Assembly (NCBI RefSeq): GCF_000244975.1
Contig: NZ_CM001440.1
Span: 1,043,538-1,107,537 of the forward strand
Origin: Saccharomonospora cyanea NA-134
Lineage (GTDB): Bacteria > Actinomycetota > Actinomycetes > Mycobacteriales > Pseudonocardiaceae
Direction of reading: 5' to 3'
DNA length: 64,000 nt
A model generated the notes under the pieces. That model was not told the origin of the DNA. It was given only the letters and a program-made list of their open reading frames with translations, and did no database searches. This document shows, piece after piece, positions 1-64,000 of this stretch. Within the stretch, counting starts at the first letter, position 1; each line of letters starts with the position of its first letter. The position numbers and the translations under genes were made by a program.

Positions 1-972
1 CCATGTGGTAGTCGGAGTTCGGCGACACTTTGGACAGGCAGGGCACTTCGCGGCCGATCCGGTCGATGTCGTCGAGTGTGAAGTCGATCTCGCCCTCCCG
101 CGCGGCGGCGAGGATGTGCAGGACGGTGTTGGTGGAGCCGCCCATCGCCATGTCGAGTGCCATGGCGTTCTCGAAGGCCTGCTTGGTGGCGATGGAGCGG
201 GGCAGCGCGGACTCGTCGTCCTCGCCGTACCAGCGCTTGGCCAGTTCCACCACCGTCCGACCCGCCTCCGTGAACAGCTCCCGGCGCGCGGCGTGAGTGG
301 CCAGAGTGGACCCGTTGCCGGGCAGCGAGAGCCCCAGCGCCTCGGTGAGGCAGTTCATCGAGTTGGCGGTGAACATGCCCGAACACGACCCGCACGTCGG
401 GCAGGCCGACTGCTCGACGACGGAAAGGCCGGCGTCGTCGACGGCCGAGTTGGCCGAGGCCGCGATCGCGGTGATGAGGTCGGTCGGTGCGTGCGCCACG
501 CCGTCGACCACGACGGCCTTGCCGGCCTCCATGGGACCGCCGGAGACGAACACCGTCGGGATGTTGAGCCGCATGGCGGCGTTGAGCATCCCCGGCGTGA
601 TCTTGTCGCAGTTCGAGATGCACACCAGCGCGTCGGCCTGGTGCGCGTTGGCCATGTACTCGACCGAGTCGGCGATGATCTCGCGCGAGGGCAGCGAGTA
701 GAGCATGCCGCTGTGACCCATGGCGATGCCGTCGTCCACCGCGATGGTGTGGAACTCGCGGGGCACACCGCCGGCCTCGCGCACGGCCTCGGCGACGACC
801 TCACCGAGGTCCTTGAGGTGTACGTGTCCCGGCACGAACTGGGTGTAGGAGTTGGCGATCGCGACGATGGGCTTGCCGAAGTCGCTGTCGGTCATGCCGG
901 TCGCGCGCCACAGGGAGCGGGCTCCCGCGGCGTTGCGGCCGTGGGTCGTGGTTCGGGAACGCAGAGCAGGCA
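1..972 (-). CDS. ilvD: Dihydroxy-acid dehydratase, 3' part cut off by the window edge
   Basis: Dehydrates 2,3-dihydroxy-3-methyl acids to 2-oxo acids, the third common step of valine, leucine and isoleucine synthesis, in the cytosol. Only the N-terminal 324 residues are present; the family is about 615 long. Visible landmarks are [13 protein letters not shown] near residue 41, the Mg-binding [13 protein letters not shown] near 79, [10 protein letters not shown] around Cys122 and the cysteine cluster [11 protein letters not shown] near 191. FVPGHVHL, where other members have a cysteine, matches the E. coli-type 4Fe-4S enzymes rather than the 2Fe-2S class (family knowledge). The ATG at 972 gives the expected N-terminus. 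It is convergent in purpose with ilvBNC but transcribed away from it. Confidence 0.96.
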
Positions 973-1024
973 TGGGCAAACTGTACGCCCGGCCGGGGAT
1001 CCCGAAGCCGCCGGTCGGCGCCCG

Positions 1025-1570
1025 CTACCGGGCGTCGTCGTCCCCGGACCGCCCCTCGGGCCTCTCGTCGCCGGAGCGTTCGCCGGACTCGTCGCTCGCC
1101 GCGGGCTCGCCGGTGCCCGGCTCCTCGGGCTCGGTGAGCACACCCGAGGGGTCGGGCACGCGTCCCTCGCTGACCAGCGACAGCACAGGCAGGTGCCGGG
1201 TGCGCACGGAGGGCAGCGGCACACCTGTGTCGTCGGCGAGCACGGCGACGACCGTGGACTTCGGGGTGATGGTGAAGCCCTTGATCGCGTCCCACGGCAG
1301 GTCGCGGGTGCCCAGCAGGGTGCGCACGGTGAGACCCTCGCGGGTGGCCACCGTGCGGGTCCTGACGATCCACAGCGCCAGCACGATGGGCACGAGCAGC
1401 AGCACCAGCAGGTACGGCAGCGCGGCCGCGAACGGGAACATGCACATGAACAACATCAGCACGCCGATCAGCGCGGTTCCCGGGACGCGGAACACCGCCT
1501 TGCTGCCCTTTTCGGGGGAGCCGGCACCCGAGCCGGTGCCGTGCTCGTCGTCGCGTCGTGTCGCCGTCAT
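1025..1570 (-). CDS. PH-domain membrane protein of the CFP-6 / low-molecular-weight antigen 6 type
   Basis: 181 residues. A charged N-terminus is followed by two hydrophobic segments at about residues 31-50 and 52-69, then a bacterial PH-like beta domain at about 70-145 (RTRTVATREGLTVRTLLGTR, then PWDAIKGFTITP), then an acidic Glu/Pro/Ser-rich tail. The M. tuberculosis counterpart (cfp6, Rv3004) also lies beside ilvB, which supports the assignment. The function is not established; it is probably anchored in the membrane with the PH domain in the cytosol. The ATG overlaps the TGA of a small upstream ORF by four bases (ATGA), suggesting translational coupling. ilvD lies 52 bp downstream on the same strand, so the three may form one transcript. 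Confidence 0.85.
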   Translation of the reverse strand: MTATRRDDEHGTGSGAGSPEKGSKAVFRVPGTALIGVLMLFMCMFPFAAALPYLLVLLLVPIVLALWIVRTRTVATREGLTVRTLLGTRDLPWDAIKGFTITPKSTVVAVLADDTGVPLPSVRTRHLPVLSLVSEGRVPDPSGVLTEPEEPGTGEPAASDESGERSGDERPEGRSGDDDAR

Positions 1571-1722
1571 GGTCGTGTCCTGCCCTCGATCCGCCACTCC
1601 ACGATGGTGCACCGCAGGTGGGAGGCGGTGCCACCCGGGGGCGTCCGACGGTCGGAGGGTCCAGTATCCGGGATCACCATCCCGCAGAGTTGACACTTCT
1701 CGTCGTGGGCGATTAACGTCAT
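1567..1722 (-). CDS. Small putative zinc-binding protein (51 aa)
   Basis: Short frame starting at ATG 1722. It carries a CxxC pair ([12 protein letters not shown], Cys10 and Cys13) and a later HxxC (SHLRC, His35 and Cys38), a spacing typical of small treble-clef or zinc-ribbon folds. Its TGA overlaps the ATG of the PH-domain gene (ATGA), which favours real translation. Its first 33 bases cover the divergent ilvB promoter. An upstream in-frame start at 1818 exists, but its translation would run through the ilvB leader region. I do not recognise a family; zinc binding is inferred only from the Cys/His spacing. Confidence 0.5.
1690..1719 (+). promoter_or_regulatory. Promoter of the ilvB leader and ilvBNC
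   Basis: A perfect -35 box TTGACA (1690-1695) is separated by 18 bases from TAACGT (1714-1719). Initiation would fall about seven bases downstream, at or next to the GTG at 1727, so the leader peptide is probably translated from a leaderless transcript. The promoter lies inside the 5' coding region of the small minus-strand ORF. Confidence 0.75.
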
Positions 1723-1726
1723 CGCC

Positions 1727-1774
1727 GTGACACCGCAGCTTGTTCTCGTAATTTCCCCGCGCGTCGGCGCGTAG
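1727..1774 (+). CDS. ilvB leader peptide (15 aa, branched-chain residues)
   Basis: GTG-initiated frame encoding [15 protein letters not shown] and ending at TAG 1772-1774. Residues 5-9 are Leu-Val-Leu-Val-Ile, the three end products of the pathway. It sits between the promoter and an intrinsic terminator upstream of ilvB. A GC-rich hairpin (CCCCGCGC at 1755-1762 with GCGC at 1767-1770 and GGGG at 1774-1777) overlaps its 3' end and could act as the pause structure. This is the classical layout of ribosome-mediated attenuation, in which scarcity of charged Leu, Val or Ile tRNA stalls the ribosome and relieves termination. Confidence 0.8.
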
Positions 1775-1800
1775 GGGAAGTCCCTCTGCGTCGACGCGCG

Positions 1801-1838
1801 ACCCTCGTGCGACCACACCTGGTCGGCGGGGGTTTTTT
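1801..1838 (+). terminator. Attenuator terminator upstream of ilvB
   Basis: ACCC (1801-1804) and CGACC (1810-1814) pair with GGTCG (1821-1825) and GGGT (1830-1833) around a six-base loop, and a run of six T follows at 1833-1838. It lies about 90 bases before the ilvB start, so it can only regulate read-through into ilvBNC. Confidence 0.75.
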
Positions 1839-1929
1839 GTTGCGCGGACGGCGTAGCGGGAGCTCCCCAGGCGACGACGACCGAAGAACCCCGACCGAAA
1901 ACCCGGACAATCCCACGAGGCGAGAACCG

Positions 1930-3792
1930 ATGACCAGCGCCACCTCGCGATCGGACGCGACCGCCGGGTCGACACCGAACTCGGCGTCACCCGCCAACTC
2001 TGGACCCCGCCCCAAGCCGACACCGCCCGCAGGAGTACCCGTTCGGGTGACGGGCGCGCAGTCGCTCGTGCGGTCCCTCGAAGCCGTCGGCGTCGAGGTG
2101 GTCTTCGGTATCCCCGGTGGCACGATCCTTCCCGCGTACGACCCGCTCCTCGACTCGACCAAGGTGCGGCACGTCCTCGTGCGGCACGAGCAGGGCGCGG
2201 GCCACGCGGCGACCGGCTACGCGCAGGCCACCGGAAGGGTCGGCGTGTGCATGGCGACGTCCGGGCCGGGTGCGACCAACCTGGTGACGCCGCTCGCGGA
2301 CGCGTACATGGACTCGGTTCCGGTGGTCGCCATCACCGGGCAGCAGACCCGGGCGCTCATCGGCTCGGACGCGTTCCAGGAAGCCGACATCTGCGGCATC
2401 ACGATGCCCATCACCAAGCACAACTTCCTCGTCACCGAGCCCGCCGACATCCCCAGGGTGATCGCCGAGGCGTTCCACCTGGCGAGCACCGGACGGCCCG
2501 GCCCCGTGCTGGTGGACATCCCCAAGGACGTGCTCCAGGAGACGACGTCGTTCGCGTGGCCGCCTGAGCTGAACCTGCCCGGCTACCGGCCCACGCTGCG
2601 TCCCCACGGCAAGCAGGTCAGGGAGGCGGCGCGCCTCATCACACAGGCCAGGCGGCCCGTGTTCTACGTCGGAGGCGGAGTGCTCAAGGCCGGGGCGGCC
2701 GAGCAGTTGCGTGAACTGGTCGAGCTCACCGGCATTCCCGTGGTGACCACGTTGATGGCCCGCGGCGTGTTCCCCGACTCGCACCGGCAGCACCTCGGTA
2801 TGCCGGGCATGCACGGCTCGGTGGCGGCGGTCGCTGCGATGCAGCGCGCGGACCTGCTCGTGGCGCTGGGCGCGCGCTTCGACGACCGGGTGACGGGCAG
2901 GCTGGAGTCGTTCGCCCCCGAGGCGAAGGTGGTGCACGCCGACATCGACCCGGCCGAGATCTCCAAGAACCGCAAGGCCGACGTGCCGATCGTGGGTGAC
3001 TGCGCCGAGATCATCACCGAGTTGATCGACGCGGTGCGGAACGAGACGTCCTACGGCGAGTCCGCGGACCTGGCCGCGTGGTGGTTGCAGCTCAACTCGT
3101 GGCGGGACACGTTCCCCGCGGGCTACGAGTGGCCGTCCGACGGGACGCTGGCGCCGCAGTACGTCATCGAGCGCATCGGGAAACTCGTGGGACCCGACGC
3201 CATCTACGCGGCCGGGGTCGGGCAGCACCAGATGTGGGCGGCCCAGTTCATCTCCTACGAGCAGCCGCGAACGTGGATCAACTCGGGTGGTCTCGGCACG
3301 ATGGGGTTCGCCGTGCCCGCGGCCATGGGCGCCCAGTTCGGCAGGCCCGACAAGCAGGTGTGGGCCATCGACGGCGACGGTTGCTTCCAGATGACCAACC
3401 AGGAACTCGCCACGTGCGCCATCGAGGGAGCGCCCATCAAGGTGGCCGTCATCAACAACGGCAACCTCGGCATGGTGCGGCAGTGGCAGAACCTCTTCTA
3501 CGCCGAGAGGTACTCCAACACCGACCTCGGCACGCACAAGCACCGCATCCCGGACTTCGCGCTGCTCGCCGAGGCACTCGGCTGTGCGGGCCTGCGGTGT
3601 GAGACCAAGGACTCCGTCGACGACACCATCCGCAGGGCCATGGAGATCAACGACCGTCCGGTGGTGATCGACTTCGTCGTGGGCAAGGACGCCCAGGTGT
3701 GGCCGATGGTGGCTGCCGGGACGAGCAACGACGAGATCATGGCCGCGCGGGGCATCCGACCGCTGTTCGACGAGGACGAGGTGTCGCAGTGA
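1930..3792 (+). CDS. ilvB: Acetolactate synthase large (catalytic) subunit
   Basis: ThDP- and FAD-dependent enzyme joining two pyruvates to acetolactate, or pyruvate and 2-oxobutyrate to acetohydroxybutyrate, the first common step to Val/Leu/Ile. 620 residues, with a Pro/Ser/Thr-rich N-terminal extension of about 35. Family landmarks are [18 protein letters not shown], the catalytic glutamate in [14 protein letters not shown], the FAD-region [11 protein letters not shown], and the ThDP/Mg site [15 protein letters not shown] followed by [12 protein letters not shown]. The ATG at 1930 is preceded by a purine-rich AGGCGAG. It heads an ilvB-ilvN-ilvC operon (gaps 40 and 43 bp) and is controlled by the attenuator at 1727-1838. 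Confidence 0.97.
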
Positions 3793-3832
3793 GGTTTCCG
3801 CGTACCGAGGAGCGAAAGGAGCGGAAGCGCTC

Positions 3833-5396
<1,564 letters not shown>

Positions 5397-5402
5397 TCCT
5401 CG

Positions 5403-5437
5403 ACGGAGCCGGGATTCCCCGAGGATCCCGGCTCCGT
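5403..5437 (+). terminator. Terminator hairpin after ilvC
   Basis: A perfect 13-bp stem (ACGGAGCCGGGAT at 5403-5415, complement at 5425-5437) with a nine-base loop, immediately after ilvC. No T-run follows, as is common in high-GC actinobacteria. Confidence 0.8.
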
Positions 5438-5478
5438 TCCGAGTGCCCGCGAACCGCGGGATGCCCTACCGTGCCTCC

Positions 5479-5757
5479 ATGAAAAACGATTCCTCCGTTG
5501 TCGACGACAAGTTCGGTGTTCGTGAAGGCCTCGATCTCTCCTCCGCGCGGTGGCGGCGCCTTCCCAGCGGCGTCGGCGCCGGTGCCGAGAAGTACGGCAC
5601 TGTGGAGTACGCCTTCGTCACACACAGCGATTCGGTGACGTATGTGGCGTTACGGCAGGCGGCGGGCCGGGGCGGCACCGTTCTGGTCTTCACGCCGTCC
5701 GAATGGGACGCCTTCCTCCTCGGCGCCAGGGCAGGCGAGTTCGACCGCTCGTACTGA
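5479..5757 (+). CDS. DUF397-family small protein
   Basis: 92 residues. The C-terminal part ([19 protein letters not shown] then ARAGEFD) matches the DUF397 consensus, whose members often pair with XRE regulators in actinobacteria; no XRE gene is adjacent here. The ATG at 5479 lies six bases after TACCGT (5467-5472), an arrangement seen at many starts in this window and consistent with a leaderless mRNA. An in-frame ATG at 5443 lies only six bases after the ilvC hairpin and is less likely. Function unknown. Confidence 0.75.
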
Positions 5758-5891
5758 CCCCTGCGCTTGTTCGCTGCGTGCCGGACGTGCGGTCTCCGTC
5801 CGCGTGCGTGGCCGTGTCCGGACCGGGTCTCTTCCTGTCTCTTACTGTTCTCTTCATTCGGACGCGTTGCGGTGGCGGGGTCGTCCGGGAC

Positions 5892-5897
5892 TAGACT
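5892..5897 (+). promoter_or_regulatory. Probable -10 box of the serA promoter
   Basis: TAGACT matches the actinobacterial TANNNT -10; a TTGCGG sits 19 bases upstream (5867-5872). The implied 5' UTR is about 75 bases. No pathway-matching leader peptide is visible in it. Confidence 0.4.
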
Positions 5898-5979
5898 TCC
5901 TGCTTCGAGGACACAGTGTCGTGGCCTGCAAGTGAGCGTCTGCGAACGGCCCCAAACCTTCTGAGACGAAAGGCGCATC

Positions 5980-7575
5980 GTGAGCAATTCCAGCCAGCCC
6001 GTCGTTCTCCTCGCCGAGAAACTCGCCCCGTCCGCGGTCGCGGTGTTCGGTGACGAGGTCGAGGTCCGGCATGTGGACGGCACCGACCGTCCCGCTTTGT
6101 TGCAGGCCGTGAAGGAGGCCGACGCGCTCCTGGTGCGATCCGCCACCAAGGTCGACAGGGAGGTTCTCGCCGAGGCCCCGAAGCTGAAGGTCGTCGCGCG
6201 GGCCGGGGTGGGCCTCGACAACGTCGACGTCCCCGCCGCCACCGAGCGCGGTGTGCTGGTGGTCAACGCGCCCACGTCGAACATCGTGTCGGCGGCCGAG
6301 CACGCCGTCGCCCTGCTGATGGCCGTGGCCCGTCGCGTTCCCGCGGCCGACCAGAGCCTGCGGAGCGGCGAGTGGAAGCGCAGCGCCTACACGGGTGTGG
6401 AGCTGTCCGGCAAGACCGTCGGCGTGGTGGGCTTCGGCAAGATCGGTCAGCTCGTGGCCGCGCGGCTCGCCGCGTTCGACACGAAGCTGCTCGCCTACGA
6501 CCCCTACGTCTCGGCCGCGCGGGCGGCGCAACTGGGGGTCGAACTGGTGTCGCTGGACGAGCTGCTGGAGCGATCCGACGCCATTTCGATCCACCTTCCC
6601 AAGACACCCGAGACCAAGGGACTCATCGACGCCGCCGCGCTGGCGAAGGTCAAGCCGGGCGTGCTGGTGGTGAACGCGGCCAGGGGCGGCCTGATCGACG
6701 AGAACGCGCTCGCGGAGGCACTGCGCGAGGGCCGTGTCGGCGGTGCGGGCATCGACGTGTTCGCCGAGGAGCCCACGACGTCGAGTCCGTTGTTCGAGTT
6801 GCCCAACGTCGTCGTCACGCCGCACCTCGGCGCTTCGACGCGGGAGGCGCAGGACCGGGCGGGCACCGATGTGGCCCGGTCGACGTTGCTGGCGCTGCGC
6901 GGTGACTTCGTGCCGGACGCCGTCAACGTCGCCAGCGGCACGGTCGGTGAGGAGGTCCGGCCGTACCTGTCGCTCACCCAGAAGCTCGGCACCGTGCTGT
7001 CCGCGTTCAGCACCAAGGCCCCGGCGTCGGTGTCCGTGACGGCGGCGGGCGAACTCGCCACCGAGGACGTGAGCGTGCTCCAGCTGGCCGCGCTGCGCGG
7101 TGTCTTCGCCGGCGTCGTGGAGGACCAGGTGACGTTCGTGAACGCGCCTCGTCTCGCCGAGGAGCTCGGCGTGCAGGTGAGCGTGTCCACCGAGCCGGAG
7201 AGCCAGAACTACCGCAGCCAGGTCACCGTGCGCGTCGTGCACGACGACGGCAGCTCGCACTCCGTGTCCGGTGCCGTGACGGGCAAGGACGAGGTCGAGA
7301 AGCTCATCGAGGTCAACGGCAGGCACTTCGACATCCGCGCCGAGGGCCACATGCTGCTGCTGGAGTACCCCGACCGGCCGGGCATCATGGGCCGGGTCGG
7401 CACCCTGCTCGGCGAGGCGGGCATCAACATCGAGGCCGCGCAGATCAGCCAGACCACCGACCGTTCCGACGCTGTGATGCTGCTGCGGGTCGACCGCGCC
7501 GTCGGCGGTCACATGCTCGAACCGATCGGTGCCACGGTCGACGCCAGGATGATCCGGGCGGTCGACTTCGACTGA
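5980..7575 (+). CDS. serA: D-3-phosphoglycerate dehydrogenase
   Basis: Oxidises 3-phosphoglycerate with NAD+, the first step of serine synthesis. 531 residues, the long type I form. Substrate-binding domain at both ends of the catalytic unit; Rossmann motif [17 protein letters not shown] at about 140-157; catalytic His in [15 protein letters not shown] near 287. An allosteric substrate-binding domain spans about 315-455 and a C-terminal ACT domain ([20 protein letters not shown]) gives serine feedback control. The GTG start follows GAAAGG by about seven bases. Confidence 0.96.
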
Positions 7576-7591
7576 CCCTTCGGACTTCTGC

Positions 7592-7621
7592 GGCCCCCGT
7601 CGGCGCGAGCCGGTGGGGGTC
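7592..7621 (+). terminator. Terminator hairpin after serA
   Basis: GGCCCCCGTCGGC pairs, with G-U wobbles, with GCCGGTGGGGGTC around GCGA, followed by GTTT. It sits about 17 bases past the serA stop. Confidence 0.65.
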
Positions 7622-7678
7622 GTTTCCGTGCCCGCGAAGTCTCCACTATGGATCGAGCTCGCGGACGCGTGGTGAACC

Positions 7679-7701
7679 GCACCCCTTTCGGGTGCCGTTT
7701 T
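7679..7701 (+). terminator. Small intrinsic terminator between serA and leuB
   Basis: GCACCC (7679-7684) pairs with GGGTGC (7690-7695) and is followed by CGTTTT. It could be a back-up terminator for serA or an attenuator for leuB. I found no Leu-rich leader ORF next to it, so the first reading is preferred. Confidence 0.5.
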
Positions 7702-7865
7702 CCTCGGTCCTTGTGACACGATTGAGTGACGAGTGTCTGCCCGGCTGCGGCGTATGGGTGGTCGTGCTTCGTCCGATCGACGACCAACGGTAACCTGCCG
7801 TCGCTGGAGTTCGATCGCGGATGGGCTTCCGGAGCGCCGGGTGCCTGACTGACGGAGGTGTGTGG

Positions 7866-8906
7866 ATGCGGCTCGCTGTGATCCCTGGCGACGGGATCGG
7901 GCCCGAGGTCGTGACCGAGGCGCTGAAGGTGCTTGCCGAGGTCGTCCCGAGTGCCGAGATCACCAAGTACGACCTTGGCGCATCCCGTTGGCACGCCACG
8001 GGCGAGTTGCTGCCCGAGTCGGTGCTGAGTGAGCTGCGGCAGCACGACGCCATCCTGCTCGGCGCCGTCGGTGACCCGAGCGTGCCGAGCGGCATCCTCG
8101 AACGCGGGTTGCTGCTGCGGCTTCGGTTCGAGCTCGACCACCACGTCAACCTCCGGCCCGGACGGCTCTACCCGGGCGTGCGCGGCCCGCTGGCCGACCC
8201 CGGCGAGGTCGACATGGTCGTGGTGCGGGAGGGCACCGAAGGCCCGTACGCGGGCAACGGCGGCCTGCTGCGCAAGGACACCGAGCAGGAGATCGCCACC
8301 GAGGTCAGCGTCAACACGGCCTTCGGCATCCGCAGGGTGGTGGCCGACGCCTTCGCCCGCGCCGAGCAGCGTCCGCGCAAACACCTCACGCTCGTCCACA
8401 AGACGAACGTCCTCGAGCACGCCGGTTCACTGTGGTCGCGGATCGTCGAGGAGGAGTCGCTGGCGCACCCCGACGTCACCGTGGCCTACTCGCACGTGGA
8501 CGCCGCGACGATCCACCTCGTCACCGACCCCAGCCGGTTCGACGTCATCGTGACCGACAACCTCTTCGGCGACATCATCACCGACCTCGTCGCCGCGGTC
8601 ACCGGCGGAATCGGGCTCGCCGCGAGCGGCAACCTCGACATCACGCGTCGCAACCCCAGCATGTTCGAGCCCGTGCACGGCAGCGCCCCCGACATCGCGG
8701 GCCAGAACCTCGCCGATCCCACCGCGGCCGTGCTGTCGGTGGCGTTGCTGCTCGACCACCTCGGCGAGCGGGAGTCCGCACGCCGGATCGAGGCGTCCGT
8801 GGCTTTCGACCTCGCCACCCGCGACCAGAACTCCCCCGGCAGCACCCAGGCCATCGGTGACCGTCTGGCCGCGCTCGTCTCCTCGAACACCCGCCAGGCG
8901 AGCTGA
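7866..8906 (+). CDS. leuB: 3-isopropylmalate dehydrogenase
   Basis: NAD+-dependent oxidative decarboxylation of 3-isopropylmalate in leucine synthesis. 346 residues. It has the N-terminal [10 protein letters not shown], the substrate arginines in [14 protein letters not shown], the Mg-binding aspartates in [12 protein letters not shown] and the NAD-site [15 protein letters not shown]. The ATG at 7866 follows GGAGGTG. It is its own transcription unit, away from leuCD, as in mycobacteria, and ends in a strong hairpin. Confidence 0.96.
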
Positions 8907-8912
8907 GCGCCG

Positions 8913-8950
8913 CCCGGGACCGGACCGCCGTTTCCGCATCCGGTCCCGGG
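8913..8950 (+). terminator. Terminator hairpin after leuB
   Basis: A perfect 12-bp stem (CCCGGGACCGGA at 8913-8924, complement at 8939-8950) with a 14-base loop, seven bases after the leuB stop. Confidence 0.8.
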
Positions 8951-8963
8951 GTATTCGCCGCCC

Positions 8964-9212
8964 ATGCGCACCTGGTTGAAGAACCTGCTGGGACGCCGGG
9001 AACCCGCGTCGTCCAGCGCGCCGGAGGCCGACGCCGCCGACGACCCCGCCGTGTCACGGGCGCGGCCCACGGGCGGCAGGCCCGGTGACGAGCGGGGTGA
9101 CAACCCGTCGTCCACCGGTCCGGGCCACAACGACACGTTCGTCGGCAGAATCGAAGGTGACGACCTCGGTTACGCCGGCGAGACCGGGGCCGAGCGGCGC
9201 AGCGAGGACTGA
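8964..9212 (+). CDS. Small acidic hypothetical protein
   Basis: 82 residues, rich in Asp, Ala, Gly and Arg. A short amphipathic N-terminus (MRTWLKNLLGRRE) precedes a disordered-looking middle and a C-terminal FVGRIEGDDLGYAGETGAER. From memory, similar GYAGETGAE tails occur in hypothetical proteins of related actinobacteria, which is the main reason to treat it as real. It lies just after the leuB terminator, and a terminator cannot explain its open frame. No Shine-Dalgarno is obvious. Function unknown. Confidence 0.55.
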   Translation: MRTWLKNLLGRREPASSSAPEADAADDPAVSRARPTGGRPGDERGDNPSSTGPGHNDTFVGRIEGDDLGYAGETGAERRSED

Positions 9213-9237
9213 CACCGCACCGGCAGGGCTTCTCGGC

Positions 9238-10086
9238 CTACGGGCCGTCCCCGGTGTGGGGCGGCCTTGCCGCCGTGCGGTAGTGGTACCCGCAGAGTTC
9301 CCTGAAGCCGGCTCGCGTGTAGAGGCGACACGCCGCGACGTTGTCCCGCTCCACCTGGAGGTACAGGTGGTCGGCGTGCCGGGTGGCCGCCCAGTGGGCC
9401 AGCGCGGCCACCACCGCGCGTGCCGCACCCCTGCCCCGAGCCCGCGGAAGCGTCGCGATCCCGAACAACCCCGCCCAGCCCGTGTCGACGACGGCCCGGC
9501 CCACCGCCACCACGTCGCCGCCGAGCACCGCGCGGGCGAACCCGGAGGGACACCTCACGCGTTCCAGCAGCGCCCACTCGGCGCGGGAGTCGCCGCCGTG
9601 CACGGCGTGCCAGGTGTCGAACCACGCCCGTGTCGGGTGTTCGTCCACCACCACCCACGCCGGAGGCGGGCCGAGGAGGTCGACGGCCCGAGCGACGGAG
9701 GCCGTTCGCAACGACATCGGGCTCTCCACGCGGTAACCGCGCTCGGCGAGCAGGGAGTCGAGAGAGTCCGGGCACGCCCCGGGACTGATCTGGAACCGGG
9801 CGAGTGAACCTCGGCGGGTGTAGAACTCCTCCGCCGCCTCGACCCGGCACACCAGTCGCTCACCCGAGGCGTCCGCGTTGGGGAGCACCGACCGCACCCA
9901 CCAGGCCGCGGCGGGAGCGTCACGCAACCACCAGCCGTCCGCACGCCGCACGGTTTCGGCGGGCACGGCCCGGGCCGTCCTCTCCTGAATCAGGCGCACC
10001 GGCTCCGGCACGGTGGGTTCCTCGGACTTCTCACGGAACGGACTCACGGGCGTGCCTGCCCGTGACTGTGGCAGGATGTGGGGCAT
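9238..10086 (-). CDS. GNAT-family N-acetyltransferase
   Basis: 282 residues. The C-terminal half is a GNAT domain with the acetyl-CoA loop (ATLPRARGRGAARAVVAALA) and the closing strand-helix LYLQVERDNVAACRLYTRAGF; the N-terminal half (about 1-130) is a less conserved second domain, as in two-domain GNAT proteins. The substrate cannot be told. The ATG at 10086 shares the palindrome CATG with the divergent cimA leader ORF. On its strand a GAGAGG lies six bases before the start, and GATAAT lies further upstream inside the Ile codons of the leader. Confidence 0.82.
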   Translation of the reverse strand: MPHILPQSRAGTPVSPFREKSEEPTVPEPVRLIQERTARAVPAETVRRADGWWLRDAPAAAWWVRSVLPNADASGERLVCRVEAAEEFYTRRGSLARFQISPGACPDSLDSLLAERGYRVESPMSLRTASVARAVDLLGPPPAWVVVDEHPTRAWFDTWHAVHGGDSRAEWALLERVRCPSGFARAVLGGDVVAVGRAVVDTGWAGLFGIATLPRARGRGAARAVVAALAHWAATRHADHLYLQVERDNVAACRLYTRAGFRELCGYHYRTAARPPHTGDGP

Positions 10087-10129
10087 GACCACCTCTCGCG
10101 TGATCATTATCGGCAGGCGCGCCGGGTAG
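10085..10129 (+). CDS. cimA leader peptide (14 aa, three consecutive isoleucines)
   Basis: ATG-initiated frame encoding MTTSRVIIIGRRAG, ending at TAG 10127-10129. The codons ATC-ATT-ATC form an isoleucine control region, matching citramalate synthase, which starts a threonine-independent route to isoleucine. A CAGGAT -10-like box (10072-10077) lies seven bases before the ATG, suggesting a leaderless transcript. A second in-frame start, GTG at 10100, would give MIIIGRRAG. It is followed by an alternative hairpin and an intrinsic terminator. Confidence 0.8.
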   Translation: MTTSRVIIIGRRAG

Positions 10130-10156
10130 TGCTGAGAAGCTCCAGCACCGGCGCGC

Positions 10157-10189
10157 AGACCTCTCGCATCCCAGCGGGGGGTCTTTTTT
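10157..10189 (+). terminator. Attenuator terminator upstream of cimA
   Basis: AGACCTCTCGC (10157-10167) pairs, with two G-U pairs, with GCGGGGGGTCT (10174-10184) and is followed by a T-run. Upstream, CGCGCC around the leader stop can pair with GGCGCG before the terminator, enclosing GTGCTG/CAGCAC, so a competing antiterminator fold exists. It lies about 30 bases before the cimA start. Confidence 0.75.
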
Positions 10190-10220
10190 GTTGGTCCGCC
10201 CATCCTCGCAAGGAGATCCC

Positions 10221-11855
10221 GTGAGCCGCACGGAACCCGCTGACACCCCGCTCGGGGACCAGTTCCACCTGTACGACACGACGCTGCGTGACGGAGCCCA
10301 GCGGGAGGGCATCTCGTACTCCATCACCGACAAGCTGGCCGTGGCGAGGTTGCTCGACGACCTCGGTGTCGGGTTCATCGAGGGCGGTTGGCCCGGCGCA
10401 CTGCCGAAGGACACCGAGTTCTTCGCGCGCGCGGCCGAGGGGGAGCTGGAACTGCGGCACGCGGTGCTCGTCGCGTTCGGGTCCACGAGGCGCGCGGGTG
10501 TCGCCGTCGCCGACGATCCCCAGGTGCGGGCGCTGCTCGACTCGCGGGCCCCGGTCGTGACGCTCGTGGCGAAGTCGGACGTCCGGCACATCGAGCGCGC
10601 GTTGCGTGTGGACGTCGACGAGGCGTGCGCGATGGTGCGTGACACGGTGTCGTTCCTCGTCGGCGAGGGCAGGCGGGTCTTCGTGGACGCCGAGCACTTC
10701 TTCGACGGCTACGCCCACGACCCGGACACGGCGTTGCGGGTACTCGACGCGGCGGGCCAGGCGGGCGCGGACGTCGTGGTGTTGTGCGACACGAACGGCG
10801 GGCAACTGCCACTGGGTATCGCCGAGACCGTGCGTGAGGTGGCGGGGCGGACGGGCCTGCGCCTGGGCATCCACTGCCAGGACGACACGGCGTGTGCCGT
10901 GGCGAACACCGTCGCCGCCGTGCAGGCCGGGGTGACGCACGTGCAGTGCACCGCCAACGGTTACGGCGAGCGGGCGGGCAACGCGGACCTGTTCGCGGTG
11001 GCGGGCAACCTCGTTGCGAAGCTCGGGATGCCGGTGCTGCCGCCCGCGCGCACGGCGGCACTGACCCGCACGGCGCACGCGCTGGCCGAACTGGCCAACA
11101 TCGCGCCCGACACCCACCAGGCCTACGTGGGCGCGTCGGCGTTCGCGCACAAGGCAGGCCTGCACGCGAGCGCGATCAAGGTGGATCCGTTGCTGTACAA
11201 CCACATCGACCCGGCGGTCGTGGGCAACGACATGCGGGTGCTCGTGACCGAGATGGCGGGCAGGGCGAGCCTGGAGCTCAAGGGGCGGCAGCTCGGTGTC
11301 GACCTCGCGGGAAAGCCGGAGGCGTTGGCGAGTGCGTTGAAGAAGGTGAAGGCGCTGGAGGCGGAGGGGTGGTCCTTCGAGGCCGCCGACGCGTCCCTGG
11401 AGTTGTTGCTGCGCGCGGAAGCCGACGACCTGCCCGCCGAGGCGCCGTTCCGGCTCGAGTCCTACCGCGTGGTGCTCGACCGCCGCATGGGCGGCGACGT
11501 CGTGTCGGAGGCCACGGTCAAGGTGCACGTGGGCGGGGAGCGGGTCATCGCGACCGCCGAGGGCAACGGTCCCGTGCACGCGCTGGACGCCGCGCTGCGG
11601 CAGGCACTGCGTTCGCACCTGTCCTGGTTGGACAGCGTGGAGTTGTCCGACTACAAGGTGCGCATCCTCGCGGGCAAACCGGGCACGGACGCCGTCACCC
11701 GCGTGCTCGTGGAGTCGAGCGACGGTGACCGGAGCTGGACCACCGTGGGTGTGCACCCGAACATCGTCGAGGCGAGCTGGTTGGCCCTGTGTGACGCGCT
11801 CGTGCACAAGTCCCTGGCGGTGTCCCGTCCGGAAGCCCCGGACACGCGTGCGTGA
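10221..11855 (+). CDS. cimA: (R)-citramalate synthase
   Basis: Condenses pyruvate with acetyl-CoA to citramalate, which leuCD and leuB convert to 2-oxobutyrate for isoleucine. 544 residues. An HMGL-like TIM barrel begins with LYDTTLRDGAQREGISYS; GYGERAGNADL lies near 255; the C-terminal LeuA-type regulatory domain (about 390-530) is present. The usual metal-binding HxH reads HCQDD (IHCQDDTACAVANT), so the second His is Gln. AAGGAG (10210-10215) precedes the GTG by five bases. The last codons (Asp-Thr-Arg-Ala) and the TGA lie inside a 21-bp dispersed repeat. Related possibility: isopropylmalate synthase. The Ile leader and the chain features favour CimA. Confidence 0.88.
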   Translation: MSRTEPADTPLGDQFHLYDTTLRDGAQREGISYSITDKLAVARLLDDLGVGFIEGGWPGALPKDTEFFARAAEGELELRHAVLVAFGSTRRAGVAVADDPQVRALLDSRAPVVTLVAKSDVRHIERALRVDVDEACAMVRDTVSFLVGEGRRVFVDAEHFFDGYAHDPDTALRVLDAAGQAGADVVVLCDTNGGQLPLGIAETVREVAGRTGLRLGIHCQDDTACAVANTVAAVQAGVTHVQCTANGYGERAGNADLFAVAGNLVAKLGMPVLPPARTAALTRTAHALAELANIAPDTHQAYVGASAFAHKAGLHASAIKVDPLLYNHIDPAVVGNDMRVLVTEMAGRASLELKGRQLGVDLAGKPEALASALKKVKALEAEGWSFEAADASLELLLRAEADDLPAEAPFRLESYRVVLDRRMGGDVVSEATVKVHVGGERVIATAEGNGPVHALDAALRQALRSHLSWLDSVELSDYKVRILAGKPGTDAVTRVLVESSDGDRSWTTVGVHPNIVEASWLALCDALVHKSLAVSRPEAPDTRA

Positions 11856-11888
11856 GGTGCGAACACTCGTACGCAGCCTGCGGACACG
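11839..11888 (+). repeat. 21-bp dispersed repeat, locus 1
   Basis: Boxes CGGACACG, CGTGCGTGAGGTG, CGAACACT, CGTACGCAGCCTG and CGGACACG in series: two 21-bp units plus a trailing box. It overlaps the cimA 3' end and supplies its stop. Confidence 0.85.
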
Positions 11889-11931
11889 ACGTGTCGGGCT
11901 CGGGGTGGACGGCGCGCGTTAGGATGGCGCC

Positions 11932-12711
11932 GTGCGTTTGGCTCGGATCGCTCATCCTGACGGTGTCGCGTTCGGCTCGATCGAAGCCGACGGCGACGAC
12001 AACGACGCGGCCCAGGTCCTGGAGATCGCGGACCATCCGTTCGGGCAGCCCAACTTCACCGGCAAGCGGTGGCCGCTCGCGGACGTCCGGCTGCTGGCTC
12101 CCATCCTGCCGACGAAGGTCATCGCGGTGGGGCGCAACTACGCCAAGCACGCCGAGGAGTTCGGCAACGAGGTCCCGTCCGACCCGATGATCTTCCTGAA
12201 GCCGTCGACGACCGTCATCGGGCCCAACGCGGCCATCAAGCTGCCGCCGGCCTCGTCGCGAGTCGACTTCGAGGGCGAGCTGGCCGTGGTCATCGGCAGG
12301 CCCGTCAGGAACATCTCCGCCGAGGCTGCTCCCGCCGCGATTCTCGGTTACACGGTCGCGAACGACGTCAGCGCACGCGATCTCCAGGCTTCCGACGGCC
12401 AGTGGGGCAGGGCCAAGGGCTTCGACACGTTCTGCCCGCTCGGTCCGTGGATCTCCACGGAGGTGGACCCGAGCGACCTGAGGCTCACCTCCGAGGTCGA
12501 CGGCGTGGTGAAGCAGGACGCGCGTACCTCGGCGATGGTGCACAAGGTGTACGACCTCGTGGCGTTCGTGTCGTCGGTGATGACCCTGCTGCCCGGCGAC
12601 GTGATCCTCACCGGAACACCGGAGGGCGTGGGCCGCATCGAGGCGGGCCAGCAGGTGTCGATCACCATCGAGGGCATCGGTACCCTCACCAACCCGGTCC
12701 AGGACGCCTGA
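11932..12711 (+). CDS. Fumarylacetoacetate hydrolase-family protein
   Basis: 259 residues. An N-terminal cap of about 45 residues precedes the FAH fold with VIAVGRNYAKHAEEFGNE, the metal-binding DFEGELAVVIGR and YTVANDVSARDLQ, and GTPEGVGRIEAGQQVSI. It likely acts as a metal-dependent hydrolase, decarboxylase or isomerase on a 2-oxo or acylpyruvate-type acid; the substrate is not identifiable. The GTG at 11932 lies six bases after TAGGAT (11920-11925), suggesting a leaderless mRNA. It sits beside gltX as in related actinobacteria. Confidence 0.88.
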   Translation: MRLARIAHPDGVAFGSIEADGDDNDAAQVLEIADHPFGQPNFTGKRWPLADVRLLAPILPTKVIAVGRNYAKHAEEFGNEVPSDPMIFLKPSTTVIGPNAAIKLPPASSRVDFEGELAVVIGRPVRNISAEAAPAAILGYTVANDVSARDLQASDGQWGRAKGFDTFCPLGPWISTEVDPSDLRLTSEVDGVVKQDARTSAMVHKVYDLVAFVSSVMTLLPGDVILTGTPEGVGRIEAGQQVSITIEGIGTLTNPVQDA

Positions 12712-12712
12712 C

Positions 12713-13945
12713 TCACCGCCGCGCGAACGCGGGCGCCCGCTCCGGTCTCGGCCCGACGCCGACGATGAAGGCGGGCACGGTCGACAGCCACGGTGCTCGC
12801 CGCATCAACGTCGTGAACGGTTTCGGTGGGCCCGGGCGCCTGCCGTCCACGACCGGTGAGACGACGACGCGGTGCAGCATGCGTTGCAGTGTCTGCACGA
12901 TGAGGGTCGGCACGATCCTCCTGCGTCGCACGGCCGCCAGCGTCCGCTCGTCGATCCGGCCCCGGCGCAGCGGGGCTGCCAGCAGGCGTGCGGCGCCGAC
13001 GGCGTCCTGCACGGCGAGGTTGATGCCCACGCCGCCGATCGGTGACATCGCGTGTGCCGCGTCGCCGATGCACAGCAGTCCGTCGGCGTGCCACCGCTCG
13101 AGCCGGTTCAGCCGCACGTCGAGGTGTTTGACCTGGTCCATCGTGGTCAGTTCACCGACGCGGTCGGCGAGTTCGGGCACGAGCTCGGCGACGTCACGAC
13201 GGAACGCGTCGACGCCCCGCCTGCGCAGTTCCGCGTCCAGTCCCTTCCTGCCGACGTAGGCGACCTGGTAGTAGTCCCGCCTCGGGATGGTGATGCCGAA
13301 CTTCGTGCCACGCATGTGCGGCTGGAGTCGGTCGGGGCCTTCGCCCGGCTTGCGGTCGAGCCGGAACCACCACACGTCGATGGGCACGGACACCTCCTTC
13401 GGCCGCAGCCCCGCCTGCTCACGGGCCAGCGACCAACGCCCGTCGCAGGCCACGGTGAGGTCGGCGAGCAGCGTGTGCGTGGTGCCGTCCTCGGTGCGGT
13501 AACGCACGCCTTTCACCTGCCCCCGCTCCTTCACGAGCTCGGTGACCTCCGAGCGCATGCGCAGCGTGAAGGTGGGTTCCTCGGCCGCGGCGTCGGCGAG
13601 CAGGTTCAGAAAGTCCCACTGCGGAGTGATGGCGATGTAGGGGTAGGGGTGACCGAACCTGCCCAGGCGCTTGAGGTCACCCACGACGATGCGCCCACCG
13701 TCGCCGGAGGGAAAGGCGACTTCGGTGACCTTCGTCTGCGGCAACCGGGCGAACCGTTCGCCGAGCCCGAGATCGTCGAGCAGTCTCATCGTGGACGGGT
13801 GCACGGTGTCGCCGCGGAAGTCGCGCAGGAAGTCGGCGTGCTTCTCCAACACGGTCACCTCGATGCCCGCCCTGGCCAGGAGGAGGCCCAGGACCATCCC
13901 CGCAGGGCCGGCGCCGATAACGACGCAACTCGTCCGCTCGCTCAT
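12713..13945 (-). CDS. FAD-dependent aromatic-ring hydroxylase-like monooxygenase
   Basis: 410 residues of the PHBH/UbiH fold. It has FAD motif CVVIGAGPAGMVLGLLLARAG at the N-terminus, ACDGRWSLAR in the middle and the second FAD motif CIGDAAHAMSPIGGVGINLA near 290. It probably hydroxylates an aromatic or polyketide substrate using NAD(P)H; the substrate is unknown. The ATG at 13945 has TAGGAG six bases upstream. Its stop lies one base past the convergent FAH gene stop, with no terminator visible. An AT-rich palindromic promoter region separates it from divergent gltX. Confidence 0.85.
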   Translation of the reverse strand: MSERTSCVVIGAGPAGMVLGLLLARAGIEVTVLEKHADFLRDFRGDTVHPSTMRLLDDLGLGERFARLPQTKVTEVAFPSGDGGRIVVGDLKRLGRFGHPYPYIAITPQWDFLNLLADAAAEEPTFTLRMRSEVTELVKERGQVKGVRYRTEDGTTHTLLADLTVACDGRWSLAREQAGLRPKEVSVPIDVWWFRLDRKPGEGPDRLQPHMRGTKFGITIPRRDYYQVAYVGRKGLDAELRRRGVDAFRRDVAELVPELADRVGELTTMDQVKHLDVRLNRLERWHADGLLCIGDAAHAMSPIGGVGINLAVQDAVGAARLLAAPLRRGRIDERTLAAVRRRRIVPTLIVQTLQRMLHRVVVSPVVDGRRPGPPKPFTTLMRRAPWLSTVPAFIVGVGPRPERAPAFARR

Positions 13946-13955
13946 CGCCGCTCCT

Positions 13956-13992
13956 AATTTCAATGGATGTTGAATAAATTCACCATGCACGA
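13956..13992. promoter_or_regulatory. AT-rich palindromes between the monooxygenase gene and gltX
   Basis: TTCAATGGATGTTGAA and the overlapping TGAATAAATTCA are inverted repeats in an unusually AT-rich patch just upstream of the monooxygenase start. They look like an operator for a dimeric repressor; which one is unknown. Confidence 0.35.
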
Positions 13993-14031
13993 AGTCGCGA
14001 CGGCCGTCAAGGGCGATACTCTGACAGAGCT

Positions 14032-15513
14032 ATGAGTGAGACGAAGGCTGTACGTGCCCGCTTCTGCCCGTCGCCCACCGGAACCCCGCACGTCGGGTTG
14101 ATCCGAACGGCGCTGTTCAACTGGGCGTTCGCCCGTCACCACGGCGGCTCCCTCGTGTTCCGCATCGAGGACACCGACGCCGCGCGCGACAGCGAGGAGT
14201 CCTACGCGGCGCTGCTCGACGCGCTGCGCTGGCTCGGCCTCGACTGGGACGAGGGGCCCGAGGCCGGCGGTGAGTACGGGCCGTACCGGCAGAGCGAGCG
14301 CGGTGACATCTACGCCGAGGTCGCGCGGAAGCTGCTGGACGCGGGCGAGCTTTACGAGGCCTTCTCCACGAACGAAGAGGTGGAGCAGCGTCGGCGCGAC
14401 GCGGGCCAGGACCCGAAGCTCGGTTACGACAACTTCGACCGCGACCTCACCGACGAGCAGAAGCAGCGCTACCGCGACGAGGGGCGCTCTCCCGTGCTCC
14501 GCCTGCGGATGCCGGACGAGGACCTCACCTGGAACGACCTCGTGCGCGGAGAGATCACGTTCAAGGCGGGCACCATTCCCGACCCCGTCCTCGTGCGGGC
14601 CAACGGACAGCCGCTCTACACGCTCACCAACCCGGTCGACGACGCGCTCATGCGCATCACCCACGTGCTGCGCGGAGAGGACCTGCTGCCGTCGACGCCG
14701 CGCCAGCTCGCCCTGTACGCCGCGCTGCGGCGGGTGGGCATCACCGACTTCACCCCGGAGTTCGGGCACCTGCCCTACGTCATGGGCGAGGGCAACAAGA
14801 AGTTGTCCAAACGCGACCCGAAGTCGAACCTGTTCAACTACCGCGAGCAGGGCTTCATCCGCGAGGGTCTGCTCAACTACCTCGCCCTGCTGGGCTGGTC
14901 GATCGCCGACGACCGCGACGTGTTCACCGTCGACGAGCTCGTGGAGGCCTTCCAGATCACCAAGGTCAGCGCCAACCCGGCGCGGTTCGACCCCAAGAAG
15001 GCCGAGGCCATCAACGGCACGCACGTGCGTGCGCTGCCCGTCGAGGAGTTCGTCCGGCGTACCGTGCCGTATCTGACCGCGGCGGGCGTGCTGCCGGAGG
15101 AGCCCGGCGACGACCAGATGCACAAGCTCCGCGTCATCGCGCCGCTCGTGCAGGAACGCGTCACCGTCCTGTCGGACGCCGTCAACCTGGTGCGTTTCCT
15201 CTTCGTCGACGAGGACACGTTCGCTCCGGAGGAGGCCGCCGCGACCAAGGTCCTCGGCCCCGACTCCGAGCCCGTGCTGCGTGCCTCCGTGACGGCTCTC
15301 GAAAAGCTCGACGACTGGCGCACCGACGCCATCGAGGCGGCGCTGAAGGAAGCCCTCGTCGACGGGTTGGGTCTCAAGCCGCGCAAGGCGTTCGCGCCCG
15401 TGCGAGTGGCTGTGACCGGGCGCACTGTGTCACCGCCGTTGTACGAATCGATGGAGCTGCTCGGCCGCGAGATTTCACTCGGGCGGTTGCGTCGCGCGCT
15501 GGCAGGCCACTGA
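14032..15513 (+). CDS. gltX: Glutamyl-tRNA synthetase
   Basis: Class I synthetase charging tRNA-Glu (and possibly tRNA-Gln in non-discriminating forms). 493 residues. The HIGH-like motif is in [20 protein letters not shown] at about 11-30 and the KMSKS-like motif is KKLSKRD near 258. The C-terminal anticodon-binding helical domain is complete. The ATG at 14032 lies nine bases after TACTCT. tRNA-Gln and tRNA-Glu lie about 1 kb downstream, an association also seen in mycobacteria. Confidence 0.96.
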
Positions 15514-15600
15514 GCGTAGATACCACTGGGCGAAACGGAGGCTGTTTTATCACCTACTCAGCAGAGTTGGTGACGCGAAATCTCCCCTAGCCTCGCGTGG

Positions 15601-16383
15601 GTGGCTTTCGCTCCTGGCTTTCCATCGGTATCGCACGCTGCCTCGGAACTCGACGGTGCTCCTCCTTGGACACCGCCCGAGCTGAGACTGGTGTGCTTGG
15701 ACATTGACGACACACTGATCGACTTCACGGCGGCGGGCCGGAACTCGCTGGAAAGTCTGATCGGCAGGGCCGACATCTGGCCGCTGTGGGAACGCATCAC
15801 GGACGACCACGTCGCCCGGGTCGTGTCCGGTGAGCTCGCCTACGCCGACATGCACACCGCGCGCACCCGGGCGTTCCTCGCCGAACACGGCGTGGTCGTC
15901 GACGCCGCCCAGGCCGCGGAGTTCGAACTACGCCGCAAGGAGCTCCTGTGGAGTTCCCTGCGGTTGTTCGACGACGTCCTGCCCTGCCTGGAATGGCTCG
16001 TCGCCGCGGGAGTGAAACTGGCGGCTGTGACCAATGCCTCAGGCGGTCACCAACGAGACAAACTCGCCCGGCTCGGGCTCGGTGGCTTTTTCGACCACGT
16101 CGCCATCGCGGGCGAAATGGGAGTCGCCAAACCCGATCCTGTGATGTTCCACAAAGTCTGCTCCGCCATCGGTTGTGAACCCGCGCAGGCCGTGCACGTC
16201 GGGGACAAACTGACCACCGACGCCGTCGGGGCGCGCGACGCCGGGCTCGGAGGTGTATGGCTCGACCGGCGCGGCCTCGACACCGACGTCCCGACGGGCG
16301 TGCACGTCCTCGCCACCCTCGCCCACCTCCCTGAGCTGCTGGTTTCCGAGTTCGCCAAGCTCGGCGTCCCCGCTCAGCGCTGA
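15601..16383 (+). CDS. HAD-superfamily hydrolase
   Basis: 260 residues. Motif I CLDIDDTLIDF with the nucleophile and acid-base aspartates, motif II VTNASGG, the motif III lysine in GVAKPDP and motif IV HVGDKLTTDAVGA; an alpha-helical cap lies between. Probably a phosphatase for a small phosphorylated metabolite; the substrate is unknown. The GTG at 15601 lies seven bases after TAGCCT (15588-15593), pointing to a leaderless transcript. The roughly 25 residues before motif I look non-catalytic. Confidence 0.87.
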   Translation: MAFAPGFPSVSHAASELDGAPPWTPPELRLVCLDIDDTLIDFTAAGRNSLESLIGRADIWPLWERITDDHVARVVSGELAYADMHTARTRAFLAEHGVVVDAAQAAEFELRRKELLWSSLRLFDDVLPCLEWLVAAGVKLAAVTNASGGHQRDKLARLGLGGFFDHVAIAGEMGVAKPDPVMFHKVCSAIGCEPAQAVHVGDKLTTDAVGARDAGLGGVWLDRRGLDTDVPTGVHVLATLAHLPELLVSEFAKLGVPAQR

Positions 16384-16475
16384 AGTGGGGACCCCCGTGT
16401 GAGGCCGTTTCGGGGCATGCTCTAGTATTTCTTTCCAGCGGCGCCGATCCGGAGAGATTCGGTGAGGGGCCGCGA

Positions 16476-16547
16476 TGGGGTATGGTGTAATTGGCAGCAC
16501 GACTGATTCTGGTTCAGTTAGTCTAGGTTCGAGTCCTGGTACCCCAG
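16476..16547 (+). tRNA. tRNA-Gln (anticodon CUG)
   Basis: 72-base cloverleaf: acceptor TGGGGTA pairs with TACCCCA, the D-arm has GTAATTGGCAGC, anticodon loop TTCTGGT carries CTG, and the T-arm is GGTTCGAGTCC. CCA is not encoded. Confidence 0.95.
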
Positions 16548-16598
16548 CGCGAAGCGAAAAAACCGATCTGGTAAGCTTCACTTCGCAAAGAACGACAA

Positions 16599-16671
16599 GC
16601 CCCCGTCGTCTAGCGGCCTAGGACGCCGGCCTCTCACGCCGGTAGCGTGGGTTCGAATCCCATCGGGGGTA
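16599..16671 (+). tRNA. tRNA-Glu (anticodon CUC)
   Basis: 73-base cloverleaf: acceptor GCCCCCG pairs with CGGGGGT (first pair G-U), anticodon stem CCGGC/GCCGG around the loop CTCTCAC, and T-arm GGGTTCGAATCCC. It lies 51 bases after tRNA-Gln and is probably cotranscribed with it. Confidence 0.95.
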
Positions 16672-16684
16672 CGGAAAGAGCGAG

Positions 16685-16725
16685 AGAGCCCTCTCTGCGG
16701 AAAGCGCAGAGGGGGCTCTTTCTTT
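16685..16725 (+). terminator. Intrinsic terminator after the tRNA pair
   Basis: A long stem, AGAGCCCTCTCTGCG against CGCAGAGGGGGCTCT, with a short GAAAG loop, followed by TTCTTT. One of the few canonical T-tailed terminators in the window. Confidence 0.88.
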
Positions 16726-17039
16726 GTGTCCTGTGGGGGCTGGGCCCCCACACCCCAGCCGGGGGCACGCCCCCGGACCCTCGGCCGGGCCCGTCGGTCG
16801 GTGGTCTCGCCTTGGGTGCTGTTCCCGGCCGGGGTGCCGCTGGGCGCTTCGCTTCGCTCGCTCCCTCGGCGTGTCCGCAGGCTACGAACGCGTGTCCGCG
16901 GTTCCTGTACGCGTGTTCGCACTTCACAGACACGCCGTGGTCCCTCGTGTGCCGTCGCTTGGTGACGGGCCGTTGGCTTCGCTTCACTCGCCTCGGCCCT
17001 TTTGCTCGGCTTGCGCCTTCGCGCGCTCGTTCCGCTTCG
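16726..17039. other. Gene-free GC-rich interval between tRNA-Glu and ndgR
   Basis: No credible gene. It contains two strong hairpins (TGTGGGGGC/GCCCCCACA at 16732-16752 and CCGGGGGC/GCCCCCGG at 16759-16776) and a copy of the 21-bp repeat at 16870-16933. Open frames crossing it have low-complexity Arg/Pro translations typical of GC-rich noise. Confidence 0.6.
16870..16933 (-). repeat. 21-bp dispersed repeat, locus 2
   Basis: Complement orientation: CGTGTCCG, CAGGCTACGAACG, CGTGTCCG, CGGTTCCTGTACG, CGTGTTCG and a decayed third spacer. It lies between the tRNA terminator and the 3' end of ndgR. Confidence 0.85.
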
Positions 17040-17777
17040 TCAGAGGCGTTCCTGGAGGGCTTGGGCGGCCTGCAGGAGATCGCCCGCCCACTTCGCACCC
17101 GGCCTGCGGCCTATGCGATCCACGGGGCCCGACACGGACACCGCCGCCACCACGTTGCCCGTGCTGTCACGTACCGGTGCCGACACGCTCGCCACACCCG
17201 GTTCCCGCTCCGCCACGCTCTGCGCCCAGCCACGGCGGCGTACCTCCAACAACGTGCGCTCGCCGAACACCGCGTCCGCCAGCACGGCCTGCCGCGTGTG
17301 CGCGTCAGCCCACGCCGCCAGCACCTTCGCGCCCGACCCCGCCGTCATCGGCAGCCGCGCACCGATCGGCACCGTGTCCCGCAGCCCGCTCGGCGGCTCC
17401 GCCACCGCCACGCACACCCGGACGATGCCGTCACGGCGGTACAACTGCACGCTCTCGCCCGTCAGATCCCGCAGCTTCGGCAGCACCACGCCCGCCGCGT
17501 CGAGCAACGGATCCACCGTCCCGCCCGCCAGCTCCGCGAGCGCCGGCCCCGGCCGCCACCGGCCGTCCGGACCGCGCCGCAGCATCCGATGCACTTCGAG
17601 CCCCACCGCGAGCCGGTGCGCCGTCGCCCGGGGAAGCCCCGTTCGCGCACACAACTCCGCCAGCCCGCACGGCTGCTCCGCCACCGCGTGCAAGACGGAC
17701 ACCGCCTTGTCCAGAACGCCGATCCCGCTCTGCTGGACCTGCTCGGCACCACTGTTGCTAACATCGGGTTGTCCCAC
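17040..17777 (-). CDS. ndgR: IclR-family regulator, NdgR-like
   Basis: 245 residues: N-terminal winged helix ([14 protein letters not shown], then [23 protein letters not shown] at about 39-61) and a C-terminal IclR effector domain ending in [14 protein letters not shown]. Placement divergent to leuCD matches NdgR of Streptomyces and its relatives, which control branched-chain amino acid genes (family knowledge). The GTG at 17777 lies six bases after TAGTAT on its strand, so it is probably leaderless. Its operator is expected in the 94-bp divergent gap. The symbol is assigned by family and context. Confidence 0.85.
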
Positions 17778-17871
17778 GAGGCGATACTACAATCCCGAGA
17801 TTTGGGAAGTCCACGTTTCACGAAGTGAGTCCGCTCGCTTTCCGACTGACACGTTCAATGGAGGAGCCCTG
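17778..17871. promoter_or_regulatory. Divergent ndgR-leuC promoter region
   Basis: Contains TAGTAT on the minus strand for ndgR and an imperfect palindrome TTTCACGAAGTGAG facing leuC. A second short inverted repeat, CCCGAGATTTGGG, lies between. Either may be the IclR-type operator, but the sequence alone cannot say which. Confidence 0.45.
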
Positions 17872-19287
17872 ATGACCGAACGGCGGGGCCGCACACTGGC
17901 GGAAAAGGTGTGGGACGCACACACGGTGCGTCGAGGCGACGGTGCCGAACCGGATCTGCTCTACATCGACCTGCACCTCGTCCACGAGGTCACCAGCCCG
18001 CAGGCGTTCGACGGGCTACGGCTCGCGGGCCGGAAGGTGCGGCGACCCGACCTCACCATCGCCACCGAGGACCACAATGTGCCCACCGTCGGGATCGAAC
18101 TCCCGATCGCCGACCCGGTGTCGCGGACGCAGGTGGAGACGCTTCGGCGCAACTGTGAGGAGTTCGGTGTCCGGCTTCATCCGATGGGTGACGACGAACA
18201 GGGCATCGTCCACGTCATCGGCCCGCAGCTCGGGCTCACACAGCCCGGCATGACCGTGGTGTGCGGTGACAGTCACACCTCGACCCACGGTGCGTTCGGT
18301 GCGATGGCGTTCGGCATCGGCACGTCCGAGGTGGAACACGTGCTCGCCACGCAGACGTTGCCGTTGCGTCCCTTCAAGACCATGGCCGTCAACGTGGAGG
18401 GCGAGCTGCGTCCCGGCGTCACCGCCAAGGACATCATCCTCGCCGTCATCGCGAAGATCGGGACCGGCGGTGGACAGGGCTACGTGCTGGAGTACCGCGG
18501 CAGCGCCATCGAGTCGCTGTCGATGGAAGCGCGCATGACCATCTGCAACATGTCCATCGAGGCGGGCGCCAGGGCGGGCATGATCGCGCCTGACGAGACG
18601 ACCTTCGCGTACCTGAAGGACCGCCCGCACGCGCCGAAGGGCGCCGAGTGGGACGCCGCCGTCGCCGAGTGGCGTGAGCTGCGCACCGACGACGACGCCG
18701 TGTTCGACGCCGAGGTGCACCTGAACGCCTCCGAGCTGACGCCGTTCGTCACCTGGGGAACGAACCCCGGGCAGGGGCTGCCGCTGGCGGAGTCGGTGCC
18801 CGACCCCGAGCGGATCGCCGACGAGAACGAGCGTCTCGCCGCCGAGAAGGCCCTGTCCTATATGGATCTGGAGCCGGGAACCCCGCTGCGGGACATCGCC
18901 GTGGACACGGTCTTCCTCGGCTCGTGCACCAACGGGCGTCTGGAGGACCTGCGGGCCGCCGCCGAGGTGCTGCGGGGCAGGAAGGTGGCCGACGGCGTGC
19001 GGATGCTCGTGGTGCCCGGCTCCATGCGGGTGCGGCAGGCCGCCGAGGCCGAGGGCCTGCACGAGGTCTTCACGGAGGCGGGAGCCGAATGGCGGGCGGC
19101 AGGCTGCTCGATGTGTCTGGGCATGAACCCCGACCAGCTCAAGCCTGGGGAGCGCAGCGCGTCGACCTCCAACCGCAACTTCGAGGGCAGGCAGGGCAAG
19201 GGTGGCCGGACCCATCTGGTGTCGCCGCTCGTGGCCGCCGCCACCGCCGTGCGGGGCACCCTGGCCTCGCCCGAGGACCTCGACTGA
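17872..19287 (+). CDS. leuC: 3-isopropylmalate dehydratase large subunit
   Basis: Aconitase-fold 4Fe-4S subunit that, with LeuD, isomerises 2- to 3-isopropylmalate (and probably citramalate). 471 residues. It has the active-site TEDHNVPT near 63, [15 protein letters not shown] near 132, and cluster cysteines in [13 protein letters not shown] and [13 protein letters not shown]. The ATG at 17872 follows GGAGG. leuD starts 38 bases after its stop. Confidence 0.97.
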
Positions 19288-19325
19288 CGTCCCGGCCACC
19301 GAACCACCGACGAGGAGCACACGTC

Positions 19326-19919
19326 ATGGAACCTTTCACCACGCACACCGGCGTCGGGGTGCCCCTGCGCAGGTCTAACGTGGACACTGACCAGATCATT
19401 CCGGCCGTCTACCTCAAGCGGGTGTCCAGGACCGGCTTCGAGGACGGCTTGTTCGCGAGCTGGCGTGCCGACGAGCAGTTCGTCCTGAACCACGAGCCCT
19501 ACCGCCGGGGCTCCGTGCTCGTGGCCGGCCCCGACTTCGGCACCGGGTCGTCGCGTGAGCACGCGGTGTGGGCGCTGATGGACTACGGATTCCGGGTCGT
19601 CATCTCCTCCCGCTTCGCCGACATCTTCCGCGGCAACTCGGGCAAGCAGGGGCTCGTCACGGCGCAGTGCGAGCAGACGGACGTCGAGCAGTTGTGGAAG
19701 CTGCTGGAGAACGAGCCCGGCACCGAGGTGTCCGTCGACCTGCGGGAGAAGACAGTGCGGGCAAAGGACTTCGTCGCCCGCTTCGACATCGACGACTACA
19801 CGCGCTGGCGGTTGCTGGAAGGGCTCGACGACATCGCACTGACCCTGCGGCACGCCGACGACATCGCGGCGTTCGAGAAGCAGCGCCCGTCGCACAAACC
19901 CGTCACCACTCCGAGGTAG
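19326..19919 (+). CDS. leuD: 3-isopropylmalate dehydratase small subunit
   Basis: 197 residues, the swivelling domain of the LeuCD heterodimer. It has [17 protein letters not shown] at the N-terminus and the substrate-contact [17 protein letters not shown] near 64. The ATG at 19326 follows GAGGAG. It ends the leuCD operon, with a perfect hairpin seven bases after the stop. Confidence 0.97.
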
Positions 19920-19926
19920 AGCAGCG

Positions 19927-19965
19927 GCCCCGGATTCCCTTGCCGCCGCAAAGGGAATCCGGGGC
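19927..19965 (+). terminator. Terminator hairpin after leuD
   Basis: A perfect 15-bp stem (GCCCCGGATTCCCTT at 19927-19941, complement at 19951-19965) with a nine-base loop, followed by TTGT. Confidence 0.85.
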
Positions 19966-20003
19966 TTGTACCCGGTCGTGAGAACCGGCCCCACACCACG
20001 CCG

Positions 20004-20083
20004 AACGGCACGCGGAAACAGGCTCTGGAGGACCTGTGGAGGCGTAACGGCGCACACGATAAGGAAAAAATCCGCGTGCCGTT
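20004..20083. repeat. 13-bp inverted repeat enclosing 54 bases upstream of hupB
   Basis: AACGGCACGCGGA (20004-20016) and its exact complement (20071-20083) flank a 54-base spacer that holds a nested ACAGG/CCTGT stem and an A-rich AAGGAAAAAA stretch. The right arm touches the likely hupB -35 box. Confidence 0.7.
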
Positions 20084-20112
20084 TGGAATTTGTGCTGAGT
20101 TGGTAATACCGT
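20083..20112 (+). promoter_or_regulatory. Probable hupB promoter
   Basis: TTGGAA (20083-20088), 18 bases, TACCGT (20107-20112). The implied 5' UTR is about 50 bases and contains GGAGGA before the ATG. Confidence 0.5.
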
Positions 20113-20168
20113 GTGCGCATGTCGGCCGGTGTGGCCGGGTAACACGTAGTTCTTCTTGGAGGACTGGA

Positions 20169-20999
20169 ATGGCCAACAAGGCCCAACTCATCGAAGCGCT
20201 CTCCGAGCGCTTGGGCGACAAGAAGGTCGCGGCGCAGGCTGTCGACAACCTCGTCGACATCATCATCCGTACGGTCAACAAGGGCGAGAAGGTCAACATC
20301 ACCGGCTTCGGTGTGTTCGAGAAGCGCGCTCGTGCCGCACGTACCGCGAGGAACCCGCGCACCGGCGAGACCGTGCGTGTGAAGAAGACCAACGTTCCCG
20401 CCTTCCGCGCGGGCACGACGTTCAAGGACGTGGTGAGCGGAGCCAAGAAGCTTCCGAAGGCCACCACCAAGCGGAGCACGGCTTCCACCTCGCGTGCCAC
20501 CTCGGGCACCTCGAAGACGGCTGCGACGCGTCCCACTTCCACGCGCACCACCACCAGCCGCACGCGCAGCACCACGGGTACGACGACTCGTGCCACCTCG
20601 GCTCGTACGGCCAAGGCGACGCCGGCCAAGAGCGCCGCCAAGAGCACGGCGACCAAGGCCGCGCCGAAGAGCACGACGAAGACGACGAAGGCGAGCACCA
20701 CCAAGGCGGCACCGAAGACCACCGCCAAGTCGACCACCAAGTCGACTTCCACGCGTGCGAGCGCGAGCAAGCCCAAGACGACCACGAAGTCGGCGGCGAG
20801 CAAGACGACGGCCGCGAAGTCGAGCACCACGAAGTCGGCGCCGAAGACCGCCGCCAAGACCTCGACGCGGTCGACGACGAAGAAGACCCCCGCCAAGACC
20901 ACGAAGGCGGCTGCGAAGACGACGCCGCGGACCACCGCGAGGGCGACCGCACGCACCACGTCGCCGGCGAAGAGGACCACGAAGAAGACGACGAAGTGA
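20169..20999 (+). CDS. hupB: HU-family nucleoid protein with long basic tail
   Basis: DNA-bending and compacting chromosomal protein. 276 residues: an HU fold at about 1-95 ([19 protein letters not shown], then [22 protein letters not shown]) followed by about 180 residues of Lys/Thr/Ala/Ser/Arg-rich degenerate repeats of the KSTTK, TKAAPK and PAKTT kind. Mycobacterial HupB tails are richer in PAKKA motifs and shorter (whole protein about 214 residues); here threonine dominates, so this tail has diverged in length and composition. GGAGGACTGGA precedes the ATG. Confidence 0.93.
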
Positions 21000-21034
21000 C
21001 ACCGGGCGCCGCGCTCCGCGGCGTCCGGTTCTCC

Positions 21035-21073
21035 CGGCAGGGCTCCTGTGCTCGCAGTGGGGGAGCCCTGCCG
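21035..21073. terminator. Bidirectional terminator between hupB and mutT1
   Basis: A perfect 12-bp stem (CGGCAGGGCTCC at 21035-21046, complement at 21062-21073) between two converging genes. Confidence 0.8.
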
Positions 21074-21075
21074 TG

Positions 21076-21993
21076 TCAGGAGGGTGTGGGCAGCGCGCTG
21101 GGCAGGTAGTGTGCTGCCACGAGCCGTGGCTCACCGCAACGGGTGTCGAAGGACAGGACCCACACCGAGCCCTTCTTGCTCGGTACCTCTCCGGTGAGCT
21201 TACGGGTCAGTGTGACGCCGTCCCGCTGCGCCAGCGTGTCCACCAGTCCGGGGATGACACCGCCCTGGCTGCACACGACCGCGGTGGTGTGCGAGTTCGC
21301 CACGGACAACAGCGATTCGACCCCGCCCTCGGGGTCCTTGCGGTACGTCTCCTCCGACATCAGCGGGTCGAGCCGCACATCGCCGTCGATGTCCTCGGCC
21401 ACGGCGCGCACCGTCTGCACGCAACGCAGCCGTGGCGCCGAGTACACCGCTTCGGGCCGGAACGCGCGCAGCAGCGGCCGCAGCGCCGAAGCCTGTCGCC
21501 GCCCCGCGTCCGAGAGGGGACGCAGGTCGTCGTCGCCCACCCAGTCGTCCCGGCTGCCTGCCTTCGCGTGGCGGACCAGCAGCACGGTGGCGGTGTCGAC
21601 CGGGAGTTCCTCGGCGCGGGAGCACACGTCTCGGTCGCCTTCGTAGGTCAGCAGCGACCGCGCGTCGGACATCGGCAACCACCGGAGTTCGTCCACTTCC
21701 TCATTGGGAGTGAACTCACCCGAAACCGGCGTCGCCGTGAAGTAGTCCACGGTTTTCGCCGAGCCGTTCACGCTGTATTCGACGGTGGTGAGAAAGCGCC
21801 CGAGAACGGCGTCGTAGCCGGTTTCCTCGGTCAGCTCCCGCACGGCGGCGACGGGGGCGGTCTCCCCTGGGTCGAGTTTGCCTTTCGGCAGTGACCAGTC
21901 GTCGTAGTGCGGCCGGTGCACGACCGCGATCTCACTGCCCGCGGGGCTCCGGCGCCACAGCACCGCCCCCGCGGCTTTCACGACCTTGTTCAC
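21076..21993 (-). CDS. mutT1: Two-domain Nudix hydrolase / histidine phosphatase, MutT1-like
   Basis: 305 residues. Nudix domain at about 1-140 with the box [17 protein letters not shown] followed by TEETGY, then a histidine-phosphatase domain beginning [11 protein letters not shown] (RHG-type motif) near 155. The fusion matches mycobacterial MutT1, which removes oxidised guanine nucleotides and also hydrolyses diadenosine polyphosphates. The GTG start overlaps the ppk1 stop (GTGA), so the two genes are coupled; the same pair is found in M. tuberculosis. Confidence 0.93.
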
Positions 21994-24293
21994 CCTGTGG
22001 CTCCGTGCCTGCGCAGCATTTCCATCTGATGGTCGCGGACCTGCCCGCTGTCCGTCGGAGAGGGTACCCATTCACCGCTGGCGTGCAGGACCCAGCACCG
22101 GGTCATGGGATCCAGCGCGGAGTCCAGCAGCTCGTCGAGCTGCGCGGTGAGCCGGGGATCGGACACCCGGACCAGCGCTTCGATCCGGCGGTCGAGGTTG
22201 CGGTGCATGATGTCGGCGCTGCCGATCCAGTGGGTGTCGGCTCCCCGGAAGTGGAAGACACGCGAGTGTTCGAGGAAACGCCCGAGGATCGAGCGCACCC
22301 GGATGTTGTCGCTGAGCCCCGGAACACCGGGCTTGAGCGAACAGATGCCCCGCACCACCACGTCGACGTCGACACCGGCCTGCGACGCGCGGTAGAGGCC
22401 GTCGATGACCTGTTCGTCGACGAGCGAGTTGCACTTGATCCGCACGCCCGCCGGTTTGCCCGCGTGTGCCAACGAGATCTCGTTCTCGATGAAGTGCAGC
22501 AGCCCCCGGCGGATGCCGTTGGGGGAGGTGAGGATGTTGCGGTAGGTCTGCTGGCGGGAGTAGCCGGTGAGGACGTTGAACAGGTCGGTCAGGTCGGCGC
22601 CGACGGAGGGGTCGGCGGTGAAAAGCCCGATGTCCTCGTACAGCCGCGCGGTCTTGGGGTTGTAGTTCCCGCTGCCGACGTGGCAGTAGCGGCGGATCGT
22701 GGACCCTTCCTGGCGTACCACCAGGGCGATCTTGCAGTGTGTCTTGAGTCCCACGAGCCCGTACACCACGTGCACTCCCGCGCGTTCCAGCGTGCGGGCC
22801 CACGCGATGTTGGCCTGCTCGTCGAACCGTGCCTTGATCTCGACCAGCGCCACGACCTGCTTGCCGCGCTCGGCGGCCTCGATCAACGCGTCCACGATGG
22901 GCGACTCGCCGGACGTGCCCGACGTCCGGTACAGAGTCTGCTTGATGGCCAGCACCTTGTCGTCGGCGGCGGCCTGCTCGATGAACCGCTGCACGCTCGT
23001 GGAGAACGAGTGGTAGGGGTGCTGCACCAGCACGTCGCCCTCGCGCAGGGTCGCGAACACACTCTTGGGCGTCTCCCGCTCCCCGAACGCGGGATGGGTG
23101 GCGGGAACGAACGGTGGATCCTTGAGTTCCTTGCGGTTCAGCGAGTGGAGCTGGTGCAAACAGTTCAGGTCGAGCAGACCGGGGACCTCCACGACGTCCT
23201 GCGGATCGACCTCCAGCTCGCGCAGCAGGAGTTCGAGCACGTGCTCGCTCATGTCGCTGGCGACCTCCAGCCGCACCGGAGGGCCGAACCGGCGCTGCGC
23301 GAGCTCCCGTTCGAGGGCCTGCAACAGATCCTCGTCGCGGTCCTCCTCGACTTCGAAGTCGGCGTTGCGGGTGACCCGGAACACGTGGTGCTCACTCACC
23401 TGCATCCCGCTGAACAACTCGTCGAGATGAGCGGCGATGAGTTCCTCCAGCGGCAGGAACGTCGCGGTGCGGCTGTCCCGGCTCCGCTCGATGCGGACGA
23501 GGCGGGGCACGTTGTTGGGCACCTTCACTCTGGCGAAGCGTTCGGTGCCGTCGTCGGGGTCGCGGACGGTGACGGCGAGGTTGAGCGACAGACCGGAAAT
23601 GTAGGGGAAGGGGTGAGCCGGGTCGACGGCCAGGGGAGTGAGCACGGGAAAGATCTGTTTGGTGAAGTACTCGGACAGCCGGGCCCGGTCGTCCGTGGCC
23701 AGGTCCGACCAGGCGACGATGCGGATACCGACGTCGGCGAGCGCGGGGCGTACCCCCTTCTCGAACGCCAGCGCGTGGCGCTTGACCAGCTCGGCGTTGC
23801 GTGCGGCCACGTAGGTGAGCTGCTCGCTGGGGGTCAGCCCGTCGGCGCTGCGCACGGGAAGGCCCGTCTGCTCGCGGCGCTTCAGCCCCGCGACCCTGAC
23901 CATGTAGAACTCGTCCAGATTGGACGCGAAGATGGCCAGGAACTTCGCTCGCTCCAGCAGCGGCTGTGACGGGTCCTCGGCGAGCGCGAGCACCCGGGCG
24001 TTGAAGTCCTGCCACGAGAGTTCGCGGTTGAAGTACCGGTCGTCGGGCAGCTCGTCCCCAGGTCCGCCGTTGTGGGTGGCGGCGGGCGGTGCGGACGGCA
24101 CGGAGCCGAAGTCGCGGTGCCCGTCGACGGGCCGGGGAAGCGGGGAGGTGACGGCGGGCCGACGCCCGGGGTCGCCGAGGTCCGCCCGCTCGCCGGGCCG
24201 GGAGCCGCCGGGGGCTTCGGAGGCTGCAGAGGCTTCGGAGGCTGCGGAGGCTTCGGAGCTGCTGGCCGCGGGGGTCTGGGTCTCGTCGCTCAC
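21990..24293 (-). CDS. ppk1: Polyphosphate kinase 1
   Basis: Makes polyphosphate from ATP reversibly. 767 residues from the GTG at 24293. An N-terminal extension of about 80 residues contains EASAAS-type repeats and proline-rich sequence; the core starts near [16 protein letters not shown]. The phosphorylated active-site histidine is expected in [12 protein letters not shown] near 490, with HSRVFHFRG further on. On its strand GACAAT lies six bases before the GTG, consistent with a leaderless start. A TTG further upstream (24311) is possible. It lies between cofC and mutT1 on the same strand. Confidence 0.94.
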
Positions 24294-24374
24294 GTGGCCA
24301 TTGTCCCCCAATCGGTGAGGTCGTGACGCTGTTGAAGAGCGGCGCCGCAGTCGGCCGGTGCTTTCGCCGGGGCC

Positions 24375-25043
24375 TCAGGACAGCAGGCAGGCGCGGTCGA
24401 GCACGGCCCGGGTGCGGTCGCCGAGCCCCAGCAGGCGAGCGTGGTCGAGATCACCGGGGGTGTCGACGTCGCCGCGCAGTGACGGCAGTGCCGCCGTCAG
24501 TGGCCGCGCACCCGAGAGCGTGTGCGCGCGGGCCGAACCGGGACCGAAGCGGGGGCGCAGTCGCCCACCGGGTGAGGACAGCAAGAGCGTGGTGCCCGTG
24601 CCGTGCCGGTCGGCGACGAACGCCCGCCGCCCGCCCGCCTCGGTGATGGCCTCGGTGAGTTCGTGCGGTCGCAGTGCGGGCAGGTCCGCCTGGAGAGCGC
24701 CGATCGTCCCGCCCGGGTTGTCGGCCCGCAGCAGCCGCTCCCCGGCGCGTAGTGCCGTGTTCAGGTTGTCGTGTGGACCGCCGTCCGGCGGGCCGCCGAC
24801 GGCGTGTTCGCCGACGACGTCCACCTCCAGCTCCCGCAGCAGCGCGAGCGCCGCGGGATCGGAGCCGACCACCAGGACACGGTCGACGCCGGCCGCGGCG
24901 GTGGCCGCGCGCAGCGTGTCGAACGCGAGCGCGAGCACCAGATCGGTATGGGAGTACTCGCCGTCCGCGTCCCCGAGCACGCCGCGCAACCGGGATTTGC
25001 CCAGGCTCGGCCTCTTCAGCGGCACGATCAGATCGACAGCCAC
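24375..25043 (-). CDS. cofC: Guanylyltransferase for coenzyme F420 (CofC/FbiD family)
   Basis: 222 residues of the nucleotidyltransferase-A fold, starting VDLIVPLKRPSLGKSRL, with VLVVGSDPAAL and GALQADLPALRP. It activates 2-phospho-L-lactate, or phosphoenolpyruvate in mycobacteria, with GTP as the first committed F420 step. Its neighbours ppk1 and gpsA match the M. tuberculosis fbiD locus. The GTG at 25043 gives the expected short N-terminus. Which phospho-acid it uses cannot be decided from sequence here. Confidence 0.88.
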   Translation of the reverse strand: MAVDLIVPLKRPSLGKSRLRGVLGDADGEYSHTDLVLALAFDTLRAATAAAGVDRVLVVGSDPAALALLRELEVDVVGEHAVGGPPDGGPHDNLNTALRAGERLLRADNPGGTIGALQADLPALRPHELTEAITEAGGRRAFVADRHGTGTTLLLSSPGGRLRPRFGPGSARAHTLSGARPLTAALPSLRGDVDTPGDLDHARLLGLGDRTRAVLDRACLLS

Positions 25044-25185
25044 GCCACCATCATTACCGCAAAACACACCCACGGCGGTCGGCGACGGGTGGCCCTGCCG
25101 TCGCCGCACGGCGGCTCGTGGCAGGATCGACGGGATCGATCGGACACCCACGAGACGGTTCGGGAAGACCTCGGGAGGAACAGCC

Positions 25186-25893
25186 TTGGCAGAGCGCGAG
25201 AAGGGCGGTTTCTGGGTCGGTGCGGCCGCGGTCCTGTTCTACCCGCTGACCTGGATGGGCCGCAGCGTGTACCACAACGCCGACCGCATTCCGCGAAGCG
25301 GCCCCGTGCTGCTCGTGATGAACCACGTGTCGCATCTCGATCCCGCGGTGGACGCCGTGTTCGTGCACCGCAACAAGCGGGTGCCGCGGTTCATGGCCAA
25401 GGCCAGCCTGTTCCGGGTGCCGATCTTCGGCAAGATCCTCGGCGGTTCGGGCGGCATCCCCGTGTACCGGAACTCCAGCGACGCGGGCGACAGCCTGCGG
25501 GCCGCGCACCAGACCCTGCGCGAGGGAAAGGTGGTGCTCATCTATCCCGAGGGGACGATCACGAAGGACCCGCAGGGCTGGCCGAAACGCTCCTACACGG
25601 GTGTGGCGAGGCTCGCACTCGAGAACGACGTGCCCGTGATCCCCGTCGCGCGCTGGGGCACGCAGGACATCTGGAACGGCTACACGAAGAAGTTCCGCCC
25701 GTTTCCCCGCAAGACCGTGGTGCACTCCGTCGGTGAGCCCATCGACCTGTCGGCGTACCGCGAGAAGGAACGCAGCCAGTCGCTGCTGCGCGAGGTCACC
25801 GAACTGATCATGGGCCGGGTGCTGGAACAGCTCGTCGAGATCCGGGGTGAACAGCCCCCCTCGTCGTCGGTCGGTACGGAGGGACGCGGCTGA
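25186..25893 (+). CDS. 1-acylglycerol-3-phosphate O-acyltransferase (PlsC family)
   Basis: 235 residues. It has the acyltransferase motifs NHVSHLD (NHX4D), [16 protein letters not shown] and YPEGT, and a hydrophobic N-terminal segment that would hold it on the inner face of the membrane. It probably acylates lysophosphatidic acid. The TTG at 25186 has GGGAGGAA seven bases upstream and gives the natural N-terminus [12 protein letters not shown]. gpsA begins two bases after its stop, so the pair links glycerol-3-phosphate supply with phospholipid assembly. Confidence 0.9.
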
Positions 25894-25895
25894 CG

Positions 25896-26906
25896 ATGGC
25901 GGTGCAGCGTGTGGCCGTGTTGGGTGCGGGCTCGTGGGGAACGACGTTCGCGAAGATCCTCGCGGACGCGGGGCGCGACGTGACGATGTGGGCCCGCAGG
26001 GCGGAGGTCGCCGAGGAGATCCGCGTCCGGCACACCAACTCGTCGTACCTGCCCGGCGTCAGGCTGCCCGACCGCGTCACCGCGACCGCCGATCCCGCGG
26101 CCGCGCTGGACGGTGCGCACGCGGTGGTGCTGGCGGTGCCGAGTCAGAGCCTGCGCGAGAACCTGACGGCGTGGCGGGAGCTGCTGCCCGAGGACGCGAT
26201 CCTCGTCAGCCTCGCCAAGGGCGTGGAACTCGGCACGTTGAAACGCATGAGCGAGGTCGTCTCCGACGTCACCGGAGTGGAGCCGGGCGACGTGGTGGTG
26301 GTGTCCGGTCCCAACCTCGCCAAGGAGATCGCGCGGCAGCAGCCTGCCGCGGCGGTGCTGGCGTGTGCCGACCACGCGCGGGCCGTGGCGATCCAGGAGG
26401 CCAGCTTCAACTCGTACTTCCGCCCCTACACCAACACCGACGTCGTGGGCTGCGAGCTCGGTGGCGCGTGCAAGAACGTGATCGCGCTGAGCTGTGGTAT
26501 GGCCGCGGGGCTGGGGTTCGGTGCCAACACGATGGCGACCCTGATCACCCGGGGGCTCGCCGAGACCGCCCGTCTCGGCTCGGCGCTCGGCGCGGACCCG
26601 CTCACCTTCGCCGGCCTCGCCGGTGTCGGAGACCTCGTGGCGACGTGCTCGTCACCGCTGTCGCGCAACCGGACGTTCGGTGAGCGCATCGGGCGCGGCG
26701 AGACGATGGAGGCGGCCAGGGCGGCGCAGGGCGGCCAGGTGGCCGAGGGCGTGAGTTCCTGCCGTTCGATCCGCGAACTGGCCGACCGGCTCGCCGTCGA
26801 CATGCCCATCACCGACGCCATGTACCGCGTCTGTCACGAGGGTGTCGATCCGGCCACGGTGGGCGCGGAGCTGCTGGGCCGCAGGCAGAAGCACGAGTGG
26901 TCGTGA
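25896..26906 (+). CDS. gpsA: Glycerol-3-phosphate dehydrogenase [NAD(P)+]
   Basis: Reduces dihydroxyacetone phosphate to sn-glycerol-3-phosphate for phospholipids. 336 residues. Dinucleotide motif [21 protein letters not shown] at the N-terminus, [10 protein letters not shown] near 140, the catalytic lysine in [15 protein letters not shown] near 198 and [14 protein letters not shown]. Likely translated with the upstream plsC-like gene. Confidence 0.96.
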
Positions 26907-26952
26907 CGTTCTCGCGCGCGTTGTCAAGCCGGTCCGTGAGCCGGTATCGGGT

Positions 26953-26981
26953 TTGACGTCCGCGCGCGGGTCTGCTTGCCT
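26953..26981 (+). promoter_or_regulatory. Promoter of the cysteine-rich leader and cysteine dioxygenase gene
   Basis: TTGACG (26953-26958), 17 bases, TTGCCT (26976-26981), then six bases to ATG 26988. Initiation would fall close to that ATG, making the leader ORF leaderless. Confidence 0.6.
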
Positions 26982-26987
26982 TGGGGC

Positions 26988-27074
26988 ATGTCGGTTCTCG
27001 GTGCGTCGGACCCCGCTCCGCGGTGTGGTCGTGTGTCGCGCACCCTGCCGGGCTGTTGTCGCTGTTGCCGGTGA
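26988..27074 (+). CDS. Cysteine-rich leader peptide (28 aa) upstream of cysteine dioxygenase
   Basis: An ATG frame of 28 codons that ends GCCRCCR before TGA (27072-27074); a further Cys is at residue 13. Four of the five Cys codons are TGT, unusual in a GC-rich genome. Comparable leaderless poly-Cys upstream ORFs act as cysteine sensors in mycobacteria (family knowledge). Downstream, GCGCC (27079-27083) can pair with GGCGC (27096-27100) or, alternatively, CGCGCCT (27083-27089) with AGGCGCG (27104-27110). No T-run follows, so any switch may be translational or Rho-linked. Confidence 0.7.
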   Translation: MSVLGASDPAPRCGRVSRTLPGCCRCCR

Positions 27075-27169
27075 CCACGCGCCGCGCCTGAGACGGGCGC
27101 TCGAGGCGCGAGCCGTTCCAACCCGACCGTCCTCCTGTTTTCCCCACACCGTTTCGAGGTCTTCTTCGC

Positions 27170-27664
27170 ATGTTCGCCGTGCCCGAGAACACGATCGCAC
27201 TTCCTCCCGCGGACCTGCTGTCCCGCCATCCGGTGCGGACGGCCCGCGAGTTCGCCGCCGAACGGGGCCGGTGGCGCAACCTGTTGCGCTACGACCCCGA
27301 CGAGCGGTTCGCCGTACTGCTCGACACCGTCGGTGACCACGAGGTGTGGCTGCTGAGCTGGCTTCCCGGCCAGAACACCGGACTGCACGACCACGGTGCC
27401 ACCACGGGAGCGTTGACCGTGGTGAGCGGGCGGCTCGTGGAGGAGGTGCACCGAGACCCCGGTGTGTCGCCGGACGGCCCCGAGAGGCACGTGGTGGAGG
27501 CGGGGCAGTCGCGGGTCTTCGGGCCCGGCTACTCCCACCACGTGTCCAATCCGGGGCCCGACCCGGCGATCAGCGTGCACGTCTACCAGGACGGGGGCCG
27601 GACCGTGCGGCCCGTGGTGCGGGCGGAGACGTGCTCGGGAACGGCGACCCCTTCCGGCACGTAG
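27170..27664 (+). CDS. Cysteine dioxygenase, type I-like
   Basis: Iron-dependent cupin that oxidises cysteine to cysteine sulfinate. 164 residues. Metal ligands appear in GLHDHGATTGALTVVSG (two His) and YSHHVSNPG (third His). Close relatives include other thiol dioxygenases, so the exact thiol is not certain, but the cysteine-rich leader upstream supports cysteine. The ATG at 27170 lies 95 bases after the leader stop with only a weak GAGG. Its last 82 bases overlap the 3' end of the convergent flavoprotein gene. Confidence 0.85.
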   Translation: MFAVPENTIALPPADLLSRHPVRTAREFAAERGRWRNLLRYDPDERFAVLLDTVGDHEVWLLSWLPGQNTGLHDHGATTGALTVVSGRLVEEVHRDPGVSPDGPERHVVEAGQSRVFGPGYSHHVSNPGPDPAISVHVYQDGGRTVRPVVRAETCSGTATPSGT

Positions 27665-28281
27665 TCCGCCGTGACGGGGGTGCCGAAGGTGGTGTGCACG
27701 GGAAGGACACCCGCCCACGTGGTGTGGGCGTCGCGGTCGGCGTCGTCGAGTGAGGGATCACCGGTGCGGATCTTCACCGACGCCTCGCCGAGGTCGAGCG
27801 CGAGCACGTGTGTGGCGGCCAGCTCCTTGCGGTCGGGAGTGCGGGCGTAGTCCCACGACCCGGGGCTGAGGTGTTCGCTGAGCACGCGCAGGGCGTGGGT
27901 CTTCCGTTCCTCACCGGTCACGGGGGCGGCGCGGCCGTGGATCACCGCGCTGCGGTAGTTCATCGAATGGTCGCTCAGCGATCGCGCGTAGACGATGCCG
28001 TCGAGGACCGAGACGGCCACGCAGAGGTCGGCGCCGTCCACGGCGGCGCGCACGTTTCCCGATCCGGTGGAACCGTGCAGGTACAGTGTGTCGCCGTCGC
28101 GGCCGTGGGCGGTGGGCAGCACGACGGGTGAGCCGTTCAGGACGAGCCCCACGTGGCAGAGCAGCGCCGAGTCCAGGACGTCGTACAGGGCGTCGCGGTC
28201 GCTCGCGTAGCGCTGGGGCTTGCGGGTCGGCGTGCTGCGCGGGGTGGGGGACAACGGCGGCCGGGTGGGTGAAGCGGTCAT
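27583..28281 (-). CDS. Pyridoxamine 5'-phosphate oxidase-like FMN protein
   Basis: 232 residues of the split-barrel flavin fold: RDALYDVLDSALLCHVGLVL, LPTAHGRDGDTLYLHGSTGS and KTHALRVLSEHLSPGSWDYAR resemble the Pyridox_ox_2/NimA-like group, often annotated as 5-nitroimidazole or flavin reductases. The substrate is unknown. The ATG at 28281 is preceded by GAGGTG. It is divergent from a MocR-type regulator, which probably controls it, and overlaps cysteine dioxygenase by 82 bases tail to tail. Confidence 0.83.
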   Translation of the reverse strand: MTASPTRPPLSPTPRSTPTRKPQRYASDRDALYDVLDSALLCHVGLVLNGSPVVLPTAHGRDGDTLYLHGSTGSGNVRAAVDGADLCVAVSVLDGIVYARSLSDHSMNYRSAVIHGRAAPVTGEERKTHALRVLSEHLSPGSWDYARTPDRKELAATHVLALDLGEASVKIRTGDPSLDDADRDAHTTWAGVLPVHTTFGTPVTADYVPEGVAVPEHVSARTTGRTVRPPSW

Positions 28282-28299
28282 GCACCTCATCGTTCGACG

Positions 28300-28335
28300 T
28301 GACAGTGGCATGATGGAATAGCCAATGTTCCGGTG
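28300..28335. promoter_or_regulatory. Divergent operator candidate between the flavoprotein and MocR genes
   Basis: Overlapping inverted repeats TGGCATGATGGAATAGCCA and GGAATAGCCAATGTTCC lie between the two genes, where a MocR protein would be expected to bind. Confidence 0.4.
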
Positions 28336-28363
28336 CTTCAAGATGCCACTTCGGGGAGGTCCC

Positions 28364-29749
28364 GTGGTCCACGGTGACACCGCCCTGCCGGTGACGCTCG
28401 ACCGCGACTCGGGGGTGCCGCTGGCGGTCCAGCTCGCCGACGCGTTGCGGGAGGCCGCCTCCGGCGGGCACCTCCGGGGTGGTGACCGGTTGCCGTCCAC
28501 GCGGGCTCTGGCGGCCAGTCTCGGGGTCAGCAGGACCGTCACCTCGGCCGCGTACGAGCAGCTGCACGCCGAGGGCTGGATCGTGGGCAGGCACGGCTCC
28601 GGCACCTACGTGACCACGTCCCCGCCCGCGCCGGTGTCCCGCCACCGCACCGTGGTGGGTCCCGACCACGCGCCGTCGCCGGGCCTCGTGGCCCTGCTGC
28701 CGGGAATCCCGTGGGCCGACGGGATCGACAGGGCCGCGTGGCGGCGGGCCTGGCGCGCGGCGGCGGACACCCCGCCGCTTCTGGTGTCCGAACGCGCCGG
28801 ACTCGTCGGGTACCGGGCCGCCATCGCCGAGCACCTGCTGCGGCATCGGGGACTCGACGTGGCACCGAACTCCCTGCTCGCCACCGCGGGCACCACCGCG
28901 GCCGTCGTCGAGCTCGCCGCGGCGTTGCTTCGTCCTGGTGACCTCGTGGGAGTGGAGGAACCCGGCTATCAGCGGGCCGTGGAGGCGTTTCGCCGCGCGG
29001 GTGTCCGCGTCGCGCCCGTGGCGGTCGACCCGGAGGGGCTGCGGCCGGACGCGATCCCCGAGGGGGTGCGCGCCGTCTACTGCTCACCCGCCCACCAGTA
29101 CCCGCTCGGCAGCCGCATGAGCGCGTCCCGCCGGGTCGAACTCGTCGAACGCGCCCGCGCCGACGGTTTCCTCGTCATCGAGGACGACTACGACGGCGAA
29201 CTGCGCTACGACGTCGCACCGCTGCCGGTGCTCGCCGCACTCGCCCCCGACGTCGTCGTCCACCTCGGTACCACCAGCAAGATCCTCACCCCCACCCTCG
29301 GGGCGGGCTGGATGGTGGCCCCACCCGGCGTCACCGCCGCAGTGCTCGCCTACCGTGACGACGCGGGCACCCGGGCCTCTCCCGCGGGGCAGCAGGTGTT
29401 CGTGGAACTCGCCCGGCACGGTGACCTCGGACGGCACCTGCGCAGGCTACGTAGAGAGCTGTCCGAACGACGCTCCATGCTCGTCACCGCGTTGCGGGAC
29501 GCCGGTGTGCCCGTGCTCGGTGACGACGCCGGTGCGCACCTCGTGGTGCCGCTCGATTCCGCGGACGAGGAACGGCGGCGGCTGGCGCTCGGTCGCGAAC
29601 GCGGACTGCTGCTCGACGGATTGGCGCGGCACTTCGCGGGCACTCCCACCACTGCGGGCCTCGCCGTCGGATACGCGGGTTGCTCGCGTGAGACGCTGCG
29701 AGACGTTCTCGGGGTGCTCGTCGACGTGCTCCGACCGACCCGAAGGTAG
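28364..29749 (+). CDS. MocR/PdxR-type GntR regulator with aminotransferase domain
   Basis: 461 residues: a GntR winged helix at about 20-85 ([20 protein letters not shown]) fused to a PLP-binding fold-type I domain. The PLP lysine is in [16 protein letters not shown] near 308, with [10 protein letters not shown] before it. Such regulators sense PLP or an amino acid and act on adjacent, often divergent, genes; PdxR types control vitamin B6 synthesis. The GTG at 28364 has GGGGAGG four bases upstream and is preferred over the ATGs at 28325 and 28343. Its TAG is also the TAG of the ddl -10 box. Confidence 0.88.
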
Positions 29750-29759
29750 GGTGCCGCCC

Positions 29760-30857
29760 ATGAGTAGCCGCAAGACCCGAGTGGCCGTCGTCTTCGGCGG
29801 TCGAAGCACCGAGCACACCATTTCCTGTGTGTCGGCGGGCAGCATCCTGGCGAACCTCGATCCCGACCGGTTCGAGATCGTTCCCATCGGCGTCACCCGG
29901 GCCGGTGGTTGGGTGCTCGGTACGAGCGACCCCGAGACGCTGCGCATCAGGGGCAGGGAACTGCCCGCCGTCGAGGACGGAAAAGCTCTGGTGCTGGCGC
30001 CAGACCCCACGACGGGCGGTGTCGTGAGCCTCGCCCCCGGCGAGCGCGCCGAGGTCCTGTCCGCGGTGGATGTGGTGTTCCCCGTGCTGCACGGGGCTTT
30101 CGGCGAGGACGGCACCATCCAGGGGCTGCTCGAACTGGCCGACCTGCCGTACGTCGGTGCGGGCGTGTTCGCCAGCGCGGCGGCGATGGACAAGGAGTAC
30201 GCCAAGAAGCTGCTCGCGGCCGAGGGACTGGAGGTCGGCCGCTACGCCGTCGTCCGACGGGGGCAGCAGACCCTGCCCGCCGAGGAGCGTGAGCGCCTCG
30301 GCCTGCCGGTGTTCGTCAAACCCGCTCGCGCCGGGTCGTCCATCGGCATCTCGCGCGTCACCGACTGGGCACGACTGGACGCCGCCATCGCGCTCGCCCG
30401 CGAGACCGACCCCAAGGTGCTCGTCGAGGCCGAGACCGTCGGGCGGGAGATCGAGTGCGGGGTGCTGGAGTTCCCCGACGGCCGTGTCGAGGCGTCGCTG
30501 CCCGCCGAGGTCCGGGTGCTGTCGGACGACACCGACGCCTGGTACGACTTCGAGACCAAGTACCTCGGCGAGGACGCCGAACTCGACATCCCCGCGAAAC
30601 TCGACGACACGGTCACCGAGCGGCTGCGGGAGGCCGCCGTGCGCGCGTTCGGCGCACTCGACTGCCAGGGTCTCGCCAGGGTGGACTTCTTCGTCGGCGC
30701 GGACGGCACGCTGACCGTCAACGAGGTCAACACGATGCCCGGCTTCACCGCCACCTCGGCCTACCCGAAGATGTGGGAGGTCACCGGCATCGACTACCCG
30801 ACGTTGCTGACCACCCTCATCGAGACCGCGCTCGCCCGCGGAACGGGACTGCGCTGA
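29760..30857 (+). CDS. ddl: D-alanine--D-alanine ligase
   Basis: ATP-grasp enzyme making the D-Ala-D-Ala dipeptide of peptidoglycan. 365 residues. N-terminal [20 protein letters not shown], catalytic region [23 protein letters not shown]-grasp [16 protein letters not shown] and metal-binding [20 protein letters not shown]. The ATG at 29760 lies seven bases after TAGGGT (29747-29752), suggesting a leaderless mRNA whose promoter overlaps the end of the MocR gene. Confidence 0.96.
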
Positions 30858-30891
30858 CCGCAGGCGGCGCCTGCCGTCCCGCCGGGTTCGC

Positions 30892-31455
30892 TCAGTCGAA
30901 GTCGAGCGGTACGGCGGGCAGCGCGCCGGAGATCGTCTCGGAGAGCTGTTGCAGCGGCCCCGTGCCCGCGGTGGCGGGCACCGTCAGCGCGACGTAGACG
31001 TCGCGGTCGACCACGTACCACGTCGTGCTGCCCTCGCCGGGAACGGGAAGCCACCGCACCTCGTCGATCGACCGCAGCGTCGACGACCGCGTCAGCTCCG
31101 GTGGCCGGTCCAGGCCGCACCGCAGCACGACGGGATCGTCGTTCCCCCACGCGAGCGTGGCGGGTGGTGCGGGTTCGGCGAGTTCCCGGCGGGCGAGCCG
31201 CTCACCGGAGGACTCCAGCTCGCGTGGCGCGGCCTCGACGAGACTCGCGCATTCGGACGAGCCTGCCTCGGGCGCGGGAATGGAGACGAGCGGAAGTGGG
31301 CCGGGGGTGTCCGGCGTGTCCCCGCCGGAGGCGTCGCGGGTGGAGTCGCCGGACGACAGGACGAACCCCAGCACGGCGACGGTCACGGCCAGCGCCGAGG
31401 CCAGCACCGCGGCGAGGACGACGAGGCTCCGGGGCGGAGCACCGGTTTCGCTCAC
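30892..31455 (-). CDS. DUF3515 family membrane-anchored protein
   Basis: 187 residues: one N-terminal transmembrane segment (SLVVLAAVLASALAVTVAVL), a Ser/Gly/Pro linker, then a domain with two Cys (SSECASLVEAAP and VVLRCGLDRPPEL) and SIDEVRWLPVPGEGSTTWY. It resembles the DUF3515 proteins that sit beside ddl and thiL across actinobacteria (compare Rv2980). It is probably exported with a disulfide. Function unknown. It follows the AsnC-type gene by 19 bases. Confidence 0.8.
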   Translation of the reverse strand: MSETGAPPRSLVVLAAVLASALAVTVAVLGFVLSSGDSTRDASGGDTPDTPGPLPLVSIPAPEAGSSECASLVEAAPRELESSGERLARRELAEPAPPATLAWGNDDPVVLRCGLDRPPELTRSSTLRSIDEVRWLPVPGEGSTTWYVVDRDVYVALTVPATAGTGPLQQLSETISGALPAVPLDFD

Positions 31456-31474
31456 CACTCCACTACAGCACAGC

Positions 31475-31708
31475 TCACAGGTGCACCACGGGGCAGGTGA
31501 GGGTGCGCGTGATGCCTTCCACGTTCTGCACGCGGGCGACCACGAGCTGACCGAGCTCGTCGACGTTGTCGGCTTGTGCACGCACGATGACGTCGTACGG
31601 TCCCGTGACGTCCTCCGACGTGGTGACACCGGGGATACCGGCGATCTCGGCCGCCACGGCGGCGGCCTTGCCGACCTCGGTCTGGATGAGGATGTATGCG
31701 TGAACCAC
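31475..31708 (-). CDS. AsnC/Lrp-type ligand-binding (RAM) domain protein
   Basis: 77 residues, only the effector domain: YILIQTEVGKAAAVAAEIAG, SEDVTGPYDVIVRAQADNVD and GITRTLTCPVVHL. There is no HTH, so it is a stand-alone RAM-domain protein of the kind conserved in actinobacteria and may bind amino acids. The GTG at 31708 gives MVHAYILIQTEVG and has AAGGGG upstream; the upstream ATG at 31726 is less likely. Confidence 0.85.
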   Translation of the reverse strand: MVHAYILIQTEVGKAAAVAAEIAGIPGVTTSEDVTGPYDVIVRAQADNVDELGQLVVARVQNVEGITRTLTCPVVHL

Positions 31709-31841
31709 GGCGCTGTTCCCCTTCATGTCCGGCGGTGACGCGTCAAGGTAGGAATGTAGGCAGCAACGTACCGCAGACCTGCGACGATCGGGCGTCCGTC
31801 AGTCGAGGTTTCCGCGGGAAACGCAACAACCGGAGGTACGT

Positions 31842-32810
31842 GTGGGAGACAGTCCCGCGTCCGGGGCGGACACCGTCGCGGCGATCGGTGAGTTCGGGCT
31901 GATCCGCCGGGTGACGGAGGGCACGCCGCAGCCGTCGACGACCCTGCTCGGGCCAGGTGACGACGCCGCCGTCGTGGCCGCGCCCGACGGGCGGGTGGTC
32001 GTCACCACCGACGCCCTCGTGGAGGGCGTGCACTTCCGGTTGGACTGGTCCACGCCCACCCAGGTGGGACGCAAGGCCGTGGCCGTGAACCTCGCCGACA
32101 TCGCCGCGATGGGCGCCGTACCCACGTCGGTCGTCGTCGCCCTGGCCTGCCCCGGCGACACACCCGCGGCCGTGGTGACCGAGCTGCTGGAGGGCATGGC
32201 CGCCGAGGCCCGGCGCGTCCACGTCGGCGTGGTGGGCGGGGACATGGTGCGCGCGGACAACATGGTGGTCAGCGTCACCGCGCTCGGCGACCTCGGAGGC
32301 CGTCCACCGGTCACACGCTCGGGGGCGAGCCCCGGTGACATCGTGGCCGTGTGCGGGCGGCTCGGTTGGGCCGCGGCCGGGCTCGCCGTGCTGGGCCGGG
32401 GGTTCCGCTCGCCCGTGAGCGTGGTGAACGCCCAGCGCTGCCCCGACCCGCCGTACGCGGCGGGCCCCGCGGCGGCACTCGCGGGGGCGACGTCGATGAT
32501 CGACGTTTCGGACGGGCTGCTGGCGGACCTCGGGCACCTCGCCGAGTCCTCCGGGGTGGGGATCGACGTGCAGACCGACCGGCTCACCGTGGCCGAGCGG
32601 CTGGTGGACGTGGGCGCCGCGCTCGGAGCGGACCCGATGCACTGGGTGCTCACCGGGGGAGAGGACCACGCGCTCGCCGCCACGTTCCGGTCGCTGTCCG
32701 ACCTGCCCGAGGGCTGGTGCCCGATCGGGTCGGTCGTCACGTCCGAGGTCGGTGTCACCGTGGACGGTCTCCCGTACGAACGCGAGGCCGGCTGGCAGCA
32801 CTGGACCTGA
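31842..32810 (+). CDS. thiL: Thiamine-monophosphate kinase
   Basis: Phosphorylates thiamine phosphate to the active cofactor ThDP. 322 residues of the PurM-like fold: GPGDDAAVVAAPDGRVVVTTDALVEG near 37, WSTPTQVGRKAVAVNLADIAAMGA, GVVGGDM and MIDVSDGLLADLGHLAE. The GTG start follows CCGGAGG. No TPP riboswitch is visible upstream; a short hairpin GTTTCCGCGGGAAAC lies about 25 bases before the start. Confidence 0.95.
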   Translation: MGDSPASGADTVAAIGEFGLIRRVTEGTPQPSTTLLGPGDDAAVVAAPDGRVVVTTDALVEGVHFRLDWSTPTQVGRKAVAVNLADIAAMGAVPTSVVVALACPGDTPAAVVTELLEGMAAEARRVHVGVVGGDMVRADNMVVSVTALGDLGGRPPVTRSGASPGDIVAVCGRLGWAAAGLAVLGRGFRSPVSVVNAQRCPDPPYAAGPAAALAGATSMIDVSDGLLADLGHLAESSGVGIDVQTDRLTVAERLVDVGAALGADPMHWVLTGGEDHALAATFRSLSDLPEGWCPIGSVVTSEVGVTVDGLPYEREAGWQHWT

Positions 32811-32905
32811 GGTCGCGTGAGTGGTCGCCGGCCAGGTGGCCGCCATACTGGAGCCCGAGCCATCCCAGCGGCAACGGCGCCGGACGAGTGTGTGAGGAGA
32901 ACCCA

Positions 32906-33376
32906 GTGGACATCCGTACGGTGCCGTTCGACCACCCCGACGCGGTCAAGCTCATCGACGCCATCCAGCAGGAGTACGTCACCCGCTACGGCGATCCGGA
33001 CGTCACTCCCGTGGATCCCGCGGAGTTCGCCCCGCCCGTGGGCCTGTTTCTCGTCGGCTACGTCGACGGCGTGCCCGCCGTGTGTGGCGGGTGGCGCGCG
33101 CACGACGTCGCGGAGCCGCCGCTTTCCTCGGGTGACGCGGAGCTGAAGCGGTTGTACGTGGTGCCCACCCTGCGTGGCCGGGGTCTGGCCCGGACGATGC
33201 TCGCCGAGCTGGAGCGCTCGGCCGCCGAGGCGGGCCGGACGCGGATGGTGCTGGAGACGGGAACCAAGCAGCCCGAGGCCATCTCGCTGTACCGTTCCTC
33301 CGGCTACGAGGACATGCCCGGATTCGGTGTCTACGCGGGCGACGAGCTGAGCCTCTGCCTGGCGAAACCCCTCTGA
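32906..33376 (+). CDS. GNAT-family N-acetyltransferase
   Basis: 156 residues. ELKRLYVVPTLRGRGLARTMLAELE is the acetyl-CoA binding motif A, followed by RMVLETGTKQPEAISLYRSSGY. The substrate is unknown. GAGGAGA precedes the GTG at 32906. It follows thiL by 95 bases and is followed by a 21-bp repeat locus. Confidence 0.87.
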   Translation: MDIRTVPFDHPDAVKLIDAIQQEYVTRYGDPDVTPVDPAEFAPPVGLFLVGYVDGVPAVCGGWRAHDVAEPPLSSGDAELKRLYVVPTLRGRGLARTMLAELERSAAEAGRTRMVLETGTKQPEAISLYRSSGYEDMPGFGVYAGDELSLCLAKPL

Positions 33377-33379
33377 CGT

Positions 33380-33421
33380 CGTGTGCGCGGCCTACGCACG
33401 CGTGTTCGCACTTCCCGTACG
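33380..33421 (-). repeat. 21-bp dispersed repeat, locus 3
   Basis: Two complete 21-bp units in complement orientation (CGTGTGCG, CGGCCTACGCACG, CGTGTTCG, CACTTCCCGTACG), starting four bases after the GNAT stop. Confidence 0.85.
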
Positions 33422-33457
33422 CTTCGTGGTCACCCCACTGGACTAAGCTGCCGTGTC

Positions 33458-34135
33458 GTGACCGCACGACCACTGCACGAGATCATGGACCCCGGTTGGG
33501 CGAAGGCGCTGGAGCCGGTCGCCGACCGGATCGCCGAGATGGGGGAGTTCCTGCGCGCCGAAGTCGCGGCGGGACGGACGTACCTGCCCTCCGGCGACAA
33601 CATCCTTCGCGCGTTCCGCCAGCCGTTCGACGAGGTGCGAGTGCTGATCGTCGGTCAGGACCCGTATCCCACGCCGGGACACGCGATCGGGTTGTCCTTC
33701 GCCGTGGCGCCGGACGTCCGACCGCTGCCGAAGAGCCTCGTCAACATCTATCGCGAGTACTGCGACGACCTCGGTCACCCGCAACCGTCCAACGGCGACC
33801 TGACACCGTGGACGGAGCAGGGGGTCCTCCTGCTCAACAGGGCGCTCACCGTGCGCCCCGGCAAGCCGAACTCCCACCAGGGCAAGGGTTGGGAGGAGAT
33901 CACCGAGCGGGCGATCGTGGCGCTGGCCGAGCGCGACGTGCCGCTCGTGGCGATCCTCTGGGGCAGCAACGCACGCAAGCTCAAGCCGTTGCTCGGACCG
34001 GTGCCGTGTGTGGAGTCGGTGCACCCCAGCCCGCTGTCCGCCCGCAACGGGTTCTTCGGTTCGCGGCCGTTCAGCCGCGCCAACGCGCTGCTCGAACAGC
34101 AGGGTGCGAAGCCCATCGACTGGAAGTTGCCGTAA
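33458..34135 (+). CDS. ung: Uracil-DNA glycosylase
   Basis: Excises uracil from DNA in base-excision repair. 225 residues of family 1: catalytic [20 protein letters not shown] near 58, [19 protein letters not shown] near 126, and the DNA-binding [19 protein letters not shown] near 187. The GTG at 33458 is eight bases after TAAGCT (33444-33449), another probable leaderless start. Confidence 0.96.
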
Positions 34136-34147
34136 GCCCGCCGAGAC

Positions 34148-34189
34148 GACGAACGGCTCGGCGACCTTCCGGTCACCGAGCCGTTCGTC
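34148..34189. terminator. Bidirectional terminator between ung and rpmB
   Basis: A 14-bp stem (GACGAACGGCTCGG at 34148-34161, complement at 34176-34189) that continues, after one mismatch, into GACC/GGTC around TTCC. Confidence 0.85.
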
Positions 34190-34203
34190 CGGGAAAGCTG
34201 GCT

Positions 34204-34395
34204 TCAGGCCCGAACGACCTTGCCCGCCTTGATGCAGGAGGTGCACACGTTCAGGCGCTTCTTCTGGGAAAGCCCGACCCTGGCGTGCACGGTCTGGATG
34301 TTCGGGTTCCACCGGCGGTTGGTGCGCCGGTGAGAGTGTGAGACCGACTTGCCGAAGCCCGGCCCCTTGCCACAGACGTCGCACACGGCAGCCAC
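34204..34395 (-). CDS. rpmB: 50S ribosomal protein L28
   Basis: 63 residues: [34 protein letters not shown] and [13 protein letters not shown]. The two CxxC pairs identify the zinc-binding (C+) form; actinobacteria often also carry a zinc-free paralogue under Zur control elsewhere. GAGGAG lies nine bases before the GTG at 34395. Divergent from the DhaL gene. Confidence 0.95.
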
Positions 34396-34556
34396 GTCGA
34401 ACACTCCTCGAAAGATCGGTAAACGAACCACCCGGCGGTACCGGGCAACTCGAACAGGGTAACCGGTGCGTCCGTCCCCGGCTCATCGGGGTCGTTACCC
34501 TCGCTTCTGGCATGCCTCGGCACCAGCCTCGACACCGGCTACGGAGGATGACGCGG

Positions 34557-36182
34557 ATGCGGCCCTCGGACGTTCTGGACGCGGACGCGGTACGGCAGTG
34601 GGTCGACGTCTGCGTGCGTGACCTGCGCGCGTTGCGGGCCGAGATCGACGGCATCAACGTCTACCCGGTGGCCGACTCCGACACGGGCTCGAACCTGCTG
34701 CACACGATCACCGCCGCGAGGGACGCTCTGTCGGGGAGGGACGTTCCGGACGCGGGAGCGGCACTGACCACCGCGGCCGACGCGGCGGTGCGGGCGGCGA
34801 AGGGGAACTCCGGCATCATCCTGTCGCAGGTACTGCGCGGTATGGCGTCCTCGGCGGCCGGGTCCGATGCGCTCGACGGCGCCGCCCTCGCCGCCGCGCT
34901 GCGTTCGGCCGACTCCGCCGCGACGAGCGCCGTGGCGCGCCCCGTGGCGGGCACGATGCTGAGCGTGCTGCACGCCGTTTCCACGGCACTCGACGACCGC
35001 GACGGGGACACCGCCTCCGGGGTGGCCGTGCTGGCCGCCAAGACTGCGGCCGAGGCTCTTGCGAACACTCCGAACCAGTTGGCCGCGCTCGCGGTGGCCG
35101 GAGTGGTGGACGCGGGTGGGCGCGGGCTGGTGGCCGTGCTCGACGCTCTCGTGGAGACGCTCACGGGCGTGCGGACGCCGGTGCCCGCCCGCACCACACC
35201 CCACGCACGCGCCGGCGAGGAGCCGTCACCGCGCGCGTGGGAGGTGATGTACCTGCTCACCGTTCCCGACGGCGGCGGGAACGGTACGGACACGGCCGGC
35301 GGGCTGCCCGCGCTGCGCAGGGCCCTGTCGGCGCTCGGCGACAGCGTCACGGTGGCGGAGGCGGGCGAGCGTGAGTACGCGATCCACGTGCACTGCGCCG
35401 ACATCGGAGCGGCGCTGGAGGCCGGACTCGACCACGGCAGGCCCCACCGCGTGCGCGTGGAACCGCTGCTGACGCCCGGGCCTGCCGAACCCGCGGTCGC
35501 GGCGGCCGACCGGGCGGTGGTGGCCGTGGTGCGGGGCGAGGCGTTGGCCGACCTCGTCGGGGGTGAGGGCACCCCGGTGCTCGTGGTCGACGCGGACGGC
35601 GAGCCGACCACCGAGGACCTCCTCACGCTCGTGACCGGTACGGCGGCCACCCACGTCACCGTGCTGGCGGGCGGTGTGCGGCTGACCGCGGCCGCCGAGC
35701 GCATCACCGGGCACCCCATGCTGGAGGACCGGGACGTGGTGGTGGTGCCGTGTGCCTCGCCGGTGCAGGTGCTGGCGGCACTCGCCGTCCACGACCCCGG
35801 ACGCAGGGCGGGCGCCGACGTCGTCGCCATGGCCGAGGCCGCGGCGGCCACCCGCCGGGGCGAGGTGGTGGTGGCCGCCGAGGACGCCATCACGTGGGTC
35901 GGCAGGGTCGCCGCGGGCGACGTCGTGGGGTTCATCGACGGCGAGGTGGTGCTCATCGAGTCCGGCGACGCCGGACGGCGGGTCGAACGCGCCGCGACCG
36001 GCGTGCTCGACCGCATGCTCGCGGTGGGCGGGGAGCTGGTCACCGTCCTGGTGGGTGACGGCGCGCCCGACGGCGTCGCGGACGTGTTGGCCGAACACCT
36101 GCGCGCCGAGCGGCCCGACGTCGAACTGGTGTGCTATCCCGGTGGGCAGACCGATGCGGTGCTGCTGATGGGTGTGGAGTGA
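34557..36182 (+). CDS. DhaL/DAK2-domain protein, FakA-like kinase
   Basis: 541 residues. N-terminal DhaL nucleotide-binding domain with GINVYPVADSDTGSNLLHT near 31 (Mg-binding aspartates), AKGNSGIILSQVLRG near 82 and VDAGGRGLVAVLDAL near 185. The remaining region is FakA/YloV-like with an FakA-type C-terminus (about 340-541). Relatives phosphorylate fatty acids with a DegV/FakB partner; no FakB gene is visible here. The ATG at 34557 has GGAGG nine bases upstream. recG starts one base after its stop, as in M. tuberculosis. Confidence 0.87.
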   Translation: MRPSDVLDADAVRQWVDVCVRDLRALRAEIDGINVYPVADSDTGSNLLHTITAARDALSGRDVPDAGAALTTAADAAVRAAKGNSGIILSQVLRGMASSAAGSDALDGAALAAALRSADSAATSAVARPVAGTMLSVLHAVSTALDDRDGDTASGVAVLAAKTAAEALANTPNQLAALAVAGVVDAGGRGLVAVLDALVETLTGVRTPVPARTTPHARAGEEPSPRAWEVMYLLTVPDGGGNGTDTAGGLPALRRALSALGDSVTVAEAGEREYAIHVHCADIGAALEAGLDHGRPHRVRVEPLLTPGPAEPAVAAADRAVVAVVRGEALADLVGGEGTPVLVVDADGEPTTEDLLTLVTGTAATHVTVLAGGVRLTAAAERITGHPMLEDRDVVVVPCASPVQVLAALAVHDPGRRAGADVVAMAEAAAATRRGEVVVAAEDAITWVGRVAAGDVVGFIDGEVVLIESGDAGRRVERAATGVLDRMLAVGGELVTVLVGDGAPDGVADVLAEHLRAERPDVELVCYPGGQTDAVLLMGVE

Positions 36183-36183
36183 C

Positions 36184-38343
36184 ATGGCGGTGTTGGCGGA
36201 CCGGCTCACGGACGTCGTGGGCGCACGGACGGCGGATGCACTGGCATCCGCGCTCGACCTGCACACCGTCGGAGACCTGCTGCGGCACTATCCGCGTCGC
36301 TACGCCCAGCGTGGCGAGCTCACCGACATCGCGGGCCTGGAGATCGGCGAACACGTCACCGTGCTCGCGCGTGTCGAGAGCACCACGAAGAAACCCATGC
36401 GCACTCGCAAGGGTTCCATCCTGGAGGTGACCATCACCGACGGCCTGCGCAGGCTGTCGTGCGCGTTCTTCGGCAACCAGACGTGGCGGGAACGTGAGCT
36501 GCGACCCGGCAGGACGGGGTTGTTCGCGGGCAAGGTCACCGCGTTCCGCCGCTCGCTGCAGCTCGCCAACCCCGAGTACGAGCTGATCGAGTCCGACTCG
36601 GACGACGGGCTGTCGACGGTGGACGACTTCCTCTCGCGGATCATCCCGGTGTACCCCGCGGCGCAGGGGCTGCCGTCGTGGCGGATCTCCAAGGCCGTGC
36701 ACCAGACGTTGGAGATGCTCGACCGCGAACCCGACCCGCTGCCGGAGTGGCTTCGCCGCGAACACGGCCTCGTCACGCTGTTCGAGGCACTGCACGCCAT
36801 CCACCGGCCTCACAGCGACGCCGACCTGCACGGCGCTCGCACACGACTCAAGTGGGACGAGGCGTTGGCGGTGCAGCTCGTGTTGGCACGGCGGCGGCAG
36901 TCCACCGGGGGCAGGGCCGCGCCCGCGTGCCCACCGAAGCCGGGCGGCATCGCCGAGGCGTTCGACGAGCGGTTGCCGTTCCGGCTCACCGAGGGACAGC
37001 GCGAGGTCGGGGAGGCCGTCAGCGCCGACCTCGCGGGCGAGCACCCCATGAACCGCCTGTTGCAGGGCGAGGTCGGCAGCGGCAAGACCATCGTCGCGCT
37101 GCGGGCGATGTTGCAGGTCGTCGACGCGGGAAGGCAGGCGGCCCTGCTCGCCCCCACCGAGGTGCTCGCCGCCCAGCACGCGCGGTCGTTGCGGGAGTTG
37201 CTGGGCGACCTCGCGCAGGCGGGTGAACTCGGCGGCTCCGAGTGCGCCACGCGCGTCACGTTGCTCACGGGATCGCTGCCCGCGCGGCAGCGCAAACAGG
37301 CCCTGCTCGACGCGGCGAGCGGCGCGGCGGGCATCGTGGTGGGCACGCACGCGTTGCTCGGCGAGCACGTGTCGTTCGCCGACCTGGCCTTCGTGGTGAT
37401 CGACGAGCAACACCGGTTCGGCGTCGAACAGCGCGACGCGTTGCGATCGCGGGCGGGCGAGGACATCAGCCCGCACGTGCTGGTGATGACCGCGACTCCC
37501 ATCCCGAGGACGGTCGCCATGACCGTGTACGGCGACCTGGAGACGTCGTCGCTGCGGCAGCTTCCGTCCGGCCGCTCGCCGATCTCGACCACCGTGGTGC
37601 CCGCCGCCGAGAAACCCGCGTGGCTCGACAGGGCGTGGCAGCGGCTGCGCGAGGAGGTCGGCAAGGGACACCAGGCCTACGTCGTGTGTCCCCGCATCGG
37701 CGACGAACCGCCGTCGGACAAGACCGAACGTCCACCCATCGCCGTGCTCGACCTCGCGCCGGAGCTGGAGAACGGCCCGCTGGCGGGTCTGCGTGTCGGC
37801 GTCCTTCACGGGCGGCTGCCGGGTGACGAGAAGGACGCGGTGATGCGGGCCTTCGCCGCCGGTGAGCTCGACGTACTCGTCGCCACCACCGTGATCGAGG
37901 TCGGTGTCAACGTTCCCAACGCCACGTTGATGGTCATCATGGACGCCGACCGGTTCGGGGTCAGCCAGCTCCACCAACTCCGGGGCCGGGTCGGCCGGGG
38001 GTCCGTGCCGGGGCTGTGCCTGCTGGTCACCGAGGCGCTCGACGGGACGTCCGCCCGCGCGCGGCTCGCCGCCGTCGAGTCGACCACGGACGGGTTCGAG
38101 CTGTCGAAGCTGGACCTGGAGCTGCGCAGGGAGGGTGACATCCTCGGCGCCGCGCAGTCGGGCAAGCGCTCGGGGCTCAAGCTGCTGTCCCTGCTGCGTG
38201 ACGAGGACGTCATCGCGCAGTCCCGCAGCGTGGCTCAGCGGGTGGTGTCGGCCGACCCGGAACTCGCCGACCATCCGGGTCTCGCCACGCTCGCGGCCGA
38301 CACGATCGACGACGAACGCGCGGAGTACCTGGAGAAGACCTGA
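36184..38343 (+). CDS. recG: ATP-dependent DNA helicase RecG
   Basis: Remodels stalled forks and Holliday junctions. 719 residues: N-terminal wedge/OB domain (GEHVTVLARVESTTKKPMR), Walker A GEVGSGKTIVALRAM near 297, DEQH box VVIDEQHRFGVEQRDALR, TATPIPRTVAMTVYGD and the RecG-type C-terminal helicase motif LHQLRGRVGRGSVPGLCLL. Cotranscribed with the DhaL gene. Confidence 0.96.
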   Translation: MAVLADRLTDVVGARTADALASALDLHTVGDLLRHYPRRYAQRGELTDIAGLEIGEHVTVLARVESTTKKPMRTRKGSILEVTITDGLRRLSCAFFGNQTWRERELRPGRTGLFAGKVTAFRRSLQLANPEYELIESDSDDGLSTVDDFLSRIIPVYPAAQGLPSWRISKAVHQTLEMLDREPDPLPEWLRREHGLVTLFEALHAIHRPHSDADLHGARTRLKWDEALAVQLVLARRRQSTGGRAAPACPPKPGGIAEAFDERLPFRLTEGQREVGEAVSADLAGEHPMNRLLQGEVGSGKTIVALRAMLQVVDAGRQAALLAPTEVLAAQHARSLRELLGDLAQAGELGGSECATRVTLLTGSLPARQRKQALLDAASGAAGIVVGTHALLGEHVSFADLAFVVIDEQHRFGVEQRDALRSRAGEDISPHVLVMTATPIPRTVAMTVYGDLETSSLRQLPSGRSPISTTVVPAAEKPAWLDRAWQRLREEVGKGHQAYVVCPRIGDEPPSDKTERPPIAVLDLAPELENGPLAGLRVGVLHGRLPGDEKDAVMRAFAAGELDVLVATTVIEVGVNVPNATLMVIMDADRFGVSQLHQLRGRVGRGSVPGLCLLVTEALDGTSARARLAAVESTTDGFELSKLDLELRREGDILGAAQSGKRSGLKLLSLLRDEDVIAQSRSVAQRVVSADPELADHPGLATLAADTIDDERAEYLEKT

Positions 38344-38352
38344 CCCGAACGC

Positions 38353-38452
38353 CGTGTCCGCAGGTTGTGCACGCGTGTTCGCATCCCATGACGTGGAACG
38401 TGCGCCGGTTGCCGCATGAAGTACGGACACGCGTGCGTGAGGTGCGGACACG
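38353..38452. repeat. 21-bp dispersed repeat, locus 4, two arms in opposite orientation
   Basis: The left arm (38353-38381) has units in complement orientation (CGTGTCCG, CAGGTTGTGCACG, CGTGTTCG). The right arm (38424-38452) is in direct orientation (CGGACACG, CGTGCGTGAGGTG, CGGACACG). About 42 bases separate the arms, so the locus could fold as a large hairpin after recG. Confidence 0.85.
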
Positions 38453-38543
38453 ATGTTCGGGGGTACCCACCTCCCGTGTCCGATACCGGGCGCATGAGGC
38501 CCGTCACGGGCCGCTGATCTCCCTTTGAGCACGGCAATCGAGG

Positions 38544-38549
38544 TAACGT
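38544..38549 (+). promoter_or_regulatory. Probable -10 box of the pyc promoter
   Basis: TAACGT matches the -10 consensus, about 34 bases before the pyc ATG. No strong -35 is visible at the ideal distance. A GGCCCGTCACGGGCC hairpin lies upstream near 38499. Confidence 0.4.
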
Positions 38550-38583
38550 GCTCGCGACCGCTCCAAACGAGGAAGGAACGGGC

Positions 38584-41500
38584 ATGTTCCGCAAGGTACT
38601 CGTCGCCAACCGTGGTGAGATCGCGATCCGAGCGTTCCGCGCAGCGTATGAACTGGGTGCGGGAACGGTCGCGGTGTTCCCCCACGAGGATCGAAACTCA
38701 GTCCATCGGCTGAAGGCCGACGAGGCGTACGAGATCGGGGAACCCGGTCATCCGGTGAGGGCCTACCTGTCGGTCGACGAGATCGTGGCGGCCGCGCAGC
38801 GGGCGGGGGCCGACGCGATCTACCCCGGATACGGTTTCCTCTCGGAGAACCCCGACCTCGCCCGCGCGTGCGCCGACGCGGGAATCACGTTCATCGGCCC
38901 GAGCGCCGAGGTGCTGGAACTGACCGGCAACAAGGCGCGCGCGGTGGCCGCCGCCCGTGAGGCCGGCGTGCCCGTGCTCGGCTCGTCGGAGCCTTCTTCC
39001 GATGTGGACACCCTGGTGGAGGCGGCCGAGGAGCTGGGCTTCCCCGTGTTCGTCAAGGCCGTGGCGGGCGGTGGTGGTCGCGGCATGCGACTGGTGCGGG
39101 ACCGCGCCTCGCTGCGGGAGTCGATCGAGGCCGCGGCCCGTGAGGCCGAGTCGGCCTTCGGCGATCCCACCGTGTTCGTGGAGAAGGCGGTGGTGCAGCC
39201 TCGCCACATCGAGGTGCAGATCCTCAGCGACGGCACCGGCGACGAGAACGGCGTCATCCACCTGTACGAGCGGGACTGCTCGGTGCAGCGCAGGCACCAG
39301 AAGGTGATCGAGCTGGCCCCGGCTCCGAACCTCGCTCCCGAACTCCGGGAACGCATCTGCTCCGACGCCGTGCGCTTCGCCCGCCAGATCGGCTACCGCA
39401 ACGCGGGCACGGTGGAGTTCCTCGTGGACCGCGACGGCAACCACGTCTTCATCGAGATGAACCCGCGGATCCAGGTGGAGCACACGGTGACCGAGGAGGT
39501 CACCGACGTGGACCTGGTGCAGGCGCAGATGCGCATCGCCGCGGGGGAGACGCTGGCCGACCTCGGACTGTCGCAGGACACGGTGTACCTGCGGGGCGCG
39601 GCGCTGCAGTGCCGGATCACCACCGAGGACCCCGCCAACGGGTTCCGCCCGGACACGGGCATGATCAGCGCCTACCGGTCGCCGGGCGGGTCGGGCATCC
39701 GTCTCGACGGCGGCACCACGTTCGCGGGCACGGAGATCAGCGCGCACTTCGACTCCATGCTCGTGAAGCTCACCTGCCGTGGCCGCACGTTCACCACGGC
39801 CGTCGACAAGGCGCGGCGCGCGGTGGCGGAGTTCCGCATCCGGGGCGTGGCGACGAACATCCCGTTCCTCCAGGCCGTCCTCGACGATCCCGACTTCCGG
39901 GAGGGCCGGGTCACCACGGCGTTCATCGAACAGCGCCCGCATCTGCTGACGGCACGGCACTCGGCCGACCGCGGCACGAGGCTGCTCACCTACCTCGCCG
40001 ACGTGACCGTCAACAAGCCCCACGGCGAGCGGCCCCGCCTGATCGACCCGATGAAGAAGCTGCCGTCCCTTCCGGACGGGGAGCCGCCCGCCGGGTCGAA
40101 GCAGAAGCTCACCGAACTCGGTCCCGAGGGCTTCGCCAGGTGGTTGCGCTCGTCGCCGCACCTCGGCGTCACCGACACGACCTTCCGCGACGCCCACCAG
40201 TCGCTGCTCGCCACGCGCGTGCGCACCAAGGACCTGCTCGCGGTAGCCCCGGTGGTGGCGAGGACCATGCCGCAACTGCTGTCGGTGGAGTGCTGGGGCG
40301 GCGCGACCTACGACGTGGCGCTGCGGTTCCTCGCCGAGGACCCGTGGGAGCGGCTGGCCGCGCTGCGGGAGGCCATGCCGAACCTCTGCCTCCAGATGTT
40401 GCTGCGGGGCCGCAACACCGTGGGGTACACGCCATACCCCACGGAGGTCACCGAGGCGTTCGTGGAGGAGGCCACCGCCACCGGCATCGACATCTTCCGC
40501 ATCTTCGACGCGCTCAACGACGTCGAGCAGATGCGGCCCGCGATCGAGGCGGTGCGCGCCACGGGAACGGCGGTGGCGGAGGTGGCGCTCTGCTACACCT
40601 CCGACCTGTCGAACCCCGACGAGAAGATCTACACGCTCGACTACTACCTCAAACTCGCCGAGCAGATCGTGGGCGCGGGCGCGCACGTCCTCGCCATCAA
40701 GGACATGGCCGGGTTGCTGCGGGCACCCGCCGCGGCGAGGCTCGTGAGCGCGCTGCGCAAGGAGTTCGACCTGCCGGTGCACATCCACACGCACGACACG
40801 GCGGGTGGGCAGCTCGCGACCTACCTCGCCGCCGTCAACGCGGGCGCGGACGCCGTGGACGGCGCCGTGGCGTCGATGGCGGGCACCACGTCGCAGCCGT
40901 CGCTGTCGGCCATCGTGGCCGCCACCGACCACTCCGACCGGCCGACGGGGCTCGACCTGGGTGCGGTGGGCGACCTGGAGCCGTACTGGGAGACCGTGCG
41001 CAAGATCTACGCCCCGTTCGAGGCCGGGCTGGCCTCCCCGACCGGCCGTGTGTACCACCACGAGATCCCCGGTGGGCAGCTTTCGAACCTGCGCACGCAG
41101 GCCGTCGCGCTCGGCCTGGGCGACCGGTTCGAGGAGATCGAGTCGATGTACGCGGCGGCCGACCGCATCCTCGGTCACCTCGTGAAGGTCACGCCGTCGT
41201 CCAAGGTGGTGGGTGACCTCGCCCTGCACCTCGTGGGCGCGGGAGTGTCGCCGGAGGACTTCGAGGCCGAACCAGGCAGGTACGACATCCCCGACTCCGT
41301 CATCGGCTTCCTGCGTGGCGAGTTGGGTGACCCGCCCGGCGGTTGGCCGGAGCCGTTCCGCAGCAAGGCGTTGCGGGGCAGGGCGGAGGCCAGGCCCACC
41401 GTGGAGCTGTCCGCCGACGACCGGCGGGCACTGGAGGACGACCGCAGGGCCACGTTGAACCGCCTGCTGTTCCCGGGGCCGACGAAGGAGTTCGAGACCC

Positions 41501-41967
41501 ATCGGCACGCGTACGGCGACACGAGCGTGCTGCCGAGCAAGGACTTCTTCTACGGGCTGCGTCCCGGGGAGGAGTACGCCGTGGACCTCGAACCCGGGGT
41601 GCGGCTGCTCATCGAACTGGAGGCCATCGGTGAGGCCGACGAGCGCGGTATCCGTGTCGTCATGGCGTCGTTGAACGGGCAGTTGCGGCCCATCCAGGTA
41701 CGCGACCGGTCGGTGGCCAGTGACCTGCCCGCGAAGGAGAAGGCCGACAAGGACAACCCGAAGCACGTCGCGGCGCCGTTCGCCGGAGTGGTGACGGCGA
41801 CGGTGTCCGAGGGCGACACCGTCCAGGCGGGCGACACGGTGGCGACGATCGAGGCGATGAAGATGGAGGCCGCCATCACCGCCTCCGAAGGTGGCCGGGT
41901 GGCGCGCCTGGCCATCAACTCGGTGCAGCAGGTGGAGGGTGGCGACCTGTTGGTGGTGCTGGAGTAG
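38584..41967 (+). CDS. pyc: Pyruvate carboxylase
   Basis: Biotin enzyme carboxylating pyruvate to oxaloacetate (anaplerosis). 1127 residues in one chain. Biotin carboxylase domain at about 1-450 (KVLVANRGEIAIRAFRAAYE, KAVAGGGGRGMR, EMNPRIQVEHTVTEEV). Carboxyltransferase barrel at about 530-800 (TDTTFRDAHQSLLATRVRTK, HIHTHDTAGGQLATYLA). Biotin carrier domain at the C-terminus with biotinyl-Lys in EAMKMEA near 1093. The ATG at 38584 has AGGAAGGAA upstream. A single-gene unit ending in a strong hairpin. Confidence 0.97.
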   Translation: MFRKVLVANRGEIAIRAFRAAYELGAGTVAVFPHEDRNSVHRLKADEAYEIGEPGHPVRAYLSVDEIVAAAQRAGADAIYPGYGFLSENPDLARACADAGITFIGPSAEVLELTGNKARAVAAAREAGVPVLGSSEPSSDVDTLVEAAEELGFPVFVKAVAGGGGRGMRLVRDRASLRESIEAAAREAESAFGDPTVFVEKAVVQPRHIEVQILSDGTGDENGVIHLYERDCSVQRRHQKVIELAPAPNLAPELRERICSDAVRFARQIGYRNAGTVEFLVDRDGNHVFIEMNPRIQVEHTVTEEVTDVDLVQAQMRIAAGETLADLGLSQDTVYLRGAALQCRITTEDPANGFRPDTGMISAYRSPGGSGIRLDGGTTFAGTEISAHFDSMLVKLTCRGRTFTTAVDKARRAVAEFRIRGVATNIPFLQAVLDDPDFREGRVTTAFIEQRPHLLTARHSADRGTRLLTYLADVTVNKPHGERPRLIDPMKKLPSLPDGEPPAGSKQKLTELGPEGFARWLRSSPHLGVTDTTFRDAHQSLLATRVRTKDLLAVAPVVARTMPQLLSVECWGGATYDVALRFLAEDPWERLAALREAMPNLCLQMLLRGRNTVGYTPYPTEVTEAFVEEATATGIDIFRIFDALNDVEQMRPAIEAVRATGTAVAEVALCYTSDLSNPDEKIYTLDYYLKLAEQIVGAGAHVLAIKDMAGLLRAPAAARLVSALRKEFDLPVHIHTHDTAGGQLATYLAAVNAGADAVDGAVASMAGTTSQPSLSAIVAATDHSDRPTGLDLGAVGDLEPYWETVRKIYAPFEAGLASPTGRVYHHEIPGGQLSNLRTQAVALGLGDRFEEIESMYAAADRILGHLVKVTPSSKVVGDLALHLVGAGVSPEDFEAEPGRYDIPDSVIGFLRGELGDPPGGWPEPFRSKALRGRAEARPTVELSADDRRALEDDRRATLNRLLFPGPTKEFETHRHAYGDTSVLPSKDFFYGLRPGEEYAVDLEPGVRLLIELEAIGEADERGIRVVMASLNGQLRPIQVRDRSVASDLPAKEKADKDNPKHVAAPFAGVVTATVSEGDTVQAGDTVATIEAMKMEAAITASEGGRVARLAINSVQQVEGGDLLVVLE

Positions 41968-41978
41968 CGGACGTGGAG

Positions 41979-42020
41979 GAGGCCACCGGCGTCGTGGAGC
42001 GCGCGAGTGCCGGTGGCCTC
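41979..42020 (+). terminator. Terminator hairpin after pyc
   Basis: A perfect 12-bp stem (GAGGCCACCGGC at 41979-41990, complement at 42009-42020), followed by TCCC without a T-run. Confidence 0.75.
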
Positions 42021-42050
42021 TCCCGTGGTTCGCGCACTAGCGTGACCGCC

Positions 42051-42872
42051 ATGCGTGTTCATGCTGTGGCACAGTGGCAGGGGTCGGGTTGGGACGGCGC
42101 GCAGTCCCGGCTCCCCGCCGGATGCGAGGCCCTCGCCTCACTCACCGAGGAGGCCCTGGGTACGCCGGTGTTGAGGATCCCGGCCGGGAAGGCGGGATCG
42201 TCGACCGAGCGCGGTGTCCGCAACCGTGCCGCGCTGCTCGACAACCGTGGTGCGCAGCTCGCGGCGCTGGAGAATCCCGAGGGGCCGGTGCTGACGGTCG
42301 GCGGTGACTGCGCGAGCGACCTCGTGCCGATCGGCGTGGCCCGCTACCGGTACGGACCGAAGCTCGGTGTGGTGTGGTTCGACGCGCACGCCGACGCCAA
42401 CACCCCCGGAACCTCGCCGTCCGGCGCGTTCAACGGCATGGTGTTGCGAGCCCTGCTGGGCGAGGGCGACGACGAGTTCGTGGCGAATCCGGCCGTGGAG
42501 CCGGGGCGGGCGGTACTGGTGGGGACACGGTCGTTCGACCCGGCCGAGCTCCAGGCCGTGCGGGCCGGACTGCTCCGTCACGTGCCGCCACCCGCCGACC
42601 CGGCCGACGTCGTGGCCGCGGTGCGCGAGGCCGACGTGGAGGCGCTGTACGTGCACGTCGACGTCGACGTGCTCGATCCCCGCGAGTTCCCGGGTGCGCA
42701 CTACGGGGAGCCCGGCGGCCTCACCGTCGACCGTCTCGTCGCGTGCCTCGACGCGCTCGCCGAGTTCGACGTCGTCGGGGCGGCGCTCGCCGAATGCACG
42801 GCCGCCGACCGGACGGAGGCCTCGGTGCTGGTCCCGGTGGTGGAGGCGCTGTACCGCCGGCTGACGAGCTGA
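42051..42872 (+). CDS. Arginase/ureohydrolase-family protein
   Basis: 273 residues of the ureohydrolase fold: LTVGGDCASDLVPIGVAR, VVWFDAHADANTP and YVHVDVDVLDPREFPGAHYG supply most ligands of the binuclear metal site. The canonical GGDH histidine is Cys (GGDCA), so the metal site or substrate may differ from true arginase. The DAHAD and DVDVLDP motifs are intact. The ATG at 42051 lies seven bases after TAGCGT (42038-42043), indicating leaderless transcription. Substrate unknown; arginase, agmatinase and guanidinobutyrase are all possible in the family. Confidence 0.84.
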   Translation: MRVHAVAQWQGSGWDGAQSRLPAGCEALASLTEEALGTPVLRIPAGKAGSSTERGVRNRAALLDNRGAQLAALENPEGPVLTVGGDCASDLVPIGVARYRYGPKLGVVWFDAHADANTPGTSPSGAFNGMVLRALLGEGDDEFVANPAVEPGRAVLVGTRSFDPAELQAVRAGLLRHVPPPADPADVVAAVREADVEALYVHVDVDVLDPREFPGAHYGEPGGLTVDRLVACLDALAEFDVVGAALAECTAADRTEASVLVPVVEALYRRLTS

Positions 42873-42880
42873 GAACGAGA

Positions 42881-42899
42881 GTTGTCACTCCCGCACAAC
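42881..42899. promoter_or_regulatory. Short inverted repeat upstream of the PucR-type gene
   Basis: GTTGT (42881-42885) and ACAAC (42895-42899) flank nine bases in the gap between the arginase-family and PucR-type genes; a weak operator candidate. Confidence 0.3.
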
Positions 42900-43035
42900 G
42901 GTGCCGCGAGATTTCGTCAGATCGGCGCGAAGGCCCGCCCCGCCTCCCGGTTCCGGTGATACCTTTTTCCGATCATTGCCGGACCGGGGCGTGGCGAGTG
43001 GCATCCCTCAACGCTGTGGGAAGGAGCTTGTCGGT

Positions 43036-44277
43036 GTGACGGGACGACCAGCGGACGAGGCCGTCGACTCGACGGTGTTCTCGGGGCAGCTCGCGCAGAT
43101 CATGCGGCCCGAGTTGGAGAGCGTCGCCGACGAGATCGTCGCCGAGATCCGTGCGTTGATCCCCGAATACCGCCGCCCGCTCGACGGCCCCTACGGCAAG
43201 AGCATCAAGGCGGGGGTCCGGCACGCGGTGTCGCTGTTCGTGGCGCAGATCGCCGACCCCAGTGTGTCCAAGCAGCACGCCCACGAGGTGCACCGCAGGC
43301 TGGGCCAGAACGAGATGCGCGAGGGGCGGAGTCTCGACACCCTCCAGGCCGCCTACCGCGTGGGGGCGCGCGTGGCGTGGCGGCGGATCATGAAGGTCGG
43401 GCGTGACAGCGGGTTCTCGTCGACGGTGATGTCGCAGTTGGCCGACGCGATGCTCGGGTTCATGGACGAGTTGGCCTCGGTGGCGCTCGACGGGTTCCTG
43501 GAGGCGAAGGCGTGCTCGGCCGACGCACTCGACACGTGGCGCCGGCGCCTGCTCCAGTTGATCCTGGAACGCCCCGCCGTGCCGCCCGAAGCCGTCGAGG
43601 AGCTCGCCCAGCTCGTCGGGTGGACGACGCCGAAGACGGCCACGCCGGTGGCCGTGCGGCCGCTGTTCCCGCTCAGGGGAGCTCAGCGCCCGCCCCTCGA
43701 CGCGGACGTGCTCGCCGAACTCACGGGAGTCGAGCCACGGCTGCTCGTGCCCGGTGCCGTCACGCGGGAACGGCTCGCCGCGTTGGAACAGGCGTTGCCG
43801 CGCTGCCGGTTCGCGGTCGGACCGTGCGTGCCGCTGGACGCGGTGGCCGATTCCCTGAGATGGGCGCGCAAGGCGCTCGTCCTGGTCGACGAGGGAGTGC
43901 TGCCGCCGCGCAGGGTCGTGTGGGCGCAGGAGTCCCTTCCGGTGGTTCTGCTGCACTCGGACGAGGCGTTGGCGCAGCAACTGCGCGGGAGACTGCTCGC
44001 GTCGCTCGACGGTCTCACGGCGCGGCAGCGGGAGCGGATGCTGGAGACGTTGCGGGCCTGGCTGGACGCACAGGGGCACGTGCTGGACATGGCAGAGCGG
44101 TTGTCGGTGCACCCGCAGACCGTGCGGTACCGGATGCGACAGCTGGAGGCGGTGTTCGGCGACCGGTTGCGCGACCCGGACGCGCGGTTCGAGCTGGAGC
44201 TGGCGCTGCGCACACTGCCGTCGGCGCCCTGGCAGAACGGTGGCCAGCGTGCGGGAGGTGCGAACACGCGTACGTAG
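43036..44277 (+). CDS. PucR-type transcriptional regulator (CdaR-like HTH)
   Basis: 413 residues. An N-terminal helical sensor domain (about 20-170, with GKSIKAGVRHAVSLFVAQIAD), a GGDEF-like degenerate middle, and the C-terminal HTH_30 domain MLETLRAWLDAQGHVLDMAE then RLSVHPQTVRYRMRQLEAVF. Family members control purine, amino acid or sugar-acid use. AAGGAG lies nine bases before the GTG at 43036. The last codons (RAGGANTRT) and the TAG come from a copy of the 21-bp repeat, so the natural end may have been replaced. Confidence 0.87.
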   Translation: MTGRPADEAVDSTVFSGQLAQIMRPELESVADEIVAEIRALIPEYRRPLDGPYGKSIKAGVRHAVSLFVAQIADPSVSKQHAHEVHRRLGQNEMREGRSLDTLQAAYRVGARVAWRRIMKVGRDSGFSSTVMSQLADAMLGFMDELASVALDGFLEAKACSADALDTWRRRLLQLILERPAVPPEAVEELAQLVGWTTPKTATPVAVRPLFPLRGAQRPPLDADVLAELTGVEPRLLVPGAVTRERLAALEQALPRCRFAVGPCVPLDAVADSLRWARKALVLVDEGVLPPRRVVWAQESLPVVLLHSDEALAQQLRGRLLASLDGLTARQRERMLETLRAWLDAQGHVLDMAERLSVHPQTVRYRMRQLEAVFGDRLRDPDARFELELALRTLPSAPWQNGGQRAGGANTRT

Positions 44278-44310
44278 GCTGCGGACACGCGTGCACAGGC
44301 TGCGGACACG
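44248..44310 (+). repeat. 21-bp dispersed repeat, locus 5
   Basis: Boxes CGTGCGGGAGGTG, CGAACACG, CGTACGTAGGCTG, CGGACACG, CGTGCACAGGCTG and CGGACACG in order: three tandem units in direct orientation. It overlaps the end of the PucR-type gene and ends 19 bases before the propeller gene. Confidence 0.88.
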
Positions 44311-44329
44311 AGTGCGAGGATGCCGCACT

Positions 44330-45559
44330 GTGCCCAACGACGCTGTCCATGTGGCTTCGGCCCGGTTCACCGCCCGCCTCGTAGCCACCGTCGTCGCTCC
44401 GCTCGACTCCGCCTCGGCGGACGCTCCGCAGGTGCTGCACCGGCCGGGCAGCAGGTTGTTGACGCAGCGTGGGGACACCGAGCTGGTCGTCCGCGACCTC
44501 GATGGGGAGGGAAGGGATGTCTGCTTTCCCGCACCCTGGCCTCGCGGGTACGGCTCGGTGACGGTCTCTCCCGCGGGTGATGTCGCCGTGTTCGCCGGTG
44601 TGCACGCGTTGCGTGCCGTGGAGCCGACCGGATCCGTGCGGTGGGAGATCCGGCACGGTTGTTGGTCCGCCGCTGTGTGCACCGAGGCCCACCTCTCGTT
44701 CTCCGAGTACGTCGACGACTACAGCCACGGCCACGCGGACAGCGGCTCGGCGGCCTTCTCCTCGAACGGCGAGCTCCTGTGGGCCCACGTCCGCACCATC
44801 GCGGGGGAGCAGACCGAGGAGGAGTGGTTGGTCGTCGACCCCGTCGACGGCACGGTGCTGGCCCGGACCGGGACGATGACCGTGGGATCGGGCTCCCTCC
44901 ACTTCTCCTCCCCCGACCCCGCGTACATGGGGCTGACCGTCCTCGCGGGTGAGGAGAACTCTCCCGTGTTGTGGGGATGCTGGGACGGGGAGAAGCTGAC
45001 GGTCCGGCGACTCGACGAGGAGGTCCTTCTCGACGTGAGCCCGTCCGGGGAGTACTTCGTGACCACGGACCCGGGTCAGTGGTCTCTTTACCTACATCGG
45101 GCGGAGGACGGTACGGAACTACGGCGGCTGGACGCCGAGGACGCCGAGGACGCCGTGCCGCGTTCGGCGGGCGATGTCGGCGACCGCGTGTGCTGGGACT
45201 ACGAGGCGGCGTTCCCCTACGACGACACCGCTGTGGTCGGCACCGAGTACTCCGCGGAGGACCCTCGTCACTGGCTTGTCGACACGCGCACGATGGCTGT
45301 GCGCGGTCGGATCGGCTATCCCTTCCCCGTCTCGGGATCTCCCCGACCGGCAGGGGCGGGCGCCTGGTACACGCTCTCGGAGGACCGGACCGCGATCCAC
45401 CTGTGGAACCTGCCCGCCAAGGAACGAGGTGCTCTCCACGCGAACACCCGTAGGGGAAGTGCGGACACGCGTACGCAGGCTGCGGACACGGTGTTGGCGG
45501 CGGTCAGGCCTGGGACAGGTTCGTCAGGAGCCAGCGGTCGCCGTGCCTGGTGGCGGTGA
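44330..45559 (+). CDS. Beta-propeller-like protein of unknown function
   Basis: 409 residues. It has repeated beta-rich blades: TELVVRDLDGEGRDVCFPAP, VTVSPAGDVAVFAGVHALRA, GSAAFSSNGELLWAHV, WLVVDPVDGTVLA, LLDVSPSGEYFVTTDPGQWS and LYLHRAEDGTELRRLDAED. There is no signal peptide, so it is probably cytosolic. GAGGAT lies eight bases before the GTG at 44330. About the last 45 residues, from ALHANTRRGSADTRT on, are read from the 21-bp repeat and then from the antisense of the Mce-associated gene. The original protein probably ended near WNLPAKERG. Confidence 0.65.
   Translation: MPNDAVHVASARFTARLVATVVAPLDSASADAPQVLHRPGSRLLTQRGDTELVVRDLDGEGRDVCFPAPWPRGYGSVTVSPAGDVAVFAGVHALRAVEPTGSVRWEIRHGCWSAAVCTEAHLSFSEYVDDYSHGHADSGSAAFSSNGELLWAHVRTIAGEQTEEEWLVVDPVDGTVLARTGTMTVGSGSLHFSSPDPAYMGLTVLAGEENSPVLWGCWDGEKLTVRRLDEEVLLDVSPSGEYFVTTDPGQWSLYLHRAEDGTELRRLDAEDAEDAVPRSAGDVGDRVCWDYEAAFPYDDTAVVGTEYSAEDPRHWLVDTRTMAVRGRIGYPFPVSGSPRPAGAGAWYTLSEDRTAIHLWNLPAKERGALHANTRRGSADTRTQAADTVLAAVRPGTGSSGASGRRAWWR
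45441..45490 (+). repeat. 21-bp dispersed repeat, locus 6
   Basis: CGAACACC, CGTAGGGGAAGTG, CGGACACG, CGTACGCAGGCTG and CGGACACG in direct orientation: two units plus a box. It lies inside the 3' end of the propeller ORF and just past the end of the mce operon. Confidence 0.88.
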
Positions 45560-46013
45560 CGAGCAGTTGGGCCGCCGCGGACGTCGGTTCGGCGGTCGGT
45601 TCGTCACCGCCGCGGACGGAGACCTGGTCGGCGAACACCAGTACCTCCGCGCGGTCGGGCGTCAGGAACAGCACGGCGGAGTCCACCACCCGCGTCGTCA
45701 CGGTGAGCCGCTGCTCCGGCGCCCTGTCGCTGACCTGGGTGAACAACTGCCGGTACTGCTCCCGTGCGGGCCCCCGCAACAGGTCCTCGGCGGCCCGCCG
45801 GGTGCTCTCCACGTCGTCGAACCGGTAGGTGAGCACCTTGTTCACCGCCCGTACGACCGCCGACCGGACTTCGAGTGTGGCGTCGGTGTCGACGTGGGCG
45901 AGGTTGCGCGCCGTCTCCGACGTCCGCAGCGAGTCCGCCAGCACGGTGCAGGCGGCGCCGATCCCGGCGAGCAGAGCCGCGACCACCAGCAGTGTCGCGA
46001 TTCGACGGTTCAC
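45504..46013 (-). CDS. Mce-associated membrane protein, second
   Basis: 169 residues: one N-terminal transmembrane segment (IATLLVVAALLAGIGAACTVL) and an NTF2-like periplasmic domain (EDLLRGPAREQYRQLFTQVS, LFLTPDRAEVLVFADQVSV) ending in RWLLTNLSQA. Such Mas proteins stabilise Mce complexes. The GTG overlaps the stop of the preceding gene (GTGA). It is the last gene of the mce operon and overlaps the propeller ORF tail by 56 bases. Confidence 0.85.
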   Translation of the reverse strand: MNRRIATLLVVAALLAGIGAACTVLADSLRTSETARNLAHVDTDATLEVRSAVVRAVNKVLTYRFDDVESTRRAAEDLLRGPAREQYRQLFTQVSDRAPEQRLTVTTRVVDSAVLFLTPDRAEVLVFADQVSVRGGDEPTAEPTSAAAQLLVTATRHGDRWLLTNLSQA

Positions 46014-46534
46014 TCCGCACCCCCGACGGGAATCGTCTCGAACGCCTCGACCTTCCACCCCTCGCCGGTGTGCCGGAGCTGCGCGCGGTAGCGGTTGCGC
46101 GTGTACCTCGGTTCGGCCCCGTCCCGGACACTGGTGATCTCCACCGAGGCGAGCAGGGTGGCGCGGCCCTGCTCACCGGGGCCGGTGTCGAACTCGCTCA
46201 ACGCCGCGTGCAGCACCGTTCCCGTGGTGACGGTGCCCGCCTGCTCGGCGGCCGTGAGCGTCGCGGGGTCGGTCCGCTCCAGCTCGGCCCGCAACGCACC
46301 AGTCGTGGCCGACAACCACCGGCGCACGCCCGCTTCGGCGTCGGCATGGTCCATCGTGGTCAGTTCCGCGACACGCTCGCGCCCCTGCCGCAGTGCTTCG
46401 TCGCGGACCTCGGCCGCGCTCAGCCCGTCGTCGGTGAGCGCCGAGACCCAGGACAGCGCCGCCCAGACGGCGAACACGGCCGCGGCGACCACCGCTGTCG
46501 CCGCGAGCGCGGTGAGCTTCGCGTCCCGGCTCAC
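46010..46534 (-). CDS. Mce-associated membrane protein, first
   Basis: 174 residues: transmembrane segment LTALAATAVVAAAVFAVWAA, then a periplasmic domain with LTTMDHADAEAGVRRWLSAT, GTVLHAALSEFDT and RYRAQLRHTGEGWKVEAF. The GTG at 46534 overlaps the mceF stop (GTGA). A paralogue of the following gene in role and layout. Confidence 0.85.
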   Translation of the reverse strand: MSRDAKLTALAATAVVAAAVFAVWAALSWVSALTDDGLSAAEVRDEALRQGRERVAELTTMDHADAEAGVRRWLSATTGALRAELERTDPATLTAAEQAGTVTTGTVLHAALSEFDTGPGEQGRATLLASVEITSVRDGAEPRYTRNRYRAQLRHTGEGWKVEAFETIPVGGAE

Positions 46535-47721
46535 TCCTCGTCGAGCCACAGCAGGTCCTCCAGGGATTCGCGGGTGTCGTCGTCGAGGGCTTCGCCGAGG
46601 ACGCCGGGAAGCGCCACCGACGGCACCCCGCCCTCGGGCACGTGCTGCGAGGTACGCGCGGGTTCGGTGCCGGGGGGCAGGGTGCACGCGGCGTCGGTGT
46701 TGAACGGCGCGTCGCCGGTGTCGTCGCCGGGGCGGTACTCGGTGCCCTCGTAGCCCTGGAGGCACGGCAGCGGATCGAAGAACGTCAGCGCCACCGAGAA
46801 CTCGTCGCCGTCGAGAGCGGCGGAGGTGGCGGCGGTGGCCTTCGGCAGCATCACGAACAGGTGTTCCAGCCCGTCCACCCTGGCGGAGAACAGGCGTGAG
46901 GTGGTCAGCAGGTTGGCCACGAGCACCGAGAGTCCGGGGTCGGTGTCGCGCAGCAGGGCGCTGAGTTCCGTGGCGGCGGTGGGCGTCTGGGCGATGAGTT
47001 CGCGCAGGTCACCGTCGGCACCGGCGAGTTCGGCCGCGAACTTCTCGGCGTTGTCGGCGAACGACCGCCAGGCGTCGGCCGACTCGGCCTGGGTGCGTAG
47101 CACCGTCGCTCCGTCCTGGATGAGCGCGGAGGTCTGCGGCAGGTGCTCGGTGGCGGTGTGGGTGAACTCGCGCGAGGAGTCGAGCAGCAACTGCAGATCG
47201 TCGCCCGTGCCGTGGAAGGCGGTGTAGAGCTCGTCCACCACCGTGCGCAGGGAGTCGGTGGGCACCGACTCGGTGAGCGTGGTGAGGTTGCCGAGCAGGG
47301 TGTCCACGCTGAGCGGCAGCGTGGTGGAGGCGCGGGGGAGTACCGACCCGTCGGTGAGGTACGGCCCCTGGTCCGTACGGGGTTGGAGGTCCACGTACTG
47401 TTCGCCGACGGCCGACCGGTTGGCGACGACGGCACGGGAGTTCGCGGGAATCGGTGGTGCGCCGTCGTCGAGCACCAGGTCGGCCTCCATGCCGTCGTCG
47501 GTGAGTCGCAGGGCGCCGACCTCGCCGACGGCGACACCCCGGTAGGTGACCTCGCTGCCGTTGAACAGCCCGCCTCCGTCGGCGAGTTGCAGGCGCACGA
47601 CGACCCCGCCCGCGCCGAAGAGCCTGCCGAGGCCCGCGTAGTTCGCGCCGACGAACGCGACGGCGGTGAGCGCCACCGCCACGAACGCGACGAGCTGGGT
47701 CCTGACCCGTCGGGTGAGCAT
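46531..47721 (-). CDS. Mce-family protein, MceF position
   Basis: 396 residues: N-terminal membrane anchor (RTQLVAFVAVALTAVAFVGA), MCE/MlaD domain at about 40-115 (ADGGGLFNGSEVTYRGVAVG, ANRSAVGEQYVDL), then a long helical region that would form part of the hexameric tunnel, and an acidic C-terminus (ESLEDLLWLDEE). Its ATG shares one base with the mceE stop (TGATG). A component of the Mce lipid-import complex. Confidence 0.92.
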   Translation of the reverse strand: MLTRRVRTQLVAFVAVALTAVAFVGANYAGLGRLFGAGGVVVRLQLADGGGLFNGSEVTYRGVAVGEVGALRLTDDGMEADLVLDDGAPPIPANSRAVVANRSAVGEQYVDLQPRTDQGPYLTDGSVLPRASTTLPLSVDTLLGNLTTLTESVPTDSLRTVVDELYTAFHGTGDDLQLLLDSSREFTHTATEHLPQTSALIQDGATVLRTQAESADAWRSFADNAEKFAAELAGADGDLRELIAQTPTAATELSALLRDTDPGLSVLVANLLTTSRLFSARVDGLEHLFVMLPKATAATSAALDGDEFSVALTFFDPLPCLQGYEGTEYRPGDDTGDAPFNTDAACTLPPGTEPARTSQHVPEGGVPSVALPGVLGEALDDDTRESLEDLLWLDEE

Positions 47722-48785
47722 CAGCGGTCACCTCCGTCGGTGGGGGTGTCGGTGGTCGGCAACGGCAGCAGGGGTATCGGTGCGGTGTAGCCGTCCGCTG
47801 GTACGACGTGCACGAAGGAGTTCAGGTAGTCGCCCTCGACGCCGTCGAGCACGGCGTCGGTGAAGGGGAACGTCGCGAGGATCTCGAGTGATCGGGGCAG
47901 CGACCGGCCCGCGTCGGCGAGCCCTTCGAGCGTGGGGGCGAGCGCTTCGAGGTCGGCCACGAGGTCGTCTTTGGTCTTGTGGACGACGTCGACCGCGACG
48001 TCGGACAGCTCGTCCAGCGAGTCGAGCATCGTCACGAGCAGCTCCCGCTGGTCGCGCAGTTCCGCCAGGCCGGGCGTGAGGTCGTTGAGCGCACCCCGGA
48101 TGGCGTCCTGGCGATCGGAGAGCGTGGCCGAGAGCCGGTTGAGGCCGTCGAGCGCGTCCGTGATCTCGCCGCGGTGGGCGTCCAGGTCGGACACCAGGTG
48201 GTCGATGTGGGAGAGGAACTCCTTGATCTCGGTCTCGTTGCCGGTCATCACCTCGTTGAGTTCGTGGTTGATCGTGCGGAGCTGTGCGATGCCACCGCCG
48301 TTGAGCAGCAGCGACAGCGCTCCGAAGACCTCCTCGACCTCCACGTGCCGGTTGGTGCGGGACACGGGGATGAGTGCGCCGTCGGCGAGTGGTGCGCGGG
48401 GCTCGGCACTGCTGTGTCGCGGGGCTTCGAGCTCCACGAACTTCTCGCCGAGCAGGCTCGACTGGCGGATGTTGGCCAGCGTGTCGGCGGGCAGGTCCAC
48501 GTCGCCGTTGACGAGCAGGACGACTTCCGCCTGCCAGTCGTCGGTGTCGGCCAGTTCGATGGACTCGACCCTGCCGACGGCCACGTCGTTGACCTTCACG
48601 GCGGCGTGCGGCACGAGGTCGAGCACGTCGTCGAAGCGTGCCGTGACGCGGTAGGGGTCCTCGCCGACGTCGGCGCCACCGGGCAGAGGGAGATCGTGGA
48701 CACCGTCGAAGTCCGGGGCCCCGCAACCGGCCGCCAGCAGGCAGGAGGTGACAACCACGGCGGTGAACGCGGTTCGTCTCGTCAC
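47721..48785 (-). CDS. Mce-family lipoprotein, MceE position
   Basis: 354 residues. A lipoprotein signal with lipobox LLAAGC (Cys at about 21) marks it as the single lipidated Mce subunit, equivalent to LprK/MceE. The MCE domain (ARFDDVLDLVPHAAVKVNDV, NIRQSSLLGEKFVELEAP) is followed by long helices. It is GTG-initiated, overlapping the mceD stop by four bases. Confidence 0.93.
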   Translation of the reverse strand: MTRRTAFTAVVVTSCLLAAGCGAPDFDGVHDLPLPGGADVGEDPYRVTARFDDVLDLVPHAAVKVNDVAVGRVESIELADTDDWQAEVVLLVNGDVDLPADTLANIRQSSLLGEKFVELEAPRHSSAEPRAPLADGALIPVSRTNRHVEVEEVFGALSLLLNGGGIAQLRTINHELNEVMTGNETEIKEFLSHIDHLVSDLDAHRGEITDALDGLNRLSATLSDRQDAIRGALNDLTPGLAELRDQRELLVTMLDSLDELSDVAVDVVHKTKDDLVADLEALAPTLEGLADAGRSLPRSLEILATFPFTDAVLDGVEGDYLNSFVHVVPADGYTAPIPLLPLPTTDTPTDGGDR

Positions 48786-49780
48786 CGGGAACCTCCCGGC
48801 TGCCCCAGGTACTCCAGCGGGTTGATCCGGCCCTGCAGCGTGTCGCTTCGCGGATCGAAGGCGTTGTAGGCGTTCTCGGCGGCGGCCGGGGCGACGTCGA
48901 GTGCCTCGGCCAGCGAGGCGCGGCGGTCGACCATGAGCTGGGTGAGGTCGGCGAGGTCGTCCACACTCGACTTGAGCGCCTCGCGGTTGTCGGCGACGAA
49001 CTCCTGCAGGTCCGCGAGCGCGTCGCCGAGTGACGCCAGCGCCGCCGAGAGTTCCTCCTTGTCGGCGGCGAGGGTCTCGGTCACACTCGCGAGCTGTTCG
49101 GTGGCCTCGCGGACCCGGGTGTCGTTGCCCGCGAGCATCGCGGTGAACACCGACAGCGAGTCGATGGTGGCGAAGAGGTCGTCGTCGGAGTCGGCGAGTG
49201 TGCGGGCCAGGTCACCGAAGTTGCGCACGGTCTGGGAGAACGACTCCCCGTTGCCGTCGAGCACTCCCGCGCCCGTGTCGAGGAGGTCGGACAGGGCTCC
49301 GTCGGCGTTGGCCCCGTCGGGCCCGAGTGCGGTGGCGAGGTCGTTGAGGCTGGCGTACAGCTCGTCGAGTTCCACGGGGGCGGCGGTGCGGGAGCGGGGG
49401 ATCACGGTGTCGTCGGCGAGTCGGGGGCCGCCGTGGGCGAGGTCGGGGAGTTGCACGTACCGGTCGGCGACGACGCTCGGCGAGACGATGAGCGCGCGCG
49501 TGTCCGGAGCGACGGGGGCGTCGGGGGCCACGGTCATCGTCAGCCGCACGCGTGTCGGTTCGGGGGTCACCGACACGACCTCGCCGACACGCACGCCGAG
49601 CACCTTCACGTCCGATCCGGGGTAAACGCCGACCGCGCGGTCGAAGTAGGCCGTCACGGTCTTGTCGCCGTGGTCGCCGAACACCCACCACAGTGCTCCG
49701 ACCGTCACGACGGCGGCCACGGCGAGCACCGTGGCGATCCGGGTGGCGCGAAGGCGGTTCCACCTCGACACGCCGGTCAC
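48782..49780 (-). CDS. Mce-family protein, MceD position
   Basis: 332 residues: membrane anchor (RIATVLAVAAVVTVGALWWV), MCE domain with RAVGVYPGSDVKVLGVRVGE and SPSVVADRYVQLPDL, then coiled-coil-like helices to about 290. The GTG at 49780 overlaps the mceC stop (GTGA); an upstream in-frame start would lie within mceC and is not needed. Confidence 0.92.
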   Translation of the reverse strand: MTGVSRWNRLRATRIATVLAVAAVVTVGALWWVFGDHGDKTVTAYFDRAVGVYPGSDVKVLGVRVGEVVSVTPEPTRVRLTMTVAPDAPVAPDTRALIVSPSVVADRYVQLPDLAHGGPRLADDTVIPRSRTAAPVELDELYASLNDLATALGPDGANADGALSDLLDTGAGVLDGNGESFSQTVRNFGDLARTLADSDDDLFATIDSLSVFTAMLAGNDTRVREATEQLASVTETLAADKEELSAALASLGDALADLQEFVADNREALKSSVDDLADLTQLMVDRRASLAEALDVAPAAAENAYNAFDPRSDTLQGRINPLEYLGQPGGSR

Positions 49781-50757
49781 CTCCGATCCGGGGGTTGGCA
49801 GGAAGCGCGGTTCTCCGGCACGAGGCCGCACAGGTAGACGTCGAGCCAGCGGCCGCTGCCGACGGCGTTGTTGACGACACGGAAGTACGGCCCGGCGAGT
49901 TCGAGGGTCCGGTCGAGGTCGTCGCGGTGCCGTTGGAGGATGTCGGTCACCTCGTTCAACGCGTCCAGGGTGGGAGCGAGCTGCTCGGTGTTGTCGGCGA
50001 CGAGCCCGGAGATCTGCTCGGCGAGGTCGCGCGCACCGGTGAGGAGCTGGTGGATGGCGTCGCGCCGCTGGTCGAGCTCGGTGAGCAGCAGGTTGCCGTC
50101 GGAGACGAGCCGGTCGAACTCGTCGCTGGAGTCGGCGAGCGTGTCGGCCACGGCGTGAGCGTTCTCCAGGAGTTCGGCGAGCTCGGCATCGCGTGACGCG
50201 ATCGTCTTGGACAACGCGGTGAGCCCGTCGAGTGCGCTGCGCACGTGCTCCTCGGCGCCGTCGAAGGTGTCGGACAGCGTGCGGAAGCTCTCGGCGAGCT
50301 GTTCGGTGTCGATGGCGCCCGCCGTCGTCGCGAGTTGCTCGAACGCGGTCGTGACGTCGTACGGCGTTGTGGTGCGTCCCAGCGGGATGGGCTCGTCGGG
50401 GTCCAGCACGGCGTCGCCCGTCGGGTGCAGGGCGAGGTACTTCTGCCCCAGCAACGTCTTGATCTTGATTTCCGCCGTCGTGCGGTTGCCGACCCAGGCG
50501 TCGGACACGCGGAACGAGACGAGAACGCGGTCCTCGGCGAGTTCCACACCGGTGACCTCGCCGACCTTGATCCCGGCCACGCGGACCTCGTTGGAGGGCA
50601 CGAGCCCGGCGGCCTCGGCGAACTCGGCCTGGTAGGTGGTGCCGCCTCCGACCAGCGGCAGGTGCTCGTAGTTGAACGTCGCCACGGTGACGCCGGCCAG
50701 CACCACCGTGCCCACGATGCCGAGCGTCAGCGGGTTGCGTTCGCGGAAGGACTTCAT
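49777..50757 (-). CDS. Mce-family protein, MceC position
   Basis: 326 residues: membrane anchor NPLTLGIVGTVVLAGVTVAT, MCE domain (EAAGLVPSNEVRVAGIKVGE, IKIKTLLGQKYLALHP), long helical region and a C-terminal Cys pair (VYLCGLVPENRASC). The ATG at 50757 overlaps the mceB stop (ATGA). Confidence 0.92.
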   Translation of the reverse strand: MKSFRERNPLTLGIVGTVVLAGVTVATFNYEHLPLVGGGTTYQAEFAEAAGLVPSNEVRVAGIKVGEVTGVELAEDRVLVSFRVSDAWVGNRTTAEIKIKTLLGQKYLALHPTGDAVLDPDEPIPLGRTTTPYDVTTAFEQLATTAGAIDTEQLAESFRTLSDTFDGAEEHVRSALDGLTALSKTIASRDAELAELLENAHAVADTLADSSDEFDRLVSDGNLLLTELDQRRDAIHQLLTGARDLAEQISGLVADNTEQLAPTLDALNEVTDILQRHRDDLDRTLELAGPYFRVVNNAVGSGRWLDVYLCGLVPENRASCQPPDRR

Positions 50758-51764
50758 CGGTCGCACCTCGCGGGGAGGACTCCGTCGTTGATCCCGGTCG
50801 GCGGGTCGGTCAGCAACACCGCGTCGCAGAGATAGAAGTTGAGGAACGAGCCGTAGGACGCGGTGCGGCCGATCTCGGTGAACTTCTCCGGCGTGGTGAC
50901 GAGGAACCGTTCCAGCTCGTCCGAGCCGGACACGAGCGTGTCCGACACCTCGCGCAGCCCGGCGATGCTCTCCTTGAGCGGCTGCCGTGACGTCTCGAAC
51001 AACCCCGCCGTGGCCGTGGTGAGCGCCGCCATGCCCTCGATGGACTCGCCGATGGACTCGCGGTCGGAGGCCAGGCCGGTCACCAGCTCCTGCAGTGTCG
51101 ACACCAGCGTGGTCAGCGCGTCGCCCTCATTGTTGATCGTGTCGAGCACCGAGTTCAGGTTCGTGATCACCTCGCCGATCACCCGGTCGCGGTCGGCGAG
51201 CGTGGCGGTGAGCGACCCCGTGTGGGCGAGCAGGCTCTCCACCGTGCCGCTCTCGCCCTGCAACACCTGGACGATCTCGCCGGAGAGCTGGTTGACCTCC
51301 TCGGGGTCCAGCGCGGAGAACAGCGGCTGGAAACCGTGGAACAGCTCGGTGAGGTCCAGTGCGGGCCGGGTGCGCTCCAGCGGGATCTCCGCTCCCGGCT
51401 CCAGGTAGTCGGTGCTCGCCTGCTCGCCCCGTTCCAGTGCGACGTAGCGCTGTCCGAGCATGTTGCGGTAGCGGATGATCGCCGTGGTGTCGGCGGGAAG
51501 CCTGCGACCGGCGTCGACCGAGAAGCGCACGCGGGCGAGGTGCCGGTCGATGATCTCCAACTCGTCCACCTGCCCGACGCGCACGCCCGCGATCCGGACG
51601 TCGTCGCCGGGGTTGAGCGAGGTGACGTCGGTGAACCTCGCGCTGTAGGTGGTGCGTTCGTCCACGCCCACGTTCGAGATGGACAGAGCGAGCAGCGCCG
51701 TCGCCACCGTGGTGACGAGAACGAACGTGAGGCCCTTGAGCAGTGGACCGACGAGCTTTCTCAC
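50754..51764 (-). CDS. Mce-family protein, MceB position
   Basis: 336 residues: membrane anchor LTFVLVTTVATALLALSISN, MCE domain (FTDVTSLNPGDDVRIAGVRV, IRYRNMLGQRYVALERG), helical region, C-terminal cysteines (NFYLCDAVLL and LPARCDR). The GTG at 51764 overlaps the mceA stop (GTGA). Confidence 0.92.
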   Translation of the reverse strand: MRKLVGPLLKGLTFVLVTTVATALLALSISNVGVDERTTYSARFTDVTSLNPGDDVRIAGVRVGQVDELEIIDRHLARVRFSVDAGRRLPADTTAIIRYRNMLGQRYVALERGEQASTDYLEPGAEIPLERTRPALDLTELFHGFQPLFSALDPEEVNQLSGEIVQVLQGESGTVESLLAHTGSLTATLADRDRVIGEVITNLNSVLDTINNEGDALTTLVSTLQELVTGLASDRESIGESIEGMAALTTATAGLFETSRQPLKESIAGLREVSDTLVSGSDELERFLVTTPEKFTEIGRTASYGSFLNFYLCDAVLLTDPPTGINDGVLPARCDR

Positions 51765-53056
51765 TTCAGGGTCACCTCCGTGCCCCGGTAGACGGGTCCG
51801 ACGAGGACACTGCTCCAGTCGGGCACCTCGTCGAGGTCGACGCCGAGTTCTCCGGCGAGCAGGGTGGACAGCAGCTGGCGCTCCTGCGGGGAGTTCGGCA
51901 GTCCGAGCCCGGTCCCGTCGGCCTTCTCACTTCCGCTGTCCGGCACCAGCGCGGCCGCGCCGTCCCCCGGAGGCGCCGGTGACATGCCCTCACGCGGTGC
52001 GACTCCACTGGGATAGCAGCGCGGGCCCGAGTCGACGGTGTAGGCCGGGTCGTCGGCGCCCGGTCGGTAGGCGCCTCGCGGCTCGCTGACCACGCTGCCG
52101 TGCAGGCGAAGGCCCGGCTGGTCCGTGCCCTCGCCGAGAACGGCGTCCATCGCGGGCTTCAACTCGTCGAGCGCGCGCAGTGTGCACGCGAAGCTCGGGG
52201 AGTAGCGCGCCGCCGCCTCCAGCGGCGCCCGGCTCTCCGCCGAGAGCCGGATGAGGTTGTCGGCGTTGGCGCGCAGGAACGCGGTGACGTCGGCCGACGT
52301 CGTGGTCACCTGGCCGTAGAGCTCCCGCAGCTGCCGGCCCTGCTCGTCCACGGTGCCGAGCGTCACGGCGGTGTCGGTGAGCGCGTCGAGCAGGTCGGGC
52401 GAGATGTCGCCGTAGAGCTGGGCCACCTCGCCGAGGTCGCGGATGTTGTCGTGGAGTCCCGGAAGGTTCGGGTTGAACTCCTCCAGGTAGTTCGCCGCCT
52501 GCACCAACGTGTCCCCCACCAGCTCACCGCGGCCGTCCAGTGCCGTGGCCACCGCGCTGAGCGTGCTGGCGAGCTTCTGCGGTTGCACGGACTTCAACAC
52601 GGGCAACAGCTCGTCGAACGCCCGCTCCAGCTCGATCGCGTTCTCCGACCTGTCCTGGTCGATCACGTCGCCGTCGGCCAGCGGGGCCGCCGTCGATCCG
52701 TCCGGAATGGAGAGCTGCACGTACCGTTCGCCGAACAGGGTCTTCGGGACGAGCAGCGCTGTCACGTCCTTCGGCAGCCGGGAGACGGTCTCGGGGTCGA
52801 GCGCGAGCTCGATCTCGGCCCCGTCGGGGGCGGCCTCGATCGAGCGCACCTCACCGACGAGGACGCCCCTCGCCTTGACGTCGGAGTTCTCCCGCAACTG
52901 GTTGCCCACGCGGTCGGTGCGCAACGTGACCGACACCGACTCGGTGAACTCCTTGTCGTAGATACGCACCGACAGGTCCACCAGCAGCACGAGAACGAGA
53001 CAGAAAGCCAGTCCGGTCAGGCGTACGCCGAGCTTGCGCAGTCGAGTGTTCTTCAT
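51761..53056 (-). CDS. Mce-family protein, MceA position
   Basis: 431 residues: membrane anchor GLAFCLVLVLLVDLSVRIYD, MCE domain (LRENSDVKARGVLVGEVRSI, VPKTLFGERYVQLSIPDG), long helices, then a roughly 110-residue C-terminal Pro/Gly-rich tail absent from the other five subunits. The ATG at 53056 overlaps the yrbEB stop (ATGA). Confidence 0.92.
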   Translation of the reverse strand: MKNTRLRKLGVRLTGLAFCLVLVLLVDLSVRIYDKEFTESVSVTLRTDRVGNQLRENSDVKARGVLVGEVRSIEAAPDGAEIELALDPETVSRLPKDVTALLVPKTLFGERYVQLSIPDGSTAAPLADGDVIDQDRSENAIELERAFDELLPVLKSVQPQKLASTLSAVATALDGRGELVGDTLVQAANYLEEFNPNLPGLHDNIRDLGEVAQLYGDISPDLLDALTDTAVTLGTVDEQGRQLRELYGQVTTTSADVTAFLRANADNLIRLSAESRAPLEAAARYSPSFACTLRALDELKPAMDAVLGEGTDQPGLRLHGSVVSEPRGAYRPGADDPAYTVDSGPRCYPSGVAPREGMSPAPPGDGAAALVPDSGSEKADGTGLGLPNSPQERQLLSTLLAGELGVDLDEVPDWSSVLVGPVYRGTEVTLK

Positions 53057-53898
53057 CCCGCCACCCGTACGGTCGTCGTCGCGCCCCAGATGGCGAGGCT
53101 GGCGAAGAAGTCGATCAAGGCCACCGCGACGATCGCGGTGCGCACCGCGCGCCCGACGGCGACACCCACACCCGCGGGTCCGCCTCGCGCGTGGAAACCG
53201 TAGTAGCAGTGAGTGAGCACCACCACCACGCTGAACAACAGCACCTTCCCGAACGACCAGAGAACGTCCTCCGGCGGCAGGAACAGCGTGAAGTAGTGGT
53301 CGTAGGTGCCCTCGGACTGGCCGTAGAACCACACGGTGATCTGGCGCGACGCGACGTACGACGTCAGCAGTCCCACCGCGTAGAGCGGGATGATGGCGCA
53401 GAACCCGGCGATGATGCGCGTCGTCACGAGGTAGGGCACGCTCGGTACGCCCATGACCTCCAGCGCGTCGACCTCCTCGGAGATCCGCATGGCGCCGAGC
53501 TGGGCGGTGAACCCGCACCCCACCGTGGCCGACAGCGCCAGGCCCGCCACGAGCGGGGCGATCTCGCGCGTGTTGAAGTACGCGGAGACGAAGCCCGCGA
53601 ACGCCGCCGTGCCCACCTGGTTCAGGGCCGTGTAGCCCTGCAGCCCGACGACCACGCCGGTGAACATCGTCATCCCGACCATCACGCCGACCGTGCCGCC
53701 GATCACCGCGAGAGCGCCGCTGCCGAAGCTCACCTCAGCGAGCAGCCGTACGATCTCGCGCGGGTAGCGCCGCAGCGCGCGCGGAATCCACGCCAGCGCG
53801 CGCAGGCTGAACAGCACCGACTCGCCGAGTGTGTCCAGAAACGACAGTCGCCGGTCGAGGCTCGCCGCGGCGCGTTGTCTGACAGGTGCGGTGGTCAC
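53053..53898 (-). CDS. MlaE/YrbE-family ABC permease, second (YrbEB)
   Basis: 281 residues with five to six membrane helices. The MlaE signature is GTAAFAGFVSAYFNTREIAP and RISEEVDALEVMGVPSVPYL. It forms the inner-membrane channel of the Mce transporter with YrbEA. The GTG at 53898 lies four bases past the yrbEA stop. The energising ATPase (MceG/Mkl) is not encoded in the window, as is usual. Confidence 0.93.
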   Translation of the reverse strand: MTTAPVRQRAAASLDRRLSFLDTLGESVLFSLRALAWIPRALRRYPREIVRLLAEVSFGSGALAVIGGTVGVMVGMTMFTGVVVGLQGYTALNQVGTAAFAGFVSAYFNTREIAPLVAGLALSATVGCGFTAQLGAMRISEEVDALEVMGVPSVPYLVTTRIIAGFCAIIPLYAVGLLTSYVASRQITVWFYGQSEGTYDHYFTLFLPPEDVLWSFGKVLLFSVVVVLTHCYYGFHARGGPAGVGVAVGRAVRTAIVAVALIDFFASLAIWGATTTVRVAG

Positions 53899-53902
53899 GG
53901 CC

Positions 53903-54706
53903 TCACATCCCCTTCGGGGGTACGAGCTGGAGGTACACGGTGGTCAGTACGAAGTTCGCGCAGAACAACAGCAGGAACGTGATGACCACGGACTGGTTCA
54001 CCGCGTCCCCGACTCCCTTCGGGCCGGGGGCCGGGTTGAGGCCCCGGTACGCGGCCACGACACCGGCGACGAAGCCGAAGACGAGTGCCTTGACCTCGCT
54101 GATCCAGAGGTCGGGGAGCTGGGCGAGCGCGGAGAAGCTCGCGAGGTAGGCGCCGGGGGTGCCGTCCTGCATGACGACGTTGAAGAAGTAACCGCCGCAC
54201 ACCCCGACGACGCTCACCATGCCGTTGAGGAAGACGGCCACGCCCATCGCGGCGAGTACGCGCGGGACCACGAGCCGCTGCACGGGGGAGACGCCCAGCA
54301 CCTCCATGGCGTCGATCTCCTCGCGAATGGTGCGCGAGCCCAGGTCCGCGCACATCGCGGAGCCACCCGCGCCCGCGATGAGCAGTGCCGTGACGATGGG
54401 GCTGGCCTGCTGGATGATGGCGAGCACACTGGCCGCACCGGTGAACGACTGCGCGCCGATCTGGGTGGTCAGCGACCCGACGTGCAGCGCGATCACCCCG
54501 CCGAACGGAATCGCCACGAGAGCCGTCGGCAGGATCGAAACACTGGCGATGAACCAGAACTGCTGCACGAACTCCCGGAACTGAAAGGGCCTGCGTGGAA
54601 TGCAGCGCAGAACCTCGAGTGCCAACGCGTACAGCCTGCCGGTCTGGCGTAGTGCGGCCGCACCGGGAAACGAACGACCGACTTCGCTGTCGACGTCGAG
54701 GGCCAC
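53903..54706 (-). CDS. MlaE/YrbE-family ABC permease, first (YrbEA)
   Basis: 267 residues, first gene of the ten-gene mce operon. It has FGGVIALHVGSLTTQIGAQS, GAGGSAMCADLGSRTIREEI and DAMEVLGVSPVQRLVVPRVL. The GTG at 54706 has AAGGAG seven bases upstream and gives the natural start; the open frame extends much further 5' but the extra residues are not MlaE-like. What the transporter imports (sterol, fatty acid or other lipid) cannot be inferred; no steroid catabolic genes are nearby. Confidence 0.93.
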   Translation of the reverse strand: MALDVDSEVGRSFPGAAALRQTGRLYALALEVLRCIPRRPFQFREFVQQFWFIASVSILPTALVAIPFGGVIALHVGSLTTQIGAQSFTGAASVLAIIQQASPIVTALLIAGAGGSAMCADLGSRTIREEIDAMEVLGVSPVQRLVVPRVLAAMGVAVFLNGMVSVVGVCGGYFFNVVMQDGTPGAYLASFSALAQLPDLWISEVKALVFGFVAGVVAAYRGLNPAPGPKGVGDAVNQSVVITFLLLFCANFVLTTVYLQLVPPKGM

Positions 54707-55176
54707 TCGCGCTCCTTCGGTCAGTGAAAACCGAGTTCCACTTATTCGGAAAACTGCTGTTTCAGTTGTCGATACGCCTCCTCGCTGGGCGTTCGCTGAC
54801 AATAACGCCGGGTGGTTCGGCTGGTTACGCGCCAGTTTTCGAGCGTCGGTGACAGTTTTCCCGAAGGTTTTCGTCCGGTGGTGAGTGTTCGCGCATCCGG
54901 CCGTCGGTGATTCCGTTGATTGACTTGTGAGAACAAAGCGAAGAAGGGATTTTCTGTCGGCCGTGACAACCGTTGCGCCGAAAGGGCGAGGAGTGGGCGG
55001 GAAACGTTGATGTTTCTTGTTCGCTTCCCGGTCAGCGGCTAACGTACTGGCTGGTAGGTTCGCCTTCCGGCCCCTACCGGCAAGCATCGTCGGCCGATGT
55101 TTTCGCGGGTCAGGATCGATCGTCTCCGCGTCGCTTGCTCCGCAAGTCCACCTGTCCACCTGGGAAAGGAATCGCT
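54707..55176. other. AT-richer divergent intergenic region between mce and the exported-protein genes
   Basis: 470 bases without a supported gene. The plus strand holds TTGTTC (55017-55022), 17 bases, TAACGT (55040-55045), a good promoter for the gene at 55177 with a 5' UTR of about 125 bases. The mce promoter must lie in its left part, but I cannot fix it: a TTGTCA and TATCGA on the minus strand are 22 bases apart. A 75-residue minus-strand frame (54742-54969) looks spurious. Confidence 0.55.
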
Positions 55177-55797
55177 ATGCGTAGGCGCGTTATGAGCATC
55201 GTCGCTACCAGCGCCGCGGCGACGCTCGCCCTCGGTCTCACCGCCATGTCAGCCTCGGCCCAGCCGCAGGAGTGGATCATCGACCCGGGTGGTGACTACA
55301 CCGCTTCGTCCGGGACGACGGTGCTGACCAACACGGCCAACGGTGTGACACTCGACTGCGCGGGCTCCGACGCCTCCGGCACCCTCGCCGGAAGCGCGAG
55401 CGGATCGCCCGCACAGCTCGGGACGATCGCCGACATCTCGTGGCAGAGCTGCTCCGGCCCGCTCGGGCTCACGTTCGAGGTCGTTCCTCGGAACCTGCCG
55501 TGGTCGATCAACGGTGAGTCCTACGCGGACGGTGTCACGACCGGCTACATCGGCGGCATCGTGGCGAACCTGACCGGCCCCGGCTGTGACGCGACGGTCG
55601 AGGGCGCCGCACCGGGAACGTACGACAACGCCACCGACACGCTGGCCCCGCAACCGATCACGGGTTCCGCGCACATACTGACGGTGACGTCCGTCGACCC
55701 GCTCGCGAACTGCTTCGGCCTGATCAACCAGGGCAACGAGGTCACGTTCGAGGGCGCGTACGTGGTCACCCCGGGCCAGGACGTCACGCTCCAGTGA
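55177..55797 (+). CDS. Exported protein of unknown function, first of three
   Basis: 206 residues. Sec signal peptide (basic MRRR, hydrophobic core, likely cleavage after AMSASA). The mature part is beta-rich and Gly/Thr/Ser-rich with four Cys (TLDCAGS, WQSCSGP, GPGCDAT and ANCFGL), probably two disulfides. Conspicuous segments are SCSGPLGLTFEVVPRNLPWS and YADGVTTGYIGGIVANLTGP. AAAGGA lies seven bases before the ATG. I do not recognise a named family, though similar secreted proteins occur in related actinobacteria from memory. Its position divergent to mce suggests an envelope role. Confidence 0.85.
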   Translation: MRRRVMSIVATSAAATLALGLTAMSASAQPQEWIIDPGGDYTASSGTTVLTNTANGVTLDCAGSDASGTLAGSASGSPAQLGTIADISWQSCSGPLGLTFEVVPRNLPWSINGESYADGVTTGYIGGIVANLTGPGCDATVEGAAPGTYDNATDTLAPQPITGSAHILTVTSVDPLANCFGLINQGNEVTFEGAYVVTPGQDVTLQ

Positions 55798-55825
55798 CGC
55801 CCGCATCCGGCGTTCGGGGATGAAC

Positions 55826-55864
55826 GGCCGGTCCGGACACGGGGTTTTGCCGTCCGGACCGGCC
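55826..55864 (+). terminator. Terminator hairpin after the first exported-protein gene
   Basis: A perfect 13-bp stem (GGCCGGTCCGGAC at 55826-55838, complement at 55852-55864). It may limit read-through into the second gene of the triad. Confidence 0.8.
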
Positions 55865-55914
55865 CACCACGTCACCCGCCTCGTGCGGGTAGGCCCAGAG
55901 TGAGAAGAGAGGAC

Positions 55915-57468
55915 ATGGGACGGAAAGGGAGCAGGGGAGGACGCCTCGCCGCGCTCGGCATGGTGGTGCTGGCGGGAGCACTCGGGGCGCCGGCAGCCTC
56001 GGGAGGGCAGTCCACCGGGGACACACCGTCGCAGCGGCGGTCGGCGGAGTTGCTGTACCACTGCGACACCGAGTCGGGACAGCGCGACCTGCGTGCCCGT
56101 GTCGAACTCTCGATACCCGACGCCGCGTCGGGGGATCGGATCGGCGTGACCGTCCGGGCGACGTTGGGGGAACAGGTGGTCGCCGAACTCGTCGCCGACG
56201 GTGCCGCCGAGGTGAGCGGTGTCGTGTCGGCGACGGTGCTCGTGCGGGAAGCCGGGGACGAGGTGGACGAGTCCGTCCTGTTGCCCGACCTGGCCGTCCC
56301 GGCGACCCCGCTGCCTGCCGAAGGCTCACTGACGCTCACCGGGAGCGGGCGGGTACGGCAGCTCACCACCGACGGCCCCGGCGAGTACAGGGTGTCGGCC
56401 GACCGGTTCAATCTCCTGCTCGGTTGGCGACCACCCGCTTCCGACCCCGGTGACGGCTCGGACGGCTCGGAACCCGACCCCGGCGGCACGGAACCCGACC
56501 CCGGCGGCGAGGAACCCGGCGGTGGCGAGGAACCGACACCGGACAGCGGTCCGGCGCCCACACCGGACGCAGGCGGAGGAGCGGCCGCCGCGGGAAGGCA
56601 ACAGGCACCGCCCGCCCGCGCGTTCGACTGCGCCCCCGCCCCCGGCCAGAACACGACGATCACCACGCTCACCGTGTCGGGTGACGGCACCACCGAGCCG
56701 GGCACCGACGCGGAGGAGCCCGAGTATCACCCCGACGCTCCCCTCGACGGCGGGCGAGTCGGTACGAGCGCGCAGGCCGCGGACATCCCGGAGGACTGCG
56801 TCGACTTCGCGGAGTTGAACAACGCGTGGTGTGCCTACCTGGGCGGGTACACGAACGTCGACCGCATGGGCGCCGCCTTGCGGATCGACCCGGGCATCGT
56901 CAACCTCGCGCTGCCGATCATCGGCCCGTGCAACGACGGTTCCGAATGGTTCTGGTTCTGCCAGACCGCGCGCGCCGAGCTGCGGCACAACGGTGAGAAG
57001 AAGCTCCCGCCGACCCGGAACTCCTTCCACGCCTTCGACTTCATGCCCAACGAGGCCACGGTCGAGCTGACCCAGATCGGTGACATGGAGATCGAGGTAC
57101 GGGCTCAGGTCGTCGCGCCCTACGACGGGTCGGTGATCGCGCGCGCGACGCTGTCCGTGCGGGTCTACGACGTCACAGTGAACGGCGTCGCGCTGGACGT
57201 CGGGGAGAACTGCCGGACACAAGAGCCGATCACGGTCGCCCTGACGGCCGACTACCCCGGCGACTACACCCCCGCCACAGGGGGCTTCCTGGACGGCTAC
57301 ACCGACATCCCGCCCTTCTCGGGCTGCGGGGTCGACGGCGACCTCGATCCACTGCTCACCGGACTGATCTCCGGCAAGGACAACTACGTGAAGATGACGC
57401 AGGGGCAGATCTGTGACATCAGGACCGAACGGTACTGCCCGCCAGTTCCTCCCGAACTGCAGCGCTGA
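55915..57468 (+). CDS. Exported two-domain protein of unknown function, second of three
   Basis: 517 residues. A signal peptide with RLAALGMVVLAGALGAPAAS. First domain at about 40-165 (ELLYHCDTESGQRDLRARVE, SGSGRV-like beta strands), reminiscent of DUF6801 as I remember it. Then an Asp/Gly/Pro/Glu-rich linker (about 178-225). The second domain (about 280-517) has many Cys: EDCVDFAELNNAWCAYLGGY, GPCNDGSEWFWFCQTARAEL, FSGCGVDGD and YCPPVPPELQR. The ATG at 55915 follows AGAGGA closely; a GTG at 55900 is an alternative. Probably secreted or surface-held. Confidence 0.82.
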   Translation: MGRKGSRGGRLAALGMVVLAGALGAPAASGGQSTGDTPSQRRSAELLYHCDTESGQRDLRARVELSIPDAASGDRIGVTVRATLGEQVVAELVADGAAEVSGVVSATVLVREAGDEVDESVLLPDLAVPATPLPAEGSLTLTGSGRVRQLTTDGPGEYRVSADRFNLLLGWRPPASDPGDGSDGSEPDPGGTEPDPGGEEPGGGEEPTPDSGPAPTPDAGGGAAAAGRQQAPPARAFDCAPAPGQNTTITTLTVSGDGTTEPGTDAEEPEYHPDAPLDGGRVGTSAQAADIPEDCVDFAELNNAWCAYLGGYTNVDRMGAALRIDPGIVNLALPIIGPCNDGSEWFWFCQTARAELRHNGEKKLPPTRNSFHAFDFMPNEATVELTQIGDMEIEVRAQVVAPYDGSVIARATLSVRVYDVTVNGVALDVGENCRTQEPITVALTADYPGDYTPATGGFLDGYTDIPPFSGCGVDGDLDPLLTGLISGKDNYVKMTQGQICDIRTERYCPPVPPELQR

Positions 57469-57509
57469 CCCGGCGTCCGCCCAACCCGAAAGTGAAGGAG
57501 GAACACGCG

Positions 57510-58496
57510 ATGAGTCGTGTGAGGACGTTCGGAGGAAGACCGCGCGGCGGCAGACGGGGCGGGTGGCTCGCCAGTGCCACCGCCACCGTCGCCGCGGTCG
57601 TCACCGCGAGCTTCGCCGTGACCACCCCGGCGGTGGCGGACGAGGCCGGTGGTGAGTCCACTCCGGCCGGACACTGGGCGGCGTTCGACCGTTGCCCGGT
57701 GGACGACCCGTCGATGCTCGCCGCCGACGGCGCCGAGCTGGCCGCGCTGTGCCTGGCGTCGTCGTCGGAGTCCGGGACGATGACCATCGGTGAGAAGACC
57801 GTGCCCACGGCCGGGACGAACCTGCAGTTCGGGCTCCTCGGCGACGGCGTGAGTTATGCGTCCGTGTCGCCGGAGGGAGCGGGTATCCGGGCCGAGCCCG
57901 TGACGGTCCCGGGCGGACTGTTGAACCTCGTGTGCCCCAGCGACATTCCCGTGCTCACCTCCCTGTGCGAGAAGGCGGCCGACAGCAGGCTCAACCGGGT
58001 GGTCGCCACGGTCGAACCGGCCGGGGTGCCCACGGACTTCAACCTGACGGCAGGACTCGGCGTCGGGCAGCCGATCGTGACACTGCCCGTGAAGATCCGC
58101 CTCGACAACCCCCTGCTCGGCAGCCGCTGCTACATCGGTTCGGAGACGGACCCGATCCTGTTGCGTCCCCGCAACGCCTCACAGCCGGCGCTCACGCTCA
58201 CGCGTTACGCCCCGGACGGCACCACCCAGGCCGGTGGGCCGATGAGCAACATCGAACTGTCCGGAGCCGACCAGGTCGACGACTCCTTCGCGGTGCCCGA
58301 AGCCAACGGGTGCGGGTTCCTCGGCACGCTCGACTGGGCCGTCAACGCCCAGCTCGGTCTTCCCTCACCCGAAGGAGCCAACAGCCTGTCGCTCGACGAC
58401 GCCGTGACCACGACCGGCGGTTTCTACACCCCGGCGGCGTTCGCTCCCGACCAGGGCCGCCTGCTGTCCGAGTACTGGCACGCCGCCAGCCGGTGA
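57510..58496 (+). CDS. Exported protein of unknown function, third of three
   Basis: 328 residues. An Arg-rich N-terminus with a long hydrophobic stretch (WLASATATVAAVVTASFAVT) and likely cleavage after AVA. The mature protein has several Cys (FDRCPVDDP, ALCLASS, LVCPSDIPVLTSLCEK, SRCYIGSETDP and ANGCGFLG) and beta-rich FNLTAGLGVGQPIVTLPVKI. It resembles the first member in length of loops and Cys placement more than in sequence. AAGGAGGAA precedes the ATG at 57510 by about eight bases; 41 bases after the second gene, so probably cotranscribed with it. Confidence 0.84.
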   Translation: MSRVRTFGGRPRGGRRGGWLASATATVAAVVTASFAVTTPAVADEAGGESTPAGHWAAFDRCPVDDPSMLAADGAELAALCLASSSESGTMTIGEKTVPTAGTNLQFGLLGDGVSYASVSPEGAGIRAEPVTVPGGLLNLVCPSDIPVLTSLCEKAADSRLNRVVATVEPAGVPTDFNLTAGLGVGQPIVTLPVKIRLDNPLLGSRCYIGSETDPILLRPRNASQPALTLTRYAPDGTTQAGGPMSNIELSGADQVDDSFAVPEANGCGFLGTLDWAVNAQLGLPSPEGANSLSLDDAVTTTGGFYTPAAFAPDQGRLLSEYWHAASR

Positions 58497-58504
58497 GCCT
58501 CGCC

Positions 58505-58537
58505 CGCCCCGCCGAGCCGGGAGGCTCAGGCGGGGCG
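58505..58537. terminator. Bidirectional terminator between the exported triad and the nitroreductase
   Basis: CGCCCCGCC pairs with GGCGGGGCG, enclosing GAGCC/GGCTC around GGGA. The 3' codons of the minus-strand nitroreductase gene form one arm. Confidence 0.75.
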
Positions 58538-59236
58538 GCCCGTGGCGAACAGCATCGTCGGGATCTCGTTCTCCGGAAGTCCCAGCAGGGTGCCGACGGC
58601 GGCGTCGTCGAAACCGGCCACGGCGCACCCGGCGAGTCCCAGTGCCGTGGCCACCAGGTACAGGTTCTGCACGGCCACGCCCGAGTCGACGTGCAGGGTC
58701 CGGTAGTGCCGCAGTGGGTACTTGTCGAACGCGACGTCGAGCCGCGCGGTGATCGCCACGCTGACGGCGGGCTGCCACGCGAACTCCTCCTGGAGGTACG
58801 CGTGTTCGAGATCCGGGCCCGGATCGGTGTCGGTGAGCTGCACGAGCGCGTGCGACACGGGCTCGTAGCGGTACACGCCCTGGTCAAGGCCCTCGACGCG
58901 GCGTACCACCGCGTACGCGCGCAGGATGTCCAGCCCGCCCGCGCTCGGCGCCATGCTCAGGGGGTACTGGTCCACGCCGTAGGCGGGCACGAAGCGTTGC
59001 ACGCCCATCGAGAACCGCAGCAGCGCGCTCAGCGCCGGCAGTTCGAGGTGAGCGCTGGAGAACTCGTACGACGAGTGCCGTCTCGCGAGCGTCGCCACCA
59101 GCCCGGCCTTGGGCGGGTGCACGTCCGGCAACGGGATGTGGCTCGCCAGCGGCAACGGCTCCGCCGGCACAGGCAACTGTGCGTTCAGCAGGCGGTGCAC
59201 CGCCAGCGCGCGTTCGGTGGTTTCCCGACCACTCAC
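58526..59236 (-). CDS. Nitroreductase / SagB-type oxidoreductase
   Basis: 236 residues of the FMN nitroreductase fold: RRHSSYEFSSAHLELPALSA, SMAPSAGGLDILRAYAVVRR, GVYRYEPVSHALVQL and VQNLYLVATALGLAGCAVAG. The SagB subgroup oxidises azolines in thiazole/oxazole peptides, but no cyclodehydratase or precursor gene is nearby, so a different role is likely. The GTG at 59236 is the natural start. An isolated single gene. Confidence 0.83.
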   Translation of the reverse strand: MSGRETTERALAVHRLLNAQLPVPAEPLPLASHIPLPDVHPPKAGLVATLARRHSSYEFSSAHLELPALSALLRFSMGVQRFVPAYGVDQYPLSMAPSAGGLDILRAYAVVRRVEGLDQGVYRYEPVSHALVQLTDTDPGPDLEHAYLQEEFAWQPAVSVAITARLDVAFDKYPLRHYRTLHVDSGVAVQNLYLVATALGLAGCAVAGFDDAAVGTLLGLPENEIPTMLFATGRPA

Positions 59237-59349
59237 GACGGCTCCCGTCGCTTCCCCTCGTCACCGACCACGGCGGCATCGTAACCCGTTCGAGCGTATT
59301 GGTGCGTTTTCTCGGCCACACCGAACTGTGATCCGTGCCGACCCGACAC

Positions 59350-59390
59350 CGGGTCCGCGGTCTGTGCACGCGTGTCCGCACTTCGGGGCG
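59350..59390 (-). repeat. 21-bp dispersed repeat, locus 7
   Basis: Complement orientation: CGGGTCCG, CGGTCTGTGCACG, CGTGTCCG and a shortened spacer. It ends ten bases before the 3' end of the helD-like gene. Confidence 0.8.
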
Positions 59391-59399
59391 TGGCGGGCG

Positions 59400-61511
59400 T
59401 CACCTCGAGGGACTGAGCCAGCCGTCGTCGGAAGCCAGCACCGTGAGCTGCTGGGTGGCTCGCGTCAACGCCACGTACAACACGCGTCTGCCCGTCAACG
59501 ACTCGTCGACCAGTTCGGTGGGCTCCACCAGCACGACGGCGTCGTACTCGAGCCCCTTCGAGTCGAGGCTGCCCACCACCTTGAGCCGGTCGTCGCCGTG
59601 GCCCGCGACCCAGCGGCGAACCTCGGCCACGCGGTCCATCGCGCAGATCACGCCGACCGTGCCCTCGACGGCGTCGAGGAGTTCCTTGGCCGCCACCTGC
59701 GTGGCCGTCTCCAGAGTGCCGGGGTCGATGTGGCGAACCTCCGGCGTGATGCCCGTGGCACGCACCGCGCGCGGCAACTCGTCCGGCTCCGCGTGACCCG
59801 ACACCACACGGGCGGCGAGGTCGAAGATCTCGGACGAGTTCCGGTAGTTCGTGCGCAACGTGTACCGCCTCCGGGCCGTGCGCGCGCCGAACGCCTGGTC
59901 ACGAGCCTTCGCCGCCTCCTCGGGGTCGGGCCAGGAGCTCTGCACGGGGTCGCCCACCACGGTCCAGCTCGCGTACTTACCGCGACGACCGACCATCCGC
60001 CACTGCATGGGGGAGAGGTCCTGCGCCTCGTCCACGACGATGTGGGAGTACTCGTCGTAGTGGTCCGGCCTGCGCTGCCCCTCGCGAGGCTGTTCCGGCT
60101 CGGCGTCCCGCCTGCGCCGCCGCTTGGGAGGCGGTCCGAGCAGTACCCGCAGTTCGTCGAGCAACGCGATGTCCGCCACCGTCCACTCGCGATCGCGATC
60201 GCGCAACGAGGCGGCCAGCAGCGAGACCTCCTCCGAGTTGAGCACGTTGCGGGCGGCGCGCGAGAGACGGCGTTCGTCACCGAGCCAGCGCAGCACCTGG
60301 GCCGGGTACAGCACCGGCCACCACACCACGAGGAAGCGGTGGAAGTCGATCCGCTCACCGAGGTCGGTGATCAGTTGCGCGCGGTCGAACTCGCGACCGT
60401 CGGCGCGGGCGTAGGACTCGGCCTTGTCCGCCAACGCCTCCAGCAGTGCCTCGGCTGCCCGGACCCGCGACCGGTTCGGCGGCGCTCCGCTGCCGTGCAC
60501 CTTCCGCCTGACCTTGTCGAGTTCCTTCGCGTCCAGCCTGATGACCTCGCCCCGGTAGACGATCCTCATCTCGGTGGGCGCGTCGGGCGGGGTCTCGCGC
60601 AGCGCCTTGCCGAGCACCTTGCGCATCCGCAACGAGCCCTTGACGGCCGCCAGCGGCGCCGGGTCGTGACGGGTGGCGTCGAGGCCGTCCAGCACCTGCC
60701 CGAGCGACCGCAGTTCGACGTTGGTCTCACCCATCGACGGCAGTACCCGGGAGATGTAGTTGGTGAAGACCCCGGACGGTCCCACCACGAGCACTCCCGA
60801 GCCCCCGAGCTGACGCCGGTACCGGTACAGCAGGTACGCCGCCCGGTGCAGCGCCACCGCGGTCTTGCCGGTGCCGGGACCACCGGTGATCTCGGTCACC
60901 CCGCGCCACGGCGCGCGGATGACTTCGTCCTGCTCCTTCTGGATGGTGGCGACGATGTCGCGCATCACCTCGCCCCGCGACCGGCCGAGCGCCGCCATCA
61001 GCGCGCCCTGGCCGACCACGTTCATGCCGTCGGGCACCGCCTCCGGCATCAGGACGTCGTCGTCGACGTCGAGCACCGACTGCCCCGAACACCGGATCAC
61101 CCTGCGGCGCACCACGTTCATCGGTTCCTCGGCCGTCGCCTGGTAGAACGCGGCGGCCGCCGGAGCGCGCCAGTCGGTGACGAGGTTGTTGAACTCCGCG
61201 TCGCGGATCCCGAGCCTGCCCACGTGGACGGTCTCCGAGTCGGTGTGGTCCAGTCGTCCGAAGACCAGGCCCTCGTACTCGGCGTCCAGCGTCTGGAGCG
61301 TCTGGTTGGCGTGGAACACCATCATGTCGCGCTCGTACAGCATCGACGCCTGCTCGAACACGGCTTCGCGTTGGGCTCCGCGACCGAGTTCGTAGCCACG
61401 GGCGCGCATGGCCTCGGCCTGCGCGCGCAACTCCGCGAGCCGGGCGTACACCCGGTCCACGTGAGTCTGTTCGATGGCGATCTCGGCCCGTCTGACCCGG
61501 GACTCCGACAC
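59400..61511 (-). CDS. helD: HelD-like superfamily 1 helicase (RNA polymerase-associated)
   Basis: 703 residues. An N-terminal helical arm (VRRAEIAIEQTHVDRVYARL at the start) precedes Walker A ITGGPGTGKTAVALHRAAYL near 213, a large insertion, the Walker B VVDEAQDLSPMQWRMVG near 505, RRRYTLRTNYRNSSEIFDLA and VLYVALTRATQQLTVL. This matches actinobacterial HelD, which clears nucleic acid from RNA polymerase; UvrD/Rep-like repair helicases are the alternative. GAGGAG lies six bases before the GTG at 61511, preferred over upstream in-frame starts that run to 61628. Divergent from rsmD. Confidence 0.87.
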   Translation of the reverse strand: MSESRVRRAEIAIEQTHVDRVYARLAELRAQAEAMRARGYELGRGAQREAVFEQASMLYERDMMVFHANQTLQTLDAEYEGLVFGRLDHTDSETVHVGRLGIRDAEFNNLVTDWRAPAAAAFYQATAEEPMNVVRRRVIRCSGQSVLDVDDDVLMPEAVPDGMNVVGQGALMAALGRSRGEVMRDIVATIQKEQDEVIRAPWRGVTEITGGPGTGKTAVALHRAAYLLYRYRRQLGGSGVLVVGPSGVFTNYISRVLPSMGETNVELRSLGQVLDGLDATRHDPAPLAAVKGSLRMRKVLGKALRETPPDAPTEMRIVYRGEVIRLDAKELDKVRRKVHGSGAPPNRSRVRAAEALLEALADKAESYARADGREFDRAQLITDLGERIDFHRFLVVWWPVLYPAQVLRWLGDERRLSRAARNVLNSEEVSLLAASLRDRDREWTVADIALLDELRVLLGPPPKRRRRRDAEPEQPREGQRRPDHYDEYSHIVVDEAQDLSPMQWRMVGRRGKYASWTVVGDPVQSSWPDPEEAAKARDQAFGARTARRRYTLRTNYRNSSEIFDLAARVVSGHAEPDELPRAVRATGITPEVRHIDPGTLETATQVAAKELLDAVEGTVGVICAMDRVAEVRRWVAGHGDDRLKVVGSLDSKGLEYDAVVLVEPTELVDESLTGRRVLYVALTRATQQLTVLASDDGWLSPSR

Positions 61512-61621
61512 TCGCGCTCCTCGCAGCTGGTCGCCTCGGAAAGGGGGAAGAACGACTTTACGCGATCGCTTTCGCGGCATGACCGCGTCCCGCCTCGCGG
61601 ACGGGGTGCGAGCATGGTGCG

Positions 61622-62179
61622 GTGACAAGGATCGTGGCCGGGCGAGCAGGCGGGCGCACGCTGCGGGTTCCGCCGAAGGGAACGAGACCGACGACGGAGC
61701 TGGTGCGGGAGGCGTTGTTCAGCGCGCTGGAGGCCGCCGACGAGCTCGACGGTGTGCGGGTGCTGGACCTGTACTCGGGGTCGGGGGCGTTGGGGTTGGA
61801 GGCGCTGTCACGCGGCGCCCGGGAGGCCGTGTTCGTGGAGGCCGACCGCACCGCTGCCGACATCCTGCGCGGCAACATCGCCAACGTCGGCCTCGGTGGT
61901 GTGGTGAGGCAGGGCAGGGTCGAGGCCGTGGTGTCCGAGCCCACGGGTGAGCCGTTCGACCTGGTGCTCGCCGACCCGCCGTACGCGGTGGACGCGGAGA
62001 CGCTCGGAGTGGTGTTGACCCGCCTGGTCGACAACGGCTGGCTCGCCGCGAACGCGCTCGTGGTGGTCGAACGCCGGGTGCACGACGGGCCACCGCGGTG
62101 GCCGGAGGCGTTGCGCGTGCTGCGCACCCGTACCTACGGCGACAACGGGCTCTTCCGCGCCGAATACGTGCCGGAGTGA
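61622..62179 (+). CDS. rsmD: 16S rRNA (guanine(966)-N(2))-methyltransferase
   Basis: 185 residues. RIVAGRAGGRTLRVPPKGTR is the family N-terminus, VLDLYSGSGALGLEALSRG the SAM motif I, and LVLADPPYAVD the catalytic DPPY. It methylates G966 of 16S rRNA (E. coli numbering). coaD follows by 62 bases, the usual rsmD-coaD pair. Confidence 0.95.
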   Translation: MTRIVAGRAGGRTLRVPPKGTRPTTELVREALFSALEAADELDGVRVLDLYSGSGALGLEALSRGAREAVFVEADRTAADILRGNIANVGLGGVVRQGRVEAVVSEPTGEPFDLVLADPPYAVDAETLGVVLTRLVDNGWLAANALVVVERRVHDGPPRWPEALRVLRTRTYGDNGLFRAEYVPE

Positions 62180-62241
62180 GCGGGGCGAGCTGTTCGTCAC
62201 ATCTTGCGCGGTGCGCCGTCGCAGTTGGTAGCGTCCGCGCC

Positions 62242-62724
62242 ATGCGGCGAGCGGTCTGTCCCGGTTCCTACGACCCAGCGACCAACGGGCACCTCGACAT
62301 CATCGAACGCGCCGCCGCGCTGTTCGACGAGGTGGTCGTGGCCGTGCTCATCAACAAGAAGAAGCAGGGTCTGTTCACCATCGACGAGCGGCTCGACATG
62401 TTGCGCGAGGTCACGCGCGACCTGCCCAACGTGCGGGTGGACTCGTGGCACGGTCTGCTGGTCGACTACTGCCGCGACCACGGCATCGTCGCCGTCGCCA
62501 AGGGTCTGCGCTCGGTGAGTGACTTCGACTACGAGCTGCAGATGGCGCAGATGAACCGCGAGTTGTCGGGGGTGGAGACGCTGTTGATGTCGAACAACCC
62601 GGCGTACAGCTTCCTGTCGAGCTCGCTGGTCAAGGAGGTCGCCACCTACGGCGGCGACGTCAGCGAGATGGTGCCCCCGGCCGTCCACGAGCGACTCATG
62701 GCGAAGCTCGCCCAACAGCCGTAA
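62242..62724 (+). CDS. coaD: Phosphopantetheine adenylyltransferase
   Basis: Transfers AMP to 4'-phosphopantetheine in coenzyme A synthesis. 160 residues: CPGSYDPATNGHLDIIERAA with the TxGH nucleotide motif, GLRSVSDFDYELQMAQMNRE near 90, and FLSSSLVKEVATYGGDVSEM. The ATG at 62242 is seven bases after TAGCGT (62229-62234), a probable leaderless start. Confidence 0.97.
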   Translation: MRRAVCPGSYDPATNGHLDIIERAAALFDEVVVAVLINKKKQGLFTIDERLDMLREVTRDLPNVRVDSWHGLLVDYCRDHGIVAVAKGLRSVSDFDYELQMAQMNRELSGVETLLMSNNPAYSFLSSSLVKEVATYGGDVSEMVPPAVHERLMAKLAQQP

Positions 62725-62747
62725 CCCTGGCCCGAGCCGGTGCGTCT

Positions 62748-62816
62748 CGTGTCCGCGGCCTGTGCACGTGTGCTCGCACTTCCGGTACGCCCACGCGTAC
62801 GGAAACTGCGGACACG
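62748..62816. repeat. 21-bp dispersed repeat, locus 8, two arms in opposite orientation
   Basis: The left arm (62748-62789) has two units in complement orientation (CGTGTCCG, CGGCCTGTGCACG, TGTGCTCG, CACTTCCGGTACG). The right arm (62796-62816) is one direct unit (CGTACGGAAACTG then CGGACACG). The inverted layout resembles locus 4. Starts 24 bases after coaD. Confidence 0.85.
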
Positions 62817-62943
62817 GTTGCGGGTGGGGCGGCACCTTCGGTAGTCGGCGGGACACGCCTGGCGCGGCGGTTACCGCCGATCGGGCACCGGACGCGGCAG
62901 ACTGATGGGAGTCGCGTGGAACCGATGCCGCGAGGGAGTTGCC

Positions 62944-63633
62944 GTGTACCGGGTTTTCGAGGCGCTCGACGAGCTCGTCACGATCGTGGAGGAGGCTCGA
63001 GGGGTCCCGATGACGGTGAGTTGCGTCGTCCCGCGCGGCGACGTGCTCGAACTGCTCGACGACATCCGCGACGCGCTGCCCGCCGAGGTCGACGACGCGC
63101 AGGACGTGCTCGACCGTCGTGACGAGATCGTTCACACAGCGCGCGCCCAGGCCGAGGAGACGATCGGCTCGGCCAACGACGAGGCCGAACGCCTGCTGGC
63201 CGAGGCCCGTGCCGAGGCCGAACGCATCATCGCCGAGGCGCGCGCCGAAGCCGACCGCACCATCGCCGCCGGTGAGGCGGAGTACGCCGACGTCACCGAG
63301 CGCGCCCGTACCGAGGCCGACCGTATGGTGCAGGCAGGCCGCGACGCCTACGAACGCGCGGTCGACGACGGCAAGCGTGAGCAGGCCAGACTCGTGTCGC
63401 AGACCGAGGTCGTGCAGGCCGCGCACAACGAGGCCGCCCGCATCGTGGACGAGGCGCACGAGGAAGCCGATCGCCAGCGCGCCGACTGCGACGCGTACGT
63501 GGACAACAAGCTCGCCGAGTTCTCCGACCTGCTCGCCACCACGCTGCGGACGGTGGACTCGGGCCGCAACCACCTGCGTGGACCGCTGTCGCCCGCGTCG
63601 CGTACTCCCGTCTACGACTACCAGGCACAGTGA
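62944..63633 (+). CDS. sepIVA: DivIVA-domain septum protein, SepIVA-like
   Basis: 229 residues. MYRVFEALDELVTIVEEARG and PRGDVLELLDDIRDALPAEV form the DivIVA-like N-terminus. A continuous Glu/Ala-rich coiled coil follows at about 60-200 (RLLAEARAEAERIIAEARAE), with a short unstructured C-terminus. In mycobacteria the homologue (Rv2927c) is needed for septation and peptidoglycan regulation at the inner membrane. GAGGGAG lies seven bases before the GTG at 62944. It precedes the yceD-type gene, as in M. tuberculosis. Confidence 0.92.
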   Translation: MYRVFEALDELVTIVEEARGVPMTVSCVVPRGDVLELLDDIRDALPAEVDDAQDVLDRRDEIVHTARAQAEETIGSANDEAERLLAEARAEAERIIAEARAEADRTIAAGEAEYADVTERARTEADRMVQAGRDAYERAVDDGKREQARLVSQTEVVQAAHNEAARIVDEAHEEADRQRADCDAYVDNKLAEFSDLLATTLRTVDSGRNHLRGPLSPASRTPVYDYQAQ

Positions 63634-63761
63634 GGTCCTCACTCGCGTACGCTGGTGGGTGAGGTCGGTCGACCGAGTGCGCGCGAGGTCCGGGTGAGCC
63701 CCGACGCGCGTCCCGGCTCGGCCTCCCAGACCATCCACCGCGATCGCGCGAGAAAGCTTCG

Positions 63762-64000
63762 ATGCCTGAAGAAAGCCAGCAAAGTCCCAGCCTCCAGCGT
63801 GCCGACGCGCGCAACCCGTGGCTGTTCGACACCCATGAGCTGAGTCGCCGACCCGGTTCGAGCCTGCCGCTGCGGCGTGAGCTGCCGGTCGAGACGGCGC
63901 TGGGCGTCCCCGACGTCGTCGAGGTGCCTTCGGGTTCGACGGTGACCGTGGACCTGCTCCTGGAGTCCGTGGTCGAGGGCGTGCTCGTGAGCGGCACCGC
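63762..64000 (+). CDS. YceD/DUF177-family protein, 3' end beyond the window
   Basis: The first 79 residues are present. NPWLFDTHELSRRPGSSLPL and VDLLLESVVEGVLVSG match the N-terminal half of DUF177, a protein usually followed by rpmF (L32) and rnc and linked to 23S rRNA or ribosome biogenesis. The ATG at 63762 is chosen because the family start is close to the PWLFDT motif. It lies 128 bases after sepIVA. Confidence 0.85.
   Translation, partial: MPEESQQSPSLQRADARNPWLFDTHELSRRPGSSLPLRRELPVETALGVPDVVEVPSGSTVTVDLLLESVVEGVLVSGT

Follow-up and report, generated by a model that had tools for sequence, protein, structure and literature searches.

Leaders upstream of ilvB and leuS in Actinobacteria were described in the 2005 survey by Seliverstov et al., the accessible text of which contains no cimA leader (PMC1262725). 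The ilvBNC leaders, including Streptomyces IlvL (MRTRILVLGKRVG), the LVVI leader of Mycobacterium ilvB1 and the leader of Corynebacterium ilvB-II, consist of a short ORF with branched-chain amino acid codons, a hairpin and a terminator. According to the available part of the respective report, IlvL is leaderless in S. lividans (PMC8079986). The mode of action of the ilvB leader is called unclear in the accessible text of the survey, because changes to the regulatory codons in S. coelicolor had no effect (PMC1262725); for ilvB1 of M. tuberculosis, replacement of the leader codons LVVI by AAAA abolished induction by chlorflavonin, an inhibitor of IlvB1, as stated in the available section of that study (PMC13236596). 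The leuS attenuator of Actinobacteria combines a two-hairpin module with a codon run that matches its pathway, and Streptomyces leuS leaders are drawn with an antiterminator in the accessible part of the 2005 paper (PMC1262725). For leuA, the LEU element is described there as a pseudoknot, with the Leu codons and the Shine-Dalgarno sequence paired to each other in its base stem (PMC1262725), and the openly available parts of two papers describe leuA leaders without a typical terminator (PMC1262725, PMC8079986). The trp, ilv and leu attenuators of E. coli carry tandem end-product codons in a leader ORF, a terminator before the first gene and an overlapping 2:3 antiterminator.

Here we describe a leader upstream of cimA in Saccharomonospora cyanea NA-134, analysed within a window of 64,000 nt (the whole stretch of DNA studied), to which coordinates refer unless a contig is given (Table 1). 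A preliminary description of this DNA had proposed a 14-codon ORF with three consecutive Ile codons before cimA, followed by an intrinsic terminator with a T-run about 30 bases before the gene. Both are present: the ORF runs from ATG at 10085 to a TAG ending at 10129 and holds ATC ATT ATC, and the terminator hairpin T (10157-10184) is followed by a U-run ending 31 nt before the GTG start of cimA at 10221. The gene had also been assigned to CimA rather than isopropylmalate synthase. In agreement with this, its product exceeded the cut-off of TIGR00977 and fell below the cut-offs of all the others among the 21 listed families, isopropylmalate synthases included, and a separate LeuA is encoded elsewhere in the genome (TIGR00970, 865.7 bits, cut-off 697.4); an isopropylmalate synthase identity is ruled out by the TIGR00977 score together with the separate LeuA. 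A threonine deaminase is also present in the genome.

Table 1. Features of the cimA leader, its target gene and sister leaders of the same genome
Feature	Position	Strand	Basis
Extended -10-like promoter element TGTGGCAGGAT	10067..10077	+	Sequence; recurrence in relatives
Leader ORF MTTSRVIIIGRRAG, with stop codon	10085..10129	+	Sequence; homologues in 69/70 family loci and 144/145 cimA leaders
Putative regulatory Ile codons ATC ATT ATC	10103..10111	+	Sequence; the two nearest P1 kept in 69/69 family leaders
Hairpin P1	10117..10156	+	Folding; covariation; 5' arm shares nucleotides with the final codons of the leader, 3' end touches T
Intrinsic terminator T (hairpin 10157-10184, U-run 10184-10189)	10157..10189	+	Terminator scan, folding, pairing conservation
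Shine-Dalgarno sequence AAGGAG of cimA	10210..10215	+	Sequence
cimA, citramalate synthase, presumed regulated gene	10221..11855	+	TIGR00977, 581.9 bits (cut-off 450)
ilvB sister leader ORF, GTG start, 15 residues	1727..1774	+	Sequence
ilvB sister hairpins (P1 1758-1800 abutting terminator 1801-1833, then U-run)	1758..1837	+	Folding, gap 0
leuS leader MSTGFLLLTKPC (L289)	G000:C1:3698584-3698680	-	R1 match; leucyl-tRNA synthetase-like ORF named by eye

A -10-like hexamer, CAGGAT (10072-10077) with TGTGG before it, lies 7 nt upstream of the leader ATG. No promoter was found when positions 9500-10700 were scanned for the sigma-70 consensus. Across relatives, the best -10-like hexamer stands 6-7 nt upstream of the start codon in 120 of 144 cimA leaders, the allowed range being only 5-9 nt. 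The spacing and position of this element, and its recurrence in relatives, suggest that transcription may start at the A of the leader ATG, and hence that ribosomes may read the leader ORF on a leaderless mRNA.

Folding of the leader region gave -53.4 kcal/mol (z = -4.18), a value equalled by none of 200 shuffles. Two hairpins, P1 and T, lie downstream of the Ile codons, and in the window P1 ends exactly where T begins. The stem of T has 11 pairs, 7 of them G-C, with a 6-nt loop before the T-run, and the terminator scan returned two overlapping matches here, compared with 0.4 expected in shuffles. T is not the terminator of an upstream gene, since the neighbouring GNAT gene is divergent and T accompanies the leader and cimA in different families. 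A T-box model had no match in the window at the gathering score, nor at E up to 5 in 10040-10240. Among Rfam 15 families, riboswitches included, the only window matches at the gathering score were two tRNAs, and three sRNA matches to the leader at 10040-10240 were all far below that score; no Rfam family was recognised at the leaders.

The element is widely conserved in the family Pseudonocardiaceae, in which 148 of 150 genomes have a CimA match (8 of these weak, E 8e-10 or worse). That relatives would carry the leader ORF, the Ile codons and the terminator, as the preliminary description implied, proved correct for many genomes of the class and for 69 of 70 family loci, window included, where leader, P1 and T lie upstream of cimA; these 70 comprise the 30 best loci, the window among them, and 40 more, mostly one per genus. 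Only L075 departs from this: genome G096 has two cimA-like copies, and L075, the second of them, is without the leader. The product of this copy (G096:C268) is 71% identical to the window CimA, and its upstream region resembles a cobalamin riboswitch. For the family alignment, L075 was excluded and two identical elements were removed, leaving 67 of the 69, with the leader starts of L045 and L066 set by hand.

In these 67 sequences, 98.4% of the cells of P1 and T are paired (100% of counted cells for T), with two-sided changes at 8 pairs, compared with 1.9 in shuffles. A further 79 sequences from outside the family were aligned to the covariance model R1 and hence lean towards it; in this set 97.1% of cells are paired (99.7% for T) and 144 cells show two-sided change, compared with 30.9 in shuffles. 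By the count of pairs with two-sided change, the non-family set reached only 12, compared with 10.0 in shuffles, and 28 of 500 shuffles were as high. The four basal P1 pairs beside T, GCGC, are invariant in all 79 non-family elements. A chance ORF next to a chance hairpin is ruled out by this conservation and covariation. Within alignment A1, which covers the family leaders, the terminator's 5' arm (ACCUCUC) is almost invariant, being conserved beyond what pairing needs, and the 3' arm alternates between GGGGGG, GAGGGG and GGGAGG; both A together never occur in these 67 sequences and do occur outside the family, for example in L123.

The junction of the two hairpins is tight. P1 and T are separated by no more than 1 nt in all 148 elements measured, compared with 395 of 740 shuffled controls, so that part of this closeness comes from folding, which alone gives 0-1 nt in about half of the shuffles. 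The count covers 148 of 151 elements, as L106, L139 and L143 were dropped when the script found no U-run; it includes three non-cimA elements (L114, L115 and L128) and does not contain the family element L078, where the leader is present. At three unrelated terminator-like sites in the window, the gaps to the preceding hairpin are 0, 2 and 4. Outside the class, two cimA leaders have wider gaps, 4 nt in one and, in the other, 2 nt by eye (4 by script).

R1, built from the 67 family elements, matched 189 of the 296 genomes of the class, in 89 of 115 genera; for comparison, TIGR00977 was above its cut-off in 230 of the 296. Where the surroundings of R1 matches were read (n = 84, the best 30 and 54 picked for diversity), 81 lie before cimA, 2 before ilvB and 1 before a small ORF. 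The last of these, L128 (G332:C37), has the leader MMFALVIIM and the same module upstream of a 107-aa ORF without a Pfam match. A DNA pattern search of named genomes found at least 119 stretches, and among the 80 loci listed cimA is directly downstream in 77, the sequence of the remaining three ending too soon to show the downstream gene. These loci include Nonomuraea, Actinomadura, Streptosporangium, Thermobifida fusca, Nocardiopsis, Saccharothrix, Glycomyces and Catenulispora. Six cimA genes were also taken from genomes that R1 did not match, and no leader was visible by eye at any of them; two of these apparently have their own promoter close by, two lie close behind another gene and two have nothing recognisable. 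In family f19, no cimA leader was seen by eye at L161 and L163, and other genomes match R1 (for example G249, E 1.7e-9); some members of f19 may therefore lack the element or have it in changed form. At the level of the phylum, R1 matched 33 of 198 genomes, and among the matches fetched from beyond the class two belong to cimA, one with the leader MSASIIIIA and the other with a longer leader that ends in AIIIC. No described cimA attenuator was found in the open-access literature. As far as literature searches show, the cimA leader is a widespread, undescribed member of the actinobacterial leader attenuators.

The codon anatomy of the leaders was compared in 145 cimA leaders from 23 families, with the non-cimA elements L114, L115 and L128 left out. 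One or more Ile codons lie just upstream of P1 in 144 of them, and 140 have at least two. Within these 144, the run is of three codons in 88, two in 51, one in 4 and four in 1, and the distance from the last Ile codon to P1 is 4-5 nt in 117 and 4-9 nt in 139 (range 0-9). In 102 leaders the stop codon falls 10-16 nt within P1, in 41 it is 1-5 nt upstream of P1 and in 1 it is 1 nt inside, such that a ribosome at the stop codon with the usual footprint would mask the 5' arm of P1. A short peptide core, IIxxRAG, recurs in many relatives; across the whole set only the Ile run is kept, the rest of the peptide varying or missing, and the variable position of the stop suggests that the peptide tail is dispensable. 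At least one ATT is present in 141 of 144 runs, whereas the expectation is about 8% of leaders, and ATT accounts for 194 of the 374 codons in these runs compared with 32 of 964 Ile codons (3%) in cimA bodies (background from 112 loci, some holding the same gene twice). In family f10, the leaders L110, L111, L112 and L156 have a single Ile codon, ATT, followed in three of the four by the Thr codons ACG ACC, as in MSTACCITT; the parallel isoleucine route starts from threonine.

Similar leaders stand before other genes as well. The window itself contains one before ilvB (ilvB match 2050-3744), some 8 kb away from that of cimA. Most of the codons CTT GTT CTC GTA ATT in this ilvB leader seem uncommon for this kind of genome, a count having been made for ATT. 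R1, which was built from cimA leaders only, matched two f12 ilvB leaders (E 4.1e-14 and 9.1e-11), f20 ilvB leaders (E between 1.8e-5 and 1.5e-4; sequences fetched for four of the five matches) and the leuS leader of the same genome (E 1.4e-8). In one large-genome genus, the ilvB leader that R1 matched in the four genomes fetched is identical to the IlvL sequence given in the available part of the S. lividans report (PMC8079986). The ilvB leaders that were folded have P1-T gaps of 0-1 (L307 could not be folded), and the codon runs match the pathways, with LVLVI before ilvB, LLL before leuS and the Ile run before cimA. By these R1 matches, the cimA element is homologous to the actinobacterial ilvB/leuS leader module. 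Separately, a leader read by eye, MARALLLRCRDGA, stands upstream of leuA in this genome and contains three Leu codons (L286, about 1264-1305).

Compared with the described systems, the cimA leader resembles the ilvBNC leaders in its short branched-chain-codon ORF, hairpin and terminator, the likeness to Mycobacterium ilvB1 and Corynebacterium ilvB-II being one of description in the accessible texts (PMC13236596, PMC10272879). It differs from them in that they precede ilvB with a mixture of Leu, Val and Ile codons, whereas the cimA leader has an Ile-only run before the committed citramalate step, and it is not among the eight leader peptides of S. lividans in the available part of that report (PMC8079986). 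It shares the two-hairpin module and the pathway codon run with the leuS attenuator, which differs in its Leu codons and in preceding a synthetase gene. Unlike the leuA leaders, it has a strong T, and the cimA Shine-Dalgarno sequence lies outside the hairpins, in contrast to that of the LEU element. From the E. coli attenuators it differs in that no overlapping antiterminator was found in the cimA leaders, in which T is folded in nearly all modelled states.

This last point was examined by folding 147 elements (the P1-T gap set minus one further element) with a ribosome on the Ile codons, with a ribosome on the stop codon, or with none, in a model of nested secondary structure at equilibrium, that is, one without pseudoknots or kinetics. 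The mean pair probability of T was 0.97-0.999 in every ribosome state, and T fell below 0.5 only in single states of 4 elements, two in the free state and two with the 5' arm of P1 covered; the latter, L081 and L091, change in the wrong direction for the mechanism proposed below. With T folded in nearly all states, secondary structure alone predicts constant termination. The preliminary description had also posited a GC-rich fold that competes with the terminator. This was not borne out: P1 abuts T and shares no bases with it, and in none of the 147 elements does an alternative pairing outweigh T, the best partner of either arm gaining at most 12.5 kcal and T itself ranging from -13.8 to -25.0 kcal. 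With a ribosome at the stop codon, the RNA upstream of the 3' arm of T averages only -5.9 kcal. In the family, P1 opened at its base allows a weak 2:3 hairpin between the 3' arm of P1 and the 5' arm of T (GCGCAG-ACCU-CUCGC), which looks weaker by eye in several relatives. By eye, state folding and energies, no general antiterminator emerged from pairing the 3' arm of P1, the P1 loop or the leader codons with the arms of T; one group alone (for example L079 and L080) showed, on inspection by eye, a 7-bp pairing between the leader codons (GGTCTGC) and GCAGACC. Hence, folding predicted no classical trp-type antiterminator sharing bases with T.

Sensing at the Ile codons coupled to premature termination upstream of cimA is the best reading of the element. 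The sequences themselves show the leader and its codon match, the conservation, covariation and spacing of P1 and T and, in folding, the lack of a base-pair antiterminator. We consider it likely that the element is a ribosome-mediated attenuator that tunes cimA to charged Ile-tRNA, an interpretation whose Ile dependence, leaderless translation and steric action of P1 we infer. In this mechanism, transcription would begin at the leader ATG and a ribosome would translate the leader at once. When isoleucine is plentiful, the ribosome would reach the stop codon and cover the 5' arm of P1, T would close and the polymerase would stop before cimA. When isoleucine is short, the ribosome would halt on the Ile codons and leave P1 largely free to form. 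Since a ribosome stalled on Ile frees P1 and one at the stop codon covers it, P1 would have to hinder T for regulation to run in the useful direction, and as the two hairpins share no bases, contact would be the simplest way for it to do so. In a functioning terminator, the base of the hairpin lies within the RNA exit channel of the polymerase. An abutting P1 helix without a linker would therefore obstruct T: as a stiff G-C helix joined directly to it, P1 would block T sterically and allow read-through into cimA. Such a switch probably lets the cell make CimA only when isoleucine is short.

More tentatively, and with the odds somewhat against it, the same may hold for the actinobacterial branched-chain attenuators in general, in which the starvation hairpin would touch T, share no base with it and occupy its place in the exit channel. 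If true, such contact antitermination would account for the failure of the 2005 survey to recognise a switching mode in the ilvB leaders, as well as for the GCGC clamp beside T and the geometry common to the cimA, ilvB and leuS leaders.

Other explanations were weighed against this one. The element could be a classical attenuator whose base-pair antiterminator escaped the folding, for example by being a pseudoknot, by pairing over a long range or by forming as a kinetic folding intermediate. Mutually exclusive structures have been proposed, in the accessible parts of the reports, for ilvB1 of M. tuberculosis (PMC13236596) and ilvB-II of Corynebacterium (PMC10272879), the weak 2:3 hairpin does appear when P1 is opened at its base, and the 5' arm of T is near-invariant in the family, as if it had a second partner. 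However, the best alternative pairing never exceeds T in any of the 147 elements, little folding energy is left upstream of the 3' arm of T with a ribosome at the stop, and the 2:3 hairpin looks weaker by eye in several relatives, which makes a missed antiterminator unlikely. Alternatively, control could lie with a protein or another factor, the leader and terminator being real and the Ile codons not the sensor; the 5' arm of T is more conserved than pairing needs, and the S. coelicolor ilvB codon mutants kept their regulation in the accessible account (PMC1262725). Yet the codon mutant of M. tuberculosis ilvB1 lost induction, by the available text (PMC13236596), codon identity follows the downstream pathway in the cimA, ilvB and leuS leaders, and the remaining leader peptide varies or is missing; we judge control by such a factor marginally less probable still than a missed antiterminator.

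Two further possibilities concern P1 and the peptide. In the E. coli trp leader, a pause hairpin plays a role in synchronising ribosome and polymerase. P1, which is compatible with T in free RNA by folding, could likewise keep ribosome and polymerase in step, with termination largely constitutive and only weakly tuned; but a pause alone offers no route to read-through on starvation, and the 0-1 nt spacing of P1 and T would be unnecessary, making this reading improbable. Finally, the nascent leader peptide might itself arrest the ribosome and so sense isoleucine, a view to which the core IIxxRAG of many relatives lends itself. Because the RAG tail is missing where the stop precedes P1 (41 of 144 leaders, such as L103 and L104) and the ilvB and leuS versions carry different peptides, an arrest peptide seems highly improbable. 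Attenuation through the Ile codons, with P1 acting on T, thus remains the preferred reading.

On this preferred reading, the committed step of the citramalate route would be under a codon-matched RNA switch, beside the ilvB, leuS and leuA switches. As the genome also encodes threonine deaminase, it can be asked if an Ile sensor is confined to one of the two entries to isoleucine. The leaders collected here provide about 150 natural variants for asking how leaders switch without a visible antiterminator, and the nearly obligatory rare ATT codon offers a second testable rule. Practical settings include the production of isoleucine and citramalate and precursor supply in actinomycetes.
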